Origin: a virus
DNA: 64,000 bases
IMG/VR virus record: IMGVR_UViG_3300021375_000011
Location: 1-64,000 of that record
Strand: one strand, 5' to 3'
Shown: positions 1-64,000 of the stretch, one piece after another
How positions within the stretch are numbered: position 1 is the stretch's first letter
Layout of the letters: each line of letters begins with the position of its first letter
The notes under the pieces: model-generated
What the model was told of the DNA's origin: nothing
Databases searched by the model: none
Seen by the model: the letters and a program-made list of their open reading frames with translations, nothing else
Made by a program: the position numbers and the translations under genes

Positions 1-672
1 CTTTTTAGGTCGGAAGTCACCTAAATTATATAAACCTTGTGAGTCAATAGCAGTGGCTTCTGCTTCAGTTAATGCAGTTTCTTTTCTTGACCACTTTGAT
101 GTACTATAGTCAGCATAACCACCCTTAGAAGTTTTACTTACTCTGAAGTCTAAACCTCTTGCATAGTCTGTAGGTAGTTCCTCTAACTCAGGATCCATCA
201 ATGCACTCTTAATAATTTGAAAAATCTGCGGACCAATGATGAAACGTCTGATTGCTTTATCTGATTTGTCATCTGTGATAGGATTCTCTCTTACAAATCC
301 TTGCATTACATAACTACGTTTCTTCCAGTACTTACGACCCATATCTTCTAAACTTTTGTCTTTGAACCACGGACGTACTTCTGTTAGGATTGGACAAGTA
401 TCTCCCCACATTTCAACACAAGGAACCTGTACTTGAACACTCTTACTGTCCATCTGTCCTTTGATACCATTGAATGGGAGTTTGATCATTGCACGTTCAA
501 TCCAAAAGAACGTGTTATTGTTATCCATATCGGGAAGGAAACGTAGTACTGCACTATCGCCTTCGTTCATATTCCAATGTGGGTAAATTGCACCATCGCC
601 GCCGGATGATTGGTTGCCTTGCTTGTTATCTGCCGCTGCAAGGCGAGCTCTTATTTCTGCTAATGAAGCCAT
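1..672 (-). CDS. 32: Single-stranded DNA-binding protein gp32 (partial, C-terminus missing)
   Basis: The frame is open from an ATG at 672 to the window edge, giving 224 residues without the C-terminal tail. It codes for the T4-type ssDNA-binding protein that coats single strands in replication, recombination and repair. Recognisable blocks are IYPHWNMNEGDSAVLRFLPD (about residues 29-48), PWFKDKSLEDMGRKYWKKRS (101-120) and RRFIIGPQIFQIIKSALMDP (142-161), typical of marine T4-like gp32. Only two cysteines (C85, C93) are seen where T4 gp32 uses one His and three Cys for zinc, so the zinc site is probably reduced or absent. A strong AGGAG lies about 8 bases before the ATG. The acidic C-terminal protein-interaction tail lies outside the window. 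Confidence 0.93.
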   Translation of the reverse strand, partial: MASLAEIRARLAAADNKQGNQSSGGDGAIYPHWNMNEGDSAVLRFLPDMDNNNTFFWIERAMIKLPFNGIKGQMDSKSVQVQVPCVEMWGDTCPILTEVRPWFKDKSLEDMGRKYWKKRSYVMQGFVRENPITDDKSDKAIRRFIIGPQIFQIIKSALMDPELEELPTDYARGLDFRVSKTSKGGYADYSTSKWSRKETALTEAEATAIDSQGLYNLGDFRPKK

Positions 673-682
673 TTTGTTTCTC

Positions 683-811
683 CTATTGCCTACGAGTAGC
701 AACTACTACTCTATCATTTGCCTGTTTATGTTTGTCAACAAATAATGCAACTACATTACTTGCACTTTTATTTAGCATAGATACACCAGTTGGTGTAGTT
801 TTATGTCGCAT
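683..811 (-). CDS. Small basic 42-residue ORF upstream of gp32
   Basis: An ATG at 811 opens a 42-codon frame ending in TAG at 683-685, ten bases before the gp32 start. The product begins MRHKTTPTGVSMLNKSASNV and ends in a basic VVVATRRQ. It lies between a good sigma70-type promoter (851-829) and gp32, so it would be the first cistron of the gp32 transcript. No function is recognised. The reading frame also contains the palindrome ACACCAACTGGTGT, so part of this stretch may act as an mRNA leader that regulates gp32. The ORF could be spurious; position and lack of other content in the gap favour it being real. Confidence 0.45.
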   Translation of the reverse strand: MRHKTTPTGVSMLNKSASNVVALFVDKHKQANDRVVVATRRQ

Positions 812-828
812 AAAATTAAACATGCTTT

Positions 829-856
829 ATAATAGCATGATAGTAGGAGAAATCAA
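829..856 (-). promoter_or_regulatory. Sigma70-type promoter for the gp32 region
   Basis: On the minus strand TTGATT (856-851), a 16-base spacer and TATTAT (834-829) read towards gp32. The -10 is embedded in the small inverted repeat CATGCT/AGCATG. The spacing matches the other early-type promoters in this window. Confidence 0.55.
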
Positions 857-870
857 CTGTTTTGGTAAAA

Positions 871-2847
871 TTACCTATTTACGAGGTAAAGCATTCTTTC
901 TAATGCTTCGTTTGTTAACGCTGGATCACGTTCTGCTTTAAGTGCTTGTTTGCCAGTATCAACATCTTGTGTTTCTTCAACTTCGTTTTGTTGTCCTGCA
1001 AGTCTTAATAGCTCTGCCATCTCGCGATTTTCATCTAGGTCATCGTCTGCTAAATCATCCTGTGCCATTGGATCAACTGCTTTTTCGTTATCAGTGCCAT
1101 CTTGGTCGTTTGGATTAACAAAACTATCCATGCCTTCTTCAACATCTGAACCGCCAGCAGTTTTAACCACATCTTGTCCGCCCATGCCCATTTCTAAACT
1201 GCGTTCTTTACCTGCGGCTGCCGCTGCCTGTCCTGCTTGATATCCACTAGCAGTTTCTTGATCAGTTGGATTTTCGTTTATATTCTCAACAACGTAGAAT
1301 GTGATACTTTCATCACTGTTTTCGCCTGATTCACCGTCTTCAAGTTTTTTACCTGTTATTTTTTCTATGCCTGCTCTAAACTTTTTGTCATACATTAAGT
1401 CATCAATATCGGCGCCACTTATTCCAACTACTATATTCGAACCAATACCTGGATTTGTGTAAGTGGTAATATCACTTACGGATACTACACCAGCATTTTG
1501 TGACATTACTTTTTTATTTACTTGCATAACTTGTGGATCAGGTCCTTCATCTTCGCTCACACTTTCATCATATCCAAGTTTACCATCATCCTTCATGCTC
1601 ATACTTGCAGGAGTGTCTGTGAATTCTATATTGTCTATACCAAGTTCTTGAGCACGTGCCATTACTAATTTTCTGCAATCTGCATCTGGATCTTTGTCTG
1701 CTAGTTCACCAATGTCATCAAACAAACTGTCATCGCCAATCAAGTCATAAAGTTGTTCTGAAGCATACTCGCCATCAGGTCCACATGGTAGAGGCTTTGA
1801 CATAAGCTCTTGTAGCCTTGCCATGTCTTCTGCAGTTTCTGGCAATGCCCATGTACCTTCCATTATTTGGTTGGTCCAGTTTTCAAATTGGTTTGCTTCT
1901 TTCATTGTGCTTTCCCTTATTTTTGCTAGTATAGGCAATGCTTCTTCGATACGGCTATCAACTGCACTGTTTACAAATACTTCTCTTACACTTTCAATTG
2001 TTTCGTCTAATTCTGTTACTATCATTGGGTCGTACGTACTAAAAATTTCTTTGTATCCACGTTTGCCAATCATCTTCTTGGCTTTGCGTTTTAGATCTGC
2101 ATAATGCTTTACTGCATCTTCTACTATGCCTAGTGCTTGTTCGTTTTGTGCAAATGCATTACTGCGACTTGCTCTTACAAATTTGCCTAGTGTTTTAATT
2201 TCATTTATTGTTTCGCTTATGTACTGTCCAAATGCATCATATGGCGTGCCACCTTCACTTACATGACGTGCCATTGCTTTAGCACCGGCAATGCTTTCAA
2301 ACGGCATGCGAAATCTTTCACCTTGACTATTCTCAACAAACAAACTTGCAATGTTTCTAAAACGTTGCTCGCCTTCACCTATGGCACGTGAGTGTTGTAT
2401 TACAACTTTTGCTTTGCCGGGTTGATTGCTATAGCTCTTGCTTTTACCTTGGGCTTTCCATGCTTCCATTACCAAGCTCTCGCTTAGGTCAGCCATAGTA
2501 GCCATACTATACTTGAGTTTGTTCATATTATTCAAACTAAATGTCAGTAGGTTACGCTTGGCAGTTTGTCTTAGCATAGCGAGAAAATCATACCATTCGC
2601 CCTTATCGCCAACTTCCATACCCTTGCCGAGATTATCACCATAGTATACTTCTAAATCATTGTCACCGTTGATTAGTACTACAACTGTTCCGTACTCGTT
2701 GCCATTCACACTAAAATTAAATGAGAATAGGTCTGCTTCACTTGGATTTACCGTAGGCTTACCCATCGAATCCAAGCTCTTTGGATCTAAATCTCTAGTT
2801 ACTAACAAATCATATATTTGTTGTGATGCTGTGTTTTCTTGTGCCAT
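871..2847 (-). CDS. Large acidic protein of unknown function (658 aa), probable virion protein
   Basis: This product is not recognised. It starts MAQENTASQQIYDLLVTRDL, is acidic, and has two visible parts: an N-terminal, apparently folded half (to about residue 330) with helices rich in Lys/Glu, and a C-terminal half that is D/E/G/Q-rich and looks disordered, with GYQAGQAAAAAGKE and several DD/EE runs. There is no signal peptide or membrane segment. It follows the terminase large subunit on the same strand (12-base gap) and has its own late-type box ATAAATAC 6-13 bases before the ATG, so it is expressed late. That context suggests a structural or packaging-associated protein, for example one held inside the head. 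Function is not assignable from sequence alone. Confidence 0.85.
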   Translation of the reverse strand: MAQENTASQQIYDLLVTRDLDPKSLDSMGKPTVNPSEADLFSFNFSVNGNEYGTVVVLINGDNDLEVYYGDNLGKGMEVGDKGEWYDFLAMLRQTAKRNLLTFSLNNMNKLKYSMATMADLSESLVMEAWKAQGKSKSYSNQPGKAKVVIQHSRAIGEGEQRFRNIASLFVENSQGERFRMPFESIAGAKAMARHVSEGGTPYDAFGQYISETINEIKTLGKFVRASRSNAFAQNEQALGIVEDAVKHYADLKRKAKKMIGKRGYKEIFSTYDPMIVTELDETIESVREVFVNSAVDSRIEEALPILAKIRESTMKEANQFENWTNQIMEGTWALPETAEDMARLQELMSKPLPCGPDGEYASEQLYDLIGDDSLFDDIGELADKDPDADCRKLVMARAQELGIDNIEFTDTPASMSMKDDGKLGYDESVSEDEGPDPQVMQVNKKVMSQNAGVVSVSDITTYTNPGIGSNIVVGISGADIDDLMYDKKFRAGIEKITGKKLEDGESGENSDESITFYVVENINENPTDQETASGYQAGQAAAAAGKERSLEMGMGGQDVVKTAGGSDVEEGMDSFVNPNDQDGTDNEKAVDPMAQDDLADDDLDENREMAELLRLAGQQNEVEETQDVDTGKQALKAERDPALTNEALERMLYLVNR

Positions 2848-2852
2848 GTACG

Positions 2853-2860
2853 TATTTATT
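2853..2860 (-). promoter_or_regulatory. Late promoter box before the 658 aa gene
   Basis: AATAAATA read on the minus strand, six bases from the ATG. Matches the T4 late consensus TATAAATA at seven of eight positions; very close to the start codon, so the leader would be extremely short. Confidence 0.5.
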
Positions 2861-4460
2861 AAAACATTGCCACAAACGGCATTGGTTCAATATTCTCCTC
2901 GCTGAAATCTGTTAGGTGTGAATCAAGTTCTTTGTGATAACTTGTAAGAACCTGTAGCATACGAATCGCTAGAAGCGTACTCATTACCAAATCGTCTGTT
3001 TCGCCGGGCTTGCCTGCATAACTTGTGCCATGTGCAACAAAGTTTTTAAGCTCACCAATTAAACTAGGAGAGCTTATTGTCATCTTGTTTGTTTCGACTA
3101 GTGTTTTTAACTTAGCACAGGCTGCTATTTTACTTTTATTGGTTGTGTTGAAACCTTTTCTGTATCTTCTACCACTGGCACTTACAATAGTATTGTCGCT
3201 TAAAAAGTATCCTTCAATATTTTGCTCGCCATACTGCTCGATACATAACAAGGCTGCCTCGCCAATTGTATTATTTTCTACACTATAATAAACACTTTGT
3301 GGTTCTTGCACAGTTTCGTTAATATGCTTTACTATTTCTACAAGTATACGTATTTGATCTGTAATTGGTGTTTTGTTATGGCGCCATTCTGCTATCTGTA
3401 CTGTACTATTTGCTTCAAACACTTGTATTGCACTAGGATCACCTCCTGTGCCTAAACTTGGATCAAGTGCCACAGTGTATATTCTGCCCTTTTGAGGATT
3501 TTTATACCAACGTACCTGTCCAGTTTTATAAAGTGGCTCGCTAACTCCTTCAAGGTCAATAAGTTTTGTTGGAGATATAAGCGTTTCATCTGAGATAATA
3601 AATTCACAGTCCATCTCACGACGGAAACGTTCAACACCTAATATGTTACGTTGTTCTTCTGCCCAATCATCATCTCTGTCTGGATGCTCTCGCCAAAATG
3701 CTCTGTATGCTTTGAAGCCATTGATGCCCAGTTCTTTTTGATTGCCAAACTCGTCTTCAGTTTTGTTTGCACCTTTCCATATAAATGCAAACTGATCTTC
3801 ATCTGAGTTTGGAGTACTTGTAATAATAGCACCACCACCTGTTGATAGTGTAGGCGATATTGATGTCCAGAATTCTCTTGCTATTGTGGGTCGCACAAAT
3901 GCAAACTCATCACAGTATAGCAGTGTAATACTCATACCACGTCCGGTATTTTCAGTTGTTGTTTGTGCAACTATTCTCGATCCATTATCAAATTCTATTG
4001 AGCCTTTATTATAACTTGTTGCTCCAGCACGTATGTGGTCTGGACAGGCTTCGTATGAATATCTCACACGTTGCATAATCTCTTGAGCACCTGCATACTT
4101 GTGTGCCGCAACCAGTATTGTACTATCAGGTTTGAACATAGCATACCATAACAGATATCCGGCAGCACTGGTACTCTTGCCTGTTTGCCTTGGCATCATT
4201 GATATACTAAACCTATAGTTGTGATATGTTTTTATTAGTCTTTCTTGGAACTCCCAAGGATCATACTTCATTTTACCTTGTATTGGATGTTGTATATAGA
4301 AAAAGTTACGTAGAAAATACTCAGGACCTGTTTCAGGGTCAGCACATTTTACAAACTCCTGCAGTTGGTCGTCTGTGAATTCTTGTTTTTTGTAAGGGCT
4401 TTTTACTAAGACCCCATCTTCTTCTCTTGCTACCATAGTACTTCTGCCAATTCTGGCCAT
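2859..4460 (-). CDS. 17: Terminase large subunit gp17 (packaging ATPase and nuclease)
   Basis: This is the motor ATPase that pumps DNA into the prohead and cuts the concatemer. An N-terminal ATPase domain has Walker A MPRQTGKST, Walker B ITLLYCDE and the coupling motif ITSTPNS. The C-terminal RNase H-like nuclease shows the first acidic residue in VALDPSLGTGGD, the second in YYSVENNTIGEA and the third in GETDDLVM. Length (about 533 aa) is a little shorter than T4 gp17 (610). The open frame extends to a TTG at 4496. ATG 4460 (MARIGRST) is chosen because related marine terminases have a similar N-terminus; ATG 4436 is also possible. The 5' end overlaps the end of the radical SAM gene by 31 bases, so the two are translationally linked. 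Confidence 0.95.
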   Translation of the reverse strand: MARIGRSTMVAREEDGVLVKSPYKKQEFTDDQLQEFVKCADPETGPEYFLRNFFYIQHPIQGKMKYDPWEFQERLIKTYHNYRFSISMMPRQTGKSTSAAGYLLWYAMFKPDSTILVAAHKYAGAQEIMQRVRYSYEACPDHIRAGATSYNKGSIEFDNGSRIVAQTTTENTGRGMSITLLYCDEFAFVRPTIAREFWTSISPTLSTGGGAIITSTPNSDEDQFAFIWKGANKTEDEFGNQKELGINGFKAYRAFWREHPDRDDDWAEEQRNILGVERFRREMDCEFIISDETLISPTKLIDLEGVSEPLYKTGQVRWYKNPQKGRIYTVALDPSLGTGGDPSAIQVFEANSTVQIAEWRHNKTPITDQIRILVEIVKHINETVQEPQSVYYSVENNTIGEAALLCIEQYGEQNIEGYFLSDNTIVSASGRRYRKGFNTTNKSKIAACAKLKTLVETNKMTISSPSLIGELKNFVAHGTSYAGKPGETDDLVMSTLLAIRMLQVLTSYHKELDSHLTDFSEENIEPMPFVAMF

Positions 4461-5605
4461 AATTTGTTGAATTGGCCTTTTTGATCGGGATGCCAATCAC
4501 TTTCAAGTGATTCTGTAAAATTTTTAAAGTTTTGGTTGTCGGGACTTAAACTATTACCTTTTCCTACACTTTGTTCTAATTGCTGTATCTGTTGCACTAC
4601 AAAATCTTTTTCATGAGCTGTAAGTTCAAAATTATTTTGATACTTGTGTAGTTCATCAATTGCTAAAGTTCGCACTGCTTTGTTATGATTAACAGGATTA
4701 AGATGGTCTCCCCACACACGTTGCCAAATAATATTAATTTTCTTATCAAGTGAATATTGTTTTAATTCGCATAATCTTGTACAATTATATAGTGTATAAA
4801 CTGCTTGAATTCCGCCGTGATGCTGACTTTTTTCTATTTTATCAGCAACACGAGATACATTCTTGTCCATTCGTTCCCAGCTACTTCCCCATCTAACATA
4901 TTCAAACCTTTTGCCGATATTATCAAAACTCATGCTCCAACCAACACGCGATCTTTTAAGTAGTTTTTGAGGGACTGGCAGTGTATCAAAGTCAGTTGTC
5001 ATATTTGTAATTACAGTGATTAATACATCGTCTGGTAATATATCAAGCAAAGCATTATTTTCTTTCATCATCAATGGTTCACCGCCTACAAGTGCCACTT
5101 CTTTTACATGCGACTGATGTTTTTTAATATAATCAATAATCTTTTGATATTTTGTGTTAATTGTTTGATTTAGATTTTCGCCAAACTGTTCTTTAGCTTC
5201 TCTTATTGCAGCCCATTTTGAACTAAAGTAGGCGCTGCAGTATGTGCAAGCCAGGTTACATGTATTGTTCCAACGAACATCAATTAGGGCAGGCTTATGT
5301 TCTTCTATGTCTGCAGTTGTACAATCAAAATCTGGACTTATGTTGTTGTGCCAGTCTCTCTCGCTTGAAAAACCTTTTTCTTCCCGTTCTATACACCCAT
5401 GACAGTATTTAGGATGTAATATTCCTTGTTTTATACTAGCTCTAACTTCTTGTATTGCTTTACTATTTAAAATAGATTCTATTGATTCTTCTCGTTTTTT
5501 GCCTAACATATTAGGATTGGCGGCACAACATGTTTGCACTTGCCCTTCGAAGTTTAGATGTAGTCCTCGCCAAGGAGAGGCACAATATTTCTTTACAGGT
5601 TCCAT
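4430..5605 (-). CDS. Radical SAM enzyme with N-terminal SPASM/twitch-like cysteine domain
   Basis: The radical SAM cluster motif CNLACTYC (C116, C120, C123) would bind a 4Fe-4S cluster and cleave S-adenosylmethionine; VGGEPLM is the glycine-rich motif that follows it. Before it are additional cysteines in CASPWRGLHLNFEGQVQTCC (C8, C26, C27) and YCHGC (C68, C71), the arrangement of twitch/SPASM-type proteins that hold an auxiliary cluster. Such enzymes modify peptides, proteins or sugars; the substrate here is unknown. The gene lies directly upstream of, and overlaps, terminase, inside a late packaging operon, which is unusual for a metabolic enzyme. It is one of three radical SAM genes in the window, the others at 40825 and 53683. 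Confidence 0.9.
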   Translation of the reverse strand: MEPVKKYCASPWRGLHLNFEGQVQTCCAANPNMLGKKREESIESILNSKAIQEVRASIKQGILHPKYCHGCIEREEKGFSSERDWHNNISPDFDCTTADIEEHKPALIDVRWNNTCNLACTYCSAYFSSKWAAIREAKEQFGENLNQTINTKYQKIIDYIKKHQSHVKEVALVGGEPLMMKENNALLDILPDDVLITVITNMTTDFDTLPVPQKLLKRSRVGWSMSFDNIGKRFEYVRWGSSWERMDKNVSRVADKIEKSQHHGGIQAVYTLYNCTRLCELKQYSLDKKINIIWQRVWGDHLNPVNHNKAVRTLAIDELHKYQNNFELTAHEKDFVVQQIQQLEQSVGKGNSLSPDNQNFKNFTESLESDWHPDQKGQFNKLWPELAEVLW

Positions 5606-5613
5606 GCAAGTAC

Positions 5614-5751
5614 TTATTGTGGCTTTGGGCTGTGGTTCTTAATTGTTTGGTTTGGAGCTGGTTGTTTATACTCTTCTGGTAAAGGAGCAACTAGTGGCTG
5701 AGGTTTTGGAGTAGGCTTAGAAAGCCCACCAAAGTTAATTGCAGTGATCAT
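5614..5751 (-). CDS. Small proline-rich protein (45 aa)
   Basis: ATG at 5751 overlaps the stop of the upstream nuclease gene as ATGA, a classical translational coupling. The product starts MITAINFGGLSKPTPKPQPL, is rich in Pro, Lys and Gln, and ends SPKPQ. There is no membrane segment. Such short proline-rich tails occur in virion or scaffold-associated peptides, but the function is unknown. Tight coupling on both sides supports it being translated. Confidence 0.6.
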   Translation of the reverse strand: MITAINFGGLSKPTPKPQPLVAPLPEEYKQPAPNQTIKNHSPKPQ

Positions 5752-6188
5752 TCTACAATGCCGTCTTCTAGGAGTTTTACTCTATTGGCCAGATGAGCTT
5801 TTTGTACATCGTCTTTGTTTTGCCCATGATACGGAACTGCGTGTCCTTCACTTATTAATATGCTTGTAAGTAGTTTCCAACTGTCTGTGTCACTGTCATA
5901 GACATTAAAATCACCTAAGATACGTCCAAACTTGCCTTTCATATCTTCGCCGCTTTTGTTTATTTGTGTTTTAAGCACACAACTTTTGCCAAGTAGTTGT
6001 TTTACTCTTGCTTTTGCGGCTAATCCAAACTTCTTTTCTTCAAGATCTCTTGTGCGTGATTCTGGAGTATCAATGCCTGCTATACGTACTCGTTCGTCTC
6101 TAAGAACAACATTGAATCCTAAGTCAATGTCAACATCAACAGTATCACCATCTACAATTTTGATTATTGTTGCACGATACTCGTACAT
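5748..6188 (-). CDS. Staphylococcal-nuclease-like (thermonuclease) protein
   Basis: The 146-residue product matches the SNase fold: IIKIVDGDTVDVDIDLGF (Asp that binds calcium), VRIAGIDTPESRT (catalytic Arg and Glu in the family) and KGKFGRILGDF (second Arg). The family is a calcium-dependent endonuclease or exonuclease of DNA and RNA. No signal peptide is present, so it would act in the cell or be packaged. It overlaps the next gene by ATGA and the previous one by one base, so it belongs to the late packaging operon next to terminase. A role in DNA end processing or host DNA breakdown is inference only. Confidence 0.88.
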   Translation of the reverse strand: MYEYRATIIKIVDGDTVDVDIDLGFNVVLRDERVRIAGIDTPESRTRDLEEKKFGLAAKARVKQLLGKSCVLKTQINKSGEDMKGKFGRILGDFNVYDSDTDSWKLLTSILISEGHAVPYHGQNKDDVQKAHLANRVKLLEDGIVE

Positions 6189-6559
6189 TATCTTGGGTAG
6201 CCTTTAAATGCTACAACTGGCGATTCTGTATTAACTGCGTCTAATTCTTGGCTACCTTTAGCTGAGGAGCGTTTTTTAGCAGTAAGTCCGATTGACTTAA
6301 ATGCGTCTGTGGCTAGTTTCTCTTCTACGTCTGTGTAAGTACCAACATATCCGTCGCCTGCTAACCAGCTTGACGGGTCCATCTCATGTTCTGTGTTACC
6401 ATCTGCATCCATAGCGGCCATTGCTAAACTAGCACGGTACAAGTCGTAGTATCCGTTGTTACGCAAACTACCAGGGCTTGCTTTTTCAATAGTATGAGGC
6501 ATATTACCTTGTGGTAGGTTAGTGCCTCTACGTTCAGATATGAACTCTTTGGATCTCAT
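6188..6559 (-). CDS. Unknown virion-type protein with capsid-targeting-like N-terminus (123 aa)
   Basis: The protein starts MRSKEFISERRG. This resembles the T4 capsid-targeting sequence (of the MKTYQEFIAE type on internal proteins), which ends in an (I/L)-x-E site cut by the prohead protease; here ISE fits. The remainder includes NNGYYDLYRASLAMAAMDAD, ending VVAFKGYPR, with no recognised domain. Ends are shared by one base with both neighbours. The likely role is a head-internal or head-bound protein; this is inference from the N-terminus and location beside terminase and other CTS-like genes. Confidence 0.8.
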   Translation of the reverse strand: MRSKEFISERRGTNLPQGNMPHTIEKASPGSLRNNGYYDLYRASLAMAAMDADGNTEHEMDPSSWLAGDGYVGTYTDVEEKLATDAFKSIGLTAKKRSSAKGSQELDAVNTESPVVAFKGYPR

Positions 6560-6864
6560 TAGCTGTAGACACCTGCGTTAGCACTTGATGCAGTGCCAAT
6601 TTCAGTGCATGAACCATTGGCGCCAGTAATAGTAACTTGATTACCTACTCCAACATATACATCTATTTTAGTTTGGTGTGGTATTACTAATGGCACACTG
6701 TTTGTTACTGTGCCGTCGTTGTATAAAAAGTGTGTAGCATCGCTAGTTGGCTTACCTGCCAGTTTAACTTGAAATGTTAGTGCGTTTGAACCACTTGTAA
6801 TTTGTGCTTTATCTGTTGTCCACACTGTGTCGGATATTGCGCCTGCGTATGATGTGATTGCCAT
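6559..6864 (-). CDS. Small beta-rich unknown protein (101 aa)
   Basis: The product is rich in Thr, Ser, Gly and Val with few charged residues (starts MAITSYAGAISDTVWTTDKA), suggesting a compact beta protein such as a head decoration or small virion subunit. It contains one Cys and no membrane segment. It overlaps the next gene by one base and starts 17 bases after the end of the 406 aa gene. No family is recognised. Confidence 0.75.
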   Translation of the reverse strand: MAITSYAGAISDTVWTTDKAQITSGSNALTFQVKLAGKPTSDATHFLYNDGTVTNSVPLVIPHQTKIDVYVGVGNQVTITGANGSCTEIGTASSANAGVYS

Positions 6865-6880
6865 TATCTAGTTCCTTTTA

Positions 6881-8101
6881 TTACCACTTGCGACATGACC
6901 AGTAACGTGCTTTTGTTTTTGGTCCTGGATTGTCACAGTTGTGTCTAGCTCTAAAACTCTTACGTGCTTTAGGATTGTTTTTTCTAATCTTCATTGCTTT
7001 GCCCTTGACGCTACTTCCGCCATGACCAAAGTTAACTTTTTTTACGTTGCCTGTTTTTGGATCTTTAACATATACTTTAAACTTTTTCACATCACCTTGC
7101 ATAGGCTTGTTTAGTTTTACCTTACGTCCTTGATACTCTGCTTCTGCTAGGTCATTTTCAATAACACGTTTTAAACTTTTTATAGTATCGTTTACCATTG
7201 CACTGATGTCGCTTGATCCAATTTCATCATCGTCATCGCCGTGAAATTCAGCAGTGTCAGCAATTGCTTGTGTAATTTGCTCAATGCCGTATTCTCTTAC
7301 CATGTCACTGAACTCAGGATGATTCATAATCCTGCGTGTGATCATTGCTTCAACTTCTTCAACATCTTCGATAAGTTTTTCAGTTTGTTCTACTGCTTCA
7401 GTTAGTTTTCTGTTATAGTAATTTGCAGTATCAGCTGCACCTAAACGTTTGTGCAGTGCGGCCTGCTCTTCAAACATCTTTATATCGCCAGCAAGTTTTT
7501 GTATTGTTTTACAATTACAATGAGAACATTTTGATCCACATGTGCAGTCCATAACTTTTACACCACAACATGCTTCAGGACAATAAATCTTACCGTCCTT
7601 GATACGTTCCATAACAGTACCTTCGTTGGTGATAGCACGATACTGGCTTTTACTGCTTTCCTTTACTCTAGCTTCTGCAATTCTAAAACCATCATGTGTA
7701 ATGCCAGTTTTATTTGTTAGATAGTCTGCAATAAATTCTTCTGTATCTTCATCGTCTAGTCCAACTGGAACAGGAACTGTCATAGTTGTACTTAAATCAC
7801 TTACATCATCTTCAGCGTCCCATTTGATATTAGTTACTTTAACTATGCCTTCGTCTAATTCTTCTGAAGGAGGATCAATAACACCGTCTGTTTCATCACC
7901 AACATAGTTACAATCTTCTAGTATACCATAAGCATAATCGTCTGATAAAAATGTAATACTATCGTCTGTGTGTTCTACAACAGGAAAGTCAATAGCAATT
8001 TCGTCATCAAAATCTTCTCGAACAACAACTTCAAGTACATCACCTGTAACAGGAAATGCAGTTGCTCTTTCGCTTTCTGTGATATACTTCTTTAGTGTCA
8101 T
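6881..8101 (-). CDS. Virion-type protein with CTS-like start, cysteine cluster and basic aromatic C-terminus
   Basis: Three parts are visible. The N-terminus MTLKKYITESER resembles a capsid-targeting sequence with a possible prohead protease site (ITE). At residues 174-197 there is a dense cluster of eight cysteines (CPEACC, CTCGSKC, HCNC), probably metal-binding. The C-terminal about 70 residues are basic, with KKFKVYVKDPKTGNVKKVNF and an ending RARHNC ... ARYWSCRKW, a module I associate with virion proteins of marine T4-like phages. Coupling to the upstream 670 aa gene is by TAATG. The overall role is unknown; a head-associated, DNA- or metal-binding protein is an inference. Confidence 0.82.
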   Translation of the reverse strand: MTLKKYITESERATAFPVTGDVLEVVVREDFDDEIAIDFPVVEHTDDSITFLSDDYAYGILEDCNYVGDETDGVIDPPSEELDEGIVKVTNIKWDAEDDVSDLSTTMTVPVPVGLDDEDTEEFIADYLTNKTGITHDGFRIAEARVKESSKSQYRAITNEGTVMERIKDGKIYCPEACCGVKVMDCTCGSKCSHCNCKTIQKLAGDIKMFEEQAALHKRLGAADTANYYNRKLTEAVEQTEKLIEDVEEVEAMITRRIMNHPEFSDMVREYGIEQITQAIADTAEFHGDDDDEIGSSDISAMVNDTIKSLKRVIENDLAEAEYQGRKVKLNKPMQGDVKKFKVYVKDPKTGNVKKVNFGHGGSSVKGKAMKIRKNNPKARKSFRARHNCDNPGPKTKARYWSCRKW

Positions 8102-10113
8102 TATTTTGCCTTATATGCCTGATATAGTTTCATTAAACGTCCTTCGCTAACTTCGTTAAGCTCTGATGCTTCTAAAACTGACATTGGATTATCACCACCA
8201 GCAACTTTAGGGTATGCCATTTTCTTTGGACCATTAAGTCCGCCTGCAATATCCTGTGTCATATACTCAGTGTCCATTGTGTTCTGATCGTCTGCACCGT
8301 TAGCAAATTCTTGATCTTCAGCAACTTGTATTTCAACTTCACCGTATGGTGATTGTGGTTGTGATCCCATTCCCATCATGCCTATGCCTGCAAGTTTACA
8401 TAGTTCTGCCATTTTAGCTGCATCTTCACCACTTGCATTTATATTAATGTTTGGTTCTGCATCGGTACCTGCACTCACTGTAACACTCATGTCTTCGTTT
8501 ATTTGCATTGCACGTTTTACAATTTCATTGTTTTCATAGATACTTGCATTTTTGTACAAAGGCTTACCAGCACCTGCTCCGTCTGCTATTGCACCAGAAC
8601 CGGTTGTCTCTTCAACTTTTTCTTCTTTGTCATGCTCGCCTTCGTCCATTCTATCTTCGATATCTTTTTTGATACCGTCGTAGTCTTGTCCTGGATATTT
8701 TTTCTCAAATTCTTTCTTACCCATGCCTTCTTCGACATCCTGCATCATGTCTTTTACAGCGCCTTCGTCTAGCTTCTCTTCATCTTCTTCGATTGACTCG
8801 TTTTTGTCGCCTTTTACAGGATATGTTTTACCGTCTACTGTAAAGTCATTCTTGCCTGCTTTGATTGCTTTGTCTCTCTCACCTGAGAATTCGTTGCCTT
8901 CTTCTACAGATTCTAAAACACCACTTTCTAACTCATCCGCAACATCATATAATTCGTCTGCCATTATCCTACATGTAGCATCGTCGCAATTGCTTATCAT
9001 GACATCTAGGTCTTCATATTTTTCAAACATCTTACCAAATGTAGGTGCATTATTGTCTAAATACTCAAGTGCCGCATCATCATATTTTCCTACAAATTCA
9101 TAAACTGAATCATATGCATGTTTGATTGCGTCTCCAACTGATGCTTCATTTATTGGATTCTCAGACATGATCTTATTAGCAATGTCCTGCGGAGTACCTA
9201 GTGCTTCTTCAATTTCTTGTGCTGGTAAACCGGCTAGTTCTGCTAGACGTGCCATAACACCTTGTCTGGCTGCATCTTTAAGTGTGCCTGCGTTTTCAGT
9301 AGCCTTTACTTTAGCATTGCCTAATTGTTTTGCAGTGGCTAAATCAATACCTTTTTCTCTTTTAGCAGAACCAGATTCCATATCTTGTTCATGCCCATCT
9401 TCTTGACCGACTTTATCCATATAGCTATCTATTGTTTTATTTGAAATTTCAGCTATCTCTGATTCGTGCATCTTTCCATCAGCATGTTCTTTGTCACGTT
9501 TGCCAAACTTTCCGTATGAATCATCTCTACGATCTTTCATTGACTGTTTCTTGCCTGACTCTTTACCAGTACGCATACCCAATGACTCGTCTTCTTTGTC
9601 GTCATAGCCTTGAGCTTCGTGCATTCCGTCTTTGTCATGCTTCTCATCATACTCAATGTCTTTGGTTACGTCTTTGCCATCTCTACCAGCATGATGATAA
9701 CGATCATACTTTGCATCACGCTTTACTTCACGTCCTGCTTTCTCTGCACGATCATCTCTTTCAACGTCTGACTCTTTTTCAAACATCTTAGTGTCTTTTT
9801 TCTTCTCTGGTAAACCATCTGGACTTTGTTTGTCGCTAAATGGTGTGTAAGTGCTTTGCTTGTTCATTTTGGCTGCATCAGCGGCTGCCATGTCATCAAA
9901 CATCTTGTCCTTCTTGGCATCTTTTGCTAGACCGTCTTCGTAGTCTTTGTCATCTTTGCCAAATGGCTTGTAGTCAGCATCTTTGTTAAACTTTGTTTTT
10001 TTCATAAGGTCCTCTAGACCTTTTTTCATAAGAGCGTTACTATCCTCTTTCACTATCTCAGGTGCATTTGCTACCTTGTTTAGTTTGGCTAGTGTGTCGT
10101 ATATGTTGTCCAT
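8101..10113 (-). CDS. Highly charged 670 aa protein, probable prohead core or internal protein
   Basis: About 40 percent of residues are D, E, K or R, with long segments likely disordered (for example KKDTKMFEKESDVERDDRAE). A segment QGYDDKEDES ... DRRDDSYGKFGKR is shared in order with the 302 aa core-type protein at 44513-45421. Several (L/I)-x-E sites such as LAE and IEE would be potential prohead protease targets. A short region around residues 330-400 (DAIKHAYDSVYEFVGKYDDA) looks folded. It is coupled to both neighbours by TAATG. There is no signal peptide or membrane part. A role as a head-internal or scaffold-like protein is inference from composition and the shared motif. Confidence 0.8.
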   Translation of the reverse strand: MDNIYDTLAKLNKVANAPEIVKEDSNALMKKGLEDLMKKTKFNKDADYKPFGKDDKDYEDGLAKDAKKDKMFDDMAAADAAKMNKQSTYTPFSDKQSPDGLPEKKKDTKMFEKESDVERDDRAEKAGREVKRDAKYDRYHHAGRDGKDVTKDIEYDEKHDKDGMHEAQGYDDKEDESLGMRTGKESGKKQSMKDRRDDSYGKFGKRDKEHADGKMHESEIAEISNKTIDSYMDKVGQEDGHEQDMESGSAKREKGIDLATAKQLGNAKVKATENAGTLKDAARQGVMARLAELAGLPAQEIEEALGTPQDIANKIMSENPINEASVGDAIKHAYDSVYEFVGKYDDAALEYLDNNAPTFGKMFEKYEDLDVMISNCDDATCRIMADELYDVADELESGVLESVEEGNEFSGERDKAIKAGKNDFTVDGKTYPVKGDKNESIEEDEEKLDEGAVKDMMQDVEEGMGKKEFEKKYPGQDYDGIKKDIEDRMDEGEHDKEEKVEETTGSGAIADGAGAGKPLYKNASIYENNEIVKRAMQINEDMSVTVSAGTDAEPNININASGEDAAKMAELCKLAGIGMMGMGSQPQSPYGEVEIQVAEDQEFANGADDQNTMDTEYMTQDIAGGLNGPKKMAYPKVAGGDNPMSVLEASELNEVSEGRLMKLYQAYKAK

Positions 10114-10781
10114 TAGTAGTTCCTTTTTCCTTTAACATTTTTACCCGGAGGGCCGTCTTTGCGATTCTCCGGAGCCGAACTACCGTTGGCAGCTTTTACG
10201 ACCGGAATCTTGTTAGTACCCATAATAGGACTGTCTACGCCGTTAGGGTAATCTGTTGTAAATTTTGCTGGAGGTGTTTTACCACCTGCTATTGTAAAAT
10301 CACTTGAGTATTCGTTGCCTACTATTTCTCTTTTGTAAGGATCAGCGGCATAGTATTCACTTGCTTTTTTGCTTTCTGAACTTTCTGGTTCTTCACCTTC
10401 TTCAGTGCCTAATACTGGATTAGGTTGCTCTGCATATCCTTTGACTTCCTCATCAACACTGTTAGCATAATCTAATTGTTGAATAATGATGTGATTTGGA
10501 TTCATTCCTAACAACTCAGCTATTTGTGTAATCTGCGGAGGTGTTGCCGGATAATTGAAAGTTACGTCCATAAATGTGCAACTATCGTTCTCTGCATCAG
10601 GAAAGTCTGCTAGTACTTTTTGTATTGGAGTTTTCTTTGGTTCTGTCATCTTTACGACATCAAACTGCTGAAGTTTTTCTTCCAATGCGTTTATTAGTTC
10701 TGGCTCGCAATCGCCTAGTATTTTGATTCTATAATCAAAAGTTTGACGAGTTTCAACCAGGTATTGTGCAAATGATTTCAT
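10113..10781 (-). CDS. Protein of unknown function with CTS-like N-terminus (222 aa)
   Basis: MKSFAQYLVETRQ closely follows the T4 capsid-targeting pattern, with LVE as the possible cleavage site. The next about 110 residues look like a small alpha/beta domain (YRIKILGDCEPELINALEEK, ITQIAELLGMNPNHIIIQQL). The last about 90 are Gly/Pro/Lys-rich and disordered, ending KGKRNY. A late-like box CTAAATAC lies upstream at 10802-10809. It is coupled to the 670 aa gene by TAATG. It is most likely a virion protein; family unknown. Confidence 0.8.
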   Translation of the reverse strand: MKSFAQYLVETRQTFDYRIKILGDCEPELINALEEKLQQFDVVKMTEPKKTPIQKVLADFPDAENDSCTFMDVTFNYPATPPQITQIAELLGMNPNHIIIQQLDYANSVDEEVKGYAEQPNPVLGTEEGEEPESSESKKASEYYAADPYKREIVGNEYSSDFTIAGGKTPPAKFTTDYPNGVDSPIMGTNKIPVVKAANGSSAPENRKDGPPGKNVKGKRNY

Positions 10782-10801
10782 CTTATGTTCCTTCTATGCA
10801 G

Positions 10802-10809
10802 TATTTAGC
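10802..10809 (-). promoter_or_regulatory. Late promoter-like box before the 222 aa gene
   Basis: GCTAAATACTG on the minus strand, about 20 bases before the ATG at 10781. Shares AAATACTG with other late boxes here but has CT in place of AT at the first positions of the core. Confidence 0.4.
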
Positions 10810-10819
10810 AGAATACAAC

Positions 10820-11314
10820 CTATTTTGTTTCTTTGTCTTTAGATAAAAGTCTATCTAAAAGTGCGTTTCTATCTAGTACAACGCCGGTTCCGTCTACTGT
10901 TTCTTCTTTATTTGTGTTGGCTTTTTGATCGAGGTTTGCTTTTTTAAGTTGTAAATCAACCATCTTAAGTTTCTTGTTTAATTTTGCAGTTTTAGCAGTG
11001 ATCGCATGTCCTAGCATTGTACTAGCCACTCCAAATATATCACTTGCCCATCTGCTGTCTACATTCATACCCAAATCCATCATATCATCAAAACCTTTTG
11101 TGGCTTTGTCAGCAAGATCATCCATTTCAGTATCGCTGGCTTCTAATCCACGCACTTGTGGCAATGCGGCTTGCACTTTATCAAGCTCGCTAAGTGTGTT
11201 TTGCATGATTGGGTTGTTTTCTGGCGTTGGTTCAGGAACGTTGTCTGGAGTTACTTCTTCAGTAAGCCCTTCGTCAGTTGGCAAATCAAACAGTTCTTCT
11301 AGTTTCTTGGTCAT
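10820..11314 (-). CDS. 16: Terminase small subunit, gp16-like
   Basis: The 164-residue product matches T4 gp16 (164 aa) in length and layout: an acidic flexible N-terminus (LFDLPTDEGLTEEVTPDNVP), a central helical region (MQNTLSELDKVQAALPQVRG, RWASDIFGVASTMLGHAITA) and a charged coiled-coil segment (KLNKKLKMVDLQLKKANLDQ), with a flexible C-terminus. This subunit forms the ring that recognises phage DNA and regulates the gp17 ATPase. Sequence identity to T4 is low, so the assignment rests on architecture, length and marine-phage family resemblance. It overlaps the CWC-type gene by 29 bases. Confidence 0.75.
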   Translation of the reverse strand: MTKKLEELFDLPTDEGLTEEVTPDNVPEPTPENNPIMQNTLSELDKVQAALPQVRGLEASDTEMDDLADKATKGFDDMMDLGMNVDSRWASDIFGVASTMLGHAITAKTAKLNKKLKMVDLQLKKANLDQKANTNKEETVDGTGVVLDRNALLDRLLSKDKETK

Positions 11315-11450
11315 GTGCTTCCTTTAAACATTTAGGACATATACAATCTTGTAACTTTTGATTCCATTCTACAACTGGCTCTAGCATACACCAACAGGTG
11401 AAATCACTATCACAGGTAAATCTAATGTTACATAGTTCGCAAGTTTTCAT
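11286..11450 (-). CDS. Small cysteine-rich CWC-type protein (54 aa)
   Basis: ATG at 11450, stop TGA at 11286-11288. The product has eight cysteines in the order CELC, C, CWC, CICPKC (positions 4, 7, 13, 19, 21, 36, 38, 41), with F/T residues between them. This is the pattern of the bacterial 'cysteine-rich CWC' family (small zinc- or metal-binding proteins of unknown role). The 3' end overlaps gp16 by 29 bases. The late-like stretch GTAAATAAGTAC lies directly before the ATG. Short length means it is easily missed by gene finders; the conserved cysteine spacing is strong evidence of coding. Confidence 0.75.
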   Translation of the reverse strand: MKTCELCNIRFTCDSDFTCWCMLEPVVEWNQKLQDCICPKCLKEAHDQETRRTV

Positions 11451-11459
11451 TGTACTTAT

Positions 11460-12338
11460 TTACTTTGTTTTGGTAGCATAATCTTTGCTTTTCCAGGTAT
11501 AAATTGCATCAGCAATTTGAATTGTGTTTGTAGGGAACGTTTCATCAGTTAACAATGGATGGTCATAACATCTAAATAGTTTTGCTAGACGATGTGCGAT
11601 ATATGCTTCCTCAACTAAAGTTAAATTTTCTGTAGATAATTCTACGTTTTCTAATACACTTTGAATAATTTTATTACACTTTTTTTGACTTTGGTAGCCT
11701 TGGTTACGTGTTATAAAATTATGCCATATGTTTGCAGTTTCTCTTGTTGGATAAAAATTAAGATTTAGAAAATATGCACATTTATTCAAATGATAATAAA
11801 ATGCTTCTAAATTGTAAAAAGCAGATAATGGAAATACATATTTTTGTCCTGTATGCTTGAAAGTATTCCACATTGAAATACCGTAATTGTCATACTCAAA
11901 TTTACTGTAAAAATGATTTCTTAAAATTTGTTTATCATAATTCTCTTGTATGCCATGTTCATCAATAAGATCTTGAAGATCGAGATACGCTTTTGGTACT
12001 GCCTTTAATTTAAAAATTGTATTCTGGTGAAGATTGATTATATCTACTGTTTGATCACCTGCACGTAAAAGATAATTAGTAAGAGCTGCTAAACGATACT
12101 CTTCGCAACAATGTATTTCAATTACTCTATCATCATCATTAAATGGCACGTTTTCAGCTGAATAATGGCCGGTTGTGATCAATGGAACATAGCCGTCGGT
12201 GTTAACTTTTTCGTGAGCGGCTCCAGCACTATTAAACAACTGTTTGCCTTTCATGGTATTGTTACCGTATACAAACATGTCAAGCATCACTTCTAAAAAG
12301 TTACCGTGACACCCGCCGGAGAAATCTATCTTATCCAT
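11460..12338 (-). CDS. Unknown protein with P-loop-like SGGCHGNFLE start, sulfotransferase-like (292 aa)
   Basis: The N-terminus IDFSGGCHGNFLEVMLDMFVYG has the form of a beta strand, Gly-rich loop and helix, as in sulfotransferase-type nucleotide-binding loops. The remainder is rich in aromatic residues and Asn (NFYPTRETANIWHNFITRNQ), with HCCEEYRLAALTNYLL in the middle. A comparable loop PAGSSGDLLISIV is found in the 232 aa protein at 57045. There is no clear 3'-phosphate motif, so the assignment is tentative. It sits between gp4 and the CWC gene in the late operon and could modify a virion or host surface molecule; that is inference. Confidence 0.7.
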   Translation of the reverse strand: MDKIDFSGGCHGNFLEVMLDMFVYGNNTMKGKQLFNSAGAAHEKVNTDGYVPLITTGHYSAENVPFNDDDRVIEIHCCEEYRLAALTNYLLRAGDQTVDIINLHQNTIFKLKAVPKAYLDLQDLIDEHGIQENYDKQILRNHFYSKFEYDNYGISMWNTFKHTGQKYVFPLSAFYNLEAFYYHLNKCAYFLNLNFYPTRETANIWHNFITRNQGYQSQKKCNKIIQSVLENVELSTENLTLVEEAYIAHRLAKLFRCYDHPLLTDETFPTNTIQIADAIYTWKSKDYATKTK

Positions 12339-12346
12339 GTCTATAC

Positions 12347-12784
12347 TTATCGACGCTTTTTACCTTGATGGAATATATCTTCTTCAGTTACAACTCTAAA
12401 GGTTAGTCCGTTACGTTTGCACCACTTTTGTGCGGCATCCCATTTGGCATAGTTCACTGCAACAACCATTTTATCTCTGTTACTGGCTTTGCTTTCGAGT
12501 ATGCTTTGTTTTTTTGGTTTGATTTCTATAAGTTCCGTAACGACTTGATTGTTTTTGTTTCTATACTGTATTAGAAAATCAGGAATATATCTTGTTGGTT
12601 TGCCAGTCATTGGATTTCTGTAAGGTATTGCTAGTGACTCGCTCGACCATGTTATAATATGATCATTGCTATCGCAGAATCGCATAAATGCCAGTTCCCA
12701 ACCGCTACGAAACTTAGGAGCACCTTTGCCAGCATACTTTTGCGGATTCATTACTGTGTATGTGCCTTGTTGAAACTTTGACAT
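12347..12784 (-). CDS. 4: Head completion protein gp4 (nuclease fold)
   Basis: The 145-residue product aligns with T4 gp4 (also called gp50/65; 150 aa): FRSGWELAFMRF, IITWSSESLAIPYRNP, RYIPDFLIQY, ELIEIKPKK and AAQKWCKRNGLTFRVVTEED. These give the PD-(D/E)xK/TnsA-like set E30, D69, E87-x-K89. The protein is needed to finish filled heads before tail joining. Position between packaging genes and tail genes fits. The 3' neighbour starts 8 bases downstream. Confidence 0.92.
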   Translation of the reverse strand: MSKFQQGTYTVMNPQKYAGKGAPKFRSGWELAFMRFCDSNDHIITWSSESLAIPYRNPMTGKPTRYIPDFLIQYRNKNNQVVTELIEIKPKKQSILESKASNRDKMVVAVNYAKWDAAQKWCKRNGLTFRVVTEEDIFHQGKKRR

Positions 12785-12791
12785 AACTCAC

Positions 12792-13151
12792 CTATATGAG
12801 TATGTTACGTGCAACATATTGGTTTGGAGTAGCAGTATTTGTAATGCCAAGTAGTGTTGTATTACTTCGATTATTGTTTAGATAAAAAGCCAGTGTGGCA
12901 GTAATTTGCACTTGATTTTGATTACTAAGTTCGCTTAAAATATCTTCTACTGTTGATCCTGTATCTTCGCTTATTTGAAATACTGTAAGAGTAAAATTCT
13001 TGGCTGCAAACTCATCATCAAATATACTACTAAAAAAACTTAACACAGTGTCGTATGCATTAGCATCGATAACAAGTTCTCTATTGTAGAATTCGTCAAA
13101 TGCTCTTACAGTAGGATCAGTTCCTGGATTTGTATAATTTAATGTTGCCAT
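12792..13151 (-). CDS. Conserved small tail/virion-type protein (119 aa)
   Basis: Starts MATLNYTNPGTDPTVRAFDE, with EFYNRELVIDANAYDTVLSF and a second half rich in Asn/Thr. It resembles short conserved proteins found between tail tube and gp4 genes in marine T4-like phages, but no molecular function is known to me. It is coupled by TAATG to the 405 aa gene, so it belongs to the tail cluster. No membrane segment or signal peptide. Confidence 0.78.
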   Translation of the reverse strand: MATLNYTNPGTDPTVRAFDEFYNRELVIDANAYDTVLSFFSSIFDDEFAAKNFTLTVFQISEDTGSTVEDILSELSNQNQVQITATLAFYLNNNRSNTTLLGITNTATPNQYVARNILI

Positions 13152-14368
13152 TACGGACCTGTTGTTTTTGGTTTAGTGCCAGTTTGATCATTTATTGTTA
13201 CAGGACCTGTTACATTTAAACTGATATTGTTTGGTCGCAAAGTTGCCGGAGCGTTGTTACCAACTGCTTGAATATTTGGTTTGTTTGGAAATAGCACACC
13301 TCGAGCTGCACCTGGTAGTGTCTGTTTAATTTCACCACGTGCTATATTAAGCGATTCTGTTTCTATAATCTGATTAAGGTCTCTGCCTTTAAATGTTTCA
13401 TATGCCGTACCGCCTTTTTGTATAGCACCAACAACACCTGCTAAGTTACCTGCACTTAGATCGGTTATAATACCTCCAGCGGCATCAATTAGTCCGCCTT
13501 GTCCAAATACTGTAGCGGCACTGCCTGGTCGACTTAATGGACTTGGTTTAGTATCATAGTTTGCTGGATTAGCAAAACTTGGTATTGCACCATCTGGCTT
13601 GCCACCTGATAATGCTCCGTGATAGTATTTTACAGTTTCATAATCAAAGGTGAAAGTGTTTTGCATTATACCAGCACCTTCTGAATAATTGTAAGTATCA
13701 TGTTCAAAACTACTGATGATTGGATTTATTAGTGTATAAGCTGCCCACTTGTGATCGTTCATTCCAAAAATTGTTATGTCTCGGAAAAATGCTGGCTTAC
13801 CTTGCCGTGCACCATCCATATAACTTTCACCGATATAACCCCAGTCGTTTATTTCTCTGTCTTGTGTGTAGATATCTCTGAATCCATATGGAAAGGCAGC
13901 TCCTGGGTCAACACCTTGTGCGTTAGGCCCTAAACTTCCATTGGTAACTGCAGCATCAAAGTACTTTTGGCTAGCGTCTTTGTAGTAGTATGAAAAGTAA
14001 TTGTACCAAAGTGTTCTACTTAAATCACTAGCATCATCATGCATTATACATGTAATAGGATCATAATTAATACTTGTTTGTACTTTACGTTTTCTGTTGT
14101 ACTGATTCATAGTCTCAACATCAAACTTATAAGAAGGTAATTTTATTTCTTTTACAAGTAAATTTAAATTCTGTAAGTCGTCTGTTTGAAAAACATTGGC
14201 AAGTTGTGGTATTTGTTGTATATTTAGACTGAAGACTACGTGGAATAGAAATTTACGACGTGGAGAAAGAGCTCCGTTATTGCTACGGAACGTCTTACTC
14301 GCATGTGCGTAGTCTTTTAAGAAATCGTTACCAAAGAATCCTTTGAGAAAGTCTTCACCGAAAGCCAT
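13151..14368 (-). CDS. Tail-tube-related virion protein (405 aa)
   Basis: It follows gp19 directly (20 bases) and starts MAFGEDFLKGFFGNDFLKDY. The core region RRKFLFHVVFSLNIQQIPQL, LVKEIKLPSYKFDVETMNQY and YNRKRKVQTSINYDPITC has the layout of a tail-tube or baseplate-tube fold (compare gp19/gp54-type: VKEI, PS..., N.Y...R). The C-terminal about 150 residues are Gly/Pro/Ala-rich and probably disordered. Similar proteins follow gp19 in marine T4-like phages and are annotated only as virion structural proteins. A tube terminator or baseplate-tube role is inference. Confidence 0.82.
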   Translation of the reverse strand: MAFGEDFLKGFFGNDFLKDYAHASKTFRSNNGALSPRRKFLFHVVFSLNIQQIPQLANVFQTDDLQNLNLLVKEIKLPSYKFDVETMNQYNRKRKVQTSINYDPITCIMHDDASDLSRTLWYNYFSYYYKDASQKYFDAAVTNGSLGPNAQGVDPGAAFPYGFRDIYTQDREINDWGYIGESYMDGARQGKPAFFRDITIFGMNDHKWAAYTLINPIISSFEHDTYNYSEGAGIMQNTFTFDYETVKYYHGALSGGKPDGAIPSFANPANYDTKPSPLSRPGSAATVFGQGGLIDAAGGIITDLSAGNLAGVVGAIQKGGTAYETFKGRDLNQIIETESLNIARGEIKQTLPGAARGVLFPNKPNIQAVGNNAPATLRPNNISLNVTGPVTINDQTGTKPKTTGP

Positions 14369-14388
14369 AAGTTACTCCTCTAACTTAA

Positions 14389-15006
14389 TTAGCCAGTTAC
14401 GACGTCACCCAGTGTTCTTCCTACTGTTGCTCCGATTCCTGTTCCAAGTGGTGTCTGTACTGCGTTGTCATAACGTATTGATGTTTCAATAGTTACTGGA
14501 TCGTTTGAACCGTAATCTAAATCACCATAGTTAGCATTTACTAAAAAGCAACCATATAATTCCCAAGTTTCAAGTACGTTTGGTGTGCTTGTTCCGTTAC
14601 CACCATCTAATACTTCACAACGTGTAGTAAATTTGTAATCAATACCTGAACTTGCACTTGCTTGTTCTAGTGTATCCATTTGCTTTTGTATTTGCTCACC
14701 AATTAATCTACTTACATTTCCGCCAGCATCATCTCTAAATGTTGCTGATACAGCGTCCCATGTTTGACGTCCAGCAAGATAAATCCTACTGTTGTAAATT
14801 GGTACTTCAATTTCTTCAAAGTTTATAGTAGGTCTAGTAAAAGTCATTACCTGTTTGGTAAGTTCTGTTCTAGGTGTAGACACGCCAAGATTTTCAAATA
14901 CCACCCGGTAGCGATATTTTAGTTTTGGCATTAACAGTCCTTGAGTTGGACTTGATTGGTCTGATGCCAAAGGAACTGTCATTCTTGTTAGCGATGATAC
15001 GGCCAT
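14389..15006 (-). CDS. 19: Tail tube protein gp19
   Basis: The 205-residue product forms the inner tube of the contractile tail. Typical features are KLKYRYRVVFENLG, LTKQVMTFTRPTINFEEIEV, WDAVSATFRDDAGGNVSRLI and WELYGCFLVNANYGDLDYGS. Length is a little above T4 gp19 (163 aa). It has a late box GATAAATA at 15040-15033 and a good AAGGAG before the ATG, and is separated from gp18 by a terminator, so it can be expressed independently and highly. Confidence 0.93.
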   Translation of the reverse strand: MAVSSLTRMTVPLASDQSSPTQGLLMPKLKYRYRVVFENLGVSTPRTELTKQVMTFTRPTINFEEIEVPIYNSRIYLAGRQTWDAVSATFRDDAGGNVSRLIGEQIQKQMDTLEQASASSGIDYKFTTRCEVLDGGNGTSTPNVLETWELYGCFLVNANYGDLDYGSNDPVTIETSIRYDNAVQTPLGTGIGATVGRTLGDVVTG

Positions 15007-15032
15007 TTTATAATTCTCCTTATTACAAATAT

Positions 15033-15040
15033 TATTTATC
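15033..15040 (-). promoter_or_regulatory. Late promoter box for gp19
   Basis: GATAAATA on the minus strand, 27 bases upstream of the gp19 ATG and just after the gp18 terminator; AAGGAG follows at a proper distance. Confidence 0.7.
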
Positions 15041-15053
15041 TAAATTTCGCCAC

Positions 15054-15080
15054 AAAAAAATGAGGCCTAAACCTCATTTT
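15054..15080 (-). terminator. Rho-independent terminator after gp18
   Basis: Stem AAAATGAGG/CCTCATTTT (9 bp, 15057-15065 with 15072-15080), six-base loop, and a T-run on the minus strand. It ends the gp18 transcript before the gp19 promoter. Confidence 0.8.
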
Positions 15081-15097
15081 TCTTTATTTAAAGTGCT

Positions 15098-18000
15098 TTA
15101 AACTGCGGCTGAGCTGGCTACGTTACCGGCTGCTATCTCGCCTGTGTTCTTAATTCTAACAGGTATGTAGATGAATTCAATTGCTTTTACTGGTTCAATT
15201 GCAACATCAACATATAATTCATTTGCATCAATCCTTGTTGGTGTGTTGTTTGATTCATCACATACTACCAAGTAGTCATATATACCACGCTTTGCTACTA
15301 GATCAATCATCAAGCTCTCTATGGTGTTCTTAATCTCATCACGTGTTGTAGTATCATTCGGCTCAAATACAAAGTTCTTACCAATAGTTTCTAGTCTTCC
15401 TCTAATAAATGCTACAAGTCTTGCAACGTTTATTCTGTCTAGTGAACTACCTGTAAATGTAGTTTTGTTACCATAGTTTAGTATGCCTGATCCAGGAATG
15501 AATGTAATTGGATTTATTGAATTCTCATACAATGTATCACGTAATCCTTGTCTTACAGCAGTTTGCGTAAACTCACCTGTCTGGGCATCTACATATCCTA
15601 ATTGACTTGCATTGTCTACCGTACCACGTCTAGTACCTGCTGGTGCTAGCCAAGGAAAAGCAACATCATCTGAACGCACAACGGTTCTAAGCATCATATG
15701 TGTTGGCGGTACAACAACTGTTGTTCCTGATAAGTCAGTTGTTTGAGCACTTGGATAAAATACTGCAAAGTATGGATCAGCAGTTGTTAGGCCATCGCCA
15801 TTTGCATTGGTTGCCCAATTGGTAATGTCTGTGCCTGTATCTGCTAAACGCATCGGAGTATCACTTAGGATAAAGCCGGTATTGTTACGCTCATTGTTAA
15901 GTGCAACTAGGTTAGTTGCAACCTCTTCATAGTTTGGACAACATAATAAGTTGTATATTTTTTGTTCTTCACGTAACTCTTGTGTTCCATCAATACCAGC
16001 TTTAAGTGCAGATACTACAATGTTTCTCACTGCTTTTCTACCCATACTAGGTGACCCATCGCTGTTATTGAGACTTGCAGTTACCCATGCATCTTTTACT
16101 GTTGGCAATGCACCGTATGTAGCAAATGGAAAGTCAGTTGAATTAAAATAATCTACTTGATAAGACTTTACATTAAATCCACTACGTCTAGTATTAAACG
16201 CTAATATACCTTCAGGATAAAGTGCAGGATCTGGTTTGTCTAAATCTACATAGTCACTTGTTAATAAAGTTTTAATTGTGTCAATATCACCAGTGATCGG
16301 ATCTGTTGATCCATCATCTGCCCAACGCATATCAGCAAATAACACTCCATTTTGTGTAGTTTGGTCAGTGTTGTCTAATAATACCCATTGATCAACTGAT
16401 TCGACACTCTGCCATCTGTAAATTACAGGCCAGTTATCTAAGTCGGCAGTTGAAATCCATATGTCACCGTATACCAATGCACTATCATCGCTTTGCTTTG
16501 TTGGTGCAGTTGAAGATACAATTGGTCCATCTGGACTTGTAGTTGAAAGATTAAATCCTCTCTGATCAGCAGTTACGTTTTGATAACCTTTCCACGTACC
16601 GCCACTCATAATCATTATGTCATTTTCAGTAGTAGCACTAAAGTACCAGTTGGTTCCGTCTGCTGGATCAACACTAGGTGCAGTTGTGCCTGCAGTGTAG
16701 ACTGGTGTAAGTCCAAATCCTAACGGAATCCAGTTACTTAAAAGCACACCACTTGCAGCGTCAGCTCTTACTTGTCCAGTTGTAACTGCACTTGTAAATC
16801 CTGCATCTGTAACTGGAGTTCCACTTGTATTAGTAAGATCAATTACACCACCCTGTGTATGTTCAATTTGAACTGCACCAGTTGATAACACTCTTGCAGT
16901 TGTATTCGCTACGTTTGCCGCAGTAAATGCAGTTACAAAATCAGTTGCAGTTGTTCCTTGTACAGTTGCAGTCACTGCGGCAGTAAGTGTAGTAGAACCT
17001 TTCACACTTGCTTGAATTGTAAATGTGTCAAGGTTTGTAAATGACGGGGTAGTTGTACTACCTGTAACCAGTGTTGCACCAGTTGCATATCTTACAAGAA
17101 ACTTATGTGTAAATGTTTCATCAGCATTTACATTTGACTGTGTGTATAAAGAACCTGCAGTGATGTTTAATCCTCCACCTGCTGGATCTAAATTTTTGTT
17201 TGCACTTTCATCGCTCGAATAAGATGGATTTGTCAGTGTGGTAAATGTATCTGTTGCACTTGAATATTGTTTAATAACATAATTTGCACCAAGATTGACA
17301 TTATTTTGTTTTGCCCAAACTGATCCTGTTGGATGAGGCTCTGTACCAGTTGTTTGCCAACTCGGGTTGTTATAATTTTTTCCATAATGCAATACTGGAG
17401 CATAATAAGGCTTGCCGTCTTTTGATGTGCTTGTTGCAATTCCAATTTCTGTTAACAATGTTGAATTGTTACCATCATCTATCATTAAGATTCCGTTGCC
17501 ATTATCAGTTGAACCATCGTTAGTACCAGCTGAATCAACGTAGATGTTTAATTTTCCATCTACAACTTTTGCACTAACACCTGCAACACTTGCACTATTA
17601 ATGTCACTTGCTACTGTAGTTAAACTTGTTCCGGATGAAGTAATTGTTGTATCGTTAAATACCATGCTGTTTCCAGCAGTAATAGTTGGATTAGTAGCTG
17701 TGCCAATCACAGTTGCCCACGAATTTTTCCATGCATCACTACCTACTAGTACCCAACTGTTTGCAGTTACAACAGGATCACTTACAGTGTTGCCTGGTGA
17801 TTTATAGTAAACAGGGTTAAGTGTGTTAGTGACGTTCACTGCATAGTCGCCAATACTTCCTATACTGGCTAATGGTATACCACTTGCAACACCACCAACT
17901 AAATCAGCAGTTTTTGTTATTACTGTTGGCACATAATTAGTAAATGTTTGTGTTGTTTCTGACCATTGAAATATTCCGAATGCACTTACACTTGTATCAA

Positions 18001-18409
18001 ACCAGTATACTCCGTTTGCTGGGTCGCCGGTTGGACGTACTAATGTTGCAGTAAGTTGACTTAGATCAACATCTGCTCTTTGTACGTATGCTCTGTTGCT
18101 TACACCTAATGTACTATAGGCTGCAAGTAGTCCATATTCGTTCAGTTCGTATCCGTTAATTGAAGTTCCAGCTGATGTACTGTAAAAGAACGGTGTTCCA
18201 AATGTAGCAGCCAAATCTCTTTGCGAAGTTATCAAGTACGGCTTGTTTGCATTTGCGGCAGTTGTACCTGCGGCAACGCCTGTGCCTGTTCCACTTACTT
18301 TATTTTGAGCAGTTGCTATCATTATAAATGGTACCGAATTAGTTGCGGCTGGAAGATAATTACTTTCGTCAATAATTGTAACTTCTACGCCTGGTGATGT
18401 TAGTGCCAT
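15098..18409 (-). CDS. 18: Tail sheath protein gp18, very long (1103 aa)
   Basis: The N-terminus (MALTSPGVEVTIIDESNYLP, SVPFIMIATAQNK, YGLLAAYSTLGVSNRAYVQR) and the last about 380 residues (NNERNNTGFILSDTPMRLAD, VVVPPTHMMLRTVVRSDDVA, PWLAPAGTRRG, INPITFIPGSGILNYGNKT, RINVARLVAFIRGRLETIGK) are a contractile sheath. Between about residues 130 and 660 lies an inserted Thr/Ser/Gly/Asp-rich region with repeated short W-x-S and VYWFDTS-like pieces, much longer than in T4 (gp18 is 659 aa). The insert is likely displayed on the outside of the sheath. It has an exact TATAAATA-type promoter and its own terminator. Confidence 0.95.
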   Translation of the reverse strand: MALTSPGVEVTIIDESNYLPAATNSVPFIMIATAQNKVSGTGTGVAAGTTAANANKPYLITSQRDLAATFGTPFFYSTSAGTSINGYELNEYGLLAAYSTLGVSNRAYVQRADVDLSQLTATLVRPTGDPANGVYWFDTSVSAFGIFQWSETTQTFTNYVPTVITKTADLVGGVASGIPLASIGSIGDYAVNVTNTLNPVYYKSPGNTVSDPVVTANSWVLVGSDAWKNSWATVIGTATNPTITAGNSMVFNDTTITSSGTSLTTVASDINSASVAGVSAKVVDGKLNIYVDSAGTNDGSTDNGNGILMIDDGNNSTLLTEIGIATSTSKDGKPYYAPVLHYGKNYNNPSWQTTGTEPHPTGSVWAKQNNVNLGANYVIKQYSSATDTFTTLTNPSYSSDESANKNLDPAGGGLNITAGSLYTQSNVNADETFTHKFLVRYATGATLVTGSTTTPSFTNLDTFTIQASVKGSTTLTAAVTATVQGTTATDFVTAFTAANVANTTARVLSTGAVQIEHTQGGVIDLTNTSGTPVTDAGFTSAVTTGQVRADAASGVLLSNWIPLGFGLTPVYTAGTTAPSVDPADGTNWYFSATTENDIMIMSGGTWKGYQNVTADQRGFNLSTTSPDGPIVSSTAPTKQSDDSALVYGDIWISTADLDNWPVIYRWQSVESVDQWVLLDNTDQTTQNGVLFADMRWADDGSTDPITGDIDTIKTLLTSDYVDLDKPDPALYPEGILAFNTRRSGFNVKSYQVDYFNSTDFPFATYGALPTVKDAWVTASLNNSDGSPSMGRKAVRNIVVSALKAGIDGTQELREEQKIYNLLCCPNYEEVATNLVALNNERNNTGFILSDTPMRLADTGTDITNWATNANGDGLTTADPYFAVFYPSAQTTDLSGTTVVVPPTHMMLRTVVRSDDVAFPWLAPAGTRRGTVDNASQLGYVDAQTGEFTQTAVRQGLRDTLYENSINPITFIPGSGILNYGNKTTFTGSSLDRINVARLVAFIRGRLETIGKNFVFEPNDTTTRDEIKNTIESLMIDLVAKRGIYDYLVVCDESNNTPTRIDANELYVDVAIEPVKAIEFIYIPVRIKNTGEIAAGNVASSAAV

Positions 18410-18448
18410 GTTTTGATTCCTTTTGAATGCTTTATAATCTGTTAATGA

Positions 18449-18456
18449 TATTTATA
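18449..18456 (-). promoter_or_regulatory. Late promoter box for gp18
   Basis: Exact TATAAATA on the minus strand, 40 bases upstream of the gp18 ATG, with AAAGGA before the start. Best consensus match in the window. Confidence 0.8.
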
Positions 18457-18520
18457 TGAATATGCCAAAATAAGCCGTTACAACTGCCCTTTGCAAAGGT
18501 TTGTGCAACTAAATATCCGT

Positions 18521-18868
18521 ATGAGTAGACCTATTTGCAATGCTTGTAACCGCCGTTTTGTAGCAATAAACTATGTCGCTGAAGGAAAGAAGCACTATAG
18601 AAGTCGATGCGACAGTTGTACACGCAAAAAAAGACAAAGGAAAGCTCCAGTTCCTCGTTGGCAACTAGAAGGTTACCAAAAGAAAAAGATATGTGACCGT
18701 TGCGGCTTTGTTGCTAAAAGTGGAGCACAAATATTAGTTTATCATGTTGATGGAAATTTAAAAAATATTAATCTTGCTAATCTTAGAAGCATCTGTTTAA
18801 ATTGTAGTGTGGAAATAATAAGATTAGATCTGCCTTGGAAAGTAGGTGATCTTGTTGAGGACCAATGA
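18521..18868 (+). CDS. Zinc-finger/HNH-like protein (115 aa)
   Basis: Starting at ATG 18521 (MSRPICNACNRRFVAINYVA), the product has two cysteine pairs, CNAC and CDSC, then CDRC and an HVDGN...NLRSICLNC block resembling an HNH nuclease core (His, Asn and a final zinc pair). Earlier in-frame TTG 18491 is a less likely start. Related proteins beginning MSRPICN are common in marine T4-like phages; the role is unknown, with DNA binding or nicking as the simplest guess. It is on the plus strand between gp18 and the kinase, and its 3' end overlaps the convergent kinase gene by 45 bases. Confidence 0.82.
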   Translation: MSRPICNACNRRFVAINYVAEGKKHYRSRCDSCTRKKRQRKAPVPRWQLEGYQKKKICDRCGFVAKSGAQILVYHVDGNLKNINLANLRSICLNCSVEIIRLDLPWKVGDLVEDQ

Positions 18869-19453
18869 TTGTAAATCATTGAGGCTACTGTTATTATAAA
18901 GAATACAATCAAATTTAGTATTAACATCTATCCACTTGTATTCGCTTTCGTGAACATCAAAGCCACTCATTAAATTACTTGTGTCTGGGTTTGCATTGTC
19001 TAATATTGCTCGTTGAAACCATTCAGGATCCTTGCCTCTTTTTACTTGCCAAACTTTTCCGCCAAGGTCACGTATCATGTTTTGTTCGTTGCGAAAACGT
19101 ACATCTGGTACAACATAGTTCCCAGGATTGTCGATCATGTGTTTCTTAAGGAGGCTTACCCACACACCGTTGTCAAACCCATCACGCATACATTCGGTAC
19201 CAAATTCTTGTAGTACTATCCTTGGTGTTATAGTCCTTCCAGTTTCTTGTGTCCAAAACGCATCTGCTTGTTCTCGCCAATCTCGGCTTTCGTCTGTATC
19301 TCCTTCGAGCATTGCTCTATCCCAACCAAATATTGTGGCGACACCGTCTTTGAGTTTGTCTGCAAAACTTACTTTAGTAAAACCTTGTTCTACTAATATG
19401 TCAGCAACAGTTCCTTTACCGCTACCTATAAGTCCGCAAATACCAACTATCAT
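18824..19453 (-). CDS. 1: Deoxynucleoside monophosphate kinase (gp1-type)
   Basis: The P-loop GLIGSGKGT lies at residues 7-15, followed by VSFADKLKDGVATIFGW and RIVLQEFGTECMRDGFDNGV, as in T4 gp1-type dNMP kinases. The enzyme phosphorylates dNMPs to dNDPs for phage DNA synthesis. Other family blocks are YVVPDVRFRNEQNMIRDLGG and the lid region around residues 55-75. It overlaps the exonuclease gene by four bases (ATGA) and forms an early two-gene unit with it. The 3' end overlaps a convergent gene, so antisense pairing of transcripts is possible. Confidence 0.92.
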   Translation of the reverse strand: MIVGICGLIGSGKGTVADILVEQGFTKVSFADKLKDGVATIFGWDRAMLEGDTDESRDWREQADAFWTQETGRTITPRIVLQEFGTECMRDGFDNGVWVSLLKKHMIDNPGNYVVPDVRFRNEQNMIRDLGGKVWQVKRGKDPEWFQRAILDNANPDTSNLMSGFDVHESEYKWIDVNTKFDCILYNNSSLNDLQSLVLNKITYFPRQI

Positions 19454-19971
19454 TTAAGTCCTGCTACCCTTAGGTGTTTAAGTGTTTGTTGTAGTAAATC
19501 AATCTGTCTTCTACAATCTTCTAATGCATGGTGACTTGCACGTGGCTTAGGCAAGTCTGGATACAAACTATAAACAGTTCTTGCATCTCTCACATTCCAA
19601 AATTGCCAAGGTATAGGCAATCCAAGTTGTTTGAATGCATTCTCAAGTATAACCATATCAAAGGTTGTACCATTGGCCCAAGTTAGTTTACAATGAAAGC
19701 ACAACTTGCTCAGTTCTTCTAATGCTTGTTTAAGTGGTATTCGACCTTCTTCACCAAATGCTTCATCCTGTGCTTCTTTGGGTTGTGTTGCCCACCATTC
19801 AACAGTTGAATCATCTACTTCTCTATCTGGTTGACTGTCTACATCAACTCTTGCATAGTAATCTTGTTTTTGGTAACCAACACTAAGTGGATCAAAGGTT
19901 TGGGCTGCTATTGTAAGAATACAAGCATCAGGGCCAGTACCTACAGTTTCTATATCTATCATAATATCCAT
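19450..19971 (-). CDS. DexA-like 3'-5' exonuclease (DEDDh family)
   Basis: The exonuclease motifs are MIDIETVGTG (Asp, Glu of Exo I), NGTTFDMVILEN (Exo II Asp) and ASHHALEDCRRQ (Exo III His and Asp), i.e. a DEDDh nuclease of the DexA/RNase T-type group. A role in DNA trimming or host DNA recycling fits the adjacent nucleotide kinase. A consensus sigma70 promoter ends about seven bases before the ATG at 19971, so the transcript would be nearly leaderless there; ATG 19962 (MIDIET) is an alternative start. Confidence 0.9.
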   Translation of the reverse strand: MDIMIDIETVGTGPDACILTIAAQTFDPLSVGYQKQDYYARVDVDSQPDREVDDSTVEWWATQPKEAQDEAFGEEGRIPLKQALEELSKLCFHCKLTWANGTTFDMVILENAFKQLGLPIPWQFWNVRDARTVYSLYPDLPKPRASHHALEDCRRQIDLLQQTLKHLRVAGLK

Positions 19972-19977
19972 ATTATC

Positions 19978-20005
19978 ATTATAACAGTAAATGAAACTAT
20001 GTCAA
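19978..20005 (-). promoter_or_regulatory. Sigma70 promoter for exonuclease/kinase unit
   Basis: TTGACA (20005-20000), 16-base spacer, TATAAT (19983-19978) on the minus strand: both boxes are perfect consensus. The predicted +1 falls at or near the first ATG. Confidence 0.8.
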
Positions 20006-20006
20006 C

Positions 20007-20402
20007 CTATTTTCTTGTCTTAACTGTTTTCTTTGTACCAACTGTGCCTTTAAGGCTTGTCTTTGGTGGCTTGTATGCTTTTTGAACTTTGCCACCGGCA
20101 CTTACACTGCCTTTACGCAGTTTGTTTAGCATGCCTAATAGTCTACTTGCTGGATTTACTCTTTTGGTCTTCTTTGCTTTTCTTGCGGCAACTTTGCTTT
20201 TGGTTTTACGAGTCACTTTCATTTGTGCTCGCTTACGTTGATCTATTGGTGCATCACAGTCTTTGGCATTGCCAACAACACGACCTCTTCTTGTCCCGCT
20301 AGTACAACGCCATTTTGTTTTTAATTTATTCCCTGATCTACTGAACACCATTTCGTGTTCGTTGACAATCTCAGGTTTGGTAACAAACTCTTCAACACGC
20401 AT
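20007..20402 (-). CDS. Small very basic protein (131 aa)
   Basis: Start ATG 20402 overlaps the gp13 stop as TAATG. The N-terminal third is mixed (MRVEEFVTKPEIVNEHEMVF, then KWRCTSGTRRGRVVGNAKDC with two Cys), and the remainder is extremely rich in Lys/Arg (KVTRKTKSKVAARKAKKTKR). Such composition suggests DNA or RNA binding. Related small basic proteins follow gp13 in marine T4-like phages without assigned function. It could be packaged with DNA; that is inference. Confidence 0.78.
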   Translation of the reverse strand: MRVEEFVTKPEIVNEHEMVFSRSGNKLKTKWRCTSGTRRGRVVGNAKDCDAPIDQRKRAQMKVTRKTKSKVAARKAKKTKRVNPASRLLGMLNKLRKGSVSAGGKVQKAYKPPKTSLKGTVGTKKTVKTRK

Positions 20403-21181
20403 TAGCCAATTACCCAAGTAAGTGGCTGCGATCCATCAACATAGTTTTTAAGTTCTTCAATTTTAGCATCCATAATAGCATTGCCTTCTGCTTTCATCTG
20501 TGCACCGTTTAGTGCAGTACCACCTTGTGGTCCGGCAATGGTAGCAAACTTTTCTCTTGCTTCACCAATAATAAGTTTAGCATTGCCAACCATGTAATCT
20601 CTTATCCACTGCGAAGTTGAAAAGTCTGAAAGTAACTGTACTTCAGGACGCAGATTATAGCACCAAAGCAGAACTACTTCTCCAGTGGCTTTGATATCTC
20701 TCATTATGGTAAGTTGTTTAGTAGCAGTATTGTAATTGTAATTCATAAACCCACCAAACATTTTTGCAGTGAGCTCGACATACTGTGAATAAAAATCGTA
20801 TGTAGCAAGTCCGCCCATTTGATTTCCGTTAAGCAGATATGTGTTTAAGGCGGCTGCACTGAACGGTTCAAATGCAGAGCCTTCGCCACCATTACTAAAA
20901 CCAATTGTACGTCTAAATATCTGACGCACGGTTTGTATTTCTTGTGGCAATGTATAGATATTTGTATCTTCTGAAAGTGTTAAGAAGTTATAGCTCTCTT
21001 CAAACGCATTTTCAGCACGTTGTCTATATGTGCCAATCGTTCTTTGGTAGATACTTTCATAATGACTTGCGTCAAGTTCAGTGTCAATTATGCCTTCGCC
21101 TAACTGCAACTTGACGTAGTCAAATGCTTCTTGCTTTTTAGTGTCTAGTGTTTGATCTAGTGTTTGCTGTGCTTCTGCCAT
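20402..21181 (-). CDS. 13: Neck protein gp13
   Basis: The 259-residue product shows the gp13 pattern of marine T4-like phages: KLQLGEGIIDTELDASHYES, YRQRAENAFEESYNFLTLSE, TVRQIFRRTIGFSNGGEGSA, GGLATYDFYSQYVELTAKMF, TIMRDIKATGEVVLLWCYNL, RDYMVGNAKLIIGEAREKFA and a final PLTWVIG. gp13 with gp14 closes the filled head and forms the tail attachment ring. A late box CATAAATA lies at 21207-21200. Confidence 0.9.
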   Translation of the reverse strand: MAEAQQTLDQTLDTKKQEAFDYVKLQLGEGIIDTELDASHYESIYQRTIGTYRQRAENAFEESYNFLTLSEDTNIYTLPQEIQTVRQIFRRTIGFSNGGEGSAFEPFSAAALNTYLLNGNQMGGLATYDFYSQYVELTAKMFGGFMNYNYNTATKQLTIMRDIKATGEVVLLWCYNLRPEVQLLSDFSTSQWIRDYMVGNAKLIIGEAREKFATIAGPQGGTALNGAQMKAEGNAIMDAKIEELKNYVDGSQPLTWVIG

Positions 21182-21199
21182 AATACCATCCTATGACAG

Positions 21200-21207
21200 T
21201 ATTTATG
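21200..21207 (-). promoter_or_regulatory. Late promoter box for gp13
   Basis: CATAAATACTG on the minus strand, about 20 bases before the gp13 ATG. Confidence 0.7.
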
Positions 21208-21211
21208 CAAT

Positions 21212-22474
21212 TTACCAGGCCTTCAGTATAACTACGTGTTCGTTGCCTCTACCGTTATACTTTATTTCGGTTGCTTTAATCCCAGCAAACTGTTTTCTAT
21301 TGTTAGGCTTGCCGCCTTTCATCAGTTCTTTGATCTGCTCTGCTGGTTTACGCAGTGTTTTCTGCACACTTTTGTTTGGATCAAAACCAATTACACTGTT
21401 ACTCTTTATACTATATGTTTTTATAGTTTCATCAGCAACTATATAGATCAACTTACGTGTTTTTGTATTATAAAGCCAGGCTTCTGTACCATGCACCATC
21501 TTCTCTGCACTAACACTCACAAGTCCTAGTTCTTCAAACTTCTTAAGATACTTAAACTTTCTTACCAACTGTGCCGGTGTCTTTTGTTTTGTTGGACGCG
21601 GTTGTCTGTCTGCTTTTTTAACCTGTACATAACTTGCACACTCAGCAACCACACGTTCAAAAAACTTTTGCAAACTACGTATCTGTAACTTGCCTAAATG
21701 GCTATATCCTTCTTCAAGTTGTGCTATCATATCAAGTTCTTGTTCTGACATCTTTGCCTGTTCTTTTTTACTAGGCGGATTCATCAACTCATTTATTTCA
21801 CTTAGTTGTGCCTTAAGTGGATCAGCAATAATATCAATTGTTTGCGGAGGGCATCCTTCATCACGTAGCAATTTCATAAGACTGTACTTGTCAGGATCCT
21901 TACAGTCGTTTGCCATAAACTGATCAACTAGTTCATGCACTGCACCTTCGATATCCATGGTCTTATCACGCATGTTCTCTTGTATACTTTTACGTGCAAC
22001 CGCTGGCTTTGTATTATCGACTACTAACTTTGGTGCTGGCATAGTTCTTGCCATTGCTTCTTTGACACTCTTCTTCACATAATCAGTTGTTGGTTGTACG
22101 TCGCCAACAGTGCCTGCTAATGTTTGCCAGTGTGCATTGTGTTCAGGATGTATGTCCGGCATTCCTTGTCTCAAACATCTTGCATAGATACTTGCATATA
22201 CCATCCCGTTGTGTCCATGACGTTTCATAGTGGAAATATCATCCTTACTATAGTCATTTTCTTTCATCCATGCAAGTAAATCAGGAAACAGTTCTATAGG
22301 TTTACGTTCTTGGTAATACCAATCAACTGAAACCATCTTGTGTTTATGATAGGCTTGTCCGCTCATTTGCAATGCCGTTGACCAATCAGGGTCTAGTGCT
22401 TTACTGCGTTGCTTTCTTATTACCGGCTTCTTCTTACGAGTGCCTGGCTTTAATAAGTTTTTGCCTTTTGCCAT
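21212..22474 (-). CDS. Basic protein of unknown function (420 aa)
   Basis: Starts MAKGKNLLKPGTRKKKPVIR. A central region has a charged helical segment (KAQLSEINELMNPPSKKEQA, LQIRSLQKFFERVVAECASY), and the C-terminal half has a possible small beta domain (VHGTEAWLYNTKTRKLIYIV). No catalytic motif is recognised. It is transcribed from a strong sigma70-type promoter (22532-22505), so it is early or host-polymerase expressed, unlike gp13 downstream of it. Homologues exist in other marine T4-like phages as far as I recall, without function. DNA-binding or host take-over roles are only guesses. Confidence 0.8.
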   Translation of the reverse strand: MAKGKNLLKPGTRKKKPVIRKQRSKALDPDWSTALQMSGQAYHKHKMVSVDWYYQERKPIELFPDLLAWMKENDYSKDDISTMKRHGHNGMVYASIYARCLRQGMPDIHPEHNAHWQTLAGTVGDVQPTTDYVKKSVKEAMARTMPAPKLVVDNTKPAVARKSIQENMRDKTMDIEGAVHELVDQFMANDCKDPDKYSLMKLLRDEGCPPQTIDIIADPLKAQLSEINELMNPPSKKEQAKMSEQELDMIAQLEEGYSHLGKLQIRSLQKFFERVVAECASYVQVKKADRQPRPTKQKTPAQLVRKFKYLKKFEELGLVSVSAEKMVHGTEAWLYNTKTRKLIYIVADETIKTYSIKSNSVIGFDPNKSVQKTLRKPAEQIKELMKGGKPNNRKQFAGIKATEIKYNGRGNEHVVILKAW

Positions 22475-22504
22475 ATTCTGCTCCTATATCTAACTGTTAC
22501 AAAG

Positions 22505-22532
22505 AGTATAACATGTATATAGTGTATGTCAA
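22505..22532 (-). promoter_or_regulatory. Leftward sigma70 promoter (420 aa gene)
   Basis: TTGACA (22532-22527), 16-base spacer, TATACT (22510-22505). The initial transcribed sequence contains ACAGTTAG (22497-22490), as does the divergent rightward promoter. Confidence 0.8.
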
Positions 22533-22576
22533 CCAAAAAGTTCCAAGACTTTTGTTATTCTTTTCAAATAAAAAGG

Positions 22577-22604
22577 TTGACTTATACTCTAACTGTGTTA
22601 TTAT
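22577..22604 (+). promoter_or_regulatory. Rightward sigma70 promoter (small early ORFs)
   Basis: TTGACT (22577-22582), 16-base spacer, TATTAT (22599-22604). ACAGTTAG follows at 22611-22618, and its inverse CTAACTGT lies at 22589-22596, so the -10 is inside an inverted repeat that could be an operator. Confidence 0.75.
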
Positions 22605-22634
22605 GTATGTACAGTTAGAAAAAAGGAACAGTAT

Positions 22635-22862
22635 ATGAAGAAGAAAATACAAATTACTGGAATAGTAAAAGAAGATAGTGTTAATGTAGAATATGAAACT
22701 GGCAAGCACGATAGTGTTAGTAGTGCAGAAGCTGAATTGCTCACTATGATGGACTACACACAATCAGGTCCTTTTCCAGTTAATAATGTTAAACTAATTA
22801 AAACTATCTACAACTTTGTTGAGTGTTATAAGGATGAAATGGAGTTAAAATATGGATCATAA
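22635..22862 (+). CDS. Small early protein (75 aa)
   Basis: MKKKIQITGIVKEDSVNVEY followed by an acidic, helical half (VECYKDEMELKYGS at the end). The SD-like AAAAAGGAA lies about ten bases before the ATG. It is the first gene of the rightward promoter and its end overlaps the next small ORF by 11 bases. No family recognised; typical of small early host-modifying phage peptides. Confidence 0.65.
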   Translation: MKKKIQITGIVKEDSVNVEYETGKHDSVSSAEAELLTMMDYTQSGPFPVNNVKLIKTIYNFVECYKDEMELKYGS

Positions 22863-23016
22863 AAAAATGGAACTATACGAAAGACGTATAGACAACTGCT
22901 GGCAAGCCGCAGAACATTTTGCTGATGGCACATGGGGCAGAGAATATTGGACTCAGAATGCAATGTATCTGCTACGTAGAATGAACTGTTTTTTAAACGG
23001 AGGAACTGAAAAATGA
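22852..23016 (+). CDS. Small early protein (54 aa)
   Basis: ATG 22852 to TGA 23014-23016. Product MDHKKMELYERRIDNCWQAA continues with a Trp/Tyr-rich, basic stretch (two Cys) and ends NCFLNGGTEK. It overlaps the upstream ORF by 11 bases and the next ATG by the ATGA junction, a coupling pattern that supports translation. Function unknown. Confidence 0.6.
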   Translation: MDHKKMELYERRIDNCWQAAEHFADGTWGREYWTQNAMYLLRRMNCFLNGGTEK

Positions 23017-23225
23017 AATTTATGTTAGTTACAATGGTGTTGGCCAATCCAATGACATATGCAGATAAGACAACATGTCTTACCGCAGTAGATGCACTTA
23101 AAAGTGTCGATATAGAAGCAGTGTGTATACCTGCTGGCATTGAACAACAAACTGCAAGTGATAAAATGATTGCAAACATGATGCAATTTATCACCAAATT
23201 AGAAACCATGAAGGCAAAACAATGA
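23013..23225 (+). CDS. Small possibly exported protein (70 aa)
   Basis: MKFMLVTMVLANPMTYADKT has a hydrophobic N-terminal stretch that may be a short signal peptide. The rest contains two Cys (TTCLTAVDAL and AVCIPAG) that could pair outside the cytoplasm, and a helical C-terminus. It is coupled by ATGA on both sides. A periplasmic or envelope role is a plausible inference; no family is recognised. Confidence 0.62.
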   Translation: MKFMLVTMVLANPMTYADKTTCLTAVDALKSVDIEAVCIPAGIEQQTASDKMIANMMQFITKLETMKAKQ

Positions 23226-23521
23226 ATGAATCATTATTAGGTTTGCAGTTTGATGTAAGCAAATACCATAAAGGCATCCAACTTGTACTTGATTATAAAA
23301 AGTACGAGCTGAGCATTGTAAAACATGATGGAAGTTATGGTGGACCGCAAGGATTGTTTGAAATAATGGTAAGTGATAAAAGTGGTCACGGTGTCGAACT
23401 TCCAGGAATAACCGCAGAGGGAGATACTGTAAAAGGCTTCTTGACATTGGAAGAAGTTGGTGGCATCTGTAAGAAGTTATCTACTATCACTGGTAACGAT
23501 CCAGTGAAGGTTGCTATCTAA
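23222..23521 (+). CDS. Small unknown protein (99 aa)
   Basis: MNESLLGLQFDVSKYHKGIQ and beta-rich segments (YELSIVKHDGSYGGPQGLFE, ITAEGDTVKGFLTLEEVGGI). It looks like a compact alpha/beta fold with no known motif. It starts by ATGA overlap with the preceding ORF and ends just before the gp14 late promoter, so it is the last gene of the early rightward group. Confidence 0.68.
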   Translation: MNESLLGLQFDVSKYHKGIQLVLDYKKYELSIVKHDGSYGGPQGLFEIMVSDKSGHGVELPGITAEGDTVKGFLTLEEVGGICKKLSTITGNDPVKVAI

Positions 23522-23524
23522 GGC

Positions 23525-23532
23525 CATAAATA
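23525..23532 (+). promoter_or_regulatory. Late promoter box for gp14
   Basis: CATAAATACAG on the plus strand, 27 bases before the gp14 ATG, with AGAAGGA between. Confidence 0.7.
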
Positions 23533-23551
23533 CAGTAAGAAGGATTACTGT

Positions 23552-24910
23552 ATGCCTAGACTAAGTTTATATCGCCCAAATCGTCAAAACGATTACAAAT
23601 TTATTGACCGCACTGTTATGGAAATGTATCAGGTTGGCGGTGTTGATATGTTTATTCACAAATATCTTGGACCAACACCACATGGTGATGATAGCTCAAG
23701 TGTAAGCGGCGGCACACAAGATGCCACACAGCCTGCTTATAGCAGTGAGTCTCCACTGTTCATTGAAGATTTGTTTCTATTAGAAAACAGAGACAGAAAG
23801 TATGACGATGATGTATACCAGATGCGTGGAGTATACAATGCACAAGACATTGACTTTGATCTAAGCCAATTTGGTTTATTTCTCAACAACGACACACTGT
23901 TTATTACTTTTCATTATAACTTTATGATTGACACACTTGGTCGTAAACTTATGAGTGGTGATGTATTAGAGCTTCCAAACCTAAAAGACTACAATCCATT
24001 AGACAGTGGTATTGCACGTGCTATTCCAAAATACTACGTAATACAAGATGCAGCTTTTGCCAGTGAAGGATTTTCACAAACTTGGTTACCGCACTTGTGG
24101 CGTGTGAAAGCAACGCCACTTGTAAGTGCTCAAGAGTATTATGATATACTTAAAAAGCCGTTTGAAGAGAAAAACATTTGGGACAACGGAAACTACTATC
24201 CAAAAGGCAGTATAGTACTAAGTGGAGACACATACTATAAGGCAATAGATGATGTAGATCCTGGTGTCGAGATTACTGATACCACAAAGTGGGAAGAGTT
24301 TACACCTCTTACAGAACAAGAAACCTTTTCCACTATGGTTAAGGATAGAGAAATAAACGATGCTATTCTTACACAAGCAGAATATGAAGTACCTTATAGT
24401 GGTTATGATAGTGTAAAATTTTACATTGTACCAACCAACGAAGATGGAAAACCAGCAGATCCAAACAGCTACACAGTTGACAACACAGGAATAACAGTCG
24501 ACACAACCAATGTTGATGTTGATGGACAACCACAAAGCCCAAGAGCAAATGGTTACACACTTGGATATCTAACTGGCGATGGTATTGCACCAAACGGATT
24601 ACCGGTTACACCAGGCACAAGTTTCCCACAAGGCGCACAAGAAGGTGACTTTGCACTACGTTTAGACTATTACCCAAATAGACTTTTTCGCTACAGTGGT
24701 TCAAGATGGGTTAAGTATGAAGACGATGTGAGGACTAATTTGACACCAGGTGATAAAGAAAAAGCAGTTGCAAACTATGGAAATGTTAAATCTCAAACAC
24801 AACGTAGCAGTTTTGTAAACAACACAAATAAAACAGATACAGAGGATCGTGGACAGATCGACGAAAGACAACCACTTAGTAAGATACTCAAACCGCAGGC
24901 CGACAACTAA
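23552..24910 (+). CDS. 14: Neck protein gp14 (enlarged)
   Basis: The start MPRLSLYRPNRQNDYKFIDR and GGVDMFIHKYLGP are typical of marine T4-like gp14. LFIEDLFLLENRDRKYDDDV and YQMRGVYNAQDIDFDLSQFG match the conserved part of T4 gp14. At 452 aa it is longer than T4 gp14 (256), with a C-terminal extension containing an FPQGAQEGDFALRLDYYPNR segment of the kind seen in phage structural proteins (surface-exposed insert). gp14 with gp13 caps the portal and binds the tail. It overlaps the following membrane protein by TAATG. Confidence 0.88.
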   Translation: MPRLSLYRPNRQNDYKFIDRTVMEMYQVGGVDMFIHKYLGPTPHGDDSSSVSGGTQDATQPAYSSESPLFIEDLFLLENRDRKYDDDVYQMRGVYNAQDIDFDLSQFGLFLNNDTLFITFHYNFMIDTLGRKLMSGDVLELPNLKDYNPLDSGIARAIPKYYVIQDAAFASEGFSQTWLPHLWRVKATPLVSAQEYYDILKKPFEEKNIWDNGNYYPKGSIVLSGDTYYKAIDDVDPGVEITDTTKWEEFTPLTEQETFSTMVKDREINDAILTQAEYEVPYSGYDSVKFYIVPTNEDGKPADPNSYTVDNTGITVDTTNVDVDGQPQSPRANGYTLGYLTGDGIAPNGLPVTPGTSFPQGAQEGDFALRLDYYPNRLFRYSGSRWVKYEDDVRTNLTPGDKEKAVANYGNVKSQTQRSSFVNNTNKTDTEDRGQIDERQPLSKILKPQADN

Positions 24911-25182
24911 TGTTAGAATTTATAATATTTGGAATAGTAGATAATGCTATAATGATTCTTGGTGCAATGACTGGACTAAGTGTTGAAAAGTATCTACCAC
25001 CAGCATTTCAAAAAGGCATTGGTACAGTGGTTGGAGCAGGTTTAGGCAACGCTCTCAGTGACTTCTTAGGTGGTGCAAGTACTGCTAGTTGGGACCTTGC
25101 AATTGGTACTGCACTTGGTTGTTTAATTGGACTTGTTTTTATTCCTATCTTTAGATACATAGCAAACTGGAGAAAAGCATAA
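24910..25182 (+). CDS. Small membrane protein (90 aa)
   Basis: Two or three hydrophobic segments are visible: LEFIIFGIVDNAIMILGAMTG (about residues 2-22), a Gly-rich stretch GIGTVVGAGLGNALSDFLGG and LGCLIGLVFIPIFRYIANW (70-88), ending in a basic tail. Small proteins of this type between gp14 and gp15 are seen in marine T4-like phages. The Gly-rich membrane design could fit a holin-like or envelope protein, but no lysis gene is adjacent. Coupled to both neighbours by TAATG. Confidence 0.72.
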   Translation: MLEFIIFGIVDNAIMILGAMTGLSVEKYLPPAFQKGIGTVVGAGLGNALSDFLGGASTASWDLAIGTALGCLIGLVFIPIFRYIANWRKA

Positions 25183-26585
25183 TGCAACAGTTTTTTTATG
25201 ATGAACAGATACGCAGGTTCTTATTGCAGTTTACTAGGGTATTTTCAAACTTTCAAGTAGAATACGGCAGAACAGAAGACAATTCACAAAAAGCATTGTA
25301 TAGAGTGCCTGTACGTTACGGCGACGCTACAAGACAAGCACAAACAATTATACAACAAAACAGTGCAAACAGTTTGCCAGCAACACCACTGATGACATTT
25401 CATGTAACAAATTTAAACTATGCACGTGATAGAATACAAGAACCTTATTTTGTACAAAAGCAAAATGTAAGACAACGTTATTGGGATACCGAATCAGAAT
25501 CCTACGAAACCACACAAGGCAATGCATTTACAATTGAAAAAATGATGCCTGTTCCATTTGATTTAGAAGTTAACTTAGACATATGGACATCAAATACCAA
25601 TCAAAAATTGCAATTACTAGAACAGTTGTTAACACTGTTTAACCCAAGTTTAGAAATACAAAGCACAGAAAACTTTATAGACTGGACCAGTTTAAGTGTT
25701 ATGTACTTAGAACAAGTTACATGGAGCTCACGTTCTATCCCCCAGGGCACAGACGATCCTATTGACATTGCTACACTAAGATTTGTAATGCCAATCTATA
25801 TTTCGCCACCAGCAAAGGTTAAAAAACTTGGTGTGGTAGAAAAAATTGTTGCTAGTGTATTTGACGGCAACGGCGATATGGCAGAAGCCATTTTTGATAG
25901 TGATCTACTACTAGGCACCAGACAAAAATTTACACCCTTCAATTATCAAACCTTACTAATTAGCAACAAACTACAAGTATTAGAAACCAAAGCAGTAGTC
26001 ACAAACAACGCAGGTGTACAGGTTCCAACTGCACCACCTAGCAACTTATTATGGCATACTGTAGTTGATTTATACGGTGCACTACGTAATGGTATAAGCC
26101 AAGTTAGATTAGACAATCCATATGATGACTCAATTATTGTTGGTACTGTATCCTATGATCCAACTGATGATAGATTTTTACTTTTTACCGTAGATGCTGA
26201 TACTATTCCTGCTAACACACTTGATGCAGTAAATGCTATTGTTGATCCACAAGCAAAAGGTCCTAACACTATAAACGGTTTACCCGCGGCAGCCGCTGGC
26301 CAAAGATATTTGTTTATCAACGATACAGGTAGTGGTAGTACAACAGATCCAGGATTTGCACAAGCATGGAGAGGCACTGACGGTTCAACACTTGTAGCAA
26401 ATACAAACGATATAGTAGAATATGATGGTACAAGATGGAACATTGCATTTGATTCTAGTAATGAAAGCAATGTACAATATGTAAGCAACCTTACTACTAG
26501 TGTTCAATACAGATGGGCTGCAGGCGAATGGTTAAAGAGCTATGAAGGCTTATACACAGAAGGTAACTGGAGTTTAGTTCTTTGA
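25182..26585 (+). CDS. 15: Tail sheath stabiliser/completion protein gp15 (enlarged)
   Basis: The N-terminus FFYDEQIRRFLLQFTRVFSN ... YRVPVRYGDATRQAQ aligns with T4 gp15 (FYNSSFRRYATLMGDLFSN ... RVPITYASKEHF). Other shared parts are TFHVTNLNYARDRIQEPYF, PVPFDLEVNLDIWTSNTNQK and a predicted beta sandwich. gp15 caps the finished tail and binds the neck. At 467 aa it is longer than T4 gp15 (272), mostly through a C-terminal extension rich in Asn, Gly and Thr. It overlaps the Nudix gene by four bases. Confidence 0.88.
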   Translation: MQQFFYDEQIRRFLLQFTRVFSNFQVEYGRTEDNSQKALYRVPVRYGDATRQAQTIIQQNSANSLPATPLMTFHVTNLNYARDRIQEPYFVQKQNVRQRYWDTESESYETTQGNAFTIEKMMPVPFDLEVNLDIWTSNTNQKLQLLEQLLTLFNPSLEIQSTENFIDWTSLSVMYLEQVTWSSRSIPQGTDDPIDIATLRFVMPIYISPPAKVKKLGVVEKIVASVFDGNGDMAEAIFDSDLLLGTRQKFTPFNYQTLLISNKLQVLETKAVVTNNAGVQVPTAPPSNLLWHTVVDLYGALRNGISQVRLDNPYDDSIIVGTVSYDPTDDRFLLFTVDADTIPANTLDAVNAIVDPQAKGPNTINGLPAAAAGQRYLFINDTGSGSTTDPGFAQAWRGTDGSTLVANTNDIVEYDGTRWNIAFDSSNESNVQYVSNLTTSVQYRWAAGEWLKSYEGLYTEGNWSLVL

Positions 26586-27025
26586 TCAATGCAGTTGGTG
26601 TATGGTTCTACAGTATTAGTACCAATAGATATTTGTATCTACTTCGTAACGACAATAAAAATCCAGGATGTTGGGGATTGCCAGGTGGTAAAGTTGATAG
26701 TGGAGAAAATCTTACTGATGCAATACAACGCGAATGTTTAGAAGAGATTGGAATATGGCCTGAGATTGTAAAACTTGTTCCAATAGAAAAATTTACCAGT
26801 GCAGATAATCATTTTAGTTATCATACATTTTTTTGTCTTATTAATAACGAATTTACACCAATACTTAATAACGAACATCACGGTTACAGTTGGATTAAAT
26901 CTGGTGTGTGGCCAAAACCTTTACATCCAGGTTTATGGACAACAATAAATTTTGATGAAATATTACTTAAAATTGATACTATAAAAAAGTTTCAAATATC
27001 ACAATATGAAATGAACTCTGCGTAA
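26582..27025 (+). CDS. Nudix hydrolase
   Basis: The Nudix box GGKVDSGENLTDAIQRECLE continues as EIGI and fits GX5EX7REUXEEXGU (the first U position is Cys). Upstream WGLPGGKV is the usual lead-in. Such enzymes hydrolyse nucleoside diphosphates linked to other moieties; the substrate cannot be named. The only start is a TTG overlapping the gp15 stop (TTGA). It is read late with gp15. The last 34 bases overlap the convergent sugar-type gene. Confidence 0.88.
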   Translation: MINAVGVWFYSISTNRYLYLLRNDNKNPGCWGLPGGKVDSGENLTDAIQRECLEEIGIWPEIVKLVPIEKFTSADNHFSYHTFFCLINNEFTPILNNEHHGYSWIKSGVWPKPLHPGLWTTINFDEILLKIDTIKKFQISQYEMNSA

Positions 27026-27681
27026 CGCATTTGATTGAAGTTTGCGTTTTTCCTCCACATATCATGGGCACTAGCTCCATCTGATACATAGTAAAAAATT
27101 ACACTAGGATAATCACCAATTACTTTGTTCACAGATTTGACTTTCTTTTCGTCTGGCTGATTAAATTTGTCTTGTGCATCTGCACCAATTAAAAAAACTT
27201 CTTTATGACCGTCAAAACAAGCAAGCCACATAGCAACTGCAAGACTTTTTCCCCGTACACCATAAGGCACAAGATAAAACTCACCTGGATCATCTATACA
27301 GTTACGTGCATGACTGTATACACTTACTTTCTCTTGATACTTTGCTTCTTTGATTTCTGCTAATTTTTCTTTATCAAATTCAACATAAAAATCGCATTGC
27401 ATTTCTCGCCAGCAGTCTTCAGATCCATAAGTTTGCAAACGTTTACGTCCTAGATGCCAACCAGCATGTTGTTCAATTTTTGTTTGTAGGTCCAGTTTGC
27501 CGTTGAACTTAGTATTGTAACGACTAGAACCATTTCCAATCACTGCGGCTCTGCCTGATATATGTTGGTTATCAATTGGATTACTAATCCATTCACGTTC
27601 CTGATGCTTTTTACCGCCAGAAATCTTATGTTCTACAATAACAAACTCGCCATCGTATTCAAGTCGATACCGTTCAGGCAT
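26992..27681 (-). CDS. Glycosyltransferase- or sugar-processing-like protein A (229 aa)
   Basis: The product shares two diagnostic pieces with the 195 aa protein at 39424-40011: a start of the type AVIGNGSSRYNTKF (compare FILGNGKSRLSVDL) and LACFDGHKEVFLIGAD (compare LACIDGHSDIYLIGMD, 10 of 16 identical). This is a Rossmann-like design (first strand-loop GNG.SR, later conserved CxDGH...LIGxD). Similar proteins in bacteria carry DUF115/Maf-type or LPS-modification annotations; I do not claim a reaction. It is the last gene of the fibre operon (coupled by TAATG), which suggests modification of fibre proteins or host glycan. Confidence 0.75.
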   Translation of the reverse strand: MPERYRLEYDGEFVIVEHKISGGKKHQEREWISNPIDNQHISGRAAVIGNGSSRYNTKFNGKLDLQTKIEQHAGWHLGRKRLQTYGSEDCWREMQCDFYVEFDKEKLAEIKEAKYQEKVSVYSHARNCIDDPGEFYLVPYGVRGKSLAVAMWLACFDGHKEVFLIGADAQDKFNQPDEKKVKSVNKVIGDYPSVIFYYVSDGASAHDMWRKNANFNQMRYAEFISYCDI

Positions 27682-28583
27682 TACATACGCCCTACAAGTA
27701 CTTCTATTATTCCCGGACCTTCATCAGTTTTGTCTTCTATTGCTTTGCCGATTGCACTTCCAGAAGGTGGATTGTGTATGTCTCTATGTGCTTCTGCGTG
27801 TCCTGGTGTTGAACTGCTCACTAATATATCGCCTTTGTTAATGGTTCCTACAACTTTGCAAGGTACTCTTCCTAGTAAAGCAATACTTACACCATTTTCC
27901 AGACCACTGTTCATTAAATAGGCTGGGTCAGTTGATACTACGCCTGCAATTGCAACGCTTCGAGGTCTTTTGGTTTGTGTAACTTCTTCAGTTCCTCCAA
28001 GCTCAACTACTGTGCCTGCTTCATAATCTGCATCAGCAGTGTAACGTTCAGCCAAGTCAGCATATTTTGCACTGCTAGACAAACCTGTAATATTTGTACA
28101 GGCCAAGGTTTCACTACTTGGATTAAAAGTAAGGGTACCACCATCATATTTTACAGCAGTCAAAGCACCACTTGTTGTAGCGGCAAAGTATAAGTTAAAT
28201 GCAGTATTAGAACTGTTATCCTGTGACACTGTAGCACCTGCGGCCGCAAAACTTAGATTGCCACTAGCATCGGTAACCAATGCTTGTCCACTTGTGCCAT
28301 CTGCACTAGGTAAAGTAAAAATTAAATTTGAAGCGACTGTGCCAGGTGATTTAAATCCTACATAGTTTGAACTATCTGAGTCGCCAAGTCTTATTTCTGC
28401 TTGTGCATTAAGTGTAAGATTGCTTATACCAGTTTCTTTCAATAAAGCAAAGCCACCAGCAGTACTACCATCGTGTACCCTAAGAGTATCTAAGGTTGTA
28501 TCAACACTAAGTTCACCAGCAGTACCTGTGAAGTTGTTGTTTTGTGTAGTTGTTCCACGTCTAAATTGCAGTACGGTTGGCAT
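27681..28583 (-). CDS. Tail-fibre-like protein (300 aa)
   Basis: The N-terminus MPTVLQFRRGTTTQNNNFTG is a common start for phage fibre/appendage proteins. The middle has the modular block DGTSGQALVTDASGNLSFAA, and the C-terminal about 110 residues are KYADLAERYTADADYEAGTV ... VAIAGVVSTDPAYLMNSG, a self-trimming or trimerising type of fibre end domain (also at the end of the 1066 aa protein). Ends in IIEVLVGRM. It has its own late promoter (28609-28602). Likely binds host surface. Confidence 0.85.
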   Translation of the reverse strand: MPTVLQFRRGTTTQNNNFTGTAGELSVDTTLDTLRVHDGSTAGGFALLKETGISNLTLNAQAEIRLGDSDSSNYVGFKSPGTVASNLIFTLPSADGTSGQALVTDASGNLSFAAAGATVSQDNSSNTAFNLYFAATTSGALTAVKYDGGTLTFNPSSETLACTNITGLSSSAKYADLAERYTADADYEAGTVVELGGTEEVTQTKRPRSVAIAGVVSTDPAYLMNSGLENGVSIALLGRVPCKVVGTINKGDILVSSSTPGHAEAHRDIHNPPSGSAIGKAIEDKTDEGPGIIEVLVGRM

Positions 28584-28601
28584 TCTGTTCTCCTAACAGT
28601 G

Positions 28602-28609
28602 TATTTATT
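28602..28609 (-). promoter_or_regulatory. Late promoter box (300 aa fibre gene)
   Basis: AATAAATACAC on the minus strand about 20 bases before the ATG, with AGGAG in between. Confidence 0.6.
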
Positions 28610-29918
28610 AACTTAATACACCTAAATCTGTTGGCGATAATGTTGATCCCACAGGATCCATCATAGTGTATATTTGTCCAAGGCTTACTCCAAATGCATC
28701 TGTTGCACCAGATACAAACGGTGATTCTACACTGCCTGTTTGATCAAATTGTTTTGCCAAATCAAAGTTACCTTCACTACTTGGTAATGGTGTAACTGTA
28801 CAATTTGGAAATGATGATCCTCCTTCGCCGCCTCCAGATTGATCAACAAATGATAATGTGCCACTTCCGTTTGTTTGTAATACTTGCCCGCTCGAACCAT
28901 CTGCTGGTAATGTGTAGGTTACGTTTGTAGTTACTGTACCAGGTGCTTTGAATCCTATATAATTGCTACTATCAGTATCATATAGTAATAATGAGCTTGC
29001 ATCTTCTATTGACACATTGCCTGTTAAAGTTGATGTGCCGGCAACGGTTAAGTTTGTGCCGTTTATTAATTGTAAACTGTCAGACCTTAGTCTCATGTTA
29101 ATATTATTTGAACCTGCTTTTCTGTTTGCAAATTCTATAATACCGTCTTCTGAGCCATCACTTGCGTCTTGTATTTTTCCTGTGATTTTTGCATATACAA
29201 CTTCTTGGTCGGCATCATTTTCGCCTTTAAACTTCAACTGTCCTAAGTAATCTGCATCTGCTGGTGATGCACTGTTGCGTTTCATTGTAATGACTGGACC
29301 AGCACTGTTTGAATCTTCAGTGGTGGTTATTAACAAACTATCATCTGTTGTTGTATTAGTAAAAGTGGCAGTTGTCAACGCAGGAGTTAAACTTGGTGTG
29401 ATTGTTAGTGTATCAGTACTATCGTTAGTTGTTAATGCTACGTTGGTTCCGGCGACCAGTGTGAGTGTATCTCCAATCTGATCTGCTACAATACTGTTTT
29501 GACCTGACACTGCAAACGTACCATATGCGGCATTACCAGCTCGAACAAATGTCATTGTGGTTGAGCCAACTGTGATCGGATCGTCTGTTGTCAACTTCCA
29601 CTGTGTATCAGCGTAGGTAGTACCTTCGGTGATCATTATTATTGTGCCGGCTTTTATTTCGCCGGTTGCATCTGCATCTAAACTTCTTGCCCAAGTTCCG
29701 TTTGAACCTGCACCTACTGTGGTTACATAGTAGATTCCGTTTTCACTGCCTGTGGTTTGTGCAGTAACTAATACTCTGTCTCTTAGTGCTAGACTTGTTC
29801 CGTCAACTGTAGCTGGAGCACCGCCACTGAGTGTAACGTTAGCAACTGTAACTGCTCTAGCAGTTTGCTTGTAATCTATATCTTGTAGTTGATGGGCACG
29901 AGGCCTAGTTAATCCCAT
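28608..29918 (-). CDS. Tail-fibre-like protein (436 aa)
   Basis: The N-terminal about 170 residues (LQDIDYKQTARAVTVANVTL, RVLVTAQTTGSENGIYYVTT, WARSLDADATGEIKAGTIIM) form a repeat unit also present in the middle of the 1066 aa protein (ERLLVQNQAAALQNGIYVCT). The central part has TLPADGSSGQVLQTNGSGTL, the modular block shared with neighbouring fibres. The C-terminus is acidic and ends in TDLGVLS. It is a beta-rich appendage protein with no enzymatic motif. Separate late promoter and upstream terminator mark a single-gene unit. Confidence 0.85.
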   Translation of the reverse strand: MGLTRPRAHQLQDIDYKQTARAVTVANVTLSGGAPATVDGTSLALRDRVLVTAQTTGSENGIYYVTTVGAGSNGTWARSLDADATGEIKAGTIIMITEGTTYADTQWKLTTDDPITVGSTTMTFVRAGNAAYGTFAVSGQNSIVADQIGDTLTLVAGTNVALTTNDSTDTLTITPSLTPALTTATFTNTTTDDSLLITTTEDSNSAGPVITMKRNSASPADADYLGQLKFKGENDADQEVVYAKITGKIQDASDGSEDGIIEFANRKAGSNNINMRLRSDSLQLINGTNLTVAGTSTLTGNVSIEDASSLLLYDTDSSNYIGFKAPGTVTTNVTYTLPADGSSGQVLQTNGSGTLSFVDQSGGGEGGSSFPNCTVTPLPSSEGNFDLAKQFDQTGSVESPFVSGATDAFGVSLGQIYTMMDPVGSTLSPTDLGVLS

Positions 29919-29938
29919 TGTGTATCCTTATATGAACG

Positions 29939-29946
29939 TATTTATC
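29939..29946 (-). promoter_or_regulatory. Late promoter box (436 aa fibre gene)
   Basis: GATAAATACG on the minus strand, 21 bases before the ATG and 14 bases after the terminator hairpin. Confidence 0.65.
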
Positions 29947-29959
29947 AGAAAATGTATTC

Positions 29960-29986
29960 AAAAAAATAGCACCCGAAGGTGCTATT
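29960..29986 (-). terminator. Rho-independent terminator after the 1066 aa fibre gene
   Basis: Stem AATAGCACC/GGTGCTATT with a TTCG tetraloop on the minus strand (29965-29973 with 29978-29986), followed by seven Ts. Nearly identical hairpin at 41512-41541. Confidence 0.85.
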
Positions 29987-30004
29987 CTTAAATTTGTTTA
30001 TGAT

Positions 30005-33000
30005 TTACATCATTAATGCTAGTACCTCGATAACAGCATCTCCACCTTCGTTGGATTCGATTGCTTTACCAATCACTGTACCAATTGCTGGACTGTTGTT
30101 TGCCATTGCTCTACCATTTCCTGCACTAACCATTAAGTCACCAGCCGCTACTGCGCCTGTTACTTTAGTTGGTACACGTCCTGCTATTGCTAATGCAGTA
30201 CCTTCTTGATCACCGTTCATCAAGTAACCAGGATTTGTAGAAACAATACCTGCTACTGCATGATGATTTGCATCGCCACATTCTGCAACTTTGCCTTCAC
30301 CTGCAAAACATACAACTGTACCTGCTTCAATTTCTGCATCTGAAGCATACATCTCAGCCAAGTCAGCGTATTTTGCTGTAGAAGCAAGAGTAGTTGTATT
30401 AGTAACTGCTAATGTTTCTGTACTAGGATTAAAGGTTAAAGTATTACCATCATATAGAACTGCTGTCAATGCACCAGAAGTTGTTGGGGCAAAGTATAAG
30501 TTGAATGCAGTATTAGAAGCGGTATCTTGTGATACTGTAGCACCCGCTGCTGCGAATGATAAGTTACCACTTGAGTCTGTTACCAGTGCTTGTCCACTTG
30601 TACCATCAGCAGTTGGCATTCTAAATGCAACACTGTTTGATGTTAACACAAGTCTTGAAGCATTTGAGGCAATACTTTCAGCGGCATCGTTAAACTGTAT
30701 TGCTCTAGTGCTGTTAAGTAATATACCTGTGTCTGCAACGTGAGTTAATGTTACGTCTTGATCTGCACCCATTTGTATTGTACTTGCATCTGCAAGGAAC
30801 AAGTCTGCCCACTCTAATGTTGCTGATCCAAGTGCACCACCGTCAGCAGCTGATGGTGTAAGTGCTCCTGTTATTGCAACTCGAGCTGCTCCATCTACTG
30901 CTTCAATAACAGCAGTTGTATCAGAGTTTGCAAGAGATGTAATAGTTGTTGTAGTAGTAATTTTTCTAACTTCAATTGCATCACCTGATAGCGGAGCTTC
31001 AGTAAATGTTAATGTTGTACCGGATACAGCATAAGCAGTTGTTGGTAACTGTACCACACCGTTTATGGATACTATACAACTTGCAGTTGTTTGTGCTTCA
31101 CTGAGTGTAAATGCTACAGTTGAATTATCACCTGCAAATGCCTGTGTTGCAATAACTGTAAAGTCACTACCAGCTGTTGTCCAAGCTGCTGAATCATAGA
31201 ATTCAAACGCATCAATGGATGTATTAAAACGTATCATACCAGTTGCGGCAGTTGGTCTTTGTGCAGTTGTTCCAACCGGAATCAGTATCGAATCTGTACT
31301 AGAAACTTTAAGTGTTGCACCTGTTGTTGCAGTTGCAGTTCCAATTAATACAGTGTCTGAACCAGCATCTGTTCTAAACAAGTTTGCATCGCCGTTACCT
31401 TCAACAACAAAGTCTAAGTCTGCTGATGCTTGGTTAACAGTAATTGCTGCACCTGATGAGTCAATGTCGTTACCACTTATGGTAAGTCCACTGTCTGATG
31501 TATATGAAACAGAACTTAATGCACCTGAAAAGTCACCAATAGCACCGGTTACGTTACCTGCTATTACGTTTCCTGCACCAGTTGTAACGTTACCACTTGT
31601 AGTAAGTGTTGTTACACTTGCAATAGCACCTGATGTGATAGTTGCAACGCCGTCTGTTATTGTAGCACCTTGTACTGTACCAGTAGCAGTAAAACTGTCA
31701 CCGTTAGCAACACCAATATTTGGAGTTGTTAGGTTGGCACTTGTCTTAACAATAACTGCATCGCCTGATATAGCAGTTGTTACATCATCAACGTTGACAC
31801 TTAATGTATCACCTGTTTTTGCTAAACCAGCACCTGCAGTAATTTGACCAGCACCTGAGAACTGTGTAAAGTTAATTGCAGTAGTACCCATTGTTACCGG
31901 AGCGTTTGTTGTACAAACAAAACCGTTATCAGCGTTAGTAGTACCTTCTTCAACAAATACGAATGCACCTGGAATTTCACTAGCTGGTGAACCATCCATG
32001 TCGCCTGCTCTTGTTAGTACGAAAGCTGCACCTACTGCACCAATTGATGTACAAACATAGATACCGTTTTGTAAAGCGGCTGCTTGGTTCTGAACAAGTA
32101 GTCTTTCACCGGCTACCATGGTAACACCGTCAATTGCGGCTAATACACCGTTTGCGTCAGCTGTTAATGTAGCACCGACACCAGATGTACCGTTGTCGTA
32201 TGTCACTGCTGGTAATACAGCAGTTGTAGCGGCAACAACTGATTCTTTGATGTCTAAGCCTTCAGCAACTGAGTCAACATATGCTTTGTTGGCTGCGTCT
32301 GTAGTAGCAGTTGGAGTAGCAACTCCACTAACTCTTTTACCTGACACTGCAACAGTACCTGTTCCTGTTGGAACAATTGTTACTGTATCGTCTGTACCTG
32401 TAGCAGTAATTGTTATTGCGGCACCTTCTACGTCTGGAGTACTAACTTTTGTAGTTCCTGTAACAGTACCTGAAAATGTACCGTTTACTGCACTAGTGAG
32501 AGAACCTGAAGCAAGACTTGCAACACCATCTGTTAGTGTAGCACCTTGTATTGTTCCTGAACCAGTTACGTTTACTAGTCCTGAAGTAATACTTCCTGAT
32601 GCCATTGTAGCAGTACCATCTGTGATAGATCCACCTTTTACTTCACCAACTGCTGTAACTTTTGCACCAGTGGTTATGTTACCACCTGCTACGTTTCCAG
32701 TTGCAGTAATTGTTGTAACTGCTGATATGGAACTTCCTGCATTTATTGCACCAGAAGCATTCAATGTAGTTGTTACGTTACCTGATGGAGCAAGGTTAAC
32801 CATTGTGATGTCTTTGAACTGTGAATCAACTAAACTTGCTAGTGTGATTGCAGTACCTGTACCATCGTCTGTTGTTAGACCTGCTTTAAATGTATCGTCT
32901 GTTTCGTCAAAAATCCATGCAACGTTGTTTGAATCTCCACGCTCTCCAATAAAACCAATGTCCTTTGATGGTACACCAGTTTCGTTTTTAGCAAGAAGAA

Positions 33001-33205
33001 TTACCGGATCTTCAATCACTGTGTTAACTGTATCCAACGCTGTGGTTGTTCCGTTAACGGTTAAGTTTCCTGTGACAGTAAGGTTACTACCATAGGTTAA
33101 GTCTGCTGCCAGTTTACCTGCGGTAATCGATGCATCAACTAACTTAGCCGACGCGACAATCGTTGCATCCGTAATCTGGTTATTTTTAATTCTTGTAATA
33201 GGCAT
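30005..33205 (-). CDS. Large tail-fibre-like protein (1066 aa)
   Basis: Low-complexity Thr/Ala/Gly/Val-rich repeats dominate (GSGTIQGATLTDGVASLASG and related units such as ITDGTATMASGSITSGLVNV), giving a long beta-helical shaft. Around residues 300-470 is the ERLLVQNQAAALQNGIYVCT module, around 700-800 the GDNSTVAFTLSEAQTTASCI module, then DGTSGQALVTDSSGNLSFAA and the C-terminal KYADLAEMYASDAEIEAGTV ... VAGIVSTNPGYLMNGD end domain. The last domain is shared with the 300 aa protein. No tailspike enzyme motif is seen. Likely the long host-binding fibre or a fibre shaft. Confidence 0.87.
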   Translation of the reverse strand: MPITRIKNNQITDATIVASAKLVDASITAGKLAADLTYGSNLTVTGNLTVNGTTTALDTVNTVIEDPVILLAKNETGVPSKDIGFIGERGDSNNVAWIFDETDDTFKAGLTTDDGTGTAITLASLVDSQFKDITMVNLAPSGNVTTTLNASGAINAGSSISAVTTITATGNVAGGNITTGAKVTAVGEVKGGSITDGTATMASGSITSGLVNVTGSGTIQGATLTDGVASLASGSLTSAVNGTFSGTVTGTTKVSTPDVEGAAITITATGTDDTVTIVPTGTGTVAVSGKRVSGVATPTATTDAANKAYVDSVAEGLDIKESVVAATTAVLPAVTYDNGTSGVGATLTADANGVLAAIDGVTMVAGERLLVQNQAAALQNGIYVCTSIGAVGAAFVLTRAGDMDGSPASEIPGAFVFVEEGTTNADNGFVCTTNAPVTMGTTAINFTQFSGAGQITAGAGLAKTGDTLSVNVDDVTTAISGDAVIVKTSANLTTPNIGVANGDSFTATGTVQGATITDGVATITSGAIASVTTLTTSGNVTTGAGNVIAGNVTGAIGDFSGALSSVSYTSDSGLTISGNDIDSSGAAITVNQASADLDFVVEGNGDANLFRTDAGSDTVLIGTATATTGATLKVSSTDSILIPVGTTAQRPTAATGMIRFNTSIDAFEFYDSAAWTTAGSDFTVIATQAFAGDNSTVAFTLSEAQTTASCIVSINGVVQLPTTAYAVSGTTLTFTEAPLSGDAIEVRKITTTTTITSLANSDTTAVIEAVDGAARVAITGALTPSAADGGALGSATLEWADLFLADASTIQMGADQDVTLTHVADTGILLNSTRAIQFNDAAESIASNASRLVLTSNSVAFRMPTADGTSGQALVTDSSGNLSFAAAGATVSQDTASNTAFNLYFAPTTSGALTAVLYDGNTLTFNPSTETLAVTNTTTLASTAKYADLAEMYASDAEIEAGTVVCFAGEGKVAECGDANHHAVAGIVSTNPGYLMNGDQEGTALAIAGRVPTKVTGAVAAGDLMVSAGNGRAMANNSPAIGTVIGKAIESNEGGDAVIEVLALMM

Positions 33206-33354
33206 GTTGTGTTTTCTCCGCTTTCTTAAGAAAAATTATTTCCAAAGTGCTACGGTCATTTGCCACCGACACACTCTTATGATAATATTTACCGGTGGGT
33301 GTAATTTTTAATCTATGGTGAAAAAGAAGGTTTAAGGGTATAACAGACTAGATC
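33206..33354. other. Gap between two fibre genes
   Basis: 149 bases without a credible ORF. On the minus strand it holds a weak late-like box GGTAAATATT near 33273-33282 inside a long, loose inverted repeat (CCACCG/CGGTGG) and, close to the next gene, GCGGAGAA as ribosome-binding site. It probably contains the leader and promoter for the 1066 aa gene. Confidence 0.4.
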
Positions 33355-34623
33355 TTAGGCCGCCGAAATTGTTCCATCAAAGCGAACTTGTTGCCAGTTT
33401 GAACCGTTATATACGGCCAAGCAAGGTGCCCCACCATTGCCATTGCTGACATAAATCAATTGTCCAGCGGCTTTGTTACTGAGTGCATTTGCCTGTGCAA
33501 CTGTGTATATTGGCAATTGTAAACTGTGTACTGTTGCAAATTGTGCGACTCCATTTGCATCAACCTCAATAAAATCACCTGTGCCGTTTGTGATGCTGGT
33601 TACAGTAGTTAACGTACTAATACTACGTACTTCAATAGCATCGCCAGCAGATGGTGCTTCTGTAAAAGTCAATGTTGTGCTTGACACTGCATAAGCAGTT
33701 GTTGGTGTTTGCACTGTACCATTTATACTAACAATAACACTTGCAGTAGTAGCCGCGGCGTTAAGTGTAAATGCAACTGTTGAATTATCACCTGAGAAAC
33801 TTTGACTTGTGATACTGTCATTTGAACCAACTGTTGACCATGCAGAGCCATTATAAACTTCTACGCCAGTGGTTGTGGTATTGAATCTCAAATCTCCAGC
33901 AGTTGGAGTTGTTGGTCTTTGTGCAGTGGTTCCTACTGAAATGTTCAGAGCAGTTGTATTATTAATTTCAACTGTGCCTTGTCCGGTTGTGGTGAATCCT
34001 ATATCACTTCCGGCATTATTAGTACTGAAAGTTGTATCAGTAACAGTTAGGTTTCCAATACCAGTTCCGCCGCCTACACCAAATGGTCCAACGTATCTAG
34101 CACCAACAATATAAACTGCTTTACCGGTAATGCCAGCCGCAATTTGACTAGGAATATTAGCGCCGTTAAAGTTAAGCACACCCGCTTGATAATCAAAGAA
34201 CCATCCATCTTCGTTACCTGAGCCTGCTTGGAATAGCTGTGTTCCGCCTGTTTGTGGATCAGTTGATCCTGTGTCATCAACATAAACTTTTACCAAATAA
34301 GTTGATCCAAATTCAGTTGGTATCCAATCAGTGGCATTTGTTTTCCATGTTTGGTTGTCCGGAGCAGTTAAATCTTCTGTACACTCAACAGTTGCACTAC
34401 CGCCTACGGCATCTTGATATATTTGTACAATAGAACTAGTAGCGGCTGGTTTTACACCAGGTATACTACCTGAACTTTGCCATACTTTATCCCCACGCAT
34501 CAACAGTGGTGATGGAATACTTTCGTTGAACGCTTCTTTGTTAGCCGGGGGTGCAGTTTTTGCAACTCCGAATCCTAGTTTCTTCCATAAGAAGTCAACT
34601 TTGGTGCTATCTGCTAATGCCAT
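33355..34623 (-). CDS. Tail-fibre or adhesin-like protein (422 aa)
   Basis: N-terminal KVDFLWKKLGFGVAKTAPPA is a form common to marine phage fibres. The centre has QTWKTNATDWIPTEFGSTYL, PQTGGTQLFQAGSGNEDGWF and later a GDNSTVAFTLNAAATTASVI module (residues about 285-345) shared with the 1066 aa and 137 aa proteins. The C-terminal part QANALSNKAAGQLIYVSNGN looks like a short globular tip. It is coupled to the 1128 aa gene by TAATG. A baseplate- or tail-attached adhesin is likely. Confidence 0.84.
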   Translation of the reverse strand: MALADSTKVDFLWKKLGFGVAKTAPPANKEAFNESIPSPLLMRGDKVWQSSGSIPGVKPAATSSIVQIYQDAVGGSATVECTEDLTAPDNQTWKTNATDWIPTEFGSTYLVKVYVDDTGSTDPQTGGTQLFQAGSGNEDGWFFDYQAGVLNFNGANIPSQIAAGITGKAVYIVGARYVGPFGVGGGTGIGNLTVTDTTFSTNNAGSDIGFTTTGQGTVEINNTTALNISVGTTAQRPTTPTAGDLRFNTTTTGVEVYNGSAWSTVGSNDSITSQSFSGDNSTVAFTLNAAATTASVIVSINGTVQTPTTAYAVSSTTLTFTEAPSAGDAIEVRSISTLTTVTSITNGTGDFIEVDANGVAQFATVHSLQLPIYTVAQANALSNKAAGQLIYVSNGNGGAPCLAVYNGSNWQQVRFDGTISAA

Positions 34624-37600
34624 TAGGTTTGTACTCCTACGCTAACGCTGGTAAGAGTTTGGCCACTTGCTAATGCAATACGCACTAGTATATTATTTCC
34701 TGTTGCATTTGAACTGTTTGCACTTCCTAGTGTCATTGTGTACGCACTGCTCAAAGCACTGCCGGTTGGTATTACGTCTGCACCAGTTAATGCACATCCG
34801 TTTCCGCCGTTACCGCCATTGCCTGTGTCTGCACCTGGAACTCCAGCACCTGCGTACTGTGTAGTGCCTTCTACCCATCCATTGAGTGTACTTGCACTAT
34901 CAATAGCAGTTCCTGGACTAGCAATCCATAAGCCTGTAATACCAGTTGAACTGTTCAAAGTTATATCAAAGTTAGCAACTGTTGCTCGTCTAAAAGCAAA
35001 GGTAAGATACTGTGTGCCAGATCTATTTGTATTCAAATCTGGACCGGCTGGCAAGTATCCACTGCTTAAATTTGTTGTAAAATGTTTGACTGTTCCCCAA
35101 CGTACTATTGCTTCTGTTGTTCCTGCAACTGTGGCCGCACCTGTAAATGCGTTTGCGGTATAAAAGTTCGTTGCACTATTATAACTTGGAGTGTCTGCGG
35201 CACTGCCAAATCCTGTTACACGCTTTCCATCATCATCAAACACGCTTCCAAGTGCATCTGCTACTGGAATGTTTTCTTCGTCAAATCCAGTTAAACTTGC
35301 ACTATAAACCTGTATGTACTTGTTGGTAAGGTTAACAACACTACTTGAACCGTTAACATTGAACATTTGTGCATCAAGATAACCTACTGCTCTTGCACTT
35401 CCATTTATGCTGACAATAATAGCACCTAGTGTATATGCACTGCCTACGCCTGTACTAGCATTTGGAATACCACCGGTAAGATATGTTGGTGAACCATCAA
35501 TATCACCATATGTTTTTGTCTGTGTGTTAATAAGACTGCCCGATGTGCTTTCTGCAAGTGTTCCTGTTGTTGCCTGCCAAGGGTTAGTCATATTTCTATA
35601 TGTTTGTCCGACAAAGTTTGTTACTGTTAAACCCGTAATAGTAACTGCTGGTGATCCTGTGTTGTAATAAGGCACACCTGAAATATATCTATAGGTTCCT
35701 GCAGTGCTTTCTGCTATTGTTGCACTGCCTTGTCCAACAGTTGGCACACTGGTCATGTCATCTTTTACAAATCCAACTGTGTTCGTACCGCCGGCAGTTG
35801 AGTGTATTAGACTTGTATCATTGTATCCTACACTTATTCCGCTGGTTGCCTTTGATACACGTGCATCAAATACTTTTGCAAATCCTGTTGGATATGTGCT
35901 GGCACTGATTTCGTTGTGTGCATCACCGTCGTTAACCACAACCAAGTCTGTGTAAGTTCCTGCGCCATCTCCGCCAGCAGTAAATGTTACTGCTCCACTT
36001 GCACTATTGTTAAATGTTGCAGTTAGTGTTCCTGAAATTGCAGTGTTTGCATCAGTCACTGTGCTTGTAACAATTGGATCAGCAGTTGTGTAACGTGTTA
36101 CACTACTACCATTTGCAGGTATGTTGCCACTACTTCTATCAGTCGCTCCTGCCGCCAATAGTGGAGAAGTGCCTTGGCTACCTGTTGACATACTAAGTGT
36201 TTTTGAACTTAGTGCTCCAGGTGCAGCTGGATTGGCTTTTATTGTAATAAAATTTGTTTTTGTTTCTGTGTCAGTTTGTGCAATCGTATCTGGTGTACCT
36301 GATGACACCAATGCTACTGTAAAACTTGCTACACTACCATAACTGTTTGTTATGTTGGCCGCTCCTGGTGTACCTGCTCCGGTTGTGATATCACCAGTTG
36401 TGTTGCCATCTCCAAACGTAAAATTTGTTGTTGTAACGTTTTGACTTGTGTTTTGAAATGTAACTAATCCTCGATCAGTTTCTACTCCTGATCTATAGTC
36501 TGTAAACAAGTAACCGTCTTGTGCATCATCGCCTGTTCTATCACTGACTGTTACTAACGTACCTGTGAAGATACTGCGTATGTCTGGTTCAACTGCTATA
36601 GCAATGTTGGCAGCATTGAATGGACTGCTTGAGTGTCCTGTTAGAGTAGATAGTTGAACTGCATAAGTTGCGGTGGTACCAGCGGCTTGTTGTCCACTGC
36701 TCAATGCGAACGTATGATTTAGAGTTGATCCTGGATTACCCGCTACACCTGATTGTATATTGACAGTGTTTACATTACCATCGCCCCACGTCCATCTGTA
36801 TTTTTGACCACTACCAAATATCGCAGTTGTTCCAGGATCGGTAGCAGTACTGTTTGTAAATTGTACAACACCACCTGAAGTTGCTTCTTGGTTAACCACA
36901 CGAACTACGTTGGCACTTGATAGAGTTGTTTGTGGAGTAAACACACTTATAACAGTCGGTGCACTTGTTACTGATACAGGACTAGCACCAGCAGTATTTG
37001 ATACACCGGTAAGCACAATGTTGTATTGTGTGTCTCCACCTGTGTTGTTATATGTATTACTTACAGTTGTAAAATCTGTTGCCGGTTGTACGTTTGCACC
37101 TTGTCCCCAACTTAGATCAAAACTGGTTGTAACAAACTGACTTGTGTTTGTTATAGTTGCAGTAGCACCTGTGTCTATTGTGCTATCATCAAGTGTAAAA
37201 CTTGGTATAGGCGTTGGAGTAAACAATGTAATATAATTTGTTCTTGTAAAACTGTCAGCACTTCCTTTTGCACCAGCGGATATGTCACCTCCATGTGTTC
37301 CGTTTGTATTTTTAGCAGTAAAACTTACTGTAAATTGTCCACCAGAGGCATTGTTATATGTATGTGATGGATTTTGCGAAGTTGAAGTATTGCCATCACC
37401 AAAGTTCCATTCAAAACCATTTGCATTTCCAATAAATGTACCAGTGAAGTTCACAGTTGTTGGCGAAGGTCCGCTGGTTGGTGTGCCTACAAAACTTGCT
37501 TGTCCAACATATTTGTTATTTGCAATGTTTAAGGCAACTTGGTTGAGATCGTCGATACCAGTTGTTACCTTTGTTGTGGTTGTCCAACCGTCATATGCAA

Positions 37601-38009
37601 CGTCTGGTCCAGATATATTGCCATCAGCTGGTGTGCCAAGATTTATTGTATTACCTTGTACGGATGCTATGTTTGCACCAGTTGTCCAACTTAACGTGCC
37701 GCTACCGTTTGTTGTAAGTACCTGCCCATTGCTTCCGCCAGTGATTGTAACGGCAGTCATTGCACCTAAATTTACTGCACTGCCACTTAAATTTAACGTG
37801 CTTTCAGACGTCAATGCGTTTCCAGCAAGTGTCAGATTTGCAATTTTAGCCGTACCCGGAGCATGTAAAGGTTGTGCAGGTGTAGCCGTTCCAATACCCA
37901 CACGATTGTTGGTCACATCAATGAACAATGTGCTAGTGTCGACTGCTAGATTGGTTGTTCTTTCAAGATTGTCTGCGAGTGCTTTACCGGTGACTCTTGC
38001 AATGGCCAT
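34623..38009 (-). CDS. Giant fibre protein with PKD-like domains (1128 aa)
   Basis: After an N-terminal fibre module (MAIARVTGKALADNLERTTN, GGSNGQVLTTNGSGTLSW) the protein contains PKD-type immunoglobulin-like repeats: WNFGDGNTSTSQNPSHTY near residue 200, a looser FDLSWGQG near 300, WTWGDGNVNT near 425 and FTFGDGNTTGD near 555. PKD folds mediate binding to proteins or polysaccharides on cell surfaces. The C-terminal about 500 residues are Thr/Ser/Gly/Asn-rich with no motif. It has a late promoter 26 bases upstream (38042-38035). Likely receptor-binding. PKD in phage fibres is known but not common. Confidence 0.85.
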   Translation of the reverse strand: MAIARVTGKALADNLERTTNLAVDTSTLFIDVTNNRVGIGTATPAQPLHAPGTAKIANLTLAGNALTSESTLNLSGSAVNLGAMTAVTITGGSNGQVLTTNGSGTLSWTTGANIASVQGNTINLGTPADGNISGPDVAYDGWTTTTKVTTGIDDLNQVALNIANNKYVGQASFVGTPTSGPSPTTVNFTGTFIGNANGFEWNFGDGNTSTSQNPSHTYNNASGGQFTVSFTAKNTNGTHGGDISAGAKGSADSFTRTNYITLFTPTPIPSFTLDDSTIDTGATATITNTSQFVTTSFDLSWGQGANVQPATDFTTVSNTYNNTGGDTQYNIVLTGVSNTAGASPVSVTSAPTVISVFTPQTTLSSANVVRVVNQEATSGGVVQFTNSTATDPGTTAIFGSGQKYRWTWGDGNVNTVNIQSGVAGNPGSTLNHTFALSSGQQAAGTTATYAVQLSTLTGHSSSPFNAANIAIAVEPDIRSIFTGTLVTVSDRTGDDAQDGYLFTDYRSGVETDRGLVTFQNTSQNVTTTNFTFGDGNTTGDITTGAGTPGAANITNSYGSVASFTVALVSSGTPDTIAQTDTETKTNFITIKANPAAPGALSSKTLSMSTGSQGTSPLLAAGATDRSSGNIPANGSSVTRYTTADPIVTSTVTDANTAISGTLTATFNNSASGAVTFTAGGDGAGTYTDLVVVNDGDAHNEISASTYPTGFAKVFDARVSKATSGISVGYNDTSLIHSTAGGTNTVGFVKDDMTSVPTVGQGSATIAESTAGTYRYISGVPYYNTGSPAVTITGLTVTNFVGQTYRNMTNPWQATTGTLAESTSGSLINTQTKTYGDIDGSPTYLTGGIPNASTGVGSAYTLGAIIVSINGSARAVGYLDAQMFNVNGSSSVVNLTNKYIQVYSASLTGFDEENIPVADALGSVFDDDGKRVTGFGSAADTPSYNSATNFYTANAFTGAATVAGTTEAIVRWGTVKHFTTNLSSGYLPAGPDLNTNRSGTQYLTFAFRRATVANFDITLNSSTGITGLWIASPGTAIDSASTLNGWVEGTTQYAGAGVPGADTGNGGNGGNGCALTGADVIPTGSALSSAYTMTLGSANSSNATGNNILVRIALASGQTLTSVSVGVQT

Positions 38010-38034
38010 TAATTACTATCCTTAAACTTTGCAG

Positions 38035-38042
38035 TATTTATC
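38035..38042 (-). promoter_or_regulatory. Late promoter box (1128 aa fibre gene)
   Basis: GATAAATACTG on the minus strand, 26 bases before the ATG. Confidence 0.65.
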
Positions 38043-38049
38043 GCAGTTG

Positions 38050-38463
38050 TTAAGGCGTGTTGCCAACACCGTGTATTACGTTGATAGGTTCAGCGGCTAA
38101 TGGTGCAGAACTAAAGGTAATGTCGTTGCCACTGCCTGTAATGGTATAAACACCAGTTGGTTGTTGGTAGATATTTGAAACAAAAACAATTACCTGATCG
38201 GCTGCACTTGCGGCAGTGCTTAGTGTAAATGTAAGTGTTGAGTTGTCGCCAGTGAAACTGTCTACAGTTATGTTGGCTTCACCCGAGTTTGCTATTGCAG
38301 TATATTGTGAGCCATTAAAAAATTCTAAATTGTTATTGCTGGTGTTATATCTAAAAACGCCAAATACTGGATTTGCAGGACGTTCAGCAGTAGTCCCGCC
38401 GGGAACAACAACTCCAGCTTCTCCACTTTGGATTATTCTATTTTTTAGAAATGTGCCTGCCAT
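38050..38463 (-). CDS. Small fibre-module protein (137 aa)
   Basis: Starts MAGTFLKNRIIQSGEAGVVV. The C-terminal about 80 residues form the same GDNSTLTFTLSTAASAADQV ... ITFSSAPLAAEPINVIHG module found within the 422 aa and 1066 aa fibres. The N-terminal piece AERPANPVFGVFRYNTSNNN also recurs in these fibres (AQRPTTPTAGDLRFNT). It can be seen as a free-standing copy of a fibre building block or as an attachment adaptor. Ends two bases before the next gene. Confidence 0.78.
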   Translation of the reverse strand: MAGTFLKNRIIQSGEAGVVVPGGTTAERPANPVFGVFRYNTSNNNLEFFNGSQYTAIANSGEANITVDSFTGDNSTLTFTLSTAASAADQVIVFVSNIYQQPTGVYTITGSGNDITFSSAPLAAEPINVIHGVGNTP

Positions 38464-38464
38464 C

Positions 38465-38779
38465 CTAGATAGCCGTAAATGATACTACTGAATTTATTCC
38501 AGAGGCTGAACTCGCAATAACTTGAATTGTATCGCCATTTGCAAGCAGTAGTTTTTCGCCACCTGTGTATAATTGATAACTGTCAGTGGCTGCAATACTC
38601 AGTGTTTTTGCAACTAAGTTTGTTGTGGTTAAACTATCTCCGCTTGGTATTACATGAATATCAACAGTTAATGCACCAGCAGTTTCATTTGTTAATTGCA
38701 TATAAGTGATTGCAGTATTGTTGGTACTTGTGTATACTGTTGTGGCACTGTTTGATACGGCAGTTGTTTGTATTGTCAT
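38465..38779 (-). CDS. Small beta-rich virion protein (104 aa)
   Basis: MTIQTTAVSNSATTVYTSTN with regular beta-strand pattern (VDIHVIPSGDSLTTTNLVAK, YQLYTGGEKLLLANGDTIQV). Looks like a small beta-sandwich as in decoration or neck/tail attachment proteins. It lies within the fibre operon, nine bases from the 212 aa gene. No family is recognised. Confidence 0.76.
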   Translation of the reverse strand: MTIQTTAVSNSATTVYTSTNNTAITYMQLTNETAGALTVDIHVIPSGDSLTTTNLVAKTLSIAATDSYQLYTGGEKLLLANGDTIQVIASSASGINSVVSFTAI

Positions 38780-38788
38780 TTGTTTTCC

Positions 38789-39427
38789 TTAAAATATAAT
38801 TCCAAAAACAATAGCCTTGCTTTTGCTTACTAGTTCATCTGTTGTTGTATCGTCTACAAAGTAAACGCCTGTTCCGCCACTTCCAGCAATCCCGCCATGT
38901 AACACCGTGGTATTTGTTACTGCACCTGGAGCGGCACTGTCTTTGAGTTGTAATCCTGTGCTGATATTTACATTTCCGGTTAGGTTCAACTGACTAGTGT
39001 CTGTAAATGTCATATTTGCACTAGCACCAAATGCACCCGAATTGTTGAACTGTACTTGTGTATTTGCTCCTGCAACTGATCCAGATACAGCAGTTCCAAT
39101 TTCACTCCAAGTACCAGTTTCACCAGTGCTACCTGTGCTTGTGCTTAGTTCCCATTTATTGTCATTGGTATTATAACGAATGCCAGCAAATGTTGTAGCT
39201 GTTTTATGTGTTAACAATCCAGCATTACTTGCATAAGTTGAAGTGTTACTCATGTTAACCATAACAAAAGGATCTTTTACATCCAATTGTTCTGTATTGA
39301 TATATGTAACGTTACCGTTGACAGTTAGGTTACCGTCAATTTCTGTGTTACTGGCAATATGAACCATATCAGTCGCATTTATGGTTTCAATATAATAGTC
39401 GCCGTCAATTCTTTTCTTTGTGTTCAT
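38789..39427 (-). CDS. Fibre-module protein (212 aa)
   Basis: MNTKKRIDGDYYIETINATD, then GNLTVNGNVTYINTEQLDVK and AGLLTHKTATTFAGIRYNTN: the pattern seen at the start of shaft domains of phage fibres. The end KSKAIVFGIIF is short and hydrophobic. It is coupled by ATGA to the 195 aa sugar-type gene and has a late-like box inside that gene's 3' end (39451-39444). Probably an adaptor or short fibre. Confidence 0.78.
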   Translation of the reverse strand: MNTKKRIDGDYYIETINATDMVHIASNTEIDGNLTVNGNVTYINTEQLDVKDPFVMVNMSNTSTYASNAGLLTHKTATTFAGIRYNTNDNKWELSTSTGSTGETGTWSEIGTAVSGSVAGANTQVQFNNSGAFGASANMTFTDTSQLNLTGNVNISTGLQLKDSAAPGAVTNTTVLHGGIAGSGGTGVYFVDDTTTDELVSKSKAIVFGIIF

Positions 39428-40011
39428 AATGGGCCTCTAGCAGTATTTACCATCTCTAGAAAGCTCTGCATACTGATTATTTTCATGTTGTTAATTTTAC
39501 CAAACTGTTTTACAAATGCACTTTCTACGCCCTCTACTCTATAAAACTGTCTGTTTGGATAGTCTTCTGTAAGTTTTACAAGTTGATTTATCCAGTTGCC
39601 AGCGTATGTTGGTGGATCAAGTTCTTTTTTATAAAACTGTGTATCAACATAAACATTATTAAACATTCCGTTTGTTGTGCCTAAATCCATGCCAATTAGA
39701 TAAATGTCACTGTGTCCATCAATACATGCAAGAGCTGCCGCATTTGGTCCGCTACTAAATCCTTTGTATTCGTTAGTTAAATGCTTACCACCTAAATCAA
39801 CTATAGGTTTGCGTGTGTGAAATCTATGCTTTTGTGCATAGCCACTTTGTTGAATACTATCTGCAATTGGTCTATCTGTTGCAACTAAGCAATCTGGAGT
39901 AAAGGTTTTGCATAACCAATTGCATCCATAGGTAGCACCCAATGGCGATAACTTTGTCAAATCAACCGACAGTCTACTTTTGCCATTTCCTAGAATAAAT
40001 GCAGTACTCAT
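39424..40011 (-). CDS. Glycosyltransferase- or sugar-processing-like protein B (195 aa)
   Basis: Related to the 229 aa protein at 26992-27681: FILGNGKSRLSVDL near the start and LACIDGHSDIYLIGMD in the middle, with a ...GAT YGCNW and DCLVATDRP pair typical of Rossmann-type nucleotide-sugar or DUF115-like proteins. The ATG at 40011 follows a terminator's T-run directly and there is no Shine-Dalgarno sequence; an in-frame TGA at 40021-40023 rules out an upstream start. The gene leads the fibre operon, so modification of fibre or host glycan is a reasonable inference. Confidence 0.78.
   Translation of the reverse strand: MSTAFILGNGKSRLSVDLTKLSPLGATYGCNWLCKTFTPDCLVATDRPIADSIQQSGYAQKHRFHTRKPIVDLGGKHLTNEYKGFSSGPNAAALACIDGHSDIYLIGMDLGTTNGMFNNVYVDTQFYKKELDPPTYAGNWINQLVKLTEDYPNRQFYRVEGVESAFVKQFGKINNMKIISMQSFLEMVNTARGPL
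39444..39451 (-). promoter_or_regulatory. Late promoter-like box (212 aa gene)
   Basis: GGTAAATACTG on the minus strand, 17 bases before the ATG of the 212 aa gene, inside the upstream coding region. Confidence 0.5.
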
Positions 40012-40046
40012 AAAAAACCCTCACTGTACTTAATACAGTAAGGGTT
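40012..40046 (-). terminator. Strong terminator between the 231 aa and 195 aa genes
   Basis: Stem AACCCTTACTGTA/TACAGTGAGGGTT (12 of 13 pairs plus one G-T type mismatch, loop TTAAG) and a run of six Ts on the minus strand, ending one base before the ATG of the 195 aa gene. Confidence 0.85.
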
Positions 40047-40067
40047 TGGTTAGTTAAAAAGTAACTA

Positions 40068-40763
40068 TTAACCTAGTGAAGCATTCTCAATTTGTACTAG
40101 ATCACGTGTGTTTGGTGATGCAGATGAACCTGATCCACCAATAACAACTGTGTCATCTAGTTGATTAAAAAAGTTTAACAACACTACACCACCTGAAAAA
40201 GATATCCCGTGTTTGTTACTAAAACGCTTTAGACGAACTGCTGATGATCCAATATCAGTATATGACACTGTCATATCACCTACTGCAAGAGCTGAATCGT
40301 TAACATTTGCTAATGTGCATATTCCACATTCAGCAACAGTTCCTGATGAACCAGCAGCCGAAGCAGCTTCTACAGTAAAAATAGCTCCGTTTGAGACAAA
40401 TCCGTCTCCGGGCATTCCCATCGCATTCCAATCAGTATCACCAACTGACACAATTCTTACTATGCTACCAACTACTGCGTTTGCAGGGTCAATTGCACTT
40501 GCGTCTAGTCTTGACACAAGATACTTTGACGCACCTTTTTGTCTTACTATAAAACCGTCACCTTCAGCAGTAATACTTCCGCCACCTGGTCTAATTCTTG
40601 TTGTTGTTACTGGAAAGTCATAGTCACTTGTACTAATGTTTCCACCAACTACACCATAGAACAATTCTCCTGCTGGAGTTGGCGTCATTCCAATTAACGG
40701 TCCTGGATTGTTAAATCCAGCATCCTGTGTATCGGATATTTTTATTTTTAACGGTCTTCCCAT
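40068..40763 (-). CDS. Probable head decoration or capsid-associated protein (231 aa)
   Basis: MGRPLKIKISDTQDAGFNNP, then beta-rich and Gly-rich (GGGSITAEGDGFIVRQKGAS), a segment SVGDTDWNAMGMPGDGFVSN and a final VVLLNFFNQLDDTVVIGGSG. MGRPL-type starts and the TDWNAMG segment recur in virion proteins of marine T4-like phages located just after gp23. Its late promoter (TATAAATA, 40846-40839) and terminator make a single strong transcription unit, as expected for a high-copy decoration protein. Function inferred from this. Confidence 0.75.
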   Translation of the reverse strand: MGRPLKIKISDTQDAGFNNPGPLIGMTPTPAGELFYGVVGGNISTSDYDFPVTTTRIRPGGGSITAEGDGFIVRQKGASKYLVSRLDASAIDPANAVVGSIVRIVSVGDTDWNAMGMPGDGFVSNGAIFTVEAASAAGSSGTVAECGICTLANVNDSALAVGDMTVSYTDIGSSAVRLKRFSNKHGISFSGGVVLLNFFNQLDDTVVIGGSGSSASPNTRDLVQIENASLG

Positions 40764-40785
40764 TTGTTTTCTCCTTATAAAGTTC

Positions 40786-40799
40786 CCGTTCTAGCGGGT
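40786..40799 (-). other. Leader hairpin before the 231 aa gene
   Basis: CCCGCTAGAACGGG on the minus strand (CCCG/CGGG) in the 5' leader, upstream of AAGGAGAA. May stabilise the message; short and weak. Confidence 0.35.
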
Positions 40800-40824
40800 A
40801 CGCAGTTGTGTCTGCATAAACACA

Positions 40825-41496
40825 TTATTGTGCAACTGTATTTATAGGATCAAACGTTTTACGCCAGTCTGTACCACGTATTCGATCGACTTTATCAAAT
40901 TGTTCAAGAGTTGTACCTGCATAGTTATAAGATATGTAATGGTCTTCTGGAAGTGTTACCTTTGCCCAGTCCACTACATGTTTATGTGTATGTCTGTTTA
41001 GATGTGATATTGTAATGTTAACTGCAAAGTCTACACTTTCAGGCGCATTTTGCACAATCCATTTTACATTACTATCAACTTTAGTCCATTTTGCTGGCCA
41101 ACGAAGATATTCAAAGTGTTCTCCAACTCCGTCAATGCTGAAACAGATGGATATACGTTTATAATACGAACATGTATTTAGAAACTCTAAACTTGGTTTC
41201 ACTGTGCCGTTAAAGTGTATGTGAAATCTCATATCCGTGTTTTTAAATTTTTCTAATACCTCATGTGTCGATTTGTGTAGTATTGGCTCGCCGCCGCCAA
41301 TTATAATGTGTTTGAGACCGGTAAAGTCTAAATCATCAACTGTTTGATTAAAGGCATACGACTCAACAGGCAATTTTTTTAATGCTTGCCAACGTGTACT
41401 GGCATGTTCGTCGCAAGTTGAACAAGCAAGATTACAAATTTTGCCAGGATCAAATGTTGCACATGTAGGATCTTTTGAGTTTATGTTCAGTATCAT
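40825..41496 (-). CDS. Radical SAM enzyme, short twitch-type (223 aa)
   Basis: CNLACSTC (C21, C25, C28) is the radical SAM cluster motif, with GGGEPI as the next glycine motif and RISICFSIDGVGEHFEYLRW as the strand-loop region. VGWSMSFDNIGKRFEYVRWG in the 391 aa enzyme is clearly related, so the two are paralogues, but this one lacks the N-terminal cysteine domain. The gene has its own perfect late promoter placed just after the gp23 terminator. Radical SAM chemistry late in infection and next to the capsid gene suggests virion protein modification; substrate unknown. Confidence 0.88.
   Translation of the reverse strand: MILNINSKDPTCATFDPGKICNLACSTCDEHASTRWQALKKLPVESYAFNQTVDDLDFTGLKHIIIGGGEPILHKSTHEVLEKFKNTDMRFHIHFNGTVKPSLEFLNTCSYYKRISICFSIDGVGEHFEYLRWPAKWTKVDSNVKWIVQNAPESVDFAVNITISHLNRHTHKHVVDWAKVTLPEDHYISYNYAGTTLEQFDKVDRIRGTDWRKTFDPINTVAQ
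40839..40846 (-). promoter_or_regulatory. Late promoter box (231 aa gene)
   Basis: Exact TATAAATACAG on the minus strand, inside the 3' end of the radical SAM gene, 76 bases before the ATG. Confidence 0.75.
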
Positions 41497-41500
41497 GATG

Positions 41501-41508
41501 TATTTATA
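41501..41508 (-). promoter_or_regulatory. Late promoter box (radical SAM gene)
   Basis: Exact TATAAATAC on the minus strand only five bases before the ATG at 41496; the transcript would start at or inside the start codon unless an upstream message is used. Confidence 0.65.
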
Positions 41509-41511
41509 GTC

Positions 41512-41541
41512 AAAAAAATAGCACCCGAAGGTGCTATTTTT
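41512..41541 (-). terminator. Rho-independent terminator after gp23
   Basis: Stem AAATAGCACC/GGTGCTATTT with TTCG tetraloop and seven Ts on the minus strand. Core identical to the hairpin at 29960-29986. Confidence 0.88.
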
Positions 41542-41559
41542 AATAAAGTTAAGTGTATA

Positions 41560-42747
41560 TTATGAGAATGATAAGTTGCTAACTGCAATTTCACCCACAT
41601 AGTCACCGGCATTACCAAATGAACTTGCAGTGTTTGATAACTCGATATATCCATATCTAGTCATGAAACTTACTACTGGCTCAAATGTTGACGGATCTAA
41701 TACAACGCCAGAACTCATTAGCGGTACGTATGGACAGTAGAATGCTGGAGCGTCAGTTTCTGATGCACCTTTGTATCCTACTAATACTGCTTGAGCGTCT
41801 GATGCATATGAATCACAGAATACTCTCATTGTACCGTTTAATGTACCTACAAACTTTGTGTTTGTTGGTGCTTCAAAAGTACCTTCTGTTGTTCTAGCAA
41901 ATGCTGAAGTTGTAGCTGATTGTAACACTGTTAATGAAGCTGGTGAAACAACTGCATAGTTACCTGCACCACGTCTTGTACGTTGTGCAATTAAGTTAGC
42001 TGTTCTGTTTATTAACACTGCTAAAGCGGCATGCTCATCACCAACGAAAGTAGCAGTACCTGATACTGCAGCCTGGTTGTATGTGAATTCAGTTGCGGCT
42101 AATGTACGTAGAGATAATAGAATCTCTTGATCGATCTCAGCAGTAATCTCTTGAGCTAATGCTGCCATGATTTCTGCTTCTACATCGATACCGTGCATTG
42201 CTTGTGCATCTTGAGCTGCTTCAAAAGTCCAACGAGCTGACAATTTACGTGTCTTTGCTTCTACAGGTTGCTTTAAGATCTGTACAGAAATTTTGTTACC
42301 TGCTGTACCTTCAAGTACTGCTGTGTTTCCACCACCGTAACCAGTTGCGGTTCCAGCGTTGTTAGAATATGCAGTTGCAATCTTGAATGGTGATAATGCT
42401 TCTTCGCCAGCAGTTGTTGATGTTGCGGCTAGGGAGTTATCAGTCATTGAGTCTGCATAACGTACTCTAAGTGTGTGAATTTGACCAACTGGTCCAGTCA
42501 TAGGCTGAACACCAACTAATTCGTTAGCAATAACAGTAGGCATAACCCTTCTTATTACAGGTAAAATAACTCTGTTTAGAGTTGCAATGTTACCTGATGC
42601 AGTTGATCCCGCTGTTGCGTTCTCAGCTAAGTGTTTGCGAGTGTTTTCTAAGATAACACCCATTGTTGAGCGACGAGCACCTTGTAATCCTTCTAGGAGG
42701 GCTTCTTTGGTCTCACCCCAACGGCTTTCTAGTAGTTCTTGTGACAT
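41560..42747 (-). CDS. 23: Major capsid protein gp23
   Basis: The 395-residue product contains LNRVILPVIRRVMPTVIANE, VGVQPMTGPVGQIHTLRVRY, QPVEAKTRKLSARWTFEAAQ and QEITAEIDQEILLSLRTLAA, all hallmarks of T4-type capsid protein. A gp21 cleavage site is probable at LAE/NATAG near residue 42. It is shorter than T4 gp23 (521 aa), as usual for the marine branch. It follows gp22 by 20 bases and ends at a strong terminator, consistent with highest late expression. Confidence 0.96.
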   Translation of the reverse strand: MSQELLESRWGETKEALLEGLQGARRSTMGVILENTRKHLAENATAGSTASGNIATLNRVILPVIRRVMPTVIANELVGVQPMTGPVGQIHTLRVRYADSMTDNSLAATSTTAGEEALSPFKIATAYSNNAGTATGYGGGNTAVLEGTAGNKISVQILKQPVEAKTRKLSARWTFEAAQDAQAMHGIDVEAEIMAALAQEITAEIDQEILLSLRTLAATEFTYNQAAVSGTATFVGDEHAALAVLINRTANLIAQRTRRGAGNYAVVSPASLTVLQSATTSAFARTTEGTFEAPTNTKFVGTLNGTMRVFCDSYASDAQAVLVGYKGASETDAPAFYCPYVPLMSSGVVLDPSTFEPVVSFMTRYGYIELSNTASSFGNAGDYVGEIAVSNLSFS

Positions 42748-42767
42748 TTATATGTCTCCTTTTTAGT

Positions 42768-43856
42768 TTAAAGCCCTGCTAGGCGCTTCAAGGCAATGAC
42801 GTTGCTATCAGCATCGTCAGTTGCTTTATCGACAACCTTCGCAGATTTATTACCAGTTTGTTCAGTTAAATTTGAGGCTTTCTTAGTTCCTTTAGTTTCA
42901 CTGATTACTGCTGGCAAATATTTTTCAAAAGCGTTCTTCAATCTAGATGTCTGAACGTTTTCAAGTAAGTTAGTCATAATTTCTCTCTTCTCATCATTAA
43001 GAGGAGATAGAAGCTCATCCAATGTAGCATCACGCTCATTGGCTTCCTTTATGACTTTGATTTCGTTATTTTTTCTCTCAACAAGTGCTTTCGCTTTGTC
43101 TTGAGTTTGGATGGCTTCTGCCAACTGTTTATCTTGTTTAGCAATTTTTGCATTAAGTTTACGTACTTCCTCATTTTCATTTAAATGTGTAGCACCAAAC
43201 TCTGTTGCATATGCTTCGAAGATTCGACGACCAAAATTGTTCTCACGAGCAATTTGGATGTCTTCTTTAAGTTGACCCATTTCAGCCTTAAGATGCGTGG
43301 ATACAGTTGAAGCCATCTTCTTAGCAGATTCTTTTACAAACTTGCTCTTTAGATTATCAAGTTTATTACGTGCATTTGATACAAGTCTAACCTTAGTTTC
43401 CACTAAGTCTTTCTTGTCTGCAGCAAATTCCTTGATCTCTTCAGCTAAAGCACCAACAACAAATGATTCTAATTTCTCAAAACCTGTTTTTGATACCTTA
43501 CGATCTGTGCGTAGTTCTTTTAACTCTTCTGAAAGTTGTTTTACTAAAAAGCCGTTAAACTTATCAGCATTTTCTTTCATCTTGTTATGAAACTTAACAC
43601 GATCACCAGCAAGTGCTTTCTTCTCCTCGTTAAGAGCAGCGATTTCACTTGCCAAGCCTTCTGTAACCATTTTATCTAGGGCGTCTACCATCACAGTCTT
43701 ATCATGCTCATAGCGTTGTGCAAACTCCTCACGAAGTTCACTACGTACTGTCTCTTTGGCCTCTACCATTTTTGCTTCCCATTGTTCAGCAATAGCAGTA
43801 CGAGTGTCCTCATTGACGAGATCGCTATCTAATAGTGGTTTAATAGCATCTAACAT
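42768..43856 (-). CDS. 22: Prohead scaffold protein gp22
   Basis: Long, highly charged coiled-coil protein (362 aa) with KKALAGDRVKFHNKMKENAD, EIKEFAADKKDLVETKVRLV, KLNAKIAKQDKQLAEAIQTQ, a disordered KGTKKASNLTEQTGNKSAK region and a short C-terminal NVIALKRLAGL that resembles the end that binds gp23. It forms the internal core around which the capsid assembles and is degraded by gp21; NLTE fits the cleavage rule. The position between gp21 and gp23 is canonical. Confidence 0.9.
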   Translation of the reverse strand: MLDAIKPLLDSDLVNEDTRTAIAEQWEAKMVEAKETVRSELREEFAQRYEHDKTVMVDALDKMVTEGLASEIAALNEEKKALAGDRVKFHNKMKENADKFNGFLVKQLSEELKELRTDRKVSKTGFEKLESFVVGALAEEIKEFAADKKDLVETKVRLVSNARNKLDNLKSKFVKESAKKMASTVSTHLKAEMGQLKEDIQIARENNFGRRIFEAYATEFGATHLNENEEVRKLNAKIAKQDKQLAEAIQTQDKAKALVERKNNEIKVIKEANERDATLDELLSPLNDEKREIMTNLLENVQTSRLKNAFEKYLPAVISETKGTKKASNLTEQTGNKSAKVVDKATDDADSNVIALKRLAGL

Positions 43857-43865
43857 GCGATTCTC

Positions 43866-44492
43866 CTAAATTTTTAGGTCTCTGATAAGACGAGAAACTT
43901 CGTCTTTCAGGTACTTTTGTATTTTGCCGTCTTTCCCAGACTCACGAGCCATTTCTAAAATGTGATGTCCATGTTTCATGTTCATCAGTCCTTCATAAAT
44001 TGCTTTTGGATAAGCATTTGGAGCACTGGGTTGTGCGACCACGTCTACAGTTACTATTTCAAAGTCACTGACACGTCCGTTATGTGGATCAACGTTACCC
44101 GATCCACGACTCGAAACGCCCAATCTCACACCAGACTGAAGCATAGTTTTCACTAGCTCGCCCATTGGAGTTGGGAGAATTTTTAGTTTTCCATAACCAT
44201 TAGGTCCATCCATCCACATACTTTCTATCATGTGGCATACACGGTCTAAATTAATTTTGAGGTCATCTGGATGATCTACTTCGCCAAGAACGCTTGTAGT
44301 TTTGATTTGTTCGTTCAGTGTGTCAACTGCTTCTGCAATTTGACTTACTGGATAAACACGTTCGTTGGCATTTTTGACGTCACCTTGTATGCAGATGCCC
44401 TCCATATAGAGATTCTTACCGTCTTTGCCCTCAACGATTTGCATCTTTGCAGCTTCAAAAGTAAGGTCTTCTCTTAGGTATAGCTGTCCCAT
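43866..44492 (-). CDS. 21: Prohead core protease gp21
   Basis: Serine protease of the T4 prohead type: LGEVDHPDD (catalytic His about residue 74), RLGVSSRGSG (catalytic Ser about 127-128) and FEIVTVDVVAQPSAPNAYPK after it. It cuts scaffold and internal proteins at (I/L)-x-E. Length is 208 residues, as in T4 gp21 (212). The local sequence SSRGSG and order gp20-core-gp21-gp22-gp23 confirm the call. Confidence 0.95.
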   Translation of the reverse strand: MGQLYLREDLTFEAAKMQIVEGKDGKNLYMEGICIQGDVKNANERVYPVSQIAEAVDTLNEQIKTTSVLGEVDHPDDLKINLDRVCHMIESMWMDGPNGYGKLKILPTPMGELVKTMLQSGVRLGVSSRGSGNVDPHNGRVSDFEIVTVDVVAQPSAPNAYPKAIYEGLMNMKHGHHILEMARESGKDGKIQKYLKDEVSRLIRDLKI

Positions 44493-44512
44493 ATACTTGG
44501 TTCCTCGCTAGA

Positions 44513-45421
44513 TTAGTCTATAACACTTTTGGTGTTAACACCAGAAGCTTGTGCTAGTTCAGGCTTTGGAGCTGGCTTAACGTCTGGCTTTGTAGTTCCG
44601 TCCATGTCACCAAATTTTGGAGTTGGGCGGCCTTCTTTGCCTTTGTTACCATCATCAAAGTTTACTGGATGTGCATCCATTCCCTTTTGACCTGAGTTTG
44701 CAGCTACCGGACTTTTACTAGCTGGTGATGTAGTTACTGGCTTTGGTGCTGGAACTAAATCTACGTTCTCATTAAAGCCTTCAACTTCGACGTTAACATC
44801 AATTGGCTCGTCCATTTTGTCTTGCATAGCATCAATCTCGTCCTGCTCCATGTCAGTGTCGCTATCAATGTCTGAGATTTCATCCTGCTCGCCTTCGATG
44901 TCGTCTGTGTTGTCATCAACTTGACCCATTAGCTCTTCGAATTCACCCATTAGTTCGTCTAATTTGTCTTCGATATTTACTACACGGTCTTCTAACTCTT
45001 CTTCGCCGTTGTCATCATCAACGTCGATGTCGATCATTTCGATTTCTTCTTCATCATCTTCCATTCTAACGCCTTGCTCTTCAGCTTCGACTTCGTCAAT
45101 GAGTTCGTCAACCTGTGATCCGCCTAATTCTTCTGATTCATCAATTGGTCCATCGCCTTTACGCTTGCCGAAGTCTCCTCTTGAATCATCTCTACGACCT
45201 TTTTTAGAAACATCCTTGTCAGCTATTTTACCATCTTTGGCAGCTTCTGACTCGTCTTCTCTATCGTCGTAACCTTGTTTCTTTTCTGTAATTTCTTCTT
45301 CTGACATAATCTCTTCGTATATGTCTCTTGACTTCTCAACAACTATGTCGTGGAAAAGTGCCTTTGCATTCTTTTCGTCATCATTGATAACGAATTCAAT
45401 TAATTGCTCAAATTTGTTCAT
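44513..45421 (-). CDS. Acidic prohead core protein (gp68-like)
   Basis: NKFEQLIEFVINDDEKNAKA and LFHDIVVEKSRDIYEEIMSE resemble the marine core protein placed where T4 has gp68. A following segment GYDDREDES ... GRRDDSRGDFGKR is shared with the 670 aa protein at 8101-10113. The remaining about 200 residues are extremely D/E-rich (DMEQDEIDAMQDKMDEPIDV) with Pro/Lys at the end. Head assembly and removal by gp21 (ITE present) is probable. Identification as gp68 is by position and N-terminal pattern. Confidence 0.75.
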   Translation of the reverse strand: MNKFEQLIEFVINDDEKNAKALFHDIVVEKSRDIYEEIMSEEEITEKKQGYDDREDESEAAKDGKIADKDVSKKGRRDDSRGDFGKRKGDGPIDESEELGGSQVDELIDEVEAEEQGVRMEDDEEEIEMIDIDVDDDNGEEELEDRVVNIEDKLDELMGEFEELMGQVDDNTDDIEGEQDEISDIDSDTDMEQDEIDAMQDKMDEPIDVNVEVEGFNENVDLVPAPKPVTTSPASKSPVAANSGQKGMDAHPVNFDDGNKGKEGRPTPKFGDMDGTTKPDVKPAPKPELAQASGVNTKSVID

Positions 45422-45535
45422 GTGAAAATTTTCCTTCTAAGTATTGGGCTCAGTATAGTACTTACAAGAAAGTTAAAAAACTAGTAGTTTATAGGGGTAA
45501 AATGGGTATAAAATGAAACTTTAATAAAGATAAGC
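45422..45535. other. Gap between core protein genes
   Basis: 114 bases without an ORF. On the minus strand it holds CTATAAAC (near 45491-45498), a possible degenerate late box, and AAGGAAAA close to the ATG at 45421. No terminator is evident. Confidence 0.35.
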
Positions 45536-45757
45536 CTACAATTGCGGAGGAGGTGGAGCAAACTGTGCTTGTATCTTTTTAAGTTCTTCAGTTTTTTCAT
45601 AGTTACGCATATCATACATCTTACGCAACTTTGATATTTGCTTTAGCGTAAGTTTAGTCTTGCGTAGCTCTCCAAGCTCGGGAACACTGTTGTCAGCTTC
45701 TTGGTCTTGGTAATCTTCGTCTGATTGATCGTGATCATAAAATTCAAATAGTTTCAT
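45536..45757 (-). CDS. 67: Small prohead core protein (gp67-like)
   Basis: The 73-residue product MKLFEFYDHDQSDEDYQDQE is acidic at the start, then basic and helical (TLKQISKLRKMYDMRNYEKT), and ends in a Pro tract. Position immediately after portal and size agree with T4 gp67 (80 aa), the small core protein processed by gp21; LGE in the middle fits the cleavage rule. It has its own late box. Confidence 0.75.
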   Translation of the reverse strand: MKLFEFYDHDQSDEDYQDQEADNSVPELGELRKTKLTLKQISKLRKMYDMRNYEKTEELKKIQAQFAPPPPQL

Positions 45758-45762
45758 AATAG

Positions 45763-45770
45763 TATTTATA
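45763..45770 (-). promoter_or_regulatory. Late promoter box (gp67-like)
   Basis: Exact TATAAATACT on the minus strand six bases before the ATG, inside the 3' end of gp20. Confidence 0.65.
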
Positions 45771-47514
45771 CCGGAGGCGCTTCTGCAGGAACATCAACAT
45801 TTACATCAATCTCTTCACCGCCTAGTGCTGGATCCATTGCTTCTTCGCCGGCTACTGCGTCTCCCATTTCTACATCACCTTCAAAATCACCTGGACTTAC
45901 TCCAACAGTACGTAAATCACTGCCAGTTGGTTCTACATCAACTGGTTGTCCAGTTTCTTGTTCCCACTGCTCTGTGTTCTCTTGTAGTTCGTCTTCAGTT
46001 AATCCTAAGTAACGTTTCATAAGAAAACGTTTACTCATATAAGGCAACTGTTCTAATGCACTGAATGCTTGAATTCTTGTTGTATCTAGTTCTGCTTGTC
46101 TGTAACTTGCAAAGTTTTGTGGAGGATTAAATTTTATTGAAAACAGTCCACTGTCAATGTTGAAGCCTCTCCAACGCATGAACATTTTAAATTCATCATC
46201 AAGTTTAAGGATAACTTGTCTTTGTAATCTTTCACAGTACTGATTGAATCTAAATTCTTGTATAAGTGCAGTACCAACACGCCCGTCGTTCATTGGGCGA
46301 TCTGAATCATCTGGACCTGTAGGCAAGTACGAACTTGGTACACGCAGTCCTCTACACATCTTATTGTTAAAGTATTTTAGATCGTCAATCTGTCCTAGGT
46401 TCTCACCACCTGGTAATGTTTCTACTTTTGAACCCCTACCTTCAGCAGTTTGTGGAAAGAAGTAATCTTCGTTAATACTAAGTGGATTGTACATAGTGTC
46501 CATAGTCGTAGCACCTTGTCCACCTTGTGCAGACGGAATACGTCTTTGGTGCACTTCATTTTTTACACGCTCAACAAACTGCATAGCAAGATGTGATGGC
46601 ATGTTACCTACGTCGATGTAAAACACTCTACGCTCTGGAGCACGTTGTACTCTGTATATCAGTATAGCATCTTCAAGCAGTTCTTTTTGCTTGAACACTT
46701 TGAATATCATCTCCAGCACACTTTGACTGAAAGGCCAGTAAAAGTCTAAACCTTCACTAAGTCCTAGGTGCACAACATTCTTTGCATCAATCACAGTTTC
46801 GTTGATAGTGTGTTCAAATCTACTGCCAGTGCTGGGTTGGTTAGGAAGATTGTAGTTTGCTCCGCCACCCATGGCTCCGCCGCCACCAGTACCATTTATT
46901 TGACCAGCATTACCTGCACCATAGTCAGTGGTGTTTTTAGCAGTGATACTTAGGTTTTCAAAGTTTGGATTGATATCTCTAATTACATATTGTTCTGGAC
47001 GTTTACCATCATTCTCGTTTACAATCACTCGTACAACTTTGGCCATGTCAACCCAGTACATTTCAAATGTTTCTGGATCACGTACAAACACTTGATCTCC
47101 GTATTTTAACACATTACGAAACATCTTAAACACACGTTGGTCAAGTTTGTTAAGTTTTGTCCACTGTTTTAATTGTGTACGTATTATTTCTATTTCGTTG
47201 TTTGTCGGAGTATCTGTGTATTGTACTTCAAAAGGTGTGTTGTTGCTTTCGTTTTCTTGTGTTGAAAATTCAGCAAGTATATCTAAACATGCATTTACTT
47301 CACTGTCAGTATCCATATTCTCATACTGATTATAGCGTTCTATTCTATTAGGATGTCCTGTGTATACTTCGGGTAAATGACTTTGATAGTTTTTAAATCC
47401 AAATTCGCCATTGGAACCAGTTCCGTAACTAGGCCCGCGTTGTGTTTGTCCGCTTATTGGACTAAGTTGTCCGCCGGTGTTTCCGACTGCTTTAAAGTAT
47501 TTTTTCCAAGACAT
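45766..47514 (-). CDS. 20: Portal protein gp20
   Basis: The 582-residue product has RIERYNQYENMDTDSEVNAC, RDPETFEMYWVDMAKVVRVI, WPFSQSVLEMIFKVFKQKEL, RVQRAPERRVFYIDVGNMPS and CRGLRVPSSYLPTGPDDSDR, typical of T4-type portals. It forms the 12-mer ring for DNA entry and the gp17 docking site. The C-terminal acidic/Gly-rich tail (EGDVEMGDAVAGEEAMDPAL) is an extension of the T4 protein (524 aa). Confidence 0.96.
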   Translation of the reverse strand: MSWKKYFKAVGNTGGQLSPISGQTQRGPSYGTGSNGEFGFKNYQSHLPEVYTGHPNRIERYNQYENMDTDSEVNACLDILAEFSTQENESNNTPFEVQYTDTPTNNEIEIIRTQLKQWTKLNKLDQRVFKMFRNVLKYGDQVFVRDPETFEMYWVDMAKVVRVIVNENDGKRPEQYVIRDINPNFENLSITAKNTTDYGAGNAGQINGTGGGGAMGGGANYNLPNQPSTGSRFEHTINETVIDAKNVVHLGLSEGLDFYWPFSQSVLEMIFKVFKQKELLEDAILIYRVQRAPERRVFYIDVGNMPSHLAMQFVERVKNEVHQRRIPSAQGGQGATTMDTMYNPLSINEDYFFPQTAEGRGSKVETLPGGENLGQIDDLKYFNNKMCRGLRVPSSYLPTGPDDSDRPMNDGRVGTALIQEFRFNQYCERLQRQVILKLDDEFKMFMRWRGFNIDSGLFSIKFNPPQNFASYRQAELDTTRIQAFSALEQLPYMSKRFLMKRYLGLTEDELQENTEQWEQETGQPVDVEPTGSDLRTVGVSPGDFEGDVEMGDAVAGEEAMDPALGGEEIDVNVDVPAEAPPV

Positions 47515-47543
47515 ATAAGTTCCAATGTGCTTTTGTTATAGTG

Positions 47544-47551
47544 TATTTATC
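47544..47551 (-). promoter_or_regulatory. Late promoter box (gp20)
   Basis: GATAAATACAC on the minus strand about 30 bases before the ATG of gp20. Confidence 0.65.
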
Positions 47552-47552
47552 A

Positions 47553-49781
47553 CTATCTATGTGCAGCCTGTAATAATTCGGTCTGTATGTTTACGCTACG
47601 GGCCATTGTGGTTGCAATTGCATCCAGTCTGTTTAACTGTGCTTCTGCTAGATTATTAGTTGTATTTCCGGCCATAGCTTGTGAAGCTCCATCTATTTGG
47701 TTGCCAGTACCGCCAAGTGCAGATACCGATCCGCCTAAGTCCATAGCATTATACCCGCCAGCCGGACCTGCGTTTGGAACTATGTTTCCATTCATGCCAC
47801 TCATTAGCAATTCAGGCCCGTCTTCGCCGACTATATATGATTTGCCTGCTTGTACTGGTCCTCCGACTGCTTTTTTTGGTATGTTGGGATTTTTGTTAAA
47901 CAAACTACCCAACCATGAGTCGTCATCAAAGTCAAACATATCCTGCCCAAGACCTTCTTTACCAGCAAAGAATCCACCTAAACCTCCACCGACTCCGCCA
48001 ATTAATGCACCAGCAATCGCACCAAGACTAGAGGTAAGAGGTGCTAGAGGTCCGCCTATTAAACCTAGAGCTGCACCTGCAGCCGCACCTGCGGCTGCTC
48101 CGCCTAATGCTCCACCGCCTGTGGTGACTGCAACGTCACCTGTTTCTACAGTGTCTTTTGCTCCTACACCTGTTAAATTTCTTGCATATGCTTCTGCACC
48201 CATGCTAATCATCTTGTTGATTTCAACCATGGCTGCAGTCATACCTTCTGCCACTGTAGTTGCTGCGGTTCCCATAGCTGGCAACGCACTTAAAGTAATC
48301 TTGTTTACTTCTGTTGCAAAATTACGCATTGCTATTTGTCCGTCAACCAAACCTTGTGTAGCTGCATCTTGAGGGTCTAATGACGCTTTGGTCATTTCAC
48401 CCATTTTTGCTATTTCAGCAGTGGTCGGTACTACACGTTTGTTTGCTTCTAACATGCCTAATGCAATAGTATCAAACGCAGTACCTGCACCAACTATTTT
48501 GGCTAATGCACCAGGACCGCCCATGGCTTCGACACGGTCTTTCATTCCTCGATTTATTTCAGCAGTTGCTTCGGCAGCTGATATTTGTCCTTTTTGCAAG
48601 GCAGCTACTGCTTGTTGTCCTCGCTCTCCTGCGGCTAATAAAAATCCTTGTGCTTCATCAGTAAGAGCGTTTCCAGCCATGATGTCTTGGAAACCTTTAC
48701 CAATGGCTTCATTTTGTTTTGTGAGCTGAGCGGCTGCAAGTTCGACATTTCTACCAGCCTTTTGTCCAATTCGTTCATTTAAATCTTGTACAGCACCGTT
48801 GAAACGTGCATTACGTAATTGTCCTTGTAGTTCTTTCTCTGCTTCGTCAACACTGACACCTGTTAATCTTGCAAGTGTACTAAGTTCTTTTGCATAGTTT
48901 GCTGAACCTTGTGCTAATTCAGCACTGCTCATTTGATCTACTCTTGCAGTTCTTGCTTGTAATTTCAAATAGTTTGCAGTCATTTCGTTCTGTTGCTTGG
49001 CGCCAATTCCCATTGCTTCTAGTTCACGTCTAAACGGTGTCATTGCTTTGCTTATATTAGCAAATCTGTCTACACCGGTAGTTGCAGTTCCAAAAGCAAA
49101 CGCTAGTCCTTCAGAACTATTTTTTGTTACATCTGCAAAGTCTTTAAAACTAATGCCAGCACCAATTGCTTGATTGGCAAGTGAGGTCATTCCGTCAGCA
49201 CCAAGAGCACCTGACTGTGCAACCATTCTAAATGCACTGCCAGCGTTATCAAGTTGCGATGTTACTTGTTTTCCTATCTGTGCCGCTACATCAGCAGTTG
49301 CTTCTGCTAGAGCCGCGGCTGCCTTGCCAGCACCACTTACAAGACCGCCAATTACGCCACCTAGCACAGGAAGGCCTTTCAGTGCCTCACCGAGGCTATC
49401 AGTTACACCACCAACTGCCTTTCCAGCAGTCTTTAAAACACCAGCAGTTAAATCAATTGAACCATTGAGGCTTGAAAAACTTTCTTGTTGTTCTTGTACT
49501 GATGCTGCCGCTGCTATTGTACTTGACGCAAAGTTACCAAGATTTCTTACTGTGCCGCCTAACGCACCTGCAAATCTTGCTGCACCTTTGGTGTTTTTGT
49601 ACGTTTCATCTGTTTGTATTTTTTGTGCATCAGTTTGAGCCTTAGAACCTTTTGAAATTTTTTGCAATGCTTTATCAAGTCTATCGACCTCTTTTGGATC
49701 AACAGTTTTGTTGTTTTTCATCTCAAGTTGTAAAGCCTGTATAGCTCTGGTAAGTTCTTCGATGGTTTGGTCGTCTGCCAT
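47553..49781 (-). CDS. Tape-measure-like tail protein (742 aa)
   Basis: Starts with a coiled-coil (ADDQTIEELTRAIQALQLEM), then Ala/Gly/Ser-rich helical stretches (GVIGGLVSGAGKAAAALAEA, AALGLIGGPLAPLTSSLGAI) that include possible membrane-active segments, and a C-terminal Gly/Asn-rich part with QAGKSYIVGEDGPELLMSG, a motif frequent in phage tape measures. It probably sets tail length and enters the cell with DNA, in the role of T4 gp29. Placement by composition and motif; sequence similarity to T4 gp29 is not obvious. It is divergent from gp26. Confidence 0.82.
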   Translation of the reverse strand: MADDQTIEELTRAIQALQLEMKNNKTVDPKEVDRLDKALQKISKGSKAQTDAQKIQTDETYKNTKGAARFAGALGGTVRNLGNFASSTIAAAASVQEQQESFSSLNGSIDLTAGVLKTAGKAVGGVTDSLGEALKGLPVLGGVIGGLVSGAGKAAAALAEATADVAAQIGKQVTSQLDNAGSAFRMVAQSGALGADGMTSLANQAIGAGISFKDFADVTKNSSEGLAFAFGTATTGVDRFANISKAMTPFRRELEAMGIGAKQQNEMTANYLKLQARTARVDQMSSAELAQGSANYAKELSTLARLTGVSVDEAEKELQGQLRNARFNGAVQDLNERIGQKAGRNVELAAAQLTKQNEAIGKGFQDIMAGNALTDEAQGFLLAAGERGQQAVAALQKGQISAAEATAEINRGMKDRVEAMGGPGALAKIVGAGTAFDTIALGMLEANKRVVPTTAEIAKMGEMTKASLDPQDAATQGLVDGQIAMRNFATEVNKITLSALPAMGTAATTVAEGMTAAMVEINKMISMGAEAYARNLTGVGAKDTVETGDVAVTTGGGALGGAAAGAAAGAALGLIGGPLAPLTSSLGAIAGALIGGVGGGLGGFFAGKEGLGQDMFDFDDDSWLGSLFNKNPNIPKKAVGGPVQAGKSYIVGEDGPELLMSGMNGNIVPNAGPAGGYNAMDLGGSVSALGGTGNQIDGASQAMAGNTTNNLAEAQLNRLDAIATTMARSVNIQTELLQAAHR

Positions 49782-49826
49782 TAATTAAAAGCCCGTTTTT
49801 TTGCCGTATAAGTACATTATCAACTG

Positions 49827-49834
49827 TATTTATG
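49827..49834 (-). promoter_or_regulatory. Late promoter box (tape measure)
   Basis: CATAAATACAG on the minus strand within the short divergent gap, 46 bases before the tape-measure ATG at 49781. Confidence 0.6.
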
Positions 49835-49845
49835 TAGGAAAAAAC

Positions 49846-50682
49846 ATGGAAGTAAAACAAGAGAATCCACTTGCGAAACATTTTAGGCAACCAGCGATTT
49901 ATATTAAATTACCAACTGGCGGTGCATGGAATGATGAAACAAGTATAAAGACTACTCCAAACCAAGAATACGCAGTTTATCCAATGACTGCACTTGATGA
50001 GATAAGTTACAGAACTGCTGATGCACTGTTCAACGGTTCAGCAGTAGCAGATGTAATAAAAAGTTGTATTCCAGATATTATTGATCCATGGCAGATAAGC
50101 ACTGCTGATCTTGACACACTACTAATATCAATACGCATTGCAAGTTTTGGTCATGAAATGGATTTCACAAGTAAATGTCCAAAGTGTGAGGAAACAAACG
50201 ACTTTGCAATAGATTTAAGACAAATATTAGAGCAGATCAAAATGCCGGATTTCAGCGAACCAGTCACTAACGGTGACATCACAATTTACTTCAAGCCGTT
50301 ATCTTACAAAGATCAAAACGACAATAACTCACAACAGTTTCAAGATCAAAAAATGTTAGAATCACTGCCAACTGCGGAGATTCCCGAAGCTGAAAAAATA
50401 GAAGCACTAAGGCAGGCATTTACAAACATTAGTGTTCTCACACTAAATGCAATATCTGATAGTATTGCTATGATAAAGAGTGGTGATGATGTTGTAGTTG
50501 ACAAAGAATTCATCAAAGAATATCTACAGAATTGCGACAATAAAGCATTTGATAAGATACGAAAGAAGATCGAAAGTATAAAAGAAAGTCAAGAAATCAA
50601 ACCATTGCTTATTGTATGTGCTGATTGTAAACACGAATACAATACACCTTTCACACTGAATGTTGCAAATTTTTTCGTATAA
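49846..50682 (+). CDS. 26: Baseplate hub/tail-assembly protein gp26-like
   Basis: The product beginning MEVKQENPLAKHFRQPAIYI (ATG 49846; AGGAA precedes it) belongs to the T4-like gp26 baseplate family of marine phages: LPTGGAWNDETSIKTTPNQE, YPMTALDEISYRTADALFNG, then a zinc-ribbon-type CPKC and C-terminal CADCKHEY. An in-frame TTG at 49801 is not needed. The 3' end contains a -1 frameshift signal that would fuse the protein with the following ORF to about 353 residues. It lies back to back with the tape measure, as tail-assembly chaperones often do. Confidence 0.82.
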   Translation: MEVKQENPLAKHFRQPAIYIKLPTGGAWNDETSIKTTPNQEYAVYPMTALDEISYRTADALFNGSAVADVIKSCIPDIIDPWQISTADLDTLLISIRIASFGHEMDFTSKCPKCEETNDFAIDLRQILEQIKMPDFSEPVTNGDITIYFKPLSYKDQNDNNSQQFQDQKMLESLPTAEIPEAEKIEALRQAFTNISVLTLNAISDSIAMIKSGDDVVVDKEFIKEYLQNCDNKAFDKIRKKIESIKESQEIKPLLIVCADCKHEYNTPFTLNVANFFV

Positions 50683-50751
50683 GGCTCTTAACGTCTACAC
50701 CTGAACAAATTGAAAAGATAATCTCAGATATGGACAACGAAGTTAAGAGCC
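50667..50751 (+). promoter_or_regulatory. Putative -1 programmed ribosomal frameshift site
   Basis: Slippery heptamer A AAT TTT (50667-50673) is in the gp26 frame; nine bases downstream a perfect 10-bp stem GGCTCTTAAC (50683-50692) / GTTAAGAGCC (50742-50751) follows. The -1 frame has no stop from 50667 to the end of the 58 aa ORF. Confidence 0.75.
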
Positions 50752-50906
50752 TGAAGCAAGACTTGTTAAAAATGTGTTGGTTTATGCGTGGCGGAGTTAC
50801 CTATCAAGAAATTGTAAGTATGAGTGGCCCTGAACGTGAAATGATGGGTAAACTAATTAAAGAAAACTTAGAAACTGCAAAGAAAACCGGACAACCGTTT
50901 TGGTAA
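50730..50906 (+). CDS. Small tail-assembly-chaperone-like ORF (58 aa), probably read as frameshift extension of gp26
   Basis: MDNEVKSLKQDLLKMCWFMR and GGVTYQEIVSMSGPEREMMG ... NLETAKKTGQPFW is a helical, conserved-looking product of the type found after gp26 in marine T4-like phages. The ATG at 50730 has no convincing Shine-Dalgarno sequence and is inside the loop of the frameshift stem, which argues for expression by -1 frameshift from gp26 (adding 77 residues) rather than only by own initiation. The organisation recalls G/GT-type tail chaperones. Function is inference. Confidence 0.75.
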   Translation: MDNEVKSLKQDLLKMCWFMRGGVTYQEIVSMSGPEREMMGKLIKENLETAKKTGQPFW

Positions 50907-51409
50907 TAGATCAAGTAAAAGCAGACATTGAACAGTGGTTGGTTAACTTTGTTGAAGTTCCGCACCCTGCATTAGGCAACTTTCCGCCTTGTCCTTTTGC
51001 CCGGCAAGCAAGACTACGCAACAAGTATGATGTTAGACTCGGAGATGATCTCGAACGTGATTTGTTTCTGTTTGCTAAGAAAAAATACTTAGGCAAAAAT
51101 GATGTGGTCATATATGCTTATCCTCCCGAGCAATATGATGATGCATACTTTAATTTTGTTGTTGATGTTGTTAACACTTCAAAAGGATTTACTAAACGTA
51201 ATCTTTTGGCACTTGCTGACCACCCAGACACTGTTGAAGAACAAAATGGTGTGTGCTTTAACATGGGTAAATATGCACTTGTACTCATACAAGATAAAAC
51301 AAAACTTCAGGACCATGCACGTATGTTAGCTCACCGAGGATACTATGATGATTGGGACGAAGAATATCTGCAAGAAATATTTGCACACAGAAAAGACCCA
51401 AGAAAATGA
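50900..51409 (+). CDS. Conserved unknown protein (169 aa)
   Basis: The frame starts with TTG at 50900 overlapping the stop of the previous ORF. MVIDQVKADIEQWLVNFVEV, then HPALGNFPPCPFARQARLRN, KKKYLGKNDVVIYAYPPEQY and CFNMGKYALVLIQDKTKLQD. Looks like a compact alpha/beta cytosolic protein. No family with a known reaction is recognised; conserved in marine T4-like phages to my recollection. It forms a three-gene set with the next two, coupled by overlaps. Confidence 0.72.
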   Translation: MVIDQVKADIEQWLVNFVEVPHPALGNFPPCPFARQARLRNKYDVRLGDDLERDLFLFAKKKYLGKNDVVIYAYPPEQYDDAYFNFVVDVVNTSKGFTKRNLLALADHPDTVEEQNGVCFNMGKYALVLIQDKTKLQDHARMLAHRGYYDDWDEEYLQEIFAHRKDPRK

Positions 51410-51843
51410 TATACGCAAGAATTAACCTAAGCGAAACTAACTATGAAGTTATACCTGAATACAAGAAAGTAAAACTTCCTCCAATAGTTCCAAACACACT
51501 AGAAGCAATCTATAATGCCTATTGTATTCATAAAAAGTTTAAAAGTGTTATGCCAATATTCGACGAAGAATACTATGACGAAAAAAATGAAGTATTTGGG
51601 TACTATGACAAGGAAGAAAAACTGGTTGCATTCAGTCTGTTTCGATGTTATAATAGTAAGAACGTTGAAGCAGTACAATTTGCTTGGGACTATGCAAACC
51701 CAGGATTGCGTTTAGGCATACGCAGTTTAAAAAACGAATGTGCAATATATAAAAAACGCGGTTTTGACTTTTTGTACTTAGGTCAAGCAGATGATTACAA
51801 AACAAAAATTGACGGATTTGAAATACTAGGAGGAAGATTATAA
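51406..51843 (+). CDS. GNAT-like acyltransferase-type protein (145 aa)
   Basis: ATG 51406 overlaps the stop of the upstream gene (ATGA). The product has NEVFGYYDKEEKLVAFSLFR, FAWDYANPGLRLGIRSLKNE and a final KIDGFEILGGRL, a pattern resembling leucyl/arginyl-transferase or small GNAT folds. The conserved acetyl-CoA loop is not clear, so activity is uncertain. Neighbours suggest a small accessory set following gp26. Confidence 0.65.
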   Translation: MIYARINLSETNYEVIPEYKKVKLPPIVPNTLEAIYNAYCIHKKFKSVMPIFDEEYYDEKNEVFGYYDKEEKLVAFSLFRCYNSKNVEAVQFAWDYANPGLRLGIRSLKNECAIYKKRGFDFLYLGQADDYKTKIDGFEILGGRL

Positions 51844-52160
51844 TGAACGTTTACACAGTTTATGCCGATGTAAAAGAAGGTATAGATGCACGAACTTTTG
51901 TTGCTAACATGAAGCTTTTCCTAGATAAATTACCCACTATGCATGCCTACAGAATCACAAGAATGAAGCTAGGATTCCGTTCAATGGACTTGCCAGAGTT
52001 TAGAATTGATATGGAATTTGAAACCATGCAGGCACTGGATGATGCTATGAGTCATGTGGTAGCAAACGTAGATGATATTGAAACAGAACACGTAGGTTTC
52101 AATCAATGGGTAGATGTAGAAACCATACAACACTTTCTCTACAGAGACTATCCAGACTAA
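51843..52160 (+). CDS. Small DUF-type protein (105 aa)
   Basis: MNVYTVYADVKEGIDARTFV, AYRITRMKLGFRSMDLPEFR, FETMQALDDAMSHVVANVDD and final FLYRDYPD. It resembles a small conserved family in marine alphaproteobacteria (I think DUF6614-type), which would point to acquisition from, or sharing with, such hosts. The function is unknown. It overlaps the previous stop by one base and is convergent with the sulfotransferase-like gene (4-base overlap of stops). Confidence 0.7.
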   Translation: MNVYTVYADVKEGIDARTFVANMKLFLDKLPTMHAYRITRMKLGFRSMDLPEFRIDMEFETMQALDDAMSHVVANVDDIETEHVGFNQWVDVETIQHFLYRDYPD

Positions 52161-52786
52161 CACCAGCCATTAGAATAATCTTCTAACATAACCTGCCGTA
52201 TACGCAGTCGTTGTAGATCAGTGGGTCCTGCTCGCATGGTGTTGTCACGGCGATGATGTGTGTCCAATGCTGGCACACCAAGTATTCCTGCTATCTTATG
52301 TACATGTTTATAATTGTAGATATGTGTGTAGACAGCTCTGTTGGAACCAAGTCGTGCAGTGTTTGTTTCGCAGTGATCTGCTACGTTTGGATTTTGTCGA
52401 TACACTGCAATGTCTTTGAGAAAGTTGGTTAGACTAGGTGATTTAATCCACAAATTTTTATTTGCCGGATTGCTCATGGTATGATAGAAACCACTTACAA
52501 ACTTATCAATAGGATCACGCCACAGTGCTATGCGTATGTCTGCGTCTAGAAGCTCTGACTCAAACTCCTCAAATGATCTAGCCTTATTGTACACACCAGG
52601 TGCTTCGTTTTGAAAGTTTTGATAGAACTGTTCTTCTTTAGGATCAGCATTCCATAATGCTTGTGCTACATAACTCAACATAGTCGTAGTACTACATTTA
52701 TGATTACGCACTATTGCTATAGTTCTATTATTGTGCTTAAACTTTATCAATCCCATATGCTTATTTAATAAGATGTCTAAAGACAT
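52157..52786 (-). CDS. Sulfotransferase-like protein (209 aa)
   Basis: The 5'-phosphosulfate-binding-type loop RNHKCSTTTML (residues 27-37) and a 3'-phosphate-type WRDPIDKFVSGFYH (89-102) match sulfotransferase-2-like proteins, which move sulfate from PAPS to carbohydrate or protein. The C-terminal half is basic (HHRRDNTMRAGPTDLQRLRI). ATG 52786 lies within a hairpin; ATG 52756 (MGLIKFKH) may be the real start and is just after TTAAATAA. A role in modifying surface glycans or virion parts is inference. Confidence 0.82.
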   Translation of the reverse strand: MSLDILLNKHMGLIKFKHNNRTIAIVRNHKCSTTTMLSYVAQALWNADPKEEQFYQNFQNEAPGVYNKARSFEEFESELLDADIRIALWRDPIDKFVSGFYHTMSNPANKNLWIKSPSLTNFLKDIAVYRQNPNVADHCETNTARLGSNRAVYTHIYNYKHVHKIAGILGVPALDTHHRRDNTMRAGPTDLQRLRIRQVMLEDYSNGWC

Positions 52787-53275
52787 CTATTGCTTCGCTT
52801 TGCTTCAGCAATATTTTTATTACGAGTGTAACGAAGTAATCAGTTATCATCTAGATAGTTTAGTCATACTTGCCCTACTACGGGCAAGTGAACTGAAAAG
52901 ATGTCATCATCTGAGTTATCCAGTCATTTGAATAAAGAGATTTACATTACTGTATCAGGGGCGGTTGTGCTGTACCCCTTACTCTAGCCTTGTCTCACAA
53001 CGGAGCGTTTGGTATACCCCTTCAAACAAAGTATACAAACGTATGGGTTGTATCTGTTTCACAGAGCCCATGTCATTCTAGCCTTAAGTTAGCCTTATCC
53101 TTTGACGCACCAGTTCTGTCGGCTACAACTCGCGTTGGCAGACCTCAAGGTGGATCGAGGTTCCTCGATCAAACGATGTCATATTAGCTTGGGAAATTTA
53201 AAAAGTTGCTCTGAGCATTGCTCTAGTAGTGCCTGTGTCATACTTGTTTATGACAATATAATCTGGGGGTTTAAT
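52787..53275. ncRNA. Structured gene-free block, candidate large non-coding RNA
   Basis: No credible coding frame, yet many strong hairpins and higher GC than surroundings. Plus-strand coordinates: AGATGTC/GACATCT (52771-52788), ATTGCT/AGCAAT (52789-52812), ACTTGCCC/GGGCAAGT (52868-52889), AGATG/CATCT (52899-52912), AGGGG/CCCCT (52957-52979), CGTTTGGTATAC/GTATACAAACG (53006-53041), ATGGG..TCTGT/ACAGA..CCCAT (53043-53071), GATCGAGG/CCTCGATC (53153-53170) and TGTCATA/TATGACA (53236-53255). TAGCCTT occurs three times. It does not match tRNA, tmRNA, RNase P or group I intron landmarks that I can test by eye. Strand is undecided; both flanking genes are on the minus strand. Confidence 0.6.
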
Positions 53276-53683
53276 TTACTCTTTTAATATGCCTTTTTGG
53301 TGTACACGGACCCGTATGTGCCCATTATACCATTGTTTTGATTCTAGTACTTTGTGTGTGAATTGTTCTCTTGCTTCAATGTAACTGAGTTCACTTTTAC
53401 TGCTACACCAAAACATGATTTCACGTTTAAACTTGTCTTTTCCTAATAGTTCCACATCTGCAGTAAGTTCATCACTACTTCCATAATAGTCTCGCCAATC
53501 GCTTTCAACTGTATACCTACGTTTGTTTGTTCTTCCCTTCAGAGGCTTCTTACTGCGTTTAAACTGAGTAAGTTTCTTGCCAATGTACTTTCTATCATTG
53601 GTAGTATTTGTTATCAAATATACAAACCCTATGAACTCTGCAGGAATTTCAGTTACTTCTTTATTTTTGTATAGCCATGTCAT
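53276..53683 (-). CDS. GIY-YIG domain nuclease-like protein (135 aa)
   Basis: GFVYLITNTTNDRKYIGKKL (residues 19-38) is a variant of the GIY-YIG motif, followed by a basic stretch KRSKKPLKGRTNKRRY and ESDWRDYYGSSDELTADVEL, then ELSYIEAREQFTHKVLESKQ with the usual Glu. This compact phage protein is widespread among marine T4-like phages. It may nick DNA or act as a small homing-type endonuclease. It is coupled to the radical SAM gene by one base and lies beside the structured RNA block, raising (but not proving) a mobile RNA/endonuclease link. Confidence 0.82.
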   Translation of the reverse strand: MTWLYKNKEVTEIPAEFIGFVYLITNTTNDRKYIGKKLTQFKRSKKPLKGRTNKRRYTVESDWRDYYGSSDELTADVELLGKDKFKREIMFWCSSKSELSYIEAREQFTHKVLESKQWYNGHIRVRVHQKGILKE

Positions 53684-54771
53684 CAGTTTGTTTCATAGCC
53701 AACTGCATAATTTTCATCTACTACTTCGGCCCTGCATTTGAGACTGCACTCAACCCAGGTGTCCTTGTGCATACTGTCAAAAAACTTTTGCCACAGATCG
53801 TGATTAAGTACTTCTTCAAAACTCAAACCGTTTTTTATATTTAGAATCTGTCTATATTTCTCAAAAAAACTTTCTTTGTACACACTGGTTTTGTTACCAT
53901 AACTCATTGCATCATAAGGGAAACTAGTCCAACTGCATGGATGCAATGTGCCTTCTGCATTTACATACATGCCTCTATTGCCAATCTTACAAAGAGGTAC
54001 AATGCCGTTTATAGGTTTTGTATGCAAATATTTTTGCAAATTTGTTGTCATATAATGTTCTGTATTTTGTATTCTATTTTTTAATTTTTGAATGTGTCTT
54101 TCATATCTATCTGTTTTGCTTATGTACTCATTGCGTGGTTCTAGTGTATCCTTACCATAAGCACCATCATATTTGCTACTGAACTTTGTGCTTTTGGTCC
54201 ATTGTATACTGTCGCATCCATTTTGCTTTGCTAGGTCAATGATAGCACTGGTATGATCTTGATTAAAAGCAAAGTATATGGCTGCCCAGTTTACAAATGC
54301 CGAGGACTTATGCCCCATAATACGCATACCCTCCATGATGCTTTTGAAATTATTGTTTACTCTATACAAGTTGTTGCTTTCTTGATCATAACCATCCACA
54401 CTAAAGTTTATGGTATCATATTCGTTGCTGATATCTGCAAATTGTTCCCACCAGGTAGAAGTTTTATAACTTCCATTTGTGATTGTGTACACATGGCAAG
54501 TTGGTTTGATAGTTTTGATATATTCTACAATTTTTAAATAATCTTTACAATAGATACTGTCACCAACATCACCGCACATGGTAAAACGTTGTACGTACTC
54601 GCTGATAAAATCAGCAGTAAAAGCACTCTGAAATTGTTCCAAACTTAGTTCTTTGTTTAGCCAAGGAGTATCGGGCATTTCTGTTCTAGGACATCTTGGA
54701 CACTTCAAACTGCATTTACTGCTAGGTTCAATATGCCAATGATAAAATTGCCAACCGTACTTGTTATACAT
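53683..54771 (-). CDS. Radical SAM/SPASM enzyme (362 aa)
   Basis: CSLKCPRC (C20, C24, C27) is the cluster motif; FTMCGDVGDS replaces the usual GGEP region. The C-terminus has SPASM-type cysteines: PLCKIGNRGMYVNAEGTLHP then CSW (C261, C279) and CSLKC (C342, C346). Such enzymes modify ribosomal peptides, proteins or sugars using an extra Fe-S cluster. No precursor peptide is seen nearby. It is followed by an SDR oxidoreductase (overlap of 8 bases) and forms a small cassette beside gp46. Confidence 0.9.
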   Translation of the reverse strand: MYNKYGWQFYHWHIEPSSKCSLKCPRCPRTEMPDTPWLNKELSLEQFQSAFTADFISEYVQRFTMCGDVGDSIYCKDYLKIVEYIKTIKPTCHVYTITNGSYKTSTWWEQFADISNEYDTINFSVDGYDQESNNLYRVNNNFKSIMEGMRIMGHKSSAFVNWAAIYFAFNQDHTSAIIDLAKQNGCDSIQWTKSTKFSSKYDGAYGKDTLEPRNEYISKTDRYERHIQKLKNRIQNTEHYMTTNLQKYLHTKPINGIVPLCKIGNRGMYVNAEGTLHPCSWTSFPYDAMSYGNKTSVYKESFFEKYRQILNIKNGLSFEEVLNHDLWQKFFDSMHKDTWVECSLKCRAEVVDENYAVGYETN

Positions 54772-55294
54772 AAACTGTTATTTCCTTTAGATAAGAATAC
54801 TTAATTGCACAACCAATTGCTTGTGCAACTTTTTCAGCTGGTAGTTTATCACATTCTATATGATCAATCATTGGTGTATCTACTGGCCCTGGACTTACCA
54901 AATGTACTCGACAGTCGGAGTCCTCTTGTGCAATCTGACGAAATGTGTTTTTTAAATCGTTCTTATGAACTCTATATTCCCACGGCTCGTTGTCTTTACT
55001 GCGTTCAAGACGTGGATAATCTGTTATGTAACTTCCTATGTTTACAATAATATTTGGTTTGTTTCTCCATTCGCGATACAAACGTTCAAGCAGTCTACGT
55101 TGTGCCCTGTCTTCATAGGCATTATTAATTAAAACGGTGCAATTTTTTGCCACAATATCTGCAACTATTTCGTCAGACGATTGTATGTTCCATCCATTGG
55201 ATCTGCTATATCCAAAAATTGTGTCGTTATTGAAGTGTTCGACACATGCTTTGCCGATGCCACTGGTGTGTCCGGTGATTGCTATATTAGTCAT
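54764..55294 (-). CDS. Short-chain dehydrogenase/reductase (176 aa)
   Basis: Cofactor loop TGHTSGIG (residues 7-14), INNAY (56-60), catalytic Ser in NIGSY (88) and YRVHK (Y107, K111), then VSPGPVDTPM; all SDR hallmarks. At 176 residues it is short (usual about 250), lacking part of the C-terminal substrate region. Substrate is unknown. It overlaps gp46 by four bases and the radical SAM gene by eight, so it is in a cassette of tailoring-type enzymes transcribed with recombination genes. Origin from a host metabolic gene is likely. Confidence 0.88.
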   Translation of the reverse strand: MTNIAITGHTSGIGKACVEHFNNDTIFGYSRSNGWNIQSSDEIVADIVAKNCTVLINNAYEDRAQRRLLERLYREWRNKPNIIVNIGSYITDYPRLERSKDNEPWEYRVHKNDLKNTFRQIAQEDSDCRVHLVSPGPVDTPMIDHIECDKLPAEKVAQAIGCAIKYSYLKEITVYV

Positions 55295-57048
55295 GCTATG
55301 TCTATATCCGTACTATAACTTGTGAAGCCGTTTTCCTTAACAACTTTAAGCAAGTTATTTACACGCCCTGCTAGTTCATCTTTGTGTGATACAAGCCAAA
55401 TGCTTTTGCTACGCTCTCTTGCCATTTTCTTAAGCAATGCAAGTGCAGCCTCAACTCCTGATGTATCCATACCTGAATCAATCATCTCATCAATGAACAG
55501 TAAGTTGATTGCACCATACAAGCTCTCCCATACGTCACGGAAAGCCCAACTCATACTGATAATTAGCCTGTTTCTCTCACCTCTACTTAGGTTGTCAAAG
55601 TCTAAATCTCTGCCAAGTTCTTGTATTTCAACAGTTAAATCGTTCTGGAATATAACTGTGTGTGGTAATCCTATTCTATCTAAATAGTGTGTGAGTCTTG
55701 AATTCAAATAACTTAAATTTTGATCAATAATACGTTTACGCACAAAACTGTCTTTGTTTGTTAGGAGTTTCAGTAGAAAGTCTTGATGATCGTATAGTCT
55801 AGTAAGGTCATTTAGTTTGTCATAACTTATTTCAGTGGCAGCAGTGGTCTGCATTTCTACTATTTGATCAACGTAAGGATCGGCTTCTGCACGCTTGCTT
55901 TGTAACTGTGTTTCAAGTGAGGATAAAGTTGATCTATGATTGTGTGCATCAGACACGCTATCATAAAAAACTCTTGGTCTCGCTGGAACTTCCGTTTTAT
56001 CTGCCTTGAGTGCAGAGATTCCTTCCTGTATTTCTCTAAGGAAATCACTTGCCCCATTGTATTCCTCCTGTGCTTTAGCCACATGTTGTTGATGTGTTTC
56101 CATATGATCAACACTCTGTCCGCAACTGCCACAAGTGCCTGATTCTAAACTGTCTAGTGCTTTTTTAGTTCTAGTAACGTCTTTTTCTGCTCTGCCAACC
56201 TGTGCAGTTAGTGCGGCAATGTCTTTTTGTAATTGTGTTTGTGTATTGTTAAGTTCAGTCCACGTTAGGAGGTCATCCTGAGCGGCTAATTCTGCATCAA
56301 TATCAACATGTGCAAGATCCTCAATAGCAGTTTCAAACTTTTTTACGTCTTCTGCTTTCTTGTTCATCCACAGTGTTTGTCTACGTTTAAGTGCTTGTAC
56401 TTGTTCACCAATTTTGTCGTTAGCAGTTTGCAATGCTTTGATTGTCATTTCTTCCTGCTTGATATCATCACGTGTGCGTTTGCTAAGTTCTTTGATCTTG
56501 TCAGCACGTTCACTGAGTTGTGTTATTCCTAGCAGTTGCTCGATTATCTCTCTTTGATCGTTTTGTTTTAGACTCAAAAACGGTTCAGTGTATGTGTTTA
56601 ATGCTACCAAGTGTTTGAACATAGTATGACTCATGCTCAACAGTTTTAGTATAGCACCTTGTGTTTCTCTACTATCACCTTGTGCATAGTCATCTGCTTC
56701 TTGTTCGCTGTCATTGATATAAAACTTTAGTACATTGGGCTTGCGTCCACGTTCTATACGATAGCATTGTTCACCAACACAAAAATCTAAACTAACCATC
56801 ATTCCTTTTGAATTGGTCTTGTTTATGAGATTGTCACGACGTATGTTTGTGAGTGCCTCGCCATAGAGTGCATAACTTAATGCGTTTATGATTGTGGTCT
56901 TACCAGTTCCGTTACGTGAACCATCACCACCTAAGTCGATGTTCTCACCAAGTACCAGCGTGAGGTCTTGTCGGTCAAAGTTAATTGCTTGGGTAGCATT
57001 ACCCACACTCATAAAGTTTTTAACCGTAAGGTCTTTAATTTGAATCAT
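55291..57048 (-). CDS. 46: Recombination endonuclease subunit gp46 (Rad50/SbcC-like)
   Basis: Walker A GSRNGTGKTTIINAL (about residues 41-55), long coiled coil with zinc-hook SGTCGSCGQSVDHM (CxxC), signature LSRGERNRLIISMSW and Walker B INLLFIDEMIDSGMD. It is the ATPase partner of gp47 and processes DNA ends for recombination-dependent replication. Length 585 aa is close to T4 gp46 (560). Between it and gp47 an unrelated gene is inserted, which is not the T4 order. Confidence 0.96.
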   Translation of the reverse strand: MIQIKDLTVKNFMSVGNATQAINFDRQDLTLVLGENIDLGGDGSRNGTGKTTIINALSYALYGEALTNIRRDNLINKTNSKGMMVSLDFCVGEQCYRIERGRKPNVLKFYINDSEQEADDYAQGDSRETQGAILKLLSMSHTMFKHLVALNTYTEPFLSLKQNDQREIIEQLLGITQLSERADKIKELSKRTRDDIKQEEMTIKALQTANDKIGEQVQALKRRQTLWMNKKAEDVKKFETAIEDLAHVDIDAELAAQDDLLTWTELNNTQTQLQKDIAALTAQVGRAEKDVTRTKKALDSLESGTCGSCGQSVDHMETHQQHVAKAQEEYNGASDFLREIQEGISALKADKTEVPARPRVFYDSVSDAHNHRSTLSSLETQLQSKRAEADPYVDQIVEMQTTAATEISYDKLNDLTRLYDHQDFLLKLLTNKDSFVRKRIIDQNLSYLNSRLTHYLDRIGLPHTVIFQNDLTVEIQELGRDLDFDNLSRGERNRLIISMSWAFRDVWESLYGAINLLFIDEMIDSGMDTSGVEAALALLKKMARERSKSIWLVSHKDELAGRVNNLLKVVKENGFTSYSTDIDIA

Positions 57049-57743
57049 ATTGTTTTACTATAATCTTCTAAGGTTTTTGCCAATGTTTGACCTTGTCTTG
57101 TCAAGTAATATTGTACATAATCAAAGCAAATAAGTCTACCGTTTAGGTTTAAAAAGTTTATAATTCTGTCATATTGTTTATAATAGTTTGTTTGATCAAA
57201 CAAACTACCAAAAGGTATCTCAAGGACACGAGGATTATCAGACAGTGTTTGATTAAGAGTGCTTTGCCCTGGATCTAGATCACCTAACTTTTTCTGTGCA
57301 AGTGCATGTAAGATATTATTGCCTCTTTCATCATGCGGTAAAATGCGTATTACTTTTGCTTTTGAGAATGTATCTAGTATTAAATTTACACTTGTATCGC
57401 GCCACATATGTGTACCAAAGATCACTTGATCAAGCAAACTGTAATTTAAATTTCTTTTGCCAAGACTTTCAGCAACATGATAGAAAAATGTATCATCAAA
57501 TTTATAGTGATCAAATTGATCCATAAACTCATAGTCTGTAGTATACATATGAACCTTACCGTTGTCTGCAATGCCATAGTATTCACAACCAGTACGTAGA
57601 TAGTGTTTATCCACTATCGATATAAGCAAGTCGCCTGAGGATCCTGCTGGGTATACAACAAATATGCATGGATCGTCTTTAGTAAAGTCAACACAGTCTA
57701 TAAAGTTTCTGCTTTCTAATGCCTCATTTTTTGGCACAAGCAT
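57045..57743 (-). CDS. Unknown P-loop/sulfotransferase-like insert between gp47 and gp46 (232 aa)
   Basis: IFVVYPAGSSGDLLISIVDK (about residues 28-47) resembles a strand-loop-helix phosphate-binding start, like SGGCHGNFLEVMLDMF of the 292 aa protein. Other pieces are FGTHMWRDTSVNLILDTFSK and RVLEIPFGSLFDQ (compare FGSLF of several sulfotransferases). No definite 3'-phosphate motif is visible. It overlaps both gp47 and gp46 by ATGA-type or one-base junctions, so it is fully integrated in the operon. Function unknown; relation to sulfotransferases is tentative. Confidence 0.72.
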   Translation of the reverse strand: MLVPKNEALESRNFIDCVDFTKDDPCIFVVYPAGSSGDLLISIVDKHYLRTGCEYYGIADNGKVHMYTTDYEFMDQFDHYKFDDTFFYHVAESLGKRNLNYSLLDQVIFGTHMWRDTSVNLILDTFSKAKVIRILPHDERGNNILHALAQKKLGDLDPGQSTLNQTLSDNPRVLEIPFGSLFDQTNYYKQYDRIINFLNLNGRLICFDYVQYYLTRQGQTLAKTLEDYSKTI

Positions 57744-58756
57744 TACAGACTCCTATAGATTTCTAATAACAATTTGTTATCGTAGAATTCACTATCAATG
57801 TTTATGATTTGTTCTGTAACAATTTGGTCAACACTTTCAAACTTGATGTCGCCTGGTTGCATTTCTTCTTCCAATGCACTGCGTTTGTTAGGTATAAGTG
57901 CCATCTCACGCAGTTTGTACTTGGTTGCAAACTGTTCTTTGATGTAGTTTGCTTCTTCGTAGGATATTTCTATGTCTAAGTTTACTCTAACATGCATGTT
58001 TGGTTTTAGTATTGTGTCAGCATAGTCAATTACCTGTGAAAGGTCCAACACTTTGTACAATGGTTGATCTGGCCAAGCAATGTACTCTGGCTCTTTGCCC
58101 CATTCAAGTATCATGCAACCACGTTGATCATCACCTGCATCTGAAAAGTTGTGCGGAAATGCATTGCCAATGTAGTTGATGTTGTTTTTCTGTTGACGTA
58201 AATGAAAGTGTCCACTAAACACTGTGCCATACTGTTGGAAGTGTTCTGATTTTATCTCTCCGTGATCAGGCATTTCAACCATAGCATTCATCTTAAAGTG
58301 CGGCAGTTCAAAGTGTCCAAACATATACTGAGCACTTGCAGTTTTAATCTGCTTGTGATCATCTCCAACCAGCCAAGGAACAAGTATCACATCATCCTGT
58401 TCAAACCAGTCGTTGCATATTTTCAAGTTTGGTATGTGCTTTGCCCATTCAAAACTGTAGATATCACGTTTGTCTCTATAGTACAAGTCGTGATTGCCAG
58501 TTATAAAGTAGGTTATGTCAAAACTACGTGAAAGATTTTCTAATGCTCTTAGACTGTGGCTCATGGTTTGCAAACTTAAACTTGCTCTATGATGATGCCA
58601 GTCTCCCATGAAGATAGCAGTTTCACAGTTGTGTATTTTGCCTTGTTGTACTGCCCATTCTACAAAGTTTTCACAGTCCTGATTGTGCATGATGCTATTG
58701 CTTTTCATGCCAAAGTGGATGTCTGTGAACACTAGAGCTTTCTTAAACAAACCCAT
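57743..58756 (-). CDS. 47: Recombination endonuclease subunit gp47 (Mre11/SbcD-like)
   Basis: The metallophosphoesterase motifs are present in order: FTDIHFGMK, FMGDWHHHR, TGNHDLYYRD, MFGHFEL and SGHFHLRQ. The 337-residue product pairs with gp46 to resect DNA ends. Length is the same as T4 gp47 (339). The C-terminal helical part (EISYEEANYIKEQFATKYKL) would contact gp46. Upstream is gp55, 9 bases away, so the set is read from the gp55 promoter. Confidence 0.95.
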   Translation of the reverse strand: MGLFKKALVFTDIHFGMKSNSIMHNQDCENFVEWAVQQGKIHNCETAIFMGDWHHHRASLSLQTMSHSLRALENLSRSFDITYFITGNHDLYYRDKRDIYSFEWAKHIPNLKICNDWFEQDDVILVPWLVGDDHKQIKTASAQYMFGHFELPHFKMNAMVEMPDHGEIKSEHFQQYGTVFSGHFHLRQQKNNINYIGNAFPHNFSDAGDDQRGCMILEWGKEPEYIAWPDQPLYKVLDLSQVIDYADTILKPNMHVRVNLDIEISYEEANYIKEQFATKYKLREMALIPNKRSALEEEMQPGDIKFESVDQIVTEQIINIDSEFYDNKLLLEIYRSL

Positions 58757-58765
58757 ATATGTGTC

Positions 58766-59659
58766 CTATTTTTTAGCGGCTTCTGCTGGTTGTAGTTTTT
58801 TTGCATCTGGTGAATTGTTAAACTGTCTTGTCCAACTTGGGTTCAACCCGTTTTGCTCTAGTATGTCATCGCGTATGTTTTGATTTTTCTTTTCAATGTT
58901 TAAGACTCTGGTAAAACTGTTTGTGATAGTAGCAGTGTAGTATGCAAATGGATTTTGGCTCTTGCTTTCATCAAACTGTAGTCCAATTTGACTCAGTTGT
59001 AGCAATGCTTGTCCACGCATTTCTTCATTGTATGTGTATCCGCGCCAGTTTGATCTAGTAGCATAACGTTCACACAATTTTATAAACATGTGTGCAAGTT
59101 TGTCAGTCATCTTACCATGGTCTTTTGAGAAGTGCCCGTTCTCCATACCACCAACCCAGTGCGATTTACCTACAATATACGGCACTTTGTTCTCATCAAT
59201 CATGTAGTGCCAAAAAGGAGGAAAGTTAAGTTTTACGTAGTTGAGATCTTGTTCAACATCACTCATCAGTTCTTGCAATCCATCATCTTCGACATCAACG
59301 TCATCCATTTCGAGGAGTTCTTCTAGTTTGCTTTTTTTCTTTTCTTGTGCTTTGGTCAGTTTCTTTGGCACCATTGGAATATGATCCCAACAAATTACTC
59401 TGAACACAAGTTCTTGGTTGTTTAGTTTTGTTGGATCGAGTATTTCGCCAGTTAGTCTTTTGATTCTATCTGCTTTGTTGCGTCTTGCTTCTGCAACACT
59501 ACGCTGATTGATCTTGTCAACACTAGGCACAATAATATCATACTGTGCAAATTCTCTTTCTAAGTAAGAACAGTAGGTATTCTTGCTTTTCCAAATTTCT
59601 TTTAGTATATCTCTGTTGTTTAGATAGTTTACTTTTCTAGGTGCTTTCACCGGTGGCAT
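58766..59659 (-). CDS. 55: Late-promoter sigma factor gp55 (enlarged)
   Basis: The C-terminal about 110 residues match T4 gp55: LAHMFIKLCERYATRSNWRG, YNEEMRGQALLQLSQIGLQF, FDESKSQNPFAYYTATITNS and FTRVLNIEKKNQNIRDDILE, i.e. sigma region 2. It binds host RNA polymerase and reads TATAAATA late promoters, which are plentiful in this window. An extra N-terminal about 185 residues (NYLNNRDILKEIWKSKNTYC onwards, with an acidic/basic linker) make it 297 aa against 185 in T4. It has a consensus sigma70 promoter, as expected for middle/early expression. Confidence 0.9.
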   Translation of the reverse strand: MPPVKAPRKVNYLNNRDILKEIWKSKNTYCSYLEREFAQYDIIVPSVDKINQRSVAEARRNKADRIKRLTGEILDPTKLNNQELVFRVICWDHIPMVPKKLTKAQEKKKSKLEELLEMDDVDVEDDGLQELMSDVEQDLNYVKLNFPPFWHYMIDENKVPYIVGKSHWVGGMENGHFSKDHGKMTDKLAHMFIKLCERYATRSNWRGYTYNEEMRGQALLQLSQIGLQFDESKSQNPFAYYTATITNSFTRVLNIEKKNQNIRDDILEQNGLNPSWTRQFNNSPDAKKLQPAEAAKK

Positions 59660-59688
59660 ATGATTCTCCTTAGCCTAATAACTTGCTT

Positions 59689-59717
59689 ATTATACAACAT
59701 TACTTATCAGAAGTCAA
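59689..59717 (-). promoter_or_regulatory. Sigma70 promoter for gp55-47-46 operon
   Basis: TTGACT (59717-59712), 17-base spacer and TATAAT (59694-59689) on the minus strand, followed by AAGGAG before the gp55 ATG. Confidence 0.82.
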
Positions 59718-59743
59718 TCATTAACTACGCACTTTTTGGTAAG

Positions 59744-59751
59744 CATAAATA
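59744..59751 (+). promoter_or_regulatory. Late promoter box (baseplate genes)
   Basis: CATAAATAAG on the plus strand followed by GAGGAG and the ATG at 59769. Confidence 0.6.
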
Positions 59752-59768
59752 AGACTAGAGGAGTATAC

Positions 59769-61754
59769 ATGGCATATTCACAGGCAAAAGCTGACAGAAT
59801 GAATCAACTTGCACAGCAGTATCCTAAAGCACCTATTGGTACTTTAGCAACGTTGGCTAATATACCTGTAAGTGAATTGGGTAACTATACCAATGATAGT
59901 GTAGGCACACGTGCAAGTAATGCAAACTTTGGCAGAGTAACCAGCGAAGAGTCTCAGAATATTCAATCAACTGATACGGCACGTAACACTCCTGGATCAG
60001 GAACTGCATTTCAAGGTGGCGGTACTATTGCTGAACAGGCATTTGGCAAGCGACCTCAACCGGATCCGTTTCCAGCGGCTCCACCACCAAGACCAGTACA
60101 GGCACAAGATAGTGATGTAGATTTTACAGATGCGTATGGTGAAAATTTTAGACAAGCAACACCAATTCCTACACCAGTTGTGCAACCACAAGATGATGAT
60201 GTTGAATTTGCTGATGCATACGGAGAAAGTTTTCGAGAAGTTACGCCAATTCCAACAGACACACGTTTTCCGACTAGTAGGACATCAGAGCTTACGCAGA
60301 ACACAGTTGACCCTGGATTGGCAAATGCCCTACGTGATCAAGAGCGTAGAGCAATCGAAGCTAGTAATGCATTTGAGGAGCCACCAGCACCGTCACCATA
60401 TCCTGCACCTCCACCGCCACGTCCAGTAGAAAGTTTTGATGCACCTGTAGATGATTTCAGTGGTTATCCAATTACACAAGTTGATGACTTTAGTGGACCT
60501 ACTAGAAATATTACACAGGTTGATGACTTTGCCGAATATCGTCCACCAGTTACAGAAGTAGATGACTTTGCAGAATTTCAAAGTCCAAATCAAGTAAACC
60601 AATTTGGAGTAGATGATTTTGGTGATCCAGAAGCGGCACAATTTGATGCCTTTGGTGATCCACTTAGAGCTCCAGCAGATGTAAATGACTTTGAGGAATA
60701 TGGCGACTTTATCGATGAACCAGGAGCAGACTTTGATGCATTTGGCAATCCAGTTACTCCAATAGTTGAAAACGATGGAACAAATTTAGTTGGCGATGAT
60801 CCAGTTGCTGACATTGGCGACGGCGCAGAAGGTGATGGCATTGACGGAGTTGAGCAGGCAGCTATATCACAACAAGAACAAGCCGCTATTAACGCAATGG
60901 CATTAAAACAAAAGGCACAACAACAACAAACAATTAGTCAGATGCGTGAAGCATCAGGTGTTAAAAACGCAGATGGTGATTGGCGTGTTAAGCTCCGATT
61001 AGCTCCGCAGGCAACTTACTTGTACAAAGATCCTAATCCAGGTATACTTGCTCCATTAGCAGTTACAGATGGAATTATATTTCCTTATACGCCAACAATA
61101 GATGTGCAGTACAGGGCAGAATACACAAATTACTCGCCAACACACAGTAATTACATGCATTACTTTTACAAAGGTTCTAGTGTGCAAACGGTGCAACTAC
61201 AAGCAGAATTTACTGCACAAGATACTGTCGAAGCAGAATACCTACTAGCATGTATACACTTTTTAAAAAGTTGTAGTAAAATGTTTTATGGGCAAGATGC
61301 ACAAAGAGGATCTCCACCACCATTAATATATCTTACTGGATTAGGCGAATATCAATTTAACGAAGCACCATGTGCGATAACAGAATTTAACTACAACCTG
61401 CCAAACGATGTTAACTACATACGGGCAAGGAGTAGACATATAACAAGAGATGATGCACTTCAATTTCAAAAGCCATTGGCAAGTTCGACAACAAATGGAA
61501 ATTTTAGTGCGTTAAACAGGCTAAAAACAGCAGTAACAAATGCTTTAAACGGAAATACTGAACCATTACAAGTCGGTGCTCAACCATTTAAACCAGCACC
61601 AGGTAACCTGGGTACAAAAGGTGCAACCTATGTGCCAACTAAGTTGGCAATGACCATTAACTTATTACCAATTGTTAGCAGACAACAGGTCAGTCAGCAA
61701 TTTAGTCTCAAAGAATATGCAAATGGTAACTTAATTAAAAGAGGAATGTGGTAA
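59769..61754 (+). CDS. 48: Baseplate tube-cap-type protein (gp48-like) with long disordered N-terminal part
   Basis: ATG 59769 (MAYSQAKADRMNQLAQQYPK) is preferred to an upstream in-frame start at 59736 because of GAGGAG spacing. The first about 390 residues are Pro/Asp/Phe-rich, with repeated VDDF, DAFGDP and AYGE(N/S)F units. The C-terminal about 260 residues are folded: WRVKLRLAPQATYLYKDPNP, GIIFPYTPTIDVQYRAEYTN, HYFYKGSSVQTVQLQAEFTA, as in gp48/gp54-type tube-baseplate proteins of marine T4-like phages. The disordered region is far longer than in T4 (gp48 is 364 aa). Confidence 0.8.
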   Translation: MAYSQAKADRMNQLAQQYPKAPIGTLATLANIPVSELGNYTNDSVGTRASNANFGRVTSEESQNIQSTDTARNTPGSGTAFQGGGTIAEQAFGKRPQPDPFPAAPPPRPVQAQDSDVDFTDAYGENFRQATPIPTPVVQPQDDDVEFADAYGESFREVTPIPTDTRFPTSRTSELTQNTVDPGLANALRDQERRAIEASNAFEEPPAPSPYPAPPPPRPVESFDAPVDDFSGYPITQVDDFSGPTRNITQVDDFAEYRPPVTEVDDFAEFQSPNQVNQFGVDDFGDPEAAQFDAFGDPLRAPADVNDFEEYGDFIDEPGADFDAFGNPVTPIVENDGTNLVGDDPVADIGDGAEGDGIDGVEQAAISQQEQAAINAMALKQKAQQQQTISQMREASGVKNADGDWRVKLRLAPQATYLYKDPNPGILAPLAVTDGIIFPYTPTIDVQYRAEYTNYSPTHSNYMHYFYKGSSVQTVQLQAEFTAQDTVEAEYLLACIHFLKSCSKMFYGQDAQRGSPPPLIYLTGLGEYQFNEAPCAITEFNYNLPNDVNYIRARSRHITRDDALQFQKPLASSTTNGNFSALNRLKTAVTNALNGNTEPLQVGAQPFKPAPGNLGTKGATYVPTKLAMTINLLPIVSRQQVSQQFSLKEYANGNLIKRGMW

Positions 61755-62062
61755 TGGCTGAAATAGAATATGGTTCAAATAGCATGTACTTTGACACTCC
61801 TATAGTACAAAATCAATACCTTGGTGTTATGGTTGATCGCCCAATACCAAAATTAATTGATGATCTAAGTTTTACCATTAACGAAACATATAATCTACGT
61901 CCTGATGTATTAGCATTTGACTTATATGGCGATGCCGCACTTTGGTGGGTATTTGCACAACGTAATCCAAATCAATTACAAGACCCGTTGTTTGATTTTG
62001 TCACTGGTACAACAATCTACCTACCACAAGAGTCTACACTAAAATCAGTATTAGGCGTCTAA
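61754..62062 (+). CDS. 53: Baseplate wedge protein gp53
   Basis: MAEIEYGSNSMYFDTPIVQN ... LSFTINETYNLRPDVLAFDL, YGDAALWWVFAQRNPNQLQD, TIYLPQESTL is the gp53 pattern (compare T4 Y..RP..LA..IYG...YWVLL). It helps attach wedges to the hub. ATG 61754 overlaps the gp48-like stop as TAATG. At 102 residues it is shorter than T4 gp53 (196), as in other marine members. Confidence 0.85.
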   Translation: MAEIEYGSNSMYFDTPIVQNQYLGVMVDRPIPKLIDDLSFTINETYNLRPDVLAFDLYGDAALWWVFAQRNPNQLQDPLFDFVTGTTIYLPQESTLKSVLGV

Positions 62063-62063
62063 T

Positions 62064-64000
62064 ATGGCAAATCCGGCAGAGATCAACAGCGCCAGACTAA
62101 GTCAGCAACTTGAGATCAATCGTCAAAAGCTCGCAGTTAAAAGTTTGCAACAACAAGCTCGCACAGGAGCAAAGTGGAGCAATATTCAAGATGACTGGGA
62201 TACCAGTGATGAAAGCGTTAAACTTACACGTAGCACATTGCAAAATCTAAACGGACAAAACGAAGGATTTAAGAACAAACCAGGCTATGTTACTACAAAG
62301 GTTAAACTCACTAGAAATATTACAGAAACAAATGTGCTTGTAAACGATCTTCAAGTTGTAAAGGAAACAACAATTAAAAACGAAAACTCGTTTGAGGTAA
62401 CCAACAACTTGCCAAGAACTAGTGCTGGCACTATTGTTTCTAACGATGCTATTGCAGTTGAAAACACTGGTCGATTCACAACACCTATCGAAGGTAATAA
62501 TTTATTCCTTGACGACACTGTAGTGAAACCAGTTGTAGCAAGTCTAAATAAACCTACTAATGCAAGGTCAGCAAGTCTAAGTGGACTCGAAGATCAACAG
62601 TTAGGAGATGCCAAAGGGTCAGGATCAACTAGCACAGTTGGCGGCGGAAATACAGTCCGTAAAATTACTGCTACACAAAATCAAAATAGTGTACAAGCAA
62701 CAGGACAAGATATACAGAGGGCAACTGATGATGATTCAACCACTGTAGTGTCAAATAGCGTTGGTACTGCTAGTCAAGTGGTTGAAGGACGAACAGAAGT
62801 CGCAGCTGAATTTATGCAAACTATCACACCATCTCCAAACAAATTAGCAGGATTAGCAAGCCAAACATATGCCATATCGATATACCTAATGAACACTGAT
62901 GAGTATACACAGCTATTAGGCAGTGATAGTAAAGTTTTACCAACAGATCAACTGATAGTACAAAGTGGTGGAGCACCAGTGGGCCAACGTAACAAATTTT
63001 TTGATCTTGATTTTTACATCGAGAACTTAGAATTACTTACAACAATTGGAACACAAGGTACTGGTTCCCCTCACAATGTTGTAAAGCTATCGTTTGAGAT
63101 ACTAGAAACAAATGGCATTACGTTTCTTGAAAGACTTAGGCAAGCAGTTTGGGAGCATACCGGCGACAGATCACAAACCATTAATGGACAAAACTATCTT
63201 ATGGTGATCAGATTTTATGGTTACGATGATCAAGGTAATTTAGTAAGTAGTGCACCTGGACAAGAACCAAAACCAGAACAAACAAGTGATCCAAATGCGT
63301 TGGTTGAAAAGTTTATTCCGTTTCAAATAAACCAATTAAGATACAAAATTGCTTCTGAAGCAGTGATGTACACTATTGAGGCAACACCAACAATCATGAC
63401 AGTTGGCTATAGTACTGCACGAGGCACAATCCCATTTAATTTTCAACTTAGTGCAGTTGATGTTCAAACCTTGTTAAATGGCGATACAGAAATACAAACA
63501 ACTCAAAGACAAATTACAGACACTGACGATGACGAAGCCATGGAAGTTTCTGAACGTGCTCCGCCTGCAAAAAAAATTGGCTTAAAAGGAGCAACTATAA
63601 CACAAGGACTGGCTACTGCTCTAAATGAACATCAACAGTTGTTAGCAGAAAAAACTCCTGGTATGATTCCAGACAAGTACACAATTGAATTAGAAGACGT
63701 TGCTGGACTAAAAGATGCAAAAATGCGTAAGCAAGGCACTGTTGACAAACGTAGATCCCCACTGCAAGACAATCCAGATCCAAATCAAAAACTTAACCAA
63801 AAGAAGCAGAACTTTGATACAGATACTAAAAATTACAGTATAAATGCTGGTACACAGATTGTGCAGTTGATTGATCAAGTGATGAAGAATAGTACCTATG
63901 TAACTGCTCAACAAACAGTTGCGTTTGATGAAATAAGCAAAAAGGAAATTAAAAACACTCCAGTTAAAACTGTACAATGGTATAGAATTACACAAACTGC
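62064..64000 (+). CDS. Large baseplate or tail structural protein (partial, runs off right edge)
   Basis: An ATG at 62064 follows gp53 by one base and the frame stays open to 64000 (645 residues seen). Start MANPAEINSARLSQQLEINR, then QDDWDTSDESVKLTRST, a Thr/Asn-rich middle, a folded region around NKLAGLASQTYAISIYLMNT, FDLDFYIENLELLTTIGTQG and LMVIRFYGYDDQGNLVSSAP. Similar long proteins follow gp53 in marine T4-like phages and are described only as virion structural. Its end and any enzymatic domain lie beyond the window. Confidence 0.82.
   Translation, partial: MANPAEINSARLSQQLEINRQKLAVKSLQQQARTGAKWSNIQDDWDTSDESVKLTRSTLQNLNGQNEGFKNKPGYVTTKVKLTRNITETNVLVNDLQVVKETTIKNENSFEVTNNLPRTSAGTIVSNDAIAVENTGRFTTPIEGNNLFLDDTVVKPVVASLNKPTNARSASLSGLEDQQLGDAKGSGSTSTVGGGNTVRKITATQNQNSVQATGQDIQRATDDDSTTVVSNSVGTASQVVEGRTEVAAEFMQTITPSPNKLAGLASQTYAISIYLMNTDEYTQLLGSDSKVLPTDQLIVQSGGAPVGQRNKFFDLDFYIENLELLTTIGTQGTGSPHNVVKLSFEILETNGITFLERLRQAVWEHTGDRSQTINGQNYLMVIRFYGYDDQGNLVSSAPGQEPKPEQTSDPNALVEKFIPFQINQLRYKIASEAVMYTIEATPTIMTVGYSTARGTIPFNFQLSAVDVQTLLNGDTEIQTTQRQITDTDDDEAMEVSERAPPAKKIGLKGATITQGLATALNEHQQLLAEKTPGMIPDKYTIELEDVAGLKDAKMRKQGTVDKRRSPLQDNPDPNQKLNQKKQNFDTDTKNYSINAGTQIVQLIDQVMKNSTYVTAQQTVAFDEISKKEIKNTPVKTVQWYRITQT

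What the first reader, a model, noticed from the sequence alone, without database searches (positions are those of the whole stretch)
40825..41496. Second radical SAM enzyme with its own late promoter beside the capsid gene
Placed between gp23 and a decoration-like protein, with an exact TATAAATA box. Conserved IDGVGEHFEYLRW versus FDNIGKRFEYVRWG in the 391 aa enzyme shows the two are paralogues; the small one lacks the auxiliary cluster domain. Two such paralogues in one phage suggests distinct substrates or a two-step process.
Basis: partly seen in the sequence, partly recalled or inferred. Interest (0 to 1): 0.62.

Follow-up and report, generated by a model that had tools for sequence, protein, structure and literature searches.

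The report
Swappable late phage radical-SAM gene
A small radical-chemistry enzyme gene next to a phage's main capsid gene is real and probably active, but it sits there because that junction is a slot where related phages insert, swap or lack extra genes, so its position does not show that it acts on the capsid.

Summary
40825-41496(-) encodes a 223-aa radical SAM protein (rS223) between gp23 and a 231-aa ORF (d231). TATAAATA lies 4 nt before its ATG, and the auxiliary-cluster domain of the 391-aa protein is missing. The model is confident (pLDDT 92) and dN/dS is about 0.2, so it is probably an active enzyme.

The interpretation changes. The phage record has ten radical SAM places, not two. 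The 223- and 391-aa proteins are distant co-members of the N_Twi_rSAM subfamily (about 20% identity), not sisters. The 391-aa gene is a fixed neighbour of the terminase; rS223 is patchy: present in five contigs, absent from 27 whose site is empty, while others hold a glycosyltransferase-like or TPR-glycosyltransferase gene there. The insert runs late box, ORF, late box; the downstream box encodes the ORF's last codons, and unrelated cargo ends the same way.

Best reading: a mobile, late, probably leaderless cargo cassette whose enzyme most likely works with phage glycan enzymes (substrate inferred). Virion modification is not excluded. Phages with many radical SAM genes are already published (PMC5332604). 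New here are the domain-less variant, the box-ORF-box slot and a leaderless-looking class of late genes.

The parts
40825..41496 (-). rS223: 223-aa radical SAM protein, twitch-less N_Twi_rSAM type; CX3CX2C at C21/C25/C28, GGGEP at 67-71, FEYLRW at 128-133
41500..41508 (-). Late promoter box TATAAATAC, 3 nt before the rS223 ATG (probable leaderless start)
   Evidence: same spacing in five homologous loci
41512..41541 (-). Terminator-like hairpin AAAAATAGCACC-TTCG-GGTGCTATTTTTTT between gp23 and rS223, also present in empty-site relatives
   Evidence: sequence
40838..40846 (-). Second late box TATAAATAC, the promoter of d231; it also encodes residues near the C-terminus of rS223 (...CCT ATA AAT ACA GTT GCA CAA TAA)
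40770..40776 (-). Shine-Dalgarno-like AAGGAGA of d231; rS223 has none
   Evidence: sequence
40068..40763 (-). d231: conserved 231-aa ORF of unknown function downstream of the slot
41560..42747 (-). gp23 major capsid protein, upstream flank of the slot
   Evidence: PF07068
39424..40011 (-). m195: conserved neighbour, weakly MptE-like / alpha-2,3-sialyltransferase-like
4430..5605 (-). rS391: full-length N_Twi_rSAM (SPASM at residues 8-71), fixed beside the terminase gene in relatives
53683..54771 (-). Third radical SAM gene in the window: 362 aa, with a weak C-terminal SPASM match

Best explanation
rS223 is a probably active, twitch-less relative of the N_Twi_rSAM subfamily, carried as a single-gene, exchangeable cargo cassette in a late-gene slot between gp23 and d231. 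The cassette is built box-ORF-box: a T4-type late promoter box (TATAAATAC) ends 3 nt before the ATG, so the late transcript should begin at or next to the AUG (leaderless), and the ORF runs into the next gene's late box, which supplies its last codons. Made late in infection, the enzyme would hold one [4Fe-4S] cluster through C21/C25/C28, cleave SAM to a 5'-deoxyadenosyl radical and abstract a hydrogen from its substrate. The most likely substrate is a sugar or glycan intermediate handled together with the phage's glycosyltransferase-type genes, altering a glycan of the host surface or the virion. Shown by computation: the gene, purifying selection, the fold, the promoter class, empty and alternative-cargo sites, scattered distribution. 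Inferred: leaderless transcription, catalytic activity, glycan substrate.
For: Intact frame with invariant catalytic motifs in five loci, dN/dS 0.17-0.28, pLDDT 92.3 and pTM 0.88, fold matches to solved radical SAM enzymes. Late box at fixed spacing and a bimodal box-to-ATG distance over all loci. Slot census: 5 rS223, 27 empty, 4 family X, 8 TPR-GT, 1 X plus TPR-GT, 4 other among contigs that reach d231. Presence of rS223 needs five changes on a tree of flanking genes, at least four forced by supported branches. Unrelated cargo in L101 and L076 ends in the same box-encoded tail. Glycan link: family X also lies between or beside the island radical SAM genes and resembles GT-B glycosyltransferases by fold, weakly; the TPR cargo has a weak GT9 match; a carbamoyltransferase, and further downstream DegT and epimerase genes, accompany the island.
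Against: No substrate is shown. Best Foldseek hits are peptide maturases (SkfB, SuiB), not sugar enzymes. Family X has no Pfam match and its fold hits are at E 0.009 or worse. Leaderless transcription is inferred from spacing only. Contigs in the census are not independent lineages.
Confidence: 0.5

Rival explanations
1. Virion maturase: rS223 modifies a virion protein (gp23, d231 or a neighbour), as radical SAM peptide maturases modify their precursors; lying beside gp23 gives timing and proximity.
For: Late expression beside head genes; best solved folds are the peptide maturases SkfB and SuiB; relatives carry other radical SAM genes at another head-gene junction, gp20 / small MKLFEF gene.
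Against: Closest relatives with an empty slot keep nearly the same gp23, and keep the d231 ECGIC or ECGTC cysteine pair, so neither neighbour depends on the enzyme. No SPASM or twitch domain, which most peptide maturases have. The slot takes glycosyltransferase-type genes as well.
Confidence: 0.2
2. Nucleotide- or tRNA-directed enzyme: a viperin-, QueE- or NrdG-like single-cluster protein acting on nucleotides, for host takeover or counter-defence.
For: Single-cluster size and weak matches: QueE 41 bits, viperin 25 bits, PADLOC pVip 33 bits; viperin and QueE structures among the fold hits.
Against: All far below curated cut-offs (QueE 260, viperin 180, NrdG2 131), and N_Twi_rSAM scores much higher at 116 bits.
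Confidence: 0.08
3. Degenerate fragment: a decayed N_Twi_rSAM that lost its N-terminal domain and has no function.
For: The N-terminal quarter of the family model is unmatched.
Against: Five loci keep an intact 220-223-aa frame at dN/dS about 0.2, with all catalytic motifs, a fixed start 3 nt after a late box and a confident fold.
Confidence: 0.04

Closest known systems
NCBIfam NF033640, N_Twi_rSAM (twitch domain-containing radical SAM protein)
   Same: Core domain, CX3CX2C, GGEP and the EY.R signature; match at 116 bits over profile positions 106-308
   Different: N-terminal twitch/SPASM-like cluster domain absent; score below the curated cut-off of 170; separate clade on a long branch
Multi-radical-SAM T4-like marine phages, such as TARA_ERS488813_N000010 with 12 radical SAM genes (PMC5332604)
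   Same: T4-like, marine type of record with many radical SAM genes plus an Fe-S assembly (PF01883) gene
   Different: That report describes gene content; it does not describe a twitch-less form, a gp23 slot or late-box cassettes in the section read
Radical SAM proteins of Vibrio phages nt-1 and KVP40 group
   Same: Nearest relatives among annotated phage records, 29-31% identity over 72-77% of the protein
   Different: No record covers 80% of the query; the genomic setting of those genes was not examined
T4-type late promoter, NATAAATA in marine cyanophages S-PM2 and Syn9 (PMC2984593)
   Same: Same box; enriched and upstream of genes here
   Different: Here many boxes lie 3-5 nt from the ATG without a Shine-Dalgarno-like sequence
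Mobile regulatory cassettes of T4-type phages (Arbiol et al. 2010, PMC2839356; recalled, text not held)
   Same: Idea of modular gene shuffling carried by regulatory sequence
   Different: As recalled those cassettes use early promoter and stem-loop sequence; here a late box borders the cargo. Not testable as the paper is not held

Membership tests
Radical SAM superfamily (PF04055) | Score over the Pfam cut-off and a CX3CX2C cluster motif | tested here: met
   35.6 bits against 29.5; C21, C25, C28 invariant in 40 sequences
Radical SAM superfamily (PF04055) | Reductive cleavage of SAM to 5'-deoxyadenosine | not testable with these tools
   Needs biochemistry; fold and motifs are compatible
NF033640 N_Twi_rSAM | Score over the curated cut-off of 170 bits | tested here: not met
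   116.3 bits
NF033640 N_Twi_rSAM | N-terminal twitch/SPASM-like cluster domain | tested here: not met
   Match starts at profile position 106; no PF13186 in rS223
NF033640 N_Twi_rSAM | Core domain with GGEP and EY.R signature | tested here: met
   Profile 106-308 matched at E 1.7e-33; G68 G69 E70 R132 invariant, P71 E129 Y130 nearly so
Prokaryotic viperin (NF038283, PADLOC pVip) | Score over the curated cut-off of 180 bits | tested here: not met
   25.4 bits; pVip 33 bits
QueE (TIGR03963, TIGR03365) | Score over the curated cut-offs of 260.1 and 206.1 bits | tested here: not met
   40.8 and 24.3 bits
Radical SAM/SPASM peptide maturases | C-terminal SPASM domain | tested here: not met
   No SPASM match; the protein ends after the core
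Radical SAM/SPASM peptide maturases | Precursor peptide encoded nearby | not tested
   No systematic search for small precursor ORFs was made
T4-type late promoter | NATAAATA box upstream of late genes, more often than chance | tested here: met
   ATAAATAC 11 against 4.1 expected, all upstream of genes
T4-type late promoter | Late transcription factors gp33, gp45, gp55 encoded by the phage | not tested
   The record is incomplete and these genes were not sought

The most novel reading that the evidence does not exclude
Large T4-like phages carry a radical-SAM-centred glycan pathway: a conserved five-enzyme island plus swappable late cassettes (radical SAM or glycosyltransferase) plugged into head-gene promoter boxes and translated from leaderless mRNAs, letting each lineage change a surface sugar of the virion or host at assembly time.
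Probability: 0.25. Interest if true: 0.68.

Novelty: new variant of a known kind. Interest (0 to 1): 0.45.

Why it matters
It explains why an odd enzyme lies beside a capsid gene: the junction is a slot for exchangeable late genes, so closeness to gp23 should not be read as action on the virion. It also exposes a conserved radical SAM island and a class of apparently leaderless late genes in an uncultured group of T4-like phages; both can be tested.

Tried and rejected
(1) d231 as a dedicated substrate through its ECGIC motif: the cysteine pair is kept in phages without rS223. (2) rS223 and rS391 as a sister pair: rejected by the tree and by their different genomic histories. (3) Viperin, QueE, NrdG: scores far below cut-off. 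(4) Cellular source of the family: two genome-contig scans, with rS410 and rS427, found no relatives; weak evidence, since the scan relies on short exact patterns. (5) Over-representation of exact TATAAATA in the window: not above chance, unlike ATAAATAC. (6) Family X by Pfam: nothing useful; by fold only weak GT-B matches. (7) d231 as a known decoration protein: no PHROG or Pfam match, also with distant homologues. (8) The paper on mobile regulatory cassettes is not held.

Full report
WHAT IS THERE. The window is part of a 120,835-bp virus record with T4-type head genes; gp23 matches PF07068 at E 1e-97, and its best relatives in annotated phages are jumbo and T4-like phages at 63-68% identity. 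The ORF at 40825-41496(-) has 223 residues, CX3CX2C at C21/C25/C28, GGGEP at 67-71, and matches PF04055 above its cut-off. The best family is NF033640, N_Twi_rSAM: 116 bits over profile positions 106-308 of 398, below the cut-off of 170 because the N-terminal twitch/SPASM-like domain is absent. The 391-aa protein at 4430-5605 has that domain (PF13186, residues 8-71) and passes the cut-off.

TEN, NOT TWO. PF04055 rings at ten places in the record; NF033640 at seven, six of them over cut-off. Five N_Twi_rSAM genes lie in a cluster at 92.6-102.7 kb. That cluster, together with several ORFs without a family and a carbamoyltransferase, is kept in the same order in ten related records, two of which are nearly identical. 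N_Twi_rSAM members occur in all 22 phage records searched, including this one, 1 to 16 per record, and in none of 14 control genomes over cut-off. A T4-like phage with 12 radical SAM genes has been reported (PMC5332604), so abundance as such is not new.

NOT A PAIR. rS223 is 17-25% identical to every other N_Twi_rSAM in a 40-sequence alignment, apart from its four close homologues. It forms a 100%-supported clade on a long branch, apart from rS391 (a quick tree with long branches, so deep placement is unsure). rS391 homologues precede the terminase gene in all eleven relatives found, some of them near-identical (L130-L139, L157). The EY.R motif that suggested paralogy is shared by nearly all 40 members.

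THE SLOT. The order gp21-g362-gp23-[slot]-d231-m195-h212-a104-b137-f1128 is conserved. Among contigs that reach d231, 5 hold rS223, 27 are empty, 4 hold family X, 8 a TPR gene with a weak glycosyltransferase-9 match on the opposite strand, 1 both X and TPR, and 4 something else. L031 has a full-length N_Twi_rSAM plus the TPR gene downstream of gp23. L017 holds only the tail of rS223. Contigs are not independent lineages. On a tree of g362, gp23 and d231, presence of rS223 needs five changes, at least four of them forced by supported branches, so the gene has been gained or lost repeatedly.

THE CASSETTE. Empty sites of the closest relatives read: gp23 stop, hairpin AAAAATAGCACC-TTCG-GGTGCTATTTTTTT or a variant, one ATAAATAC-type box, GCACAATAATG, AAGGAG, d231 ATG, in about 132-146 bp. 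Occupied sites read: the same hairpin, GAC, TATAAATAC, 3 nt, ATG of rS223, ending for example GAT TCC ATA AAT ACT GTT GCA CAA TAA, where the last codons are the d231 box and its flank. The unrelated family X cargo of L101 and L076 ends in the same box-encoded tail, DSIN..AQ. In relatives with an empty gp23 slot (L102, L105, L106, L108; also L126) a different radical SAM gene sits between gp20 and the small gene beginning MKLFEF; in L108 its stop codon lies inside the next late box. Late boxes thus look like joints at which single-gene cargo is exchanged. The recombination mechanism was not tested.

LEADERLESS-LOOKING LATE GENES. Over all loci, the distance from ATAAATAC to the ATG of an ORF is 3-5 nt or 16-30 nt, with almost nothing between. 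Three control 8-mers show no such peak; a fourth, TAAATAAC, which resembles the box, shows a smaller one. A Shine-Dalgarno-like sequence precedes 2 of 27 short-spaced and 27 of 37 long-spaced genes. In T4 the transcript starts about six nucleotides after the box (general knowledge), which would put the 5' end at the AUG. rS223 has a spacing of 3 in all five homologous loci. The box itself is known from marine cyanophages (PMC2984593).

IS IT AN ENZYME? Probably: dN/dS 0.17-0.28, invariant catalytic residues, a model with pLDDT 92.3 and pTM 0.88, fold matches to SkfB, SuiB, viperin, QueE, BlsE and MoaA, and to radical SAM proteins of uncultured phages at TM up to 0.80.

WHAT DOES IT ACT ON? Unknown. 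The glycan reading rests on company. Family X, the alternative cargo, also lies between the island's radical SAM genes in other phages and twice near the island in this one; its model resembles GT-B glycosyltransferases, but only at E 0.009 or worse. The island ends with a carbamoyltransferase, and DegT and epimerase genes lie further downstream. A SAM synthetase and an Fe-S assembly gene (PF01883) flank the carbamoyltransferase. I put the cassette reading at about 0.8 and the glycan substrate alone at about 0.35; the stated 0.5 is for the account as a whole. Virion modification remains possible at about 0.2: the fold resembles peptide maturases most, but gp23 and d231 change little whether the gene is present or not.

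VERDICT. It is a known kind (many-radical-SAM T4-like phages, T4-type late promoter) in a new variant: twitch-less form, late-box cassette, probable leaderless expression.

Noticed in passing
L010:8424-19687 and L011:1429-8466 (record 88.4-108.5 kb): A conserved island of five N_Twi_rSAM genes with family-less ORFs and a carbamoyltransferase, in the same order in ten related phage records.
   Followed up: partly
window 45762-45770 with 45536-45757(-); window 2852-2859 with 871-2847(-); many loci: A class of late genes whose ATAAATAC box lies 3-5 nt before the ATG and which mostly lack a Shine-Dalgarno-like sequence: probably leaderless mRNAs.
   Followed up: partly
L101:2457-3431, L076, L123, L128, L023; L011:9906-10793(-) and 10781-11836(-): Protein family X without Pfam match, weakly GT-B-like by fold, found both in the gp23 slot and among the island radical SAM genes.
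   Followed up: partly
L102:623-1642, L105:670-1659, L108:655-1644, L126:357-1376: A different radical SAM gene inserted between gp20 and the small MKLFEF gene in relatives whose gp23 slot is empty.
   Followed up: partly
L011:5857-6960 and L011:8457-8774: Phage-encoded SAM synthetase and Fe-S assembly protein (PF01883) beside the radical SAM island, plausible supply genes.
   Followed up: no
L160 (G018:38000-57999): A related 116-kb record holds 16 N_Twi_rSAM matches, most of them in one 20-kb stretch.
   Followed up: no
window 39424-40011(-) and 26992-27681(-): Two ORFs with a GNG-S start motif; the first is weakly MptE-like and sialyltransferase-like and is a constant neighbour of d231.
   Followed up: no
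L011:8878-9918(-): 346-aa ORF that looks amidinotransferase-like by eye; no Pfam match at E 0.01.
   Followed up: no
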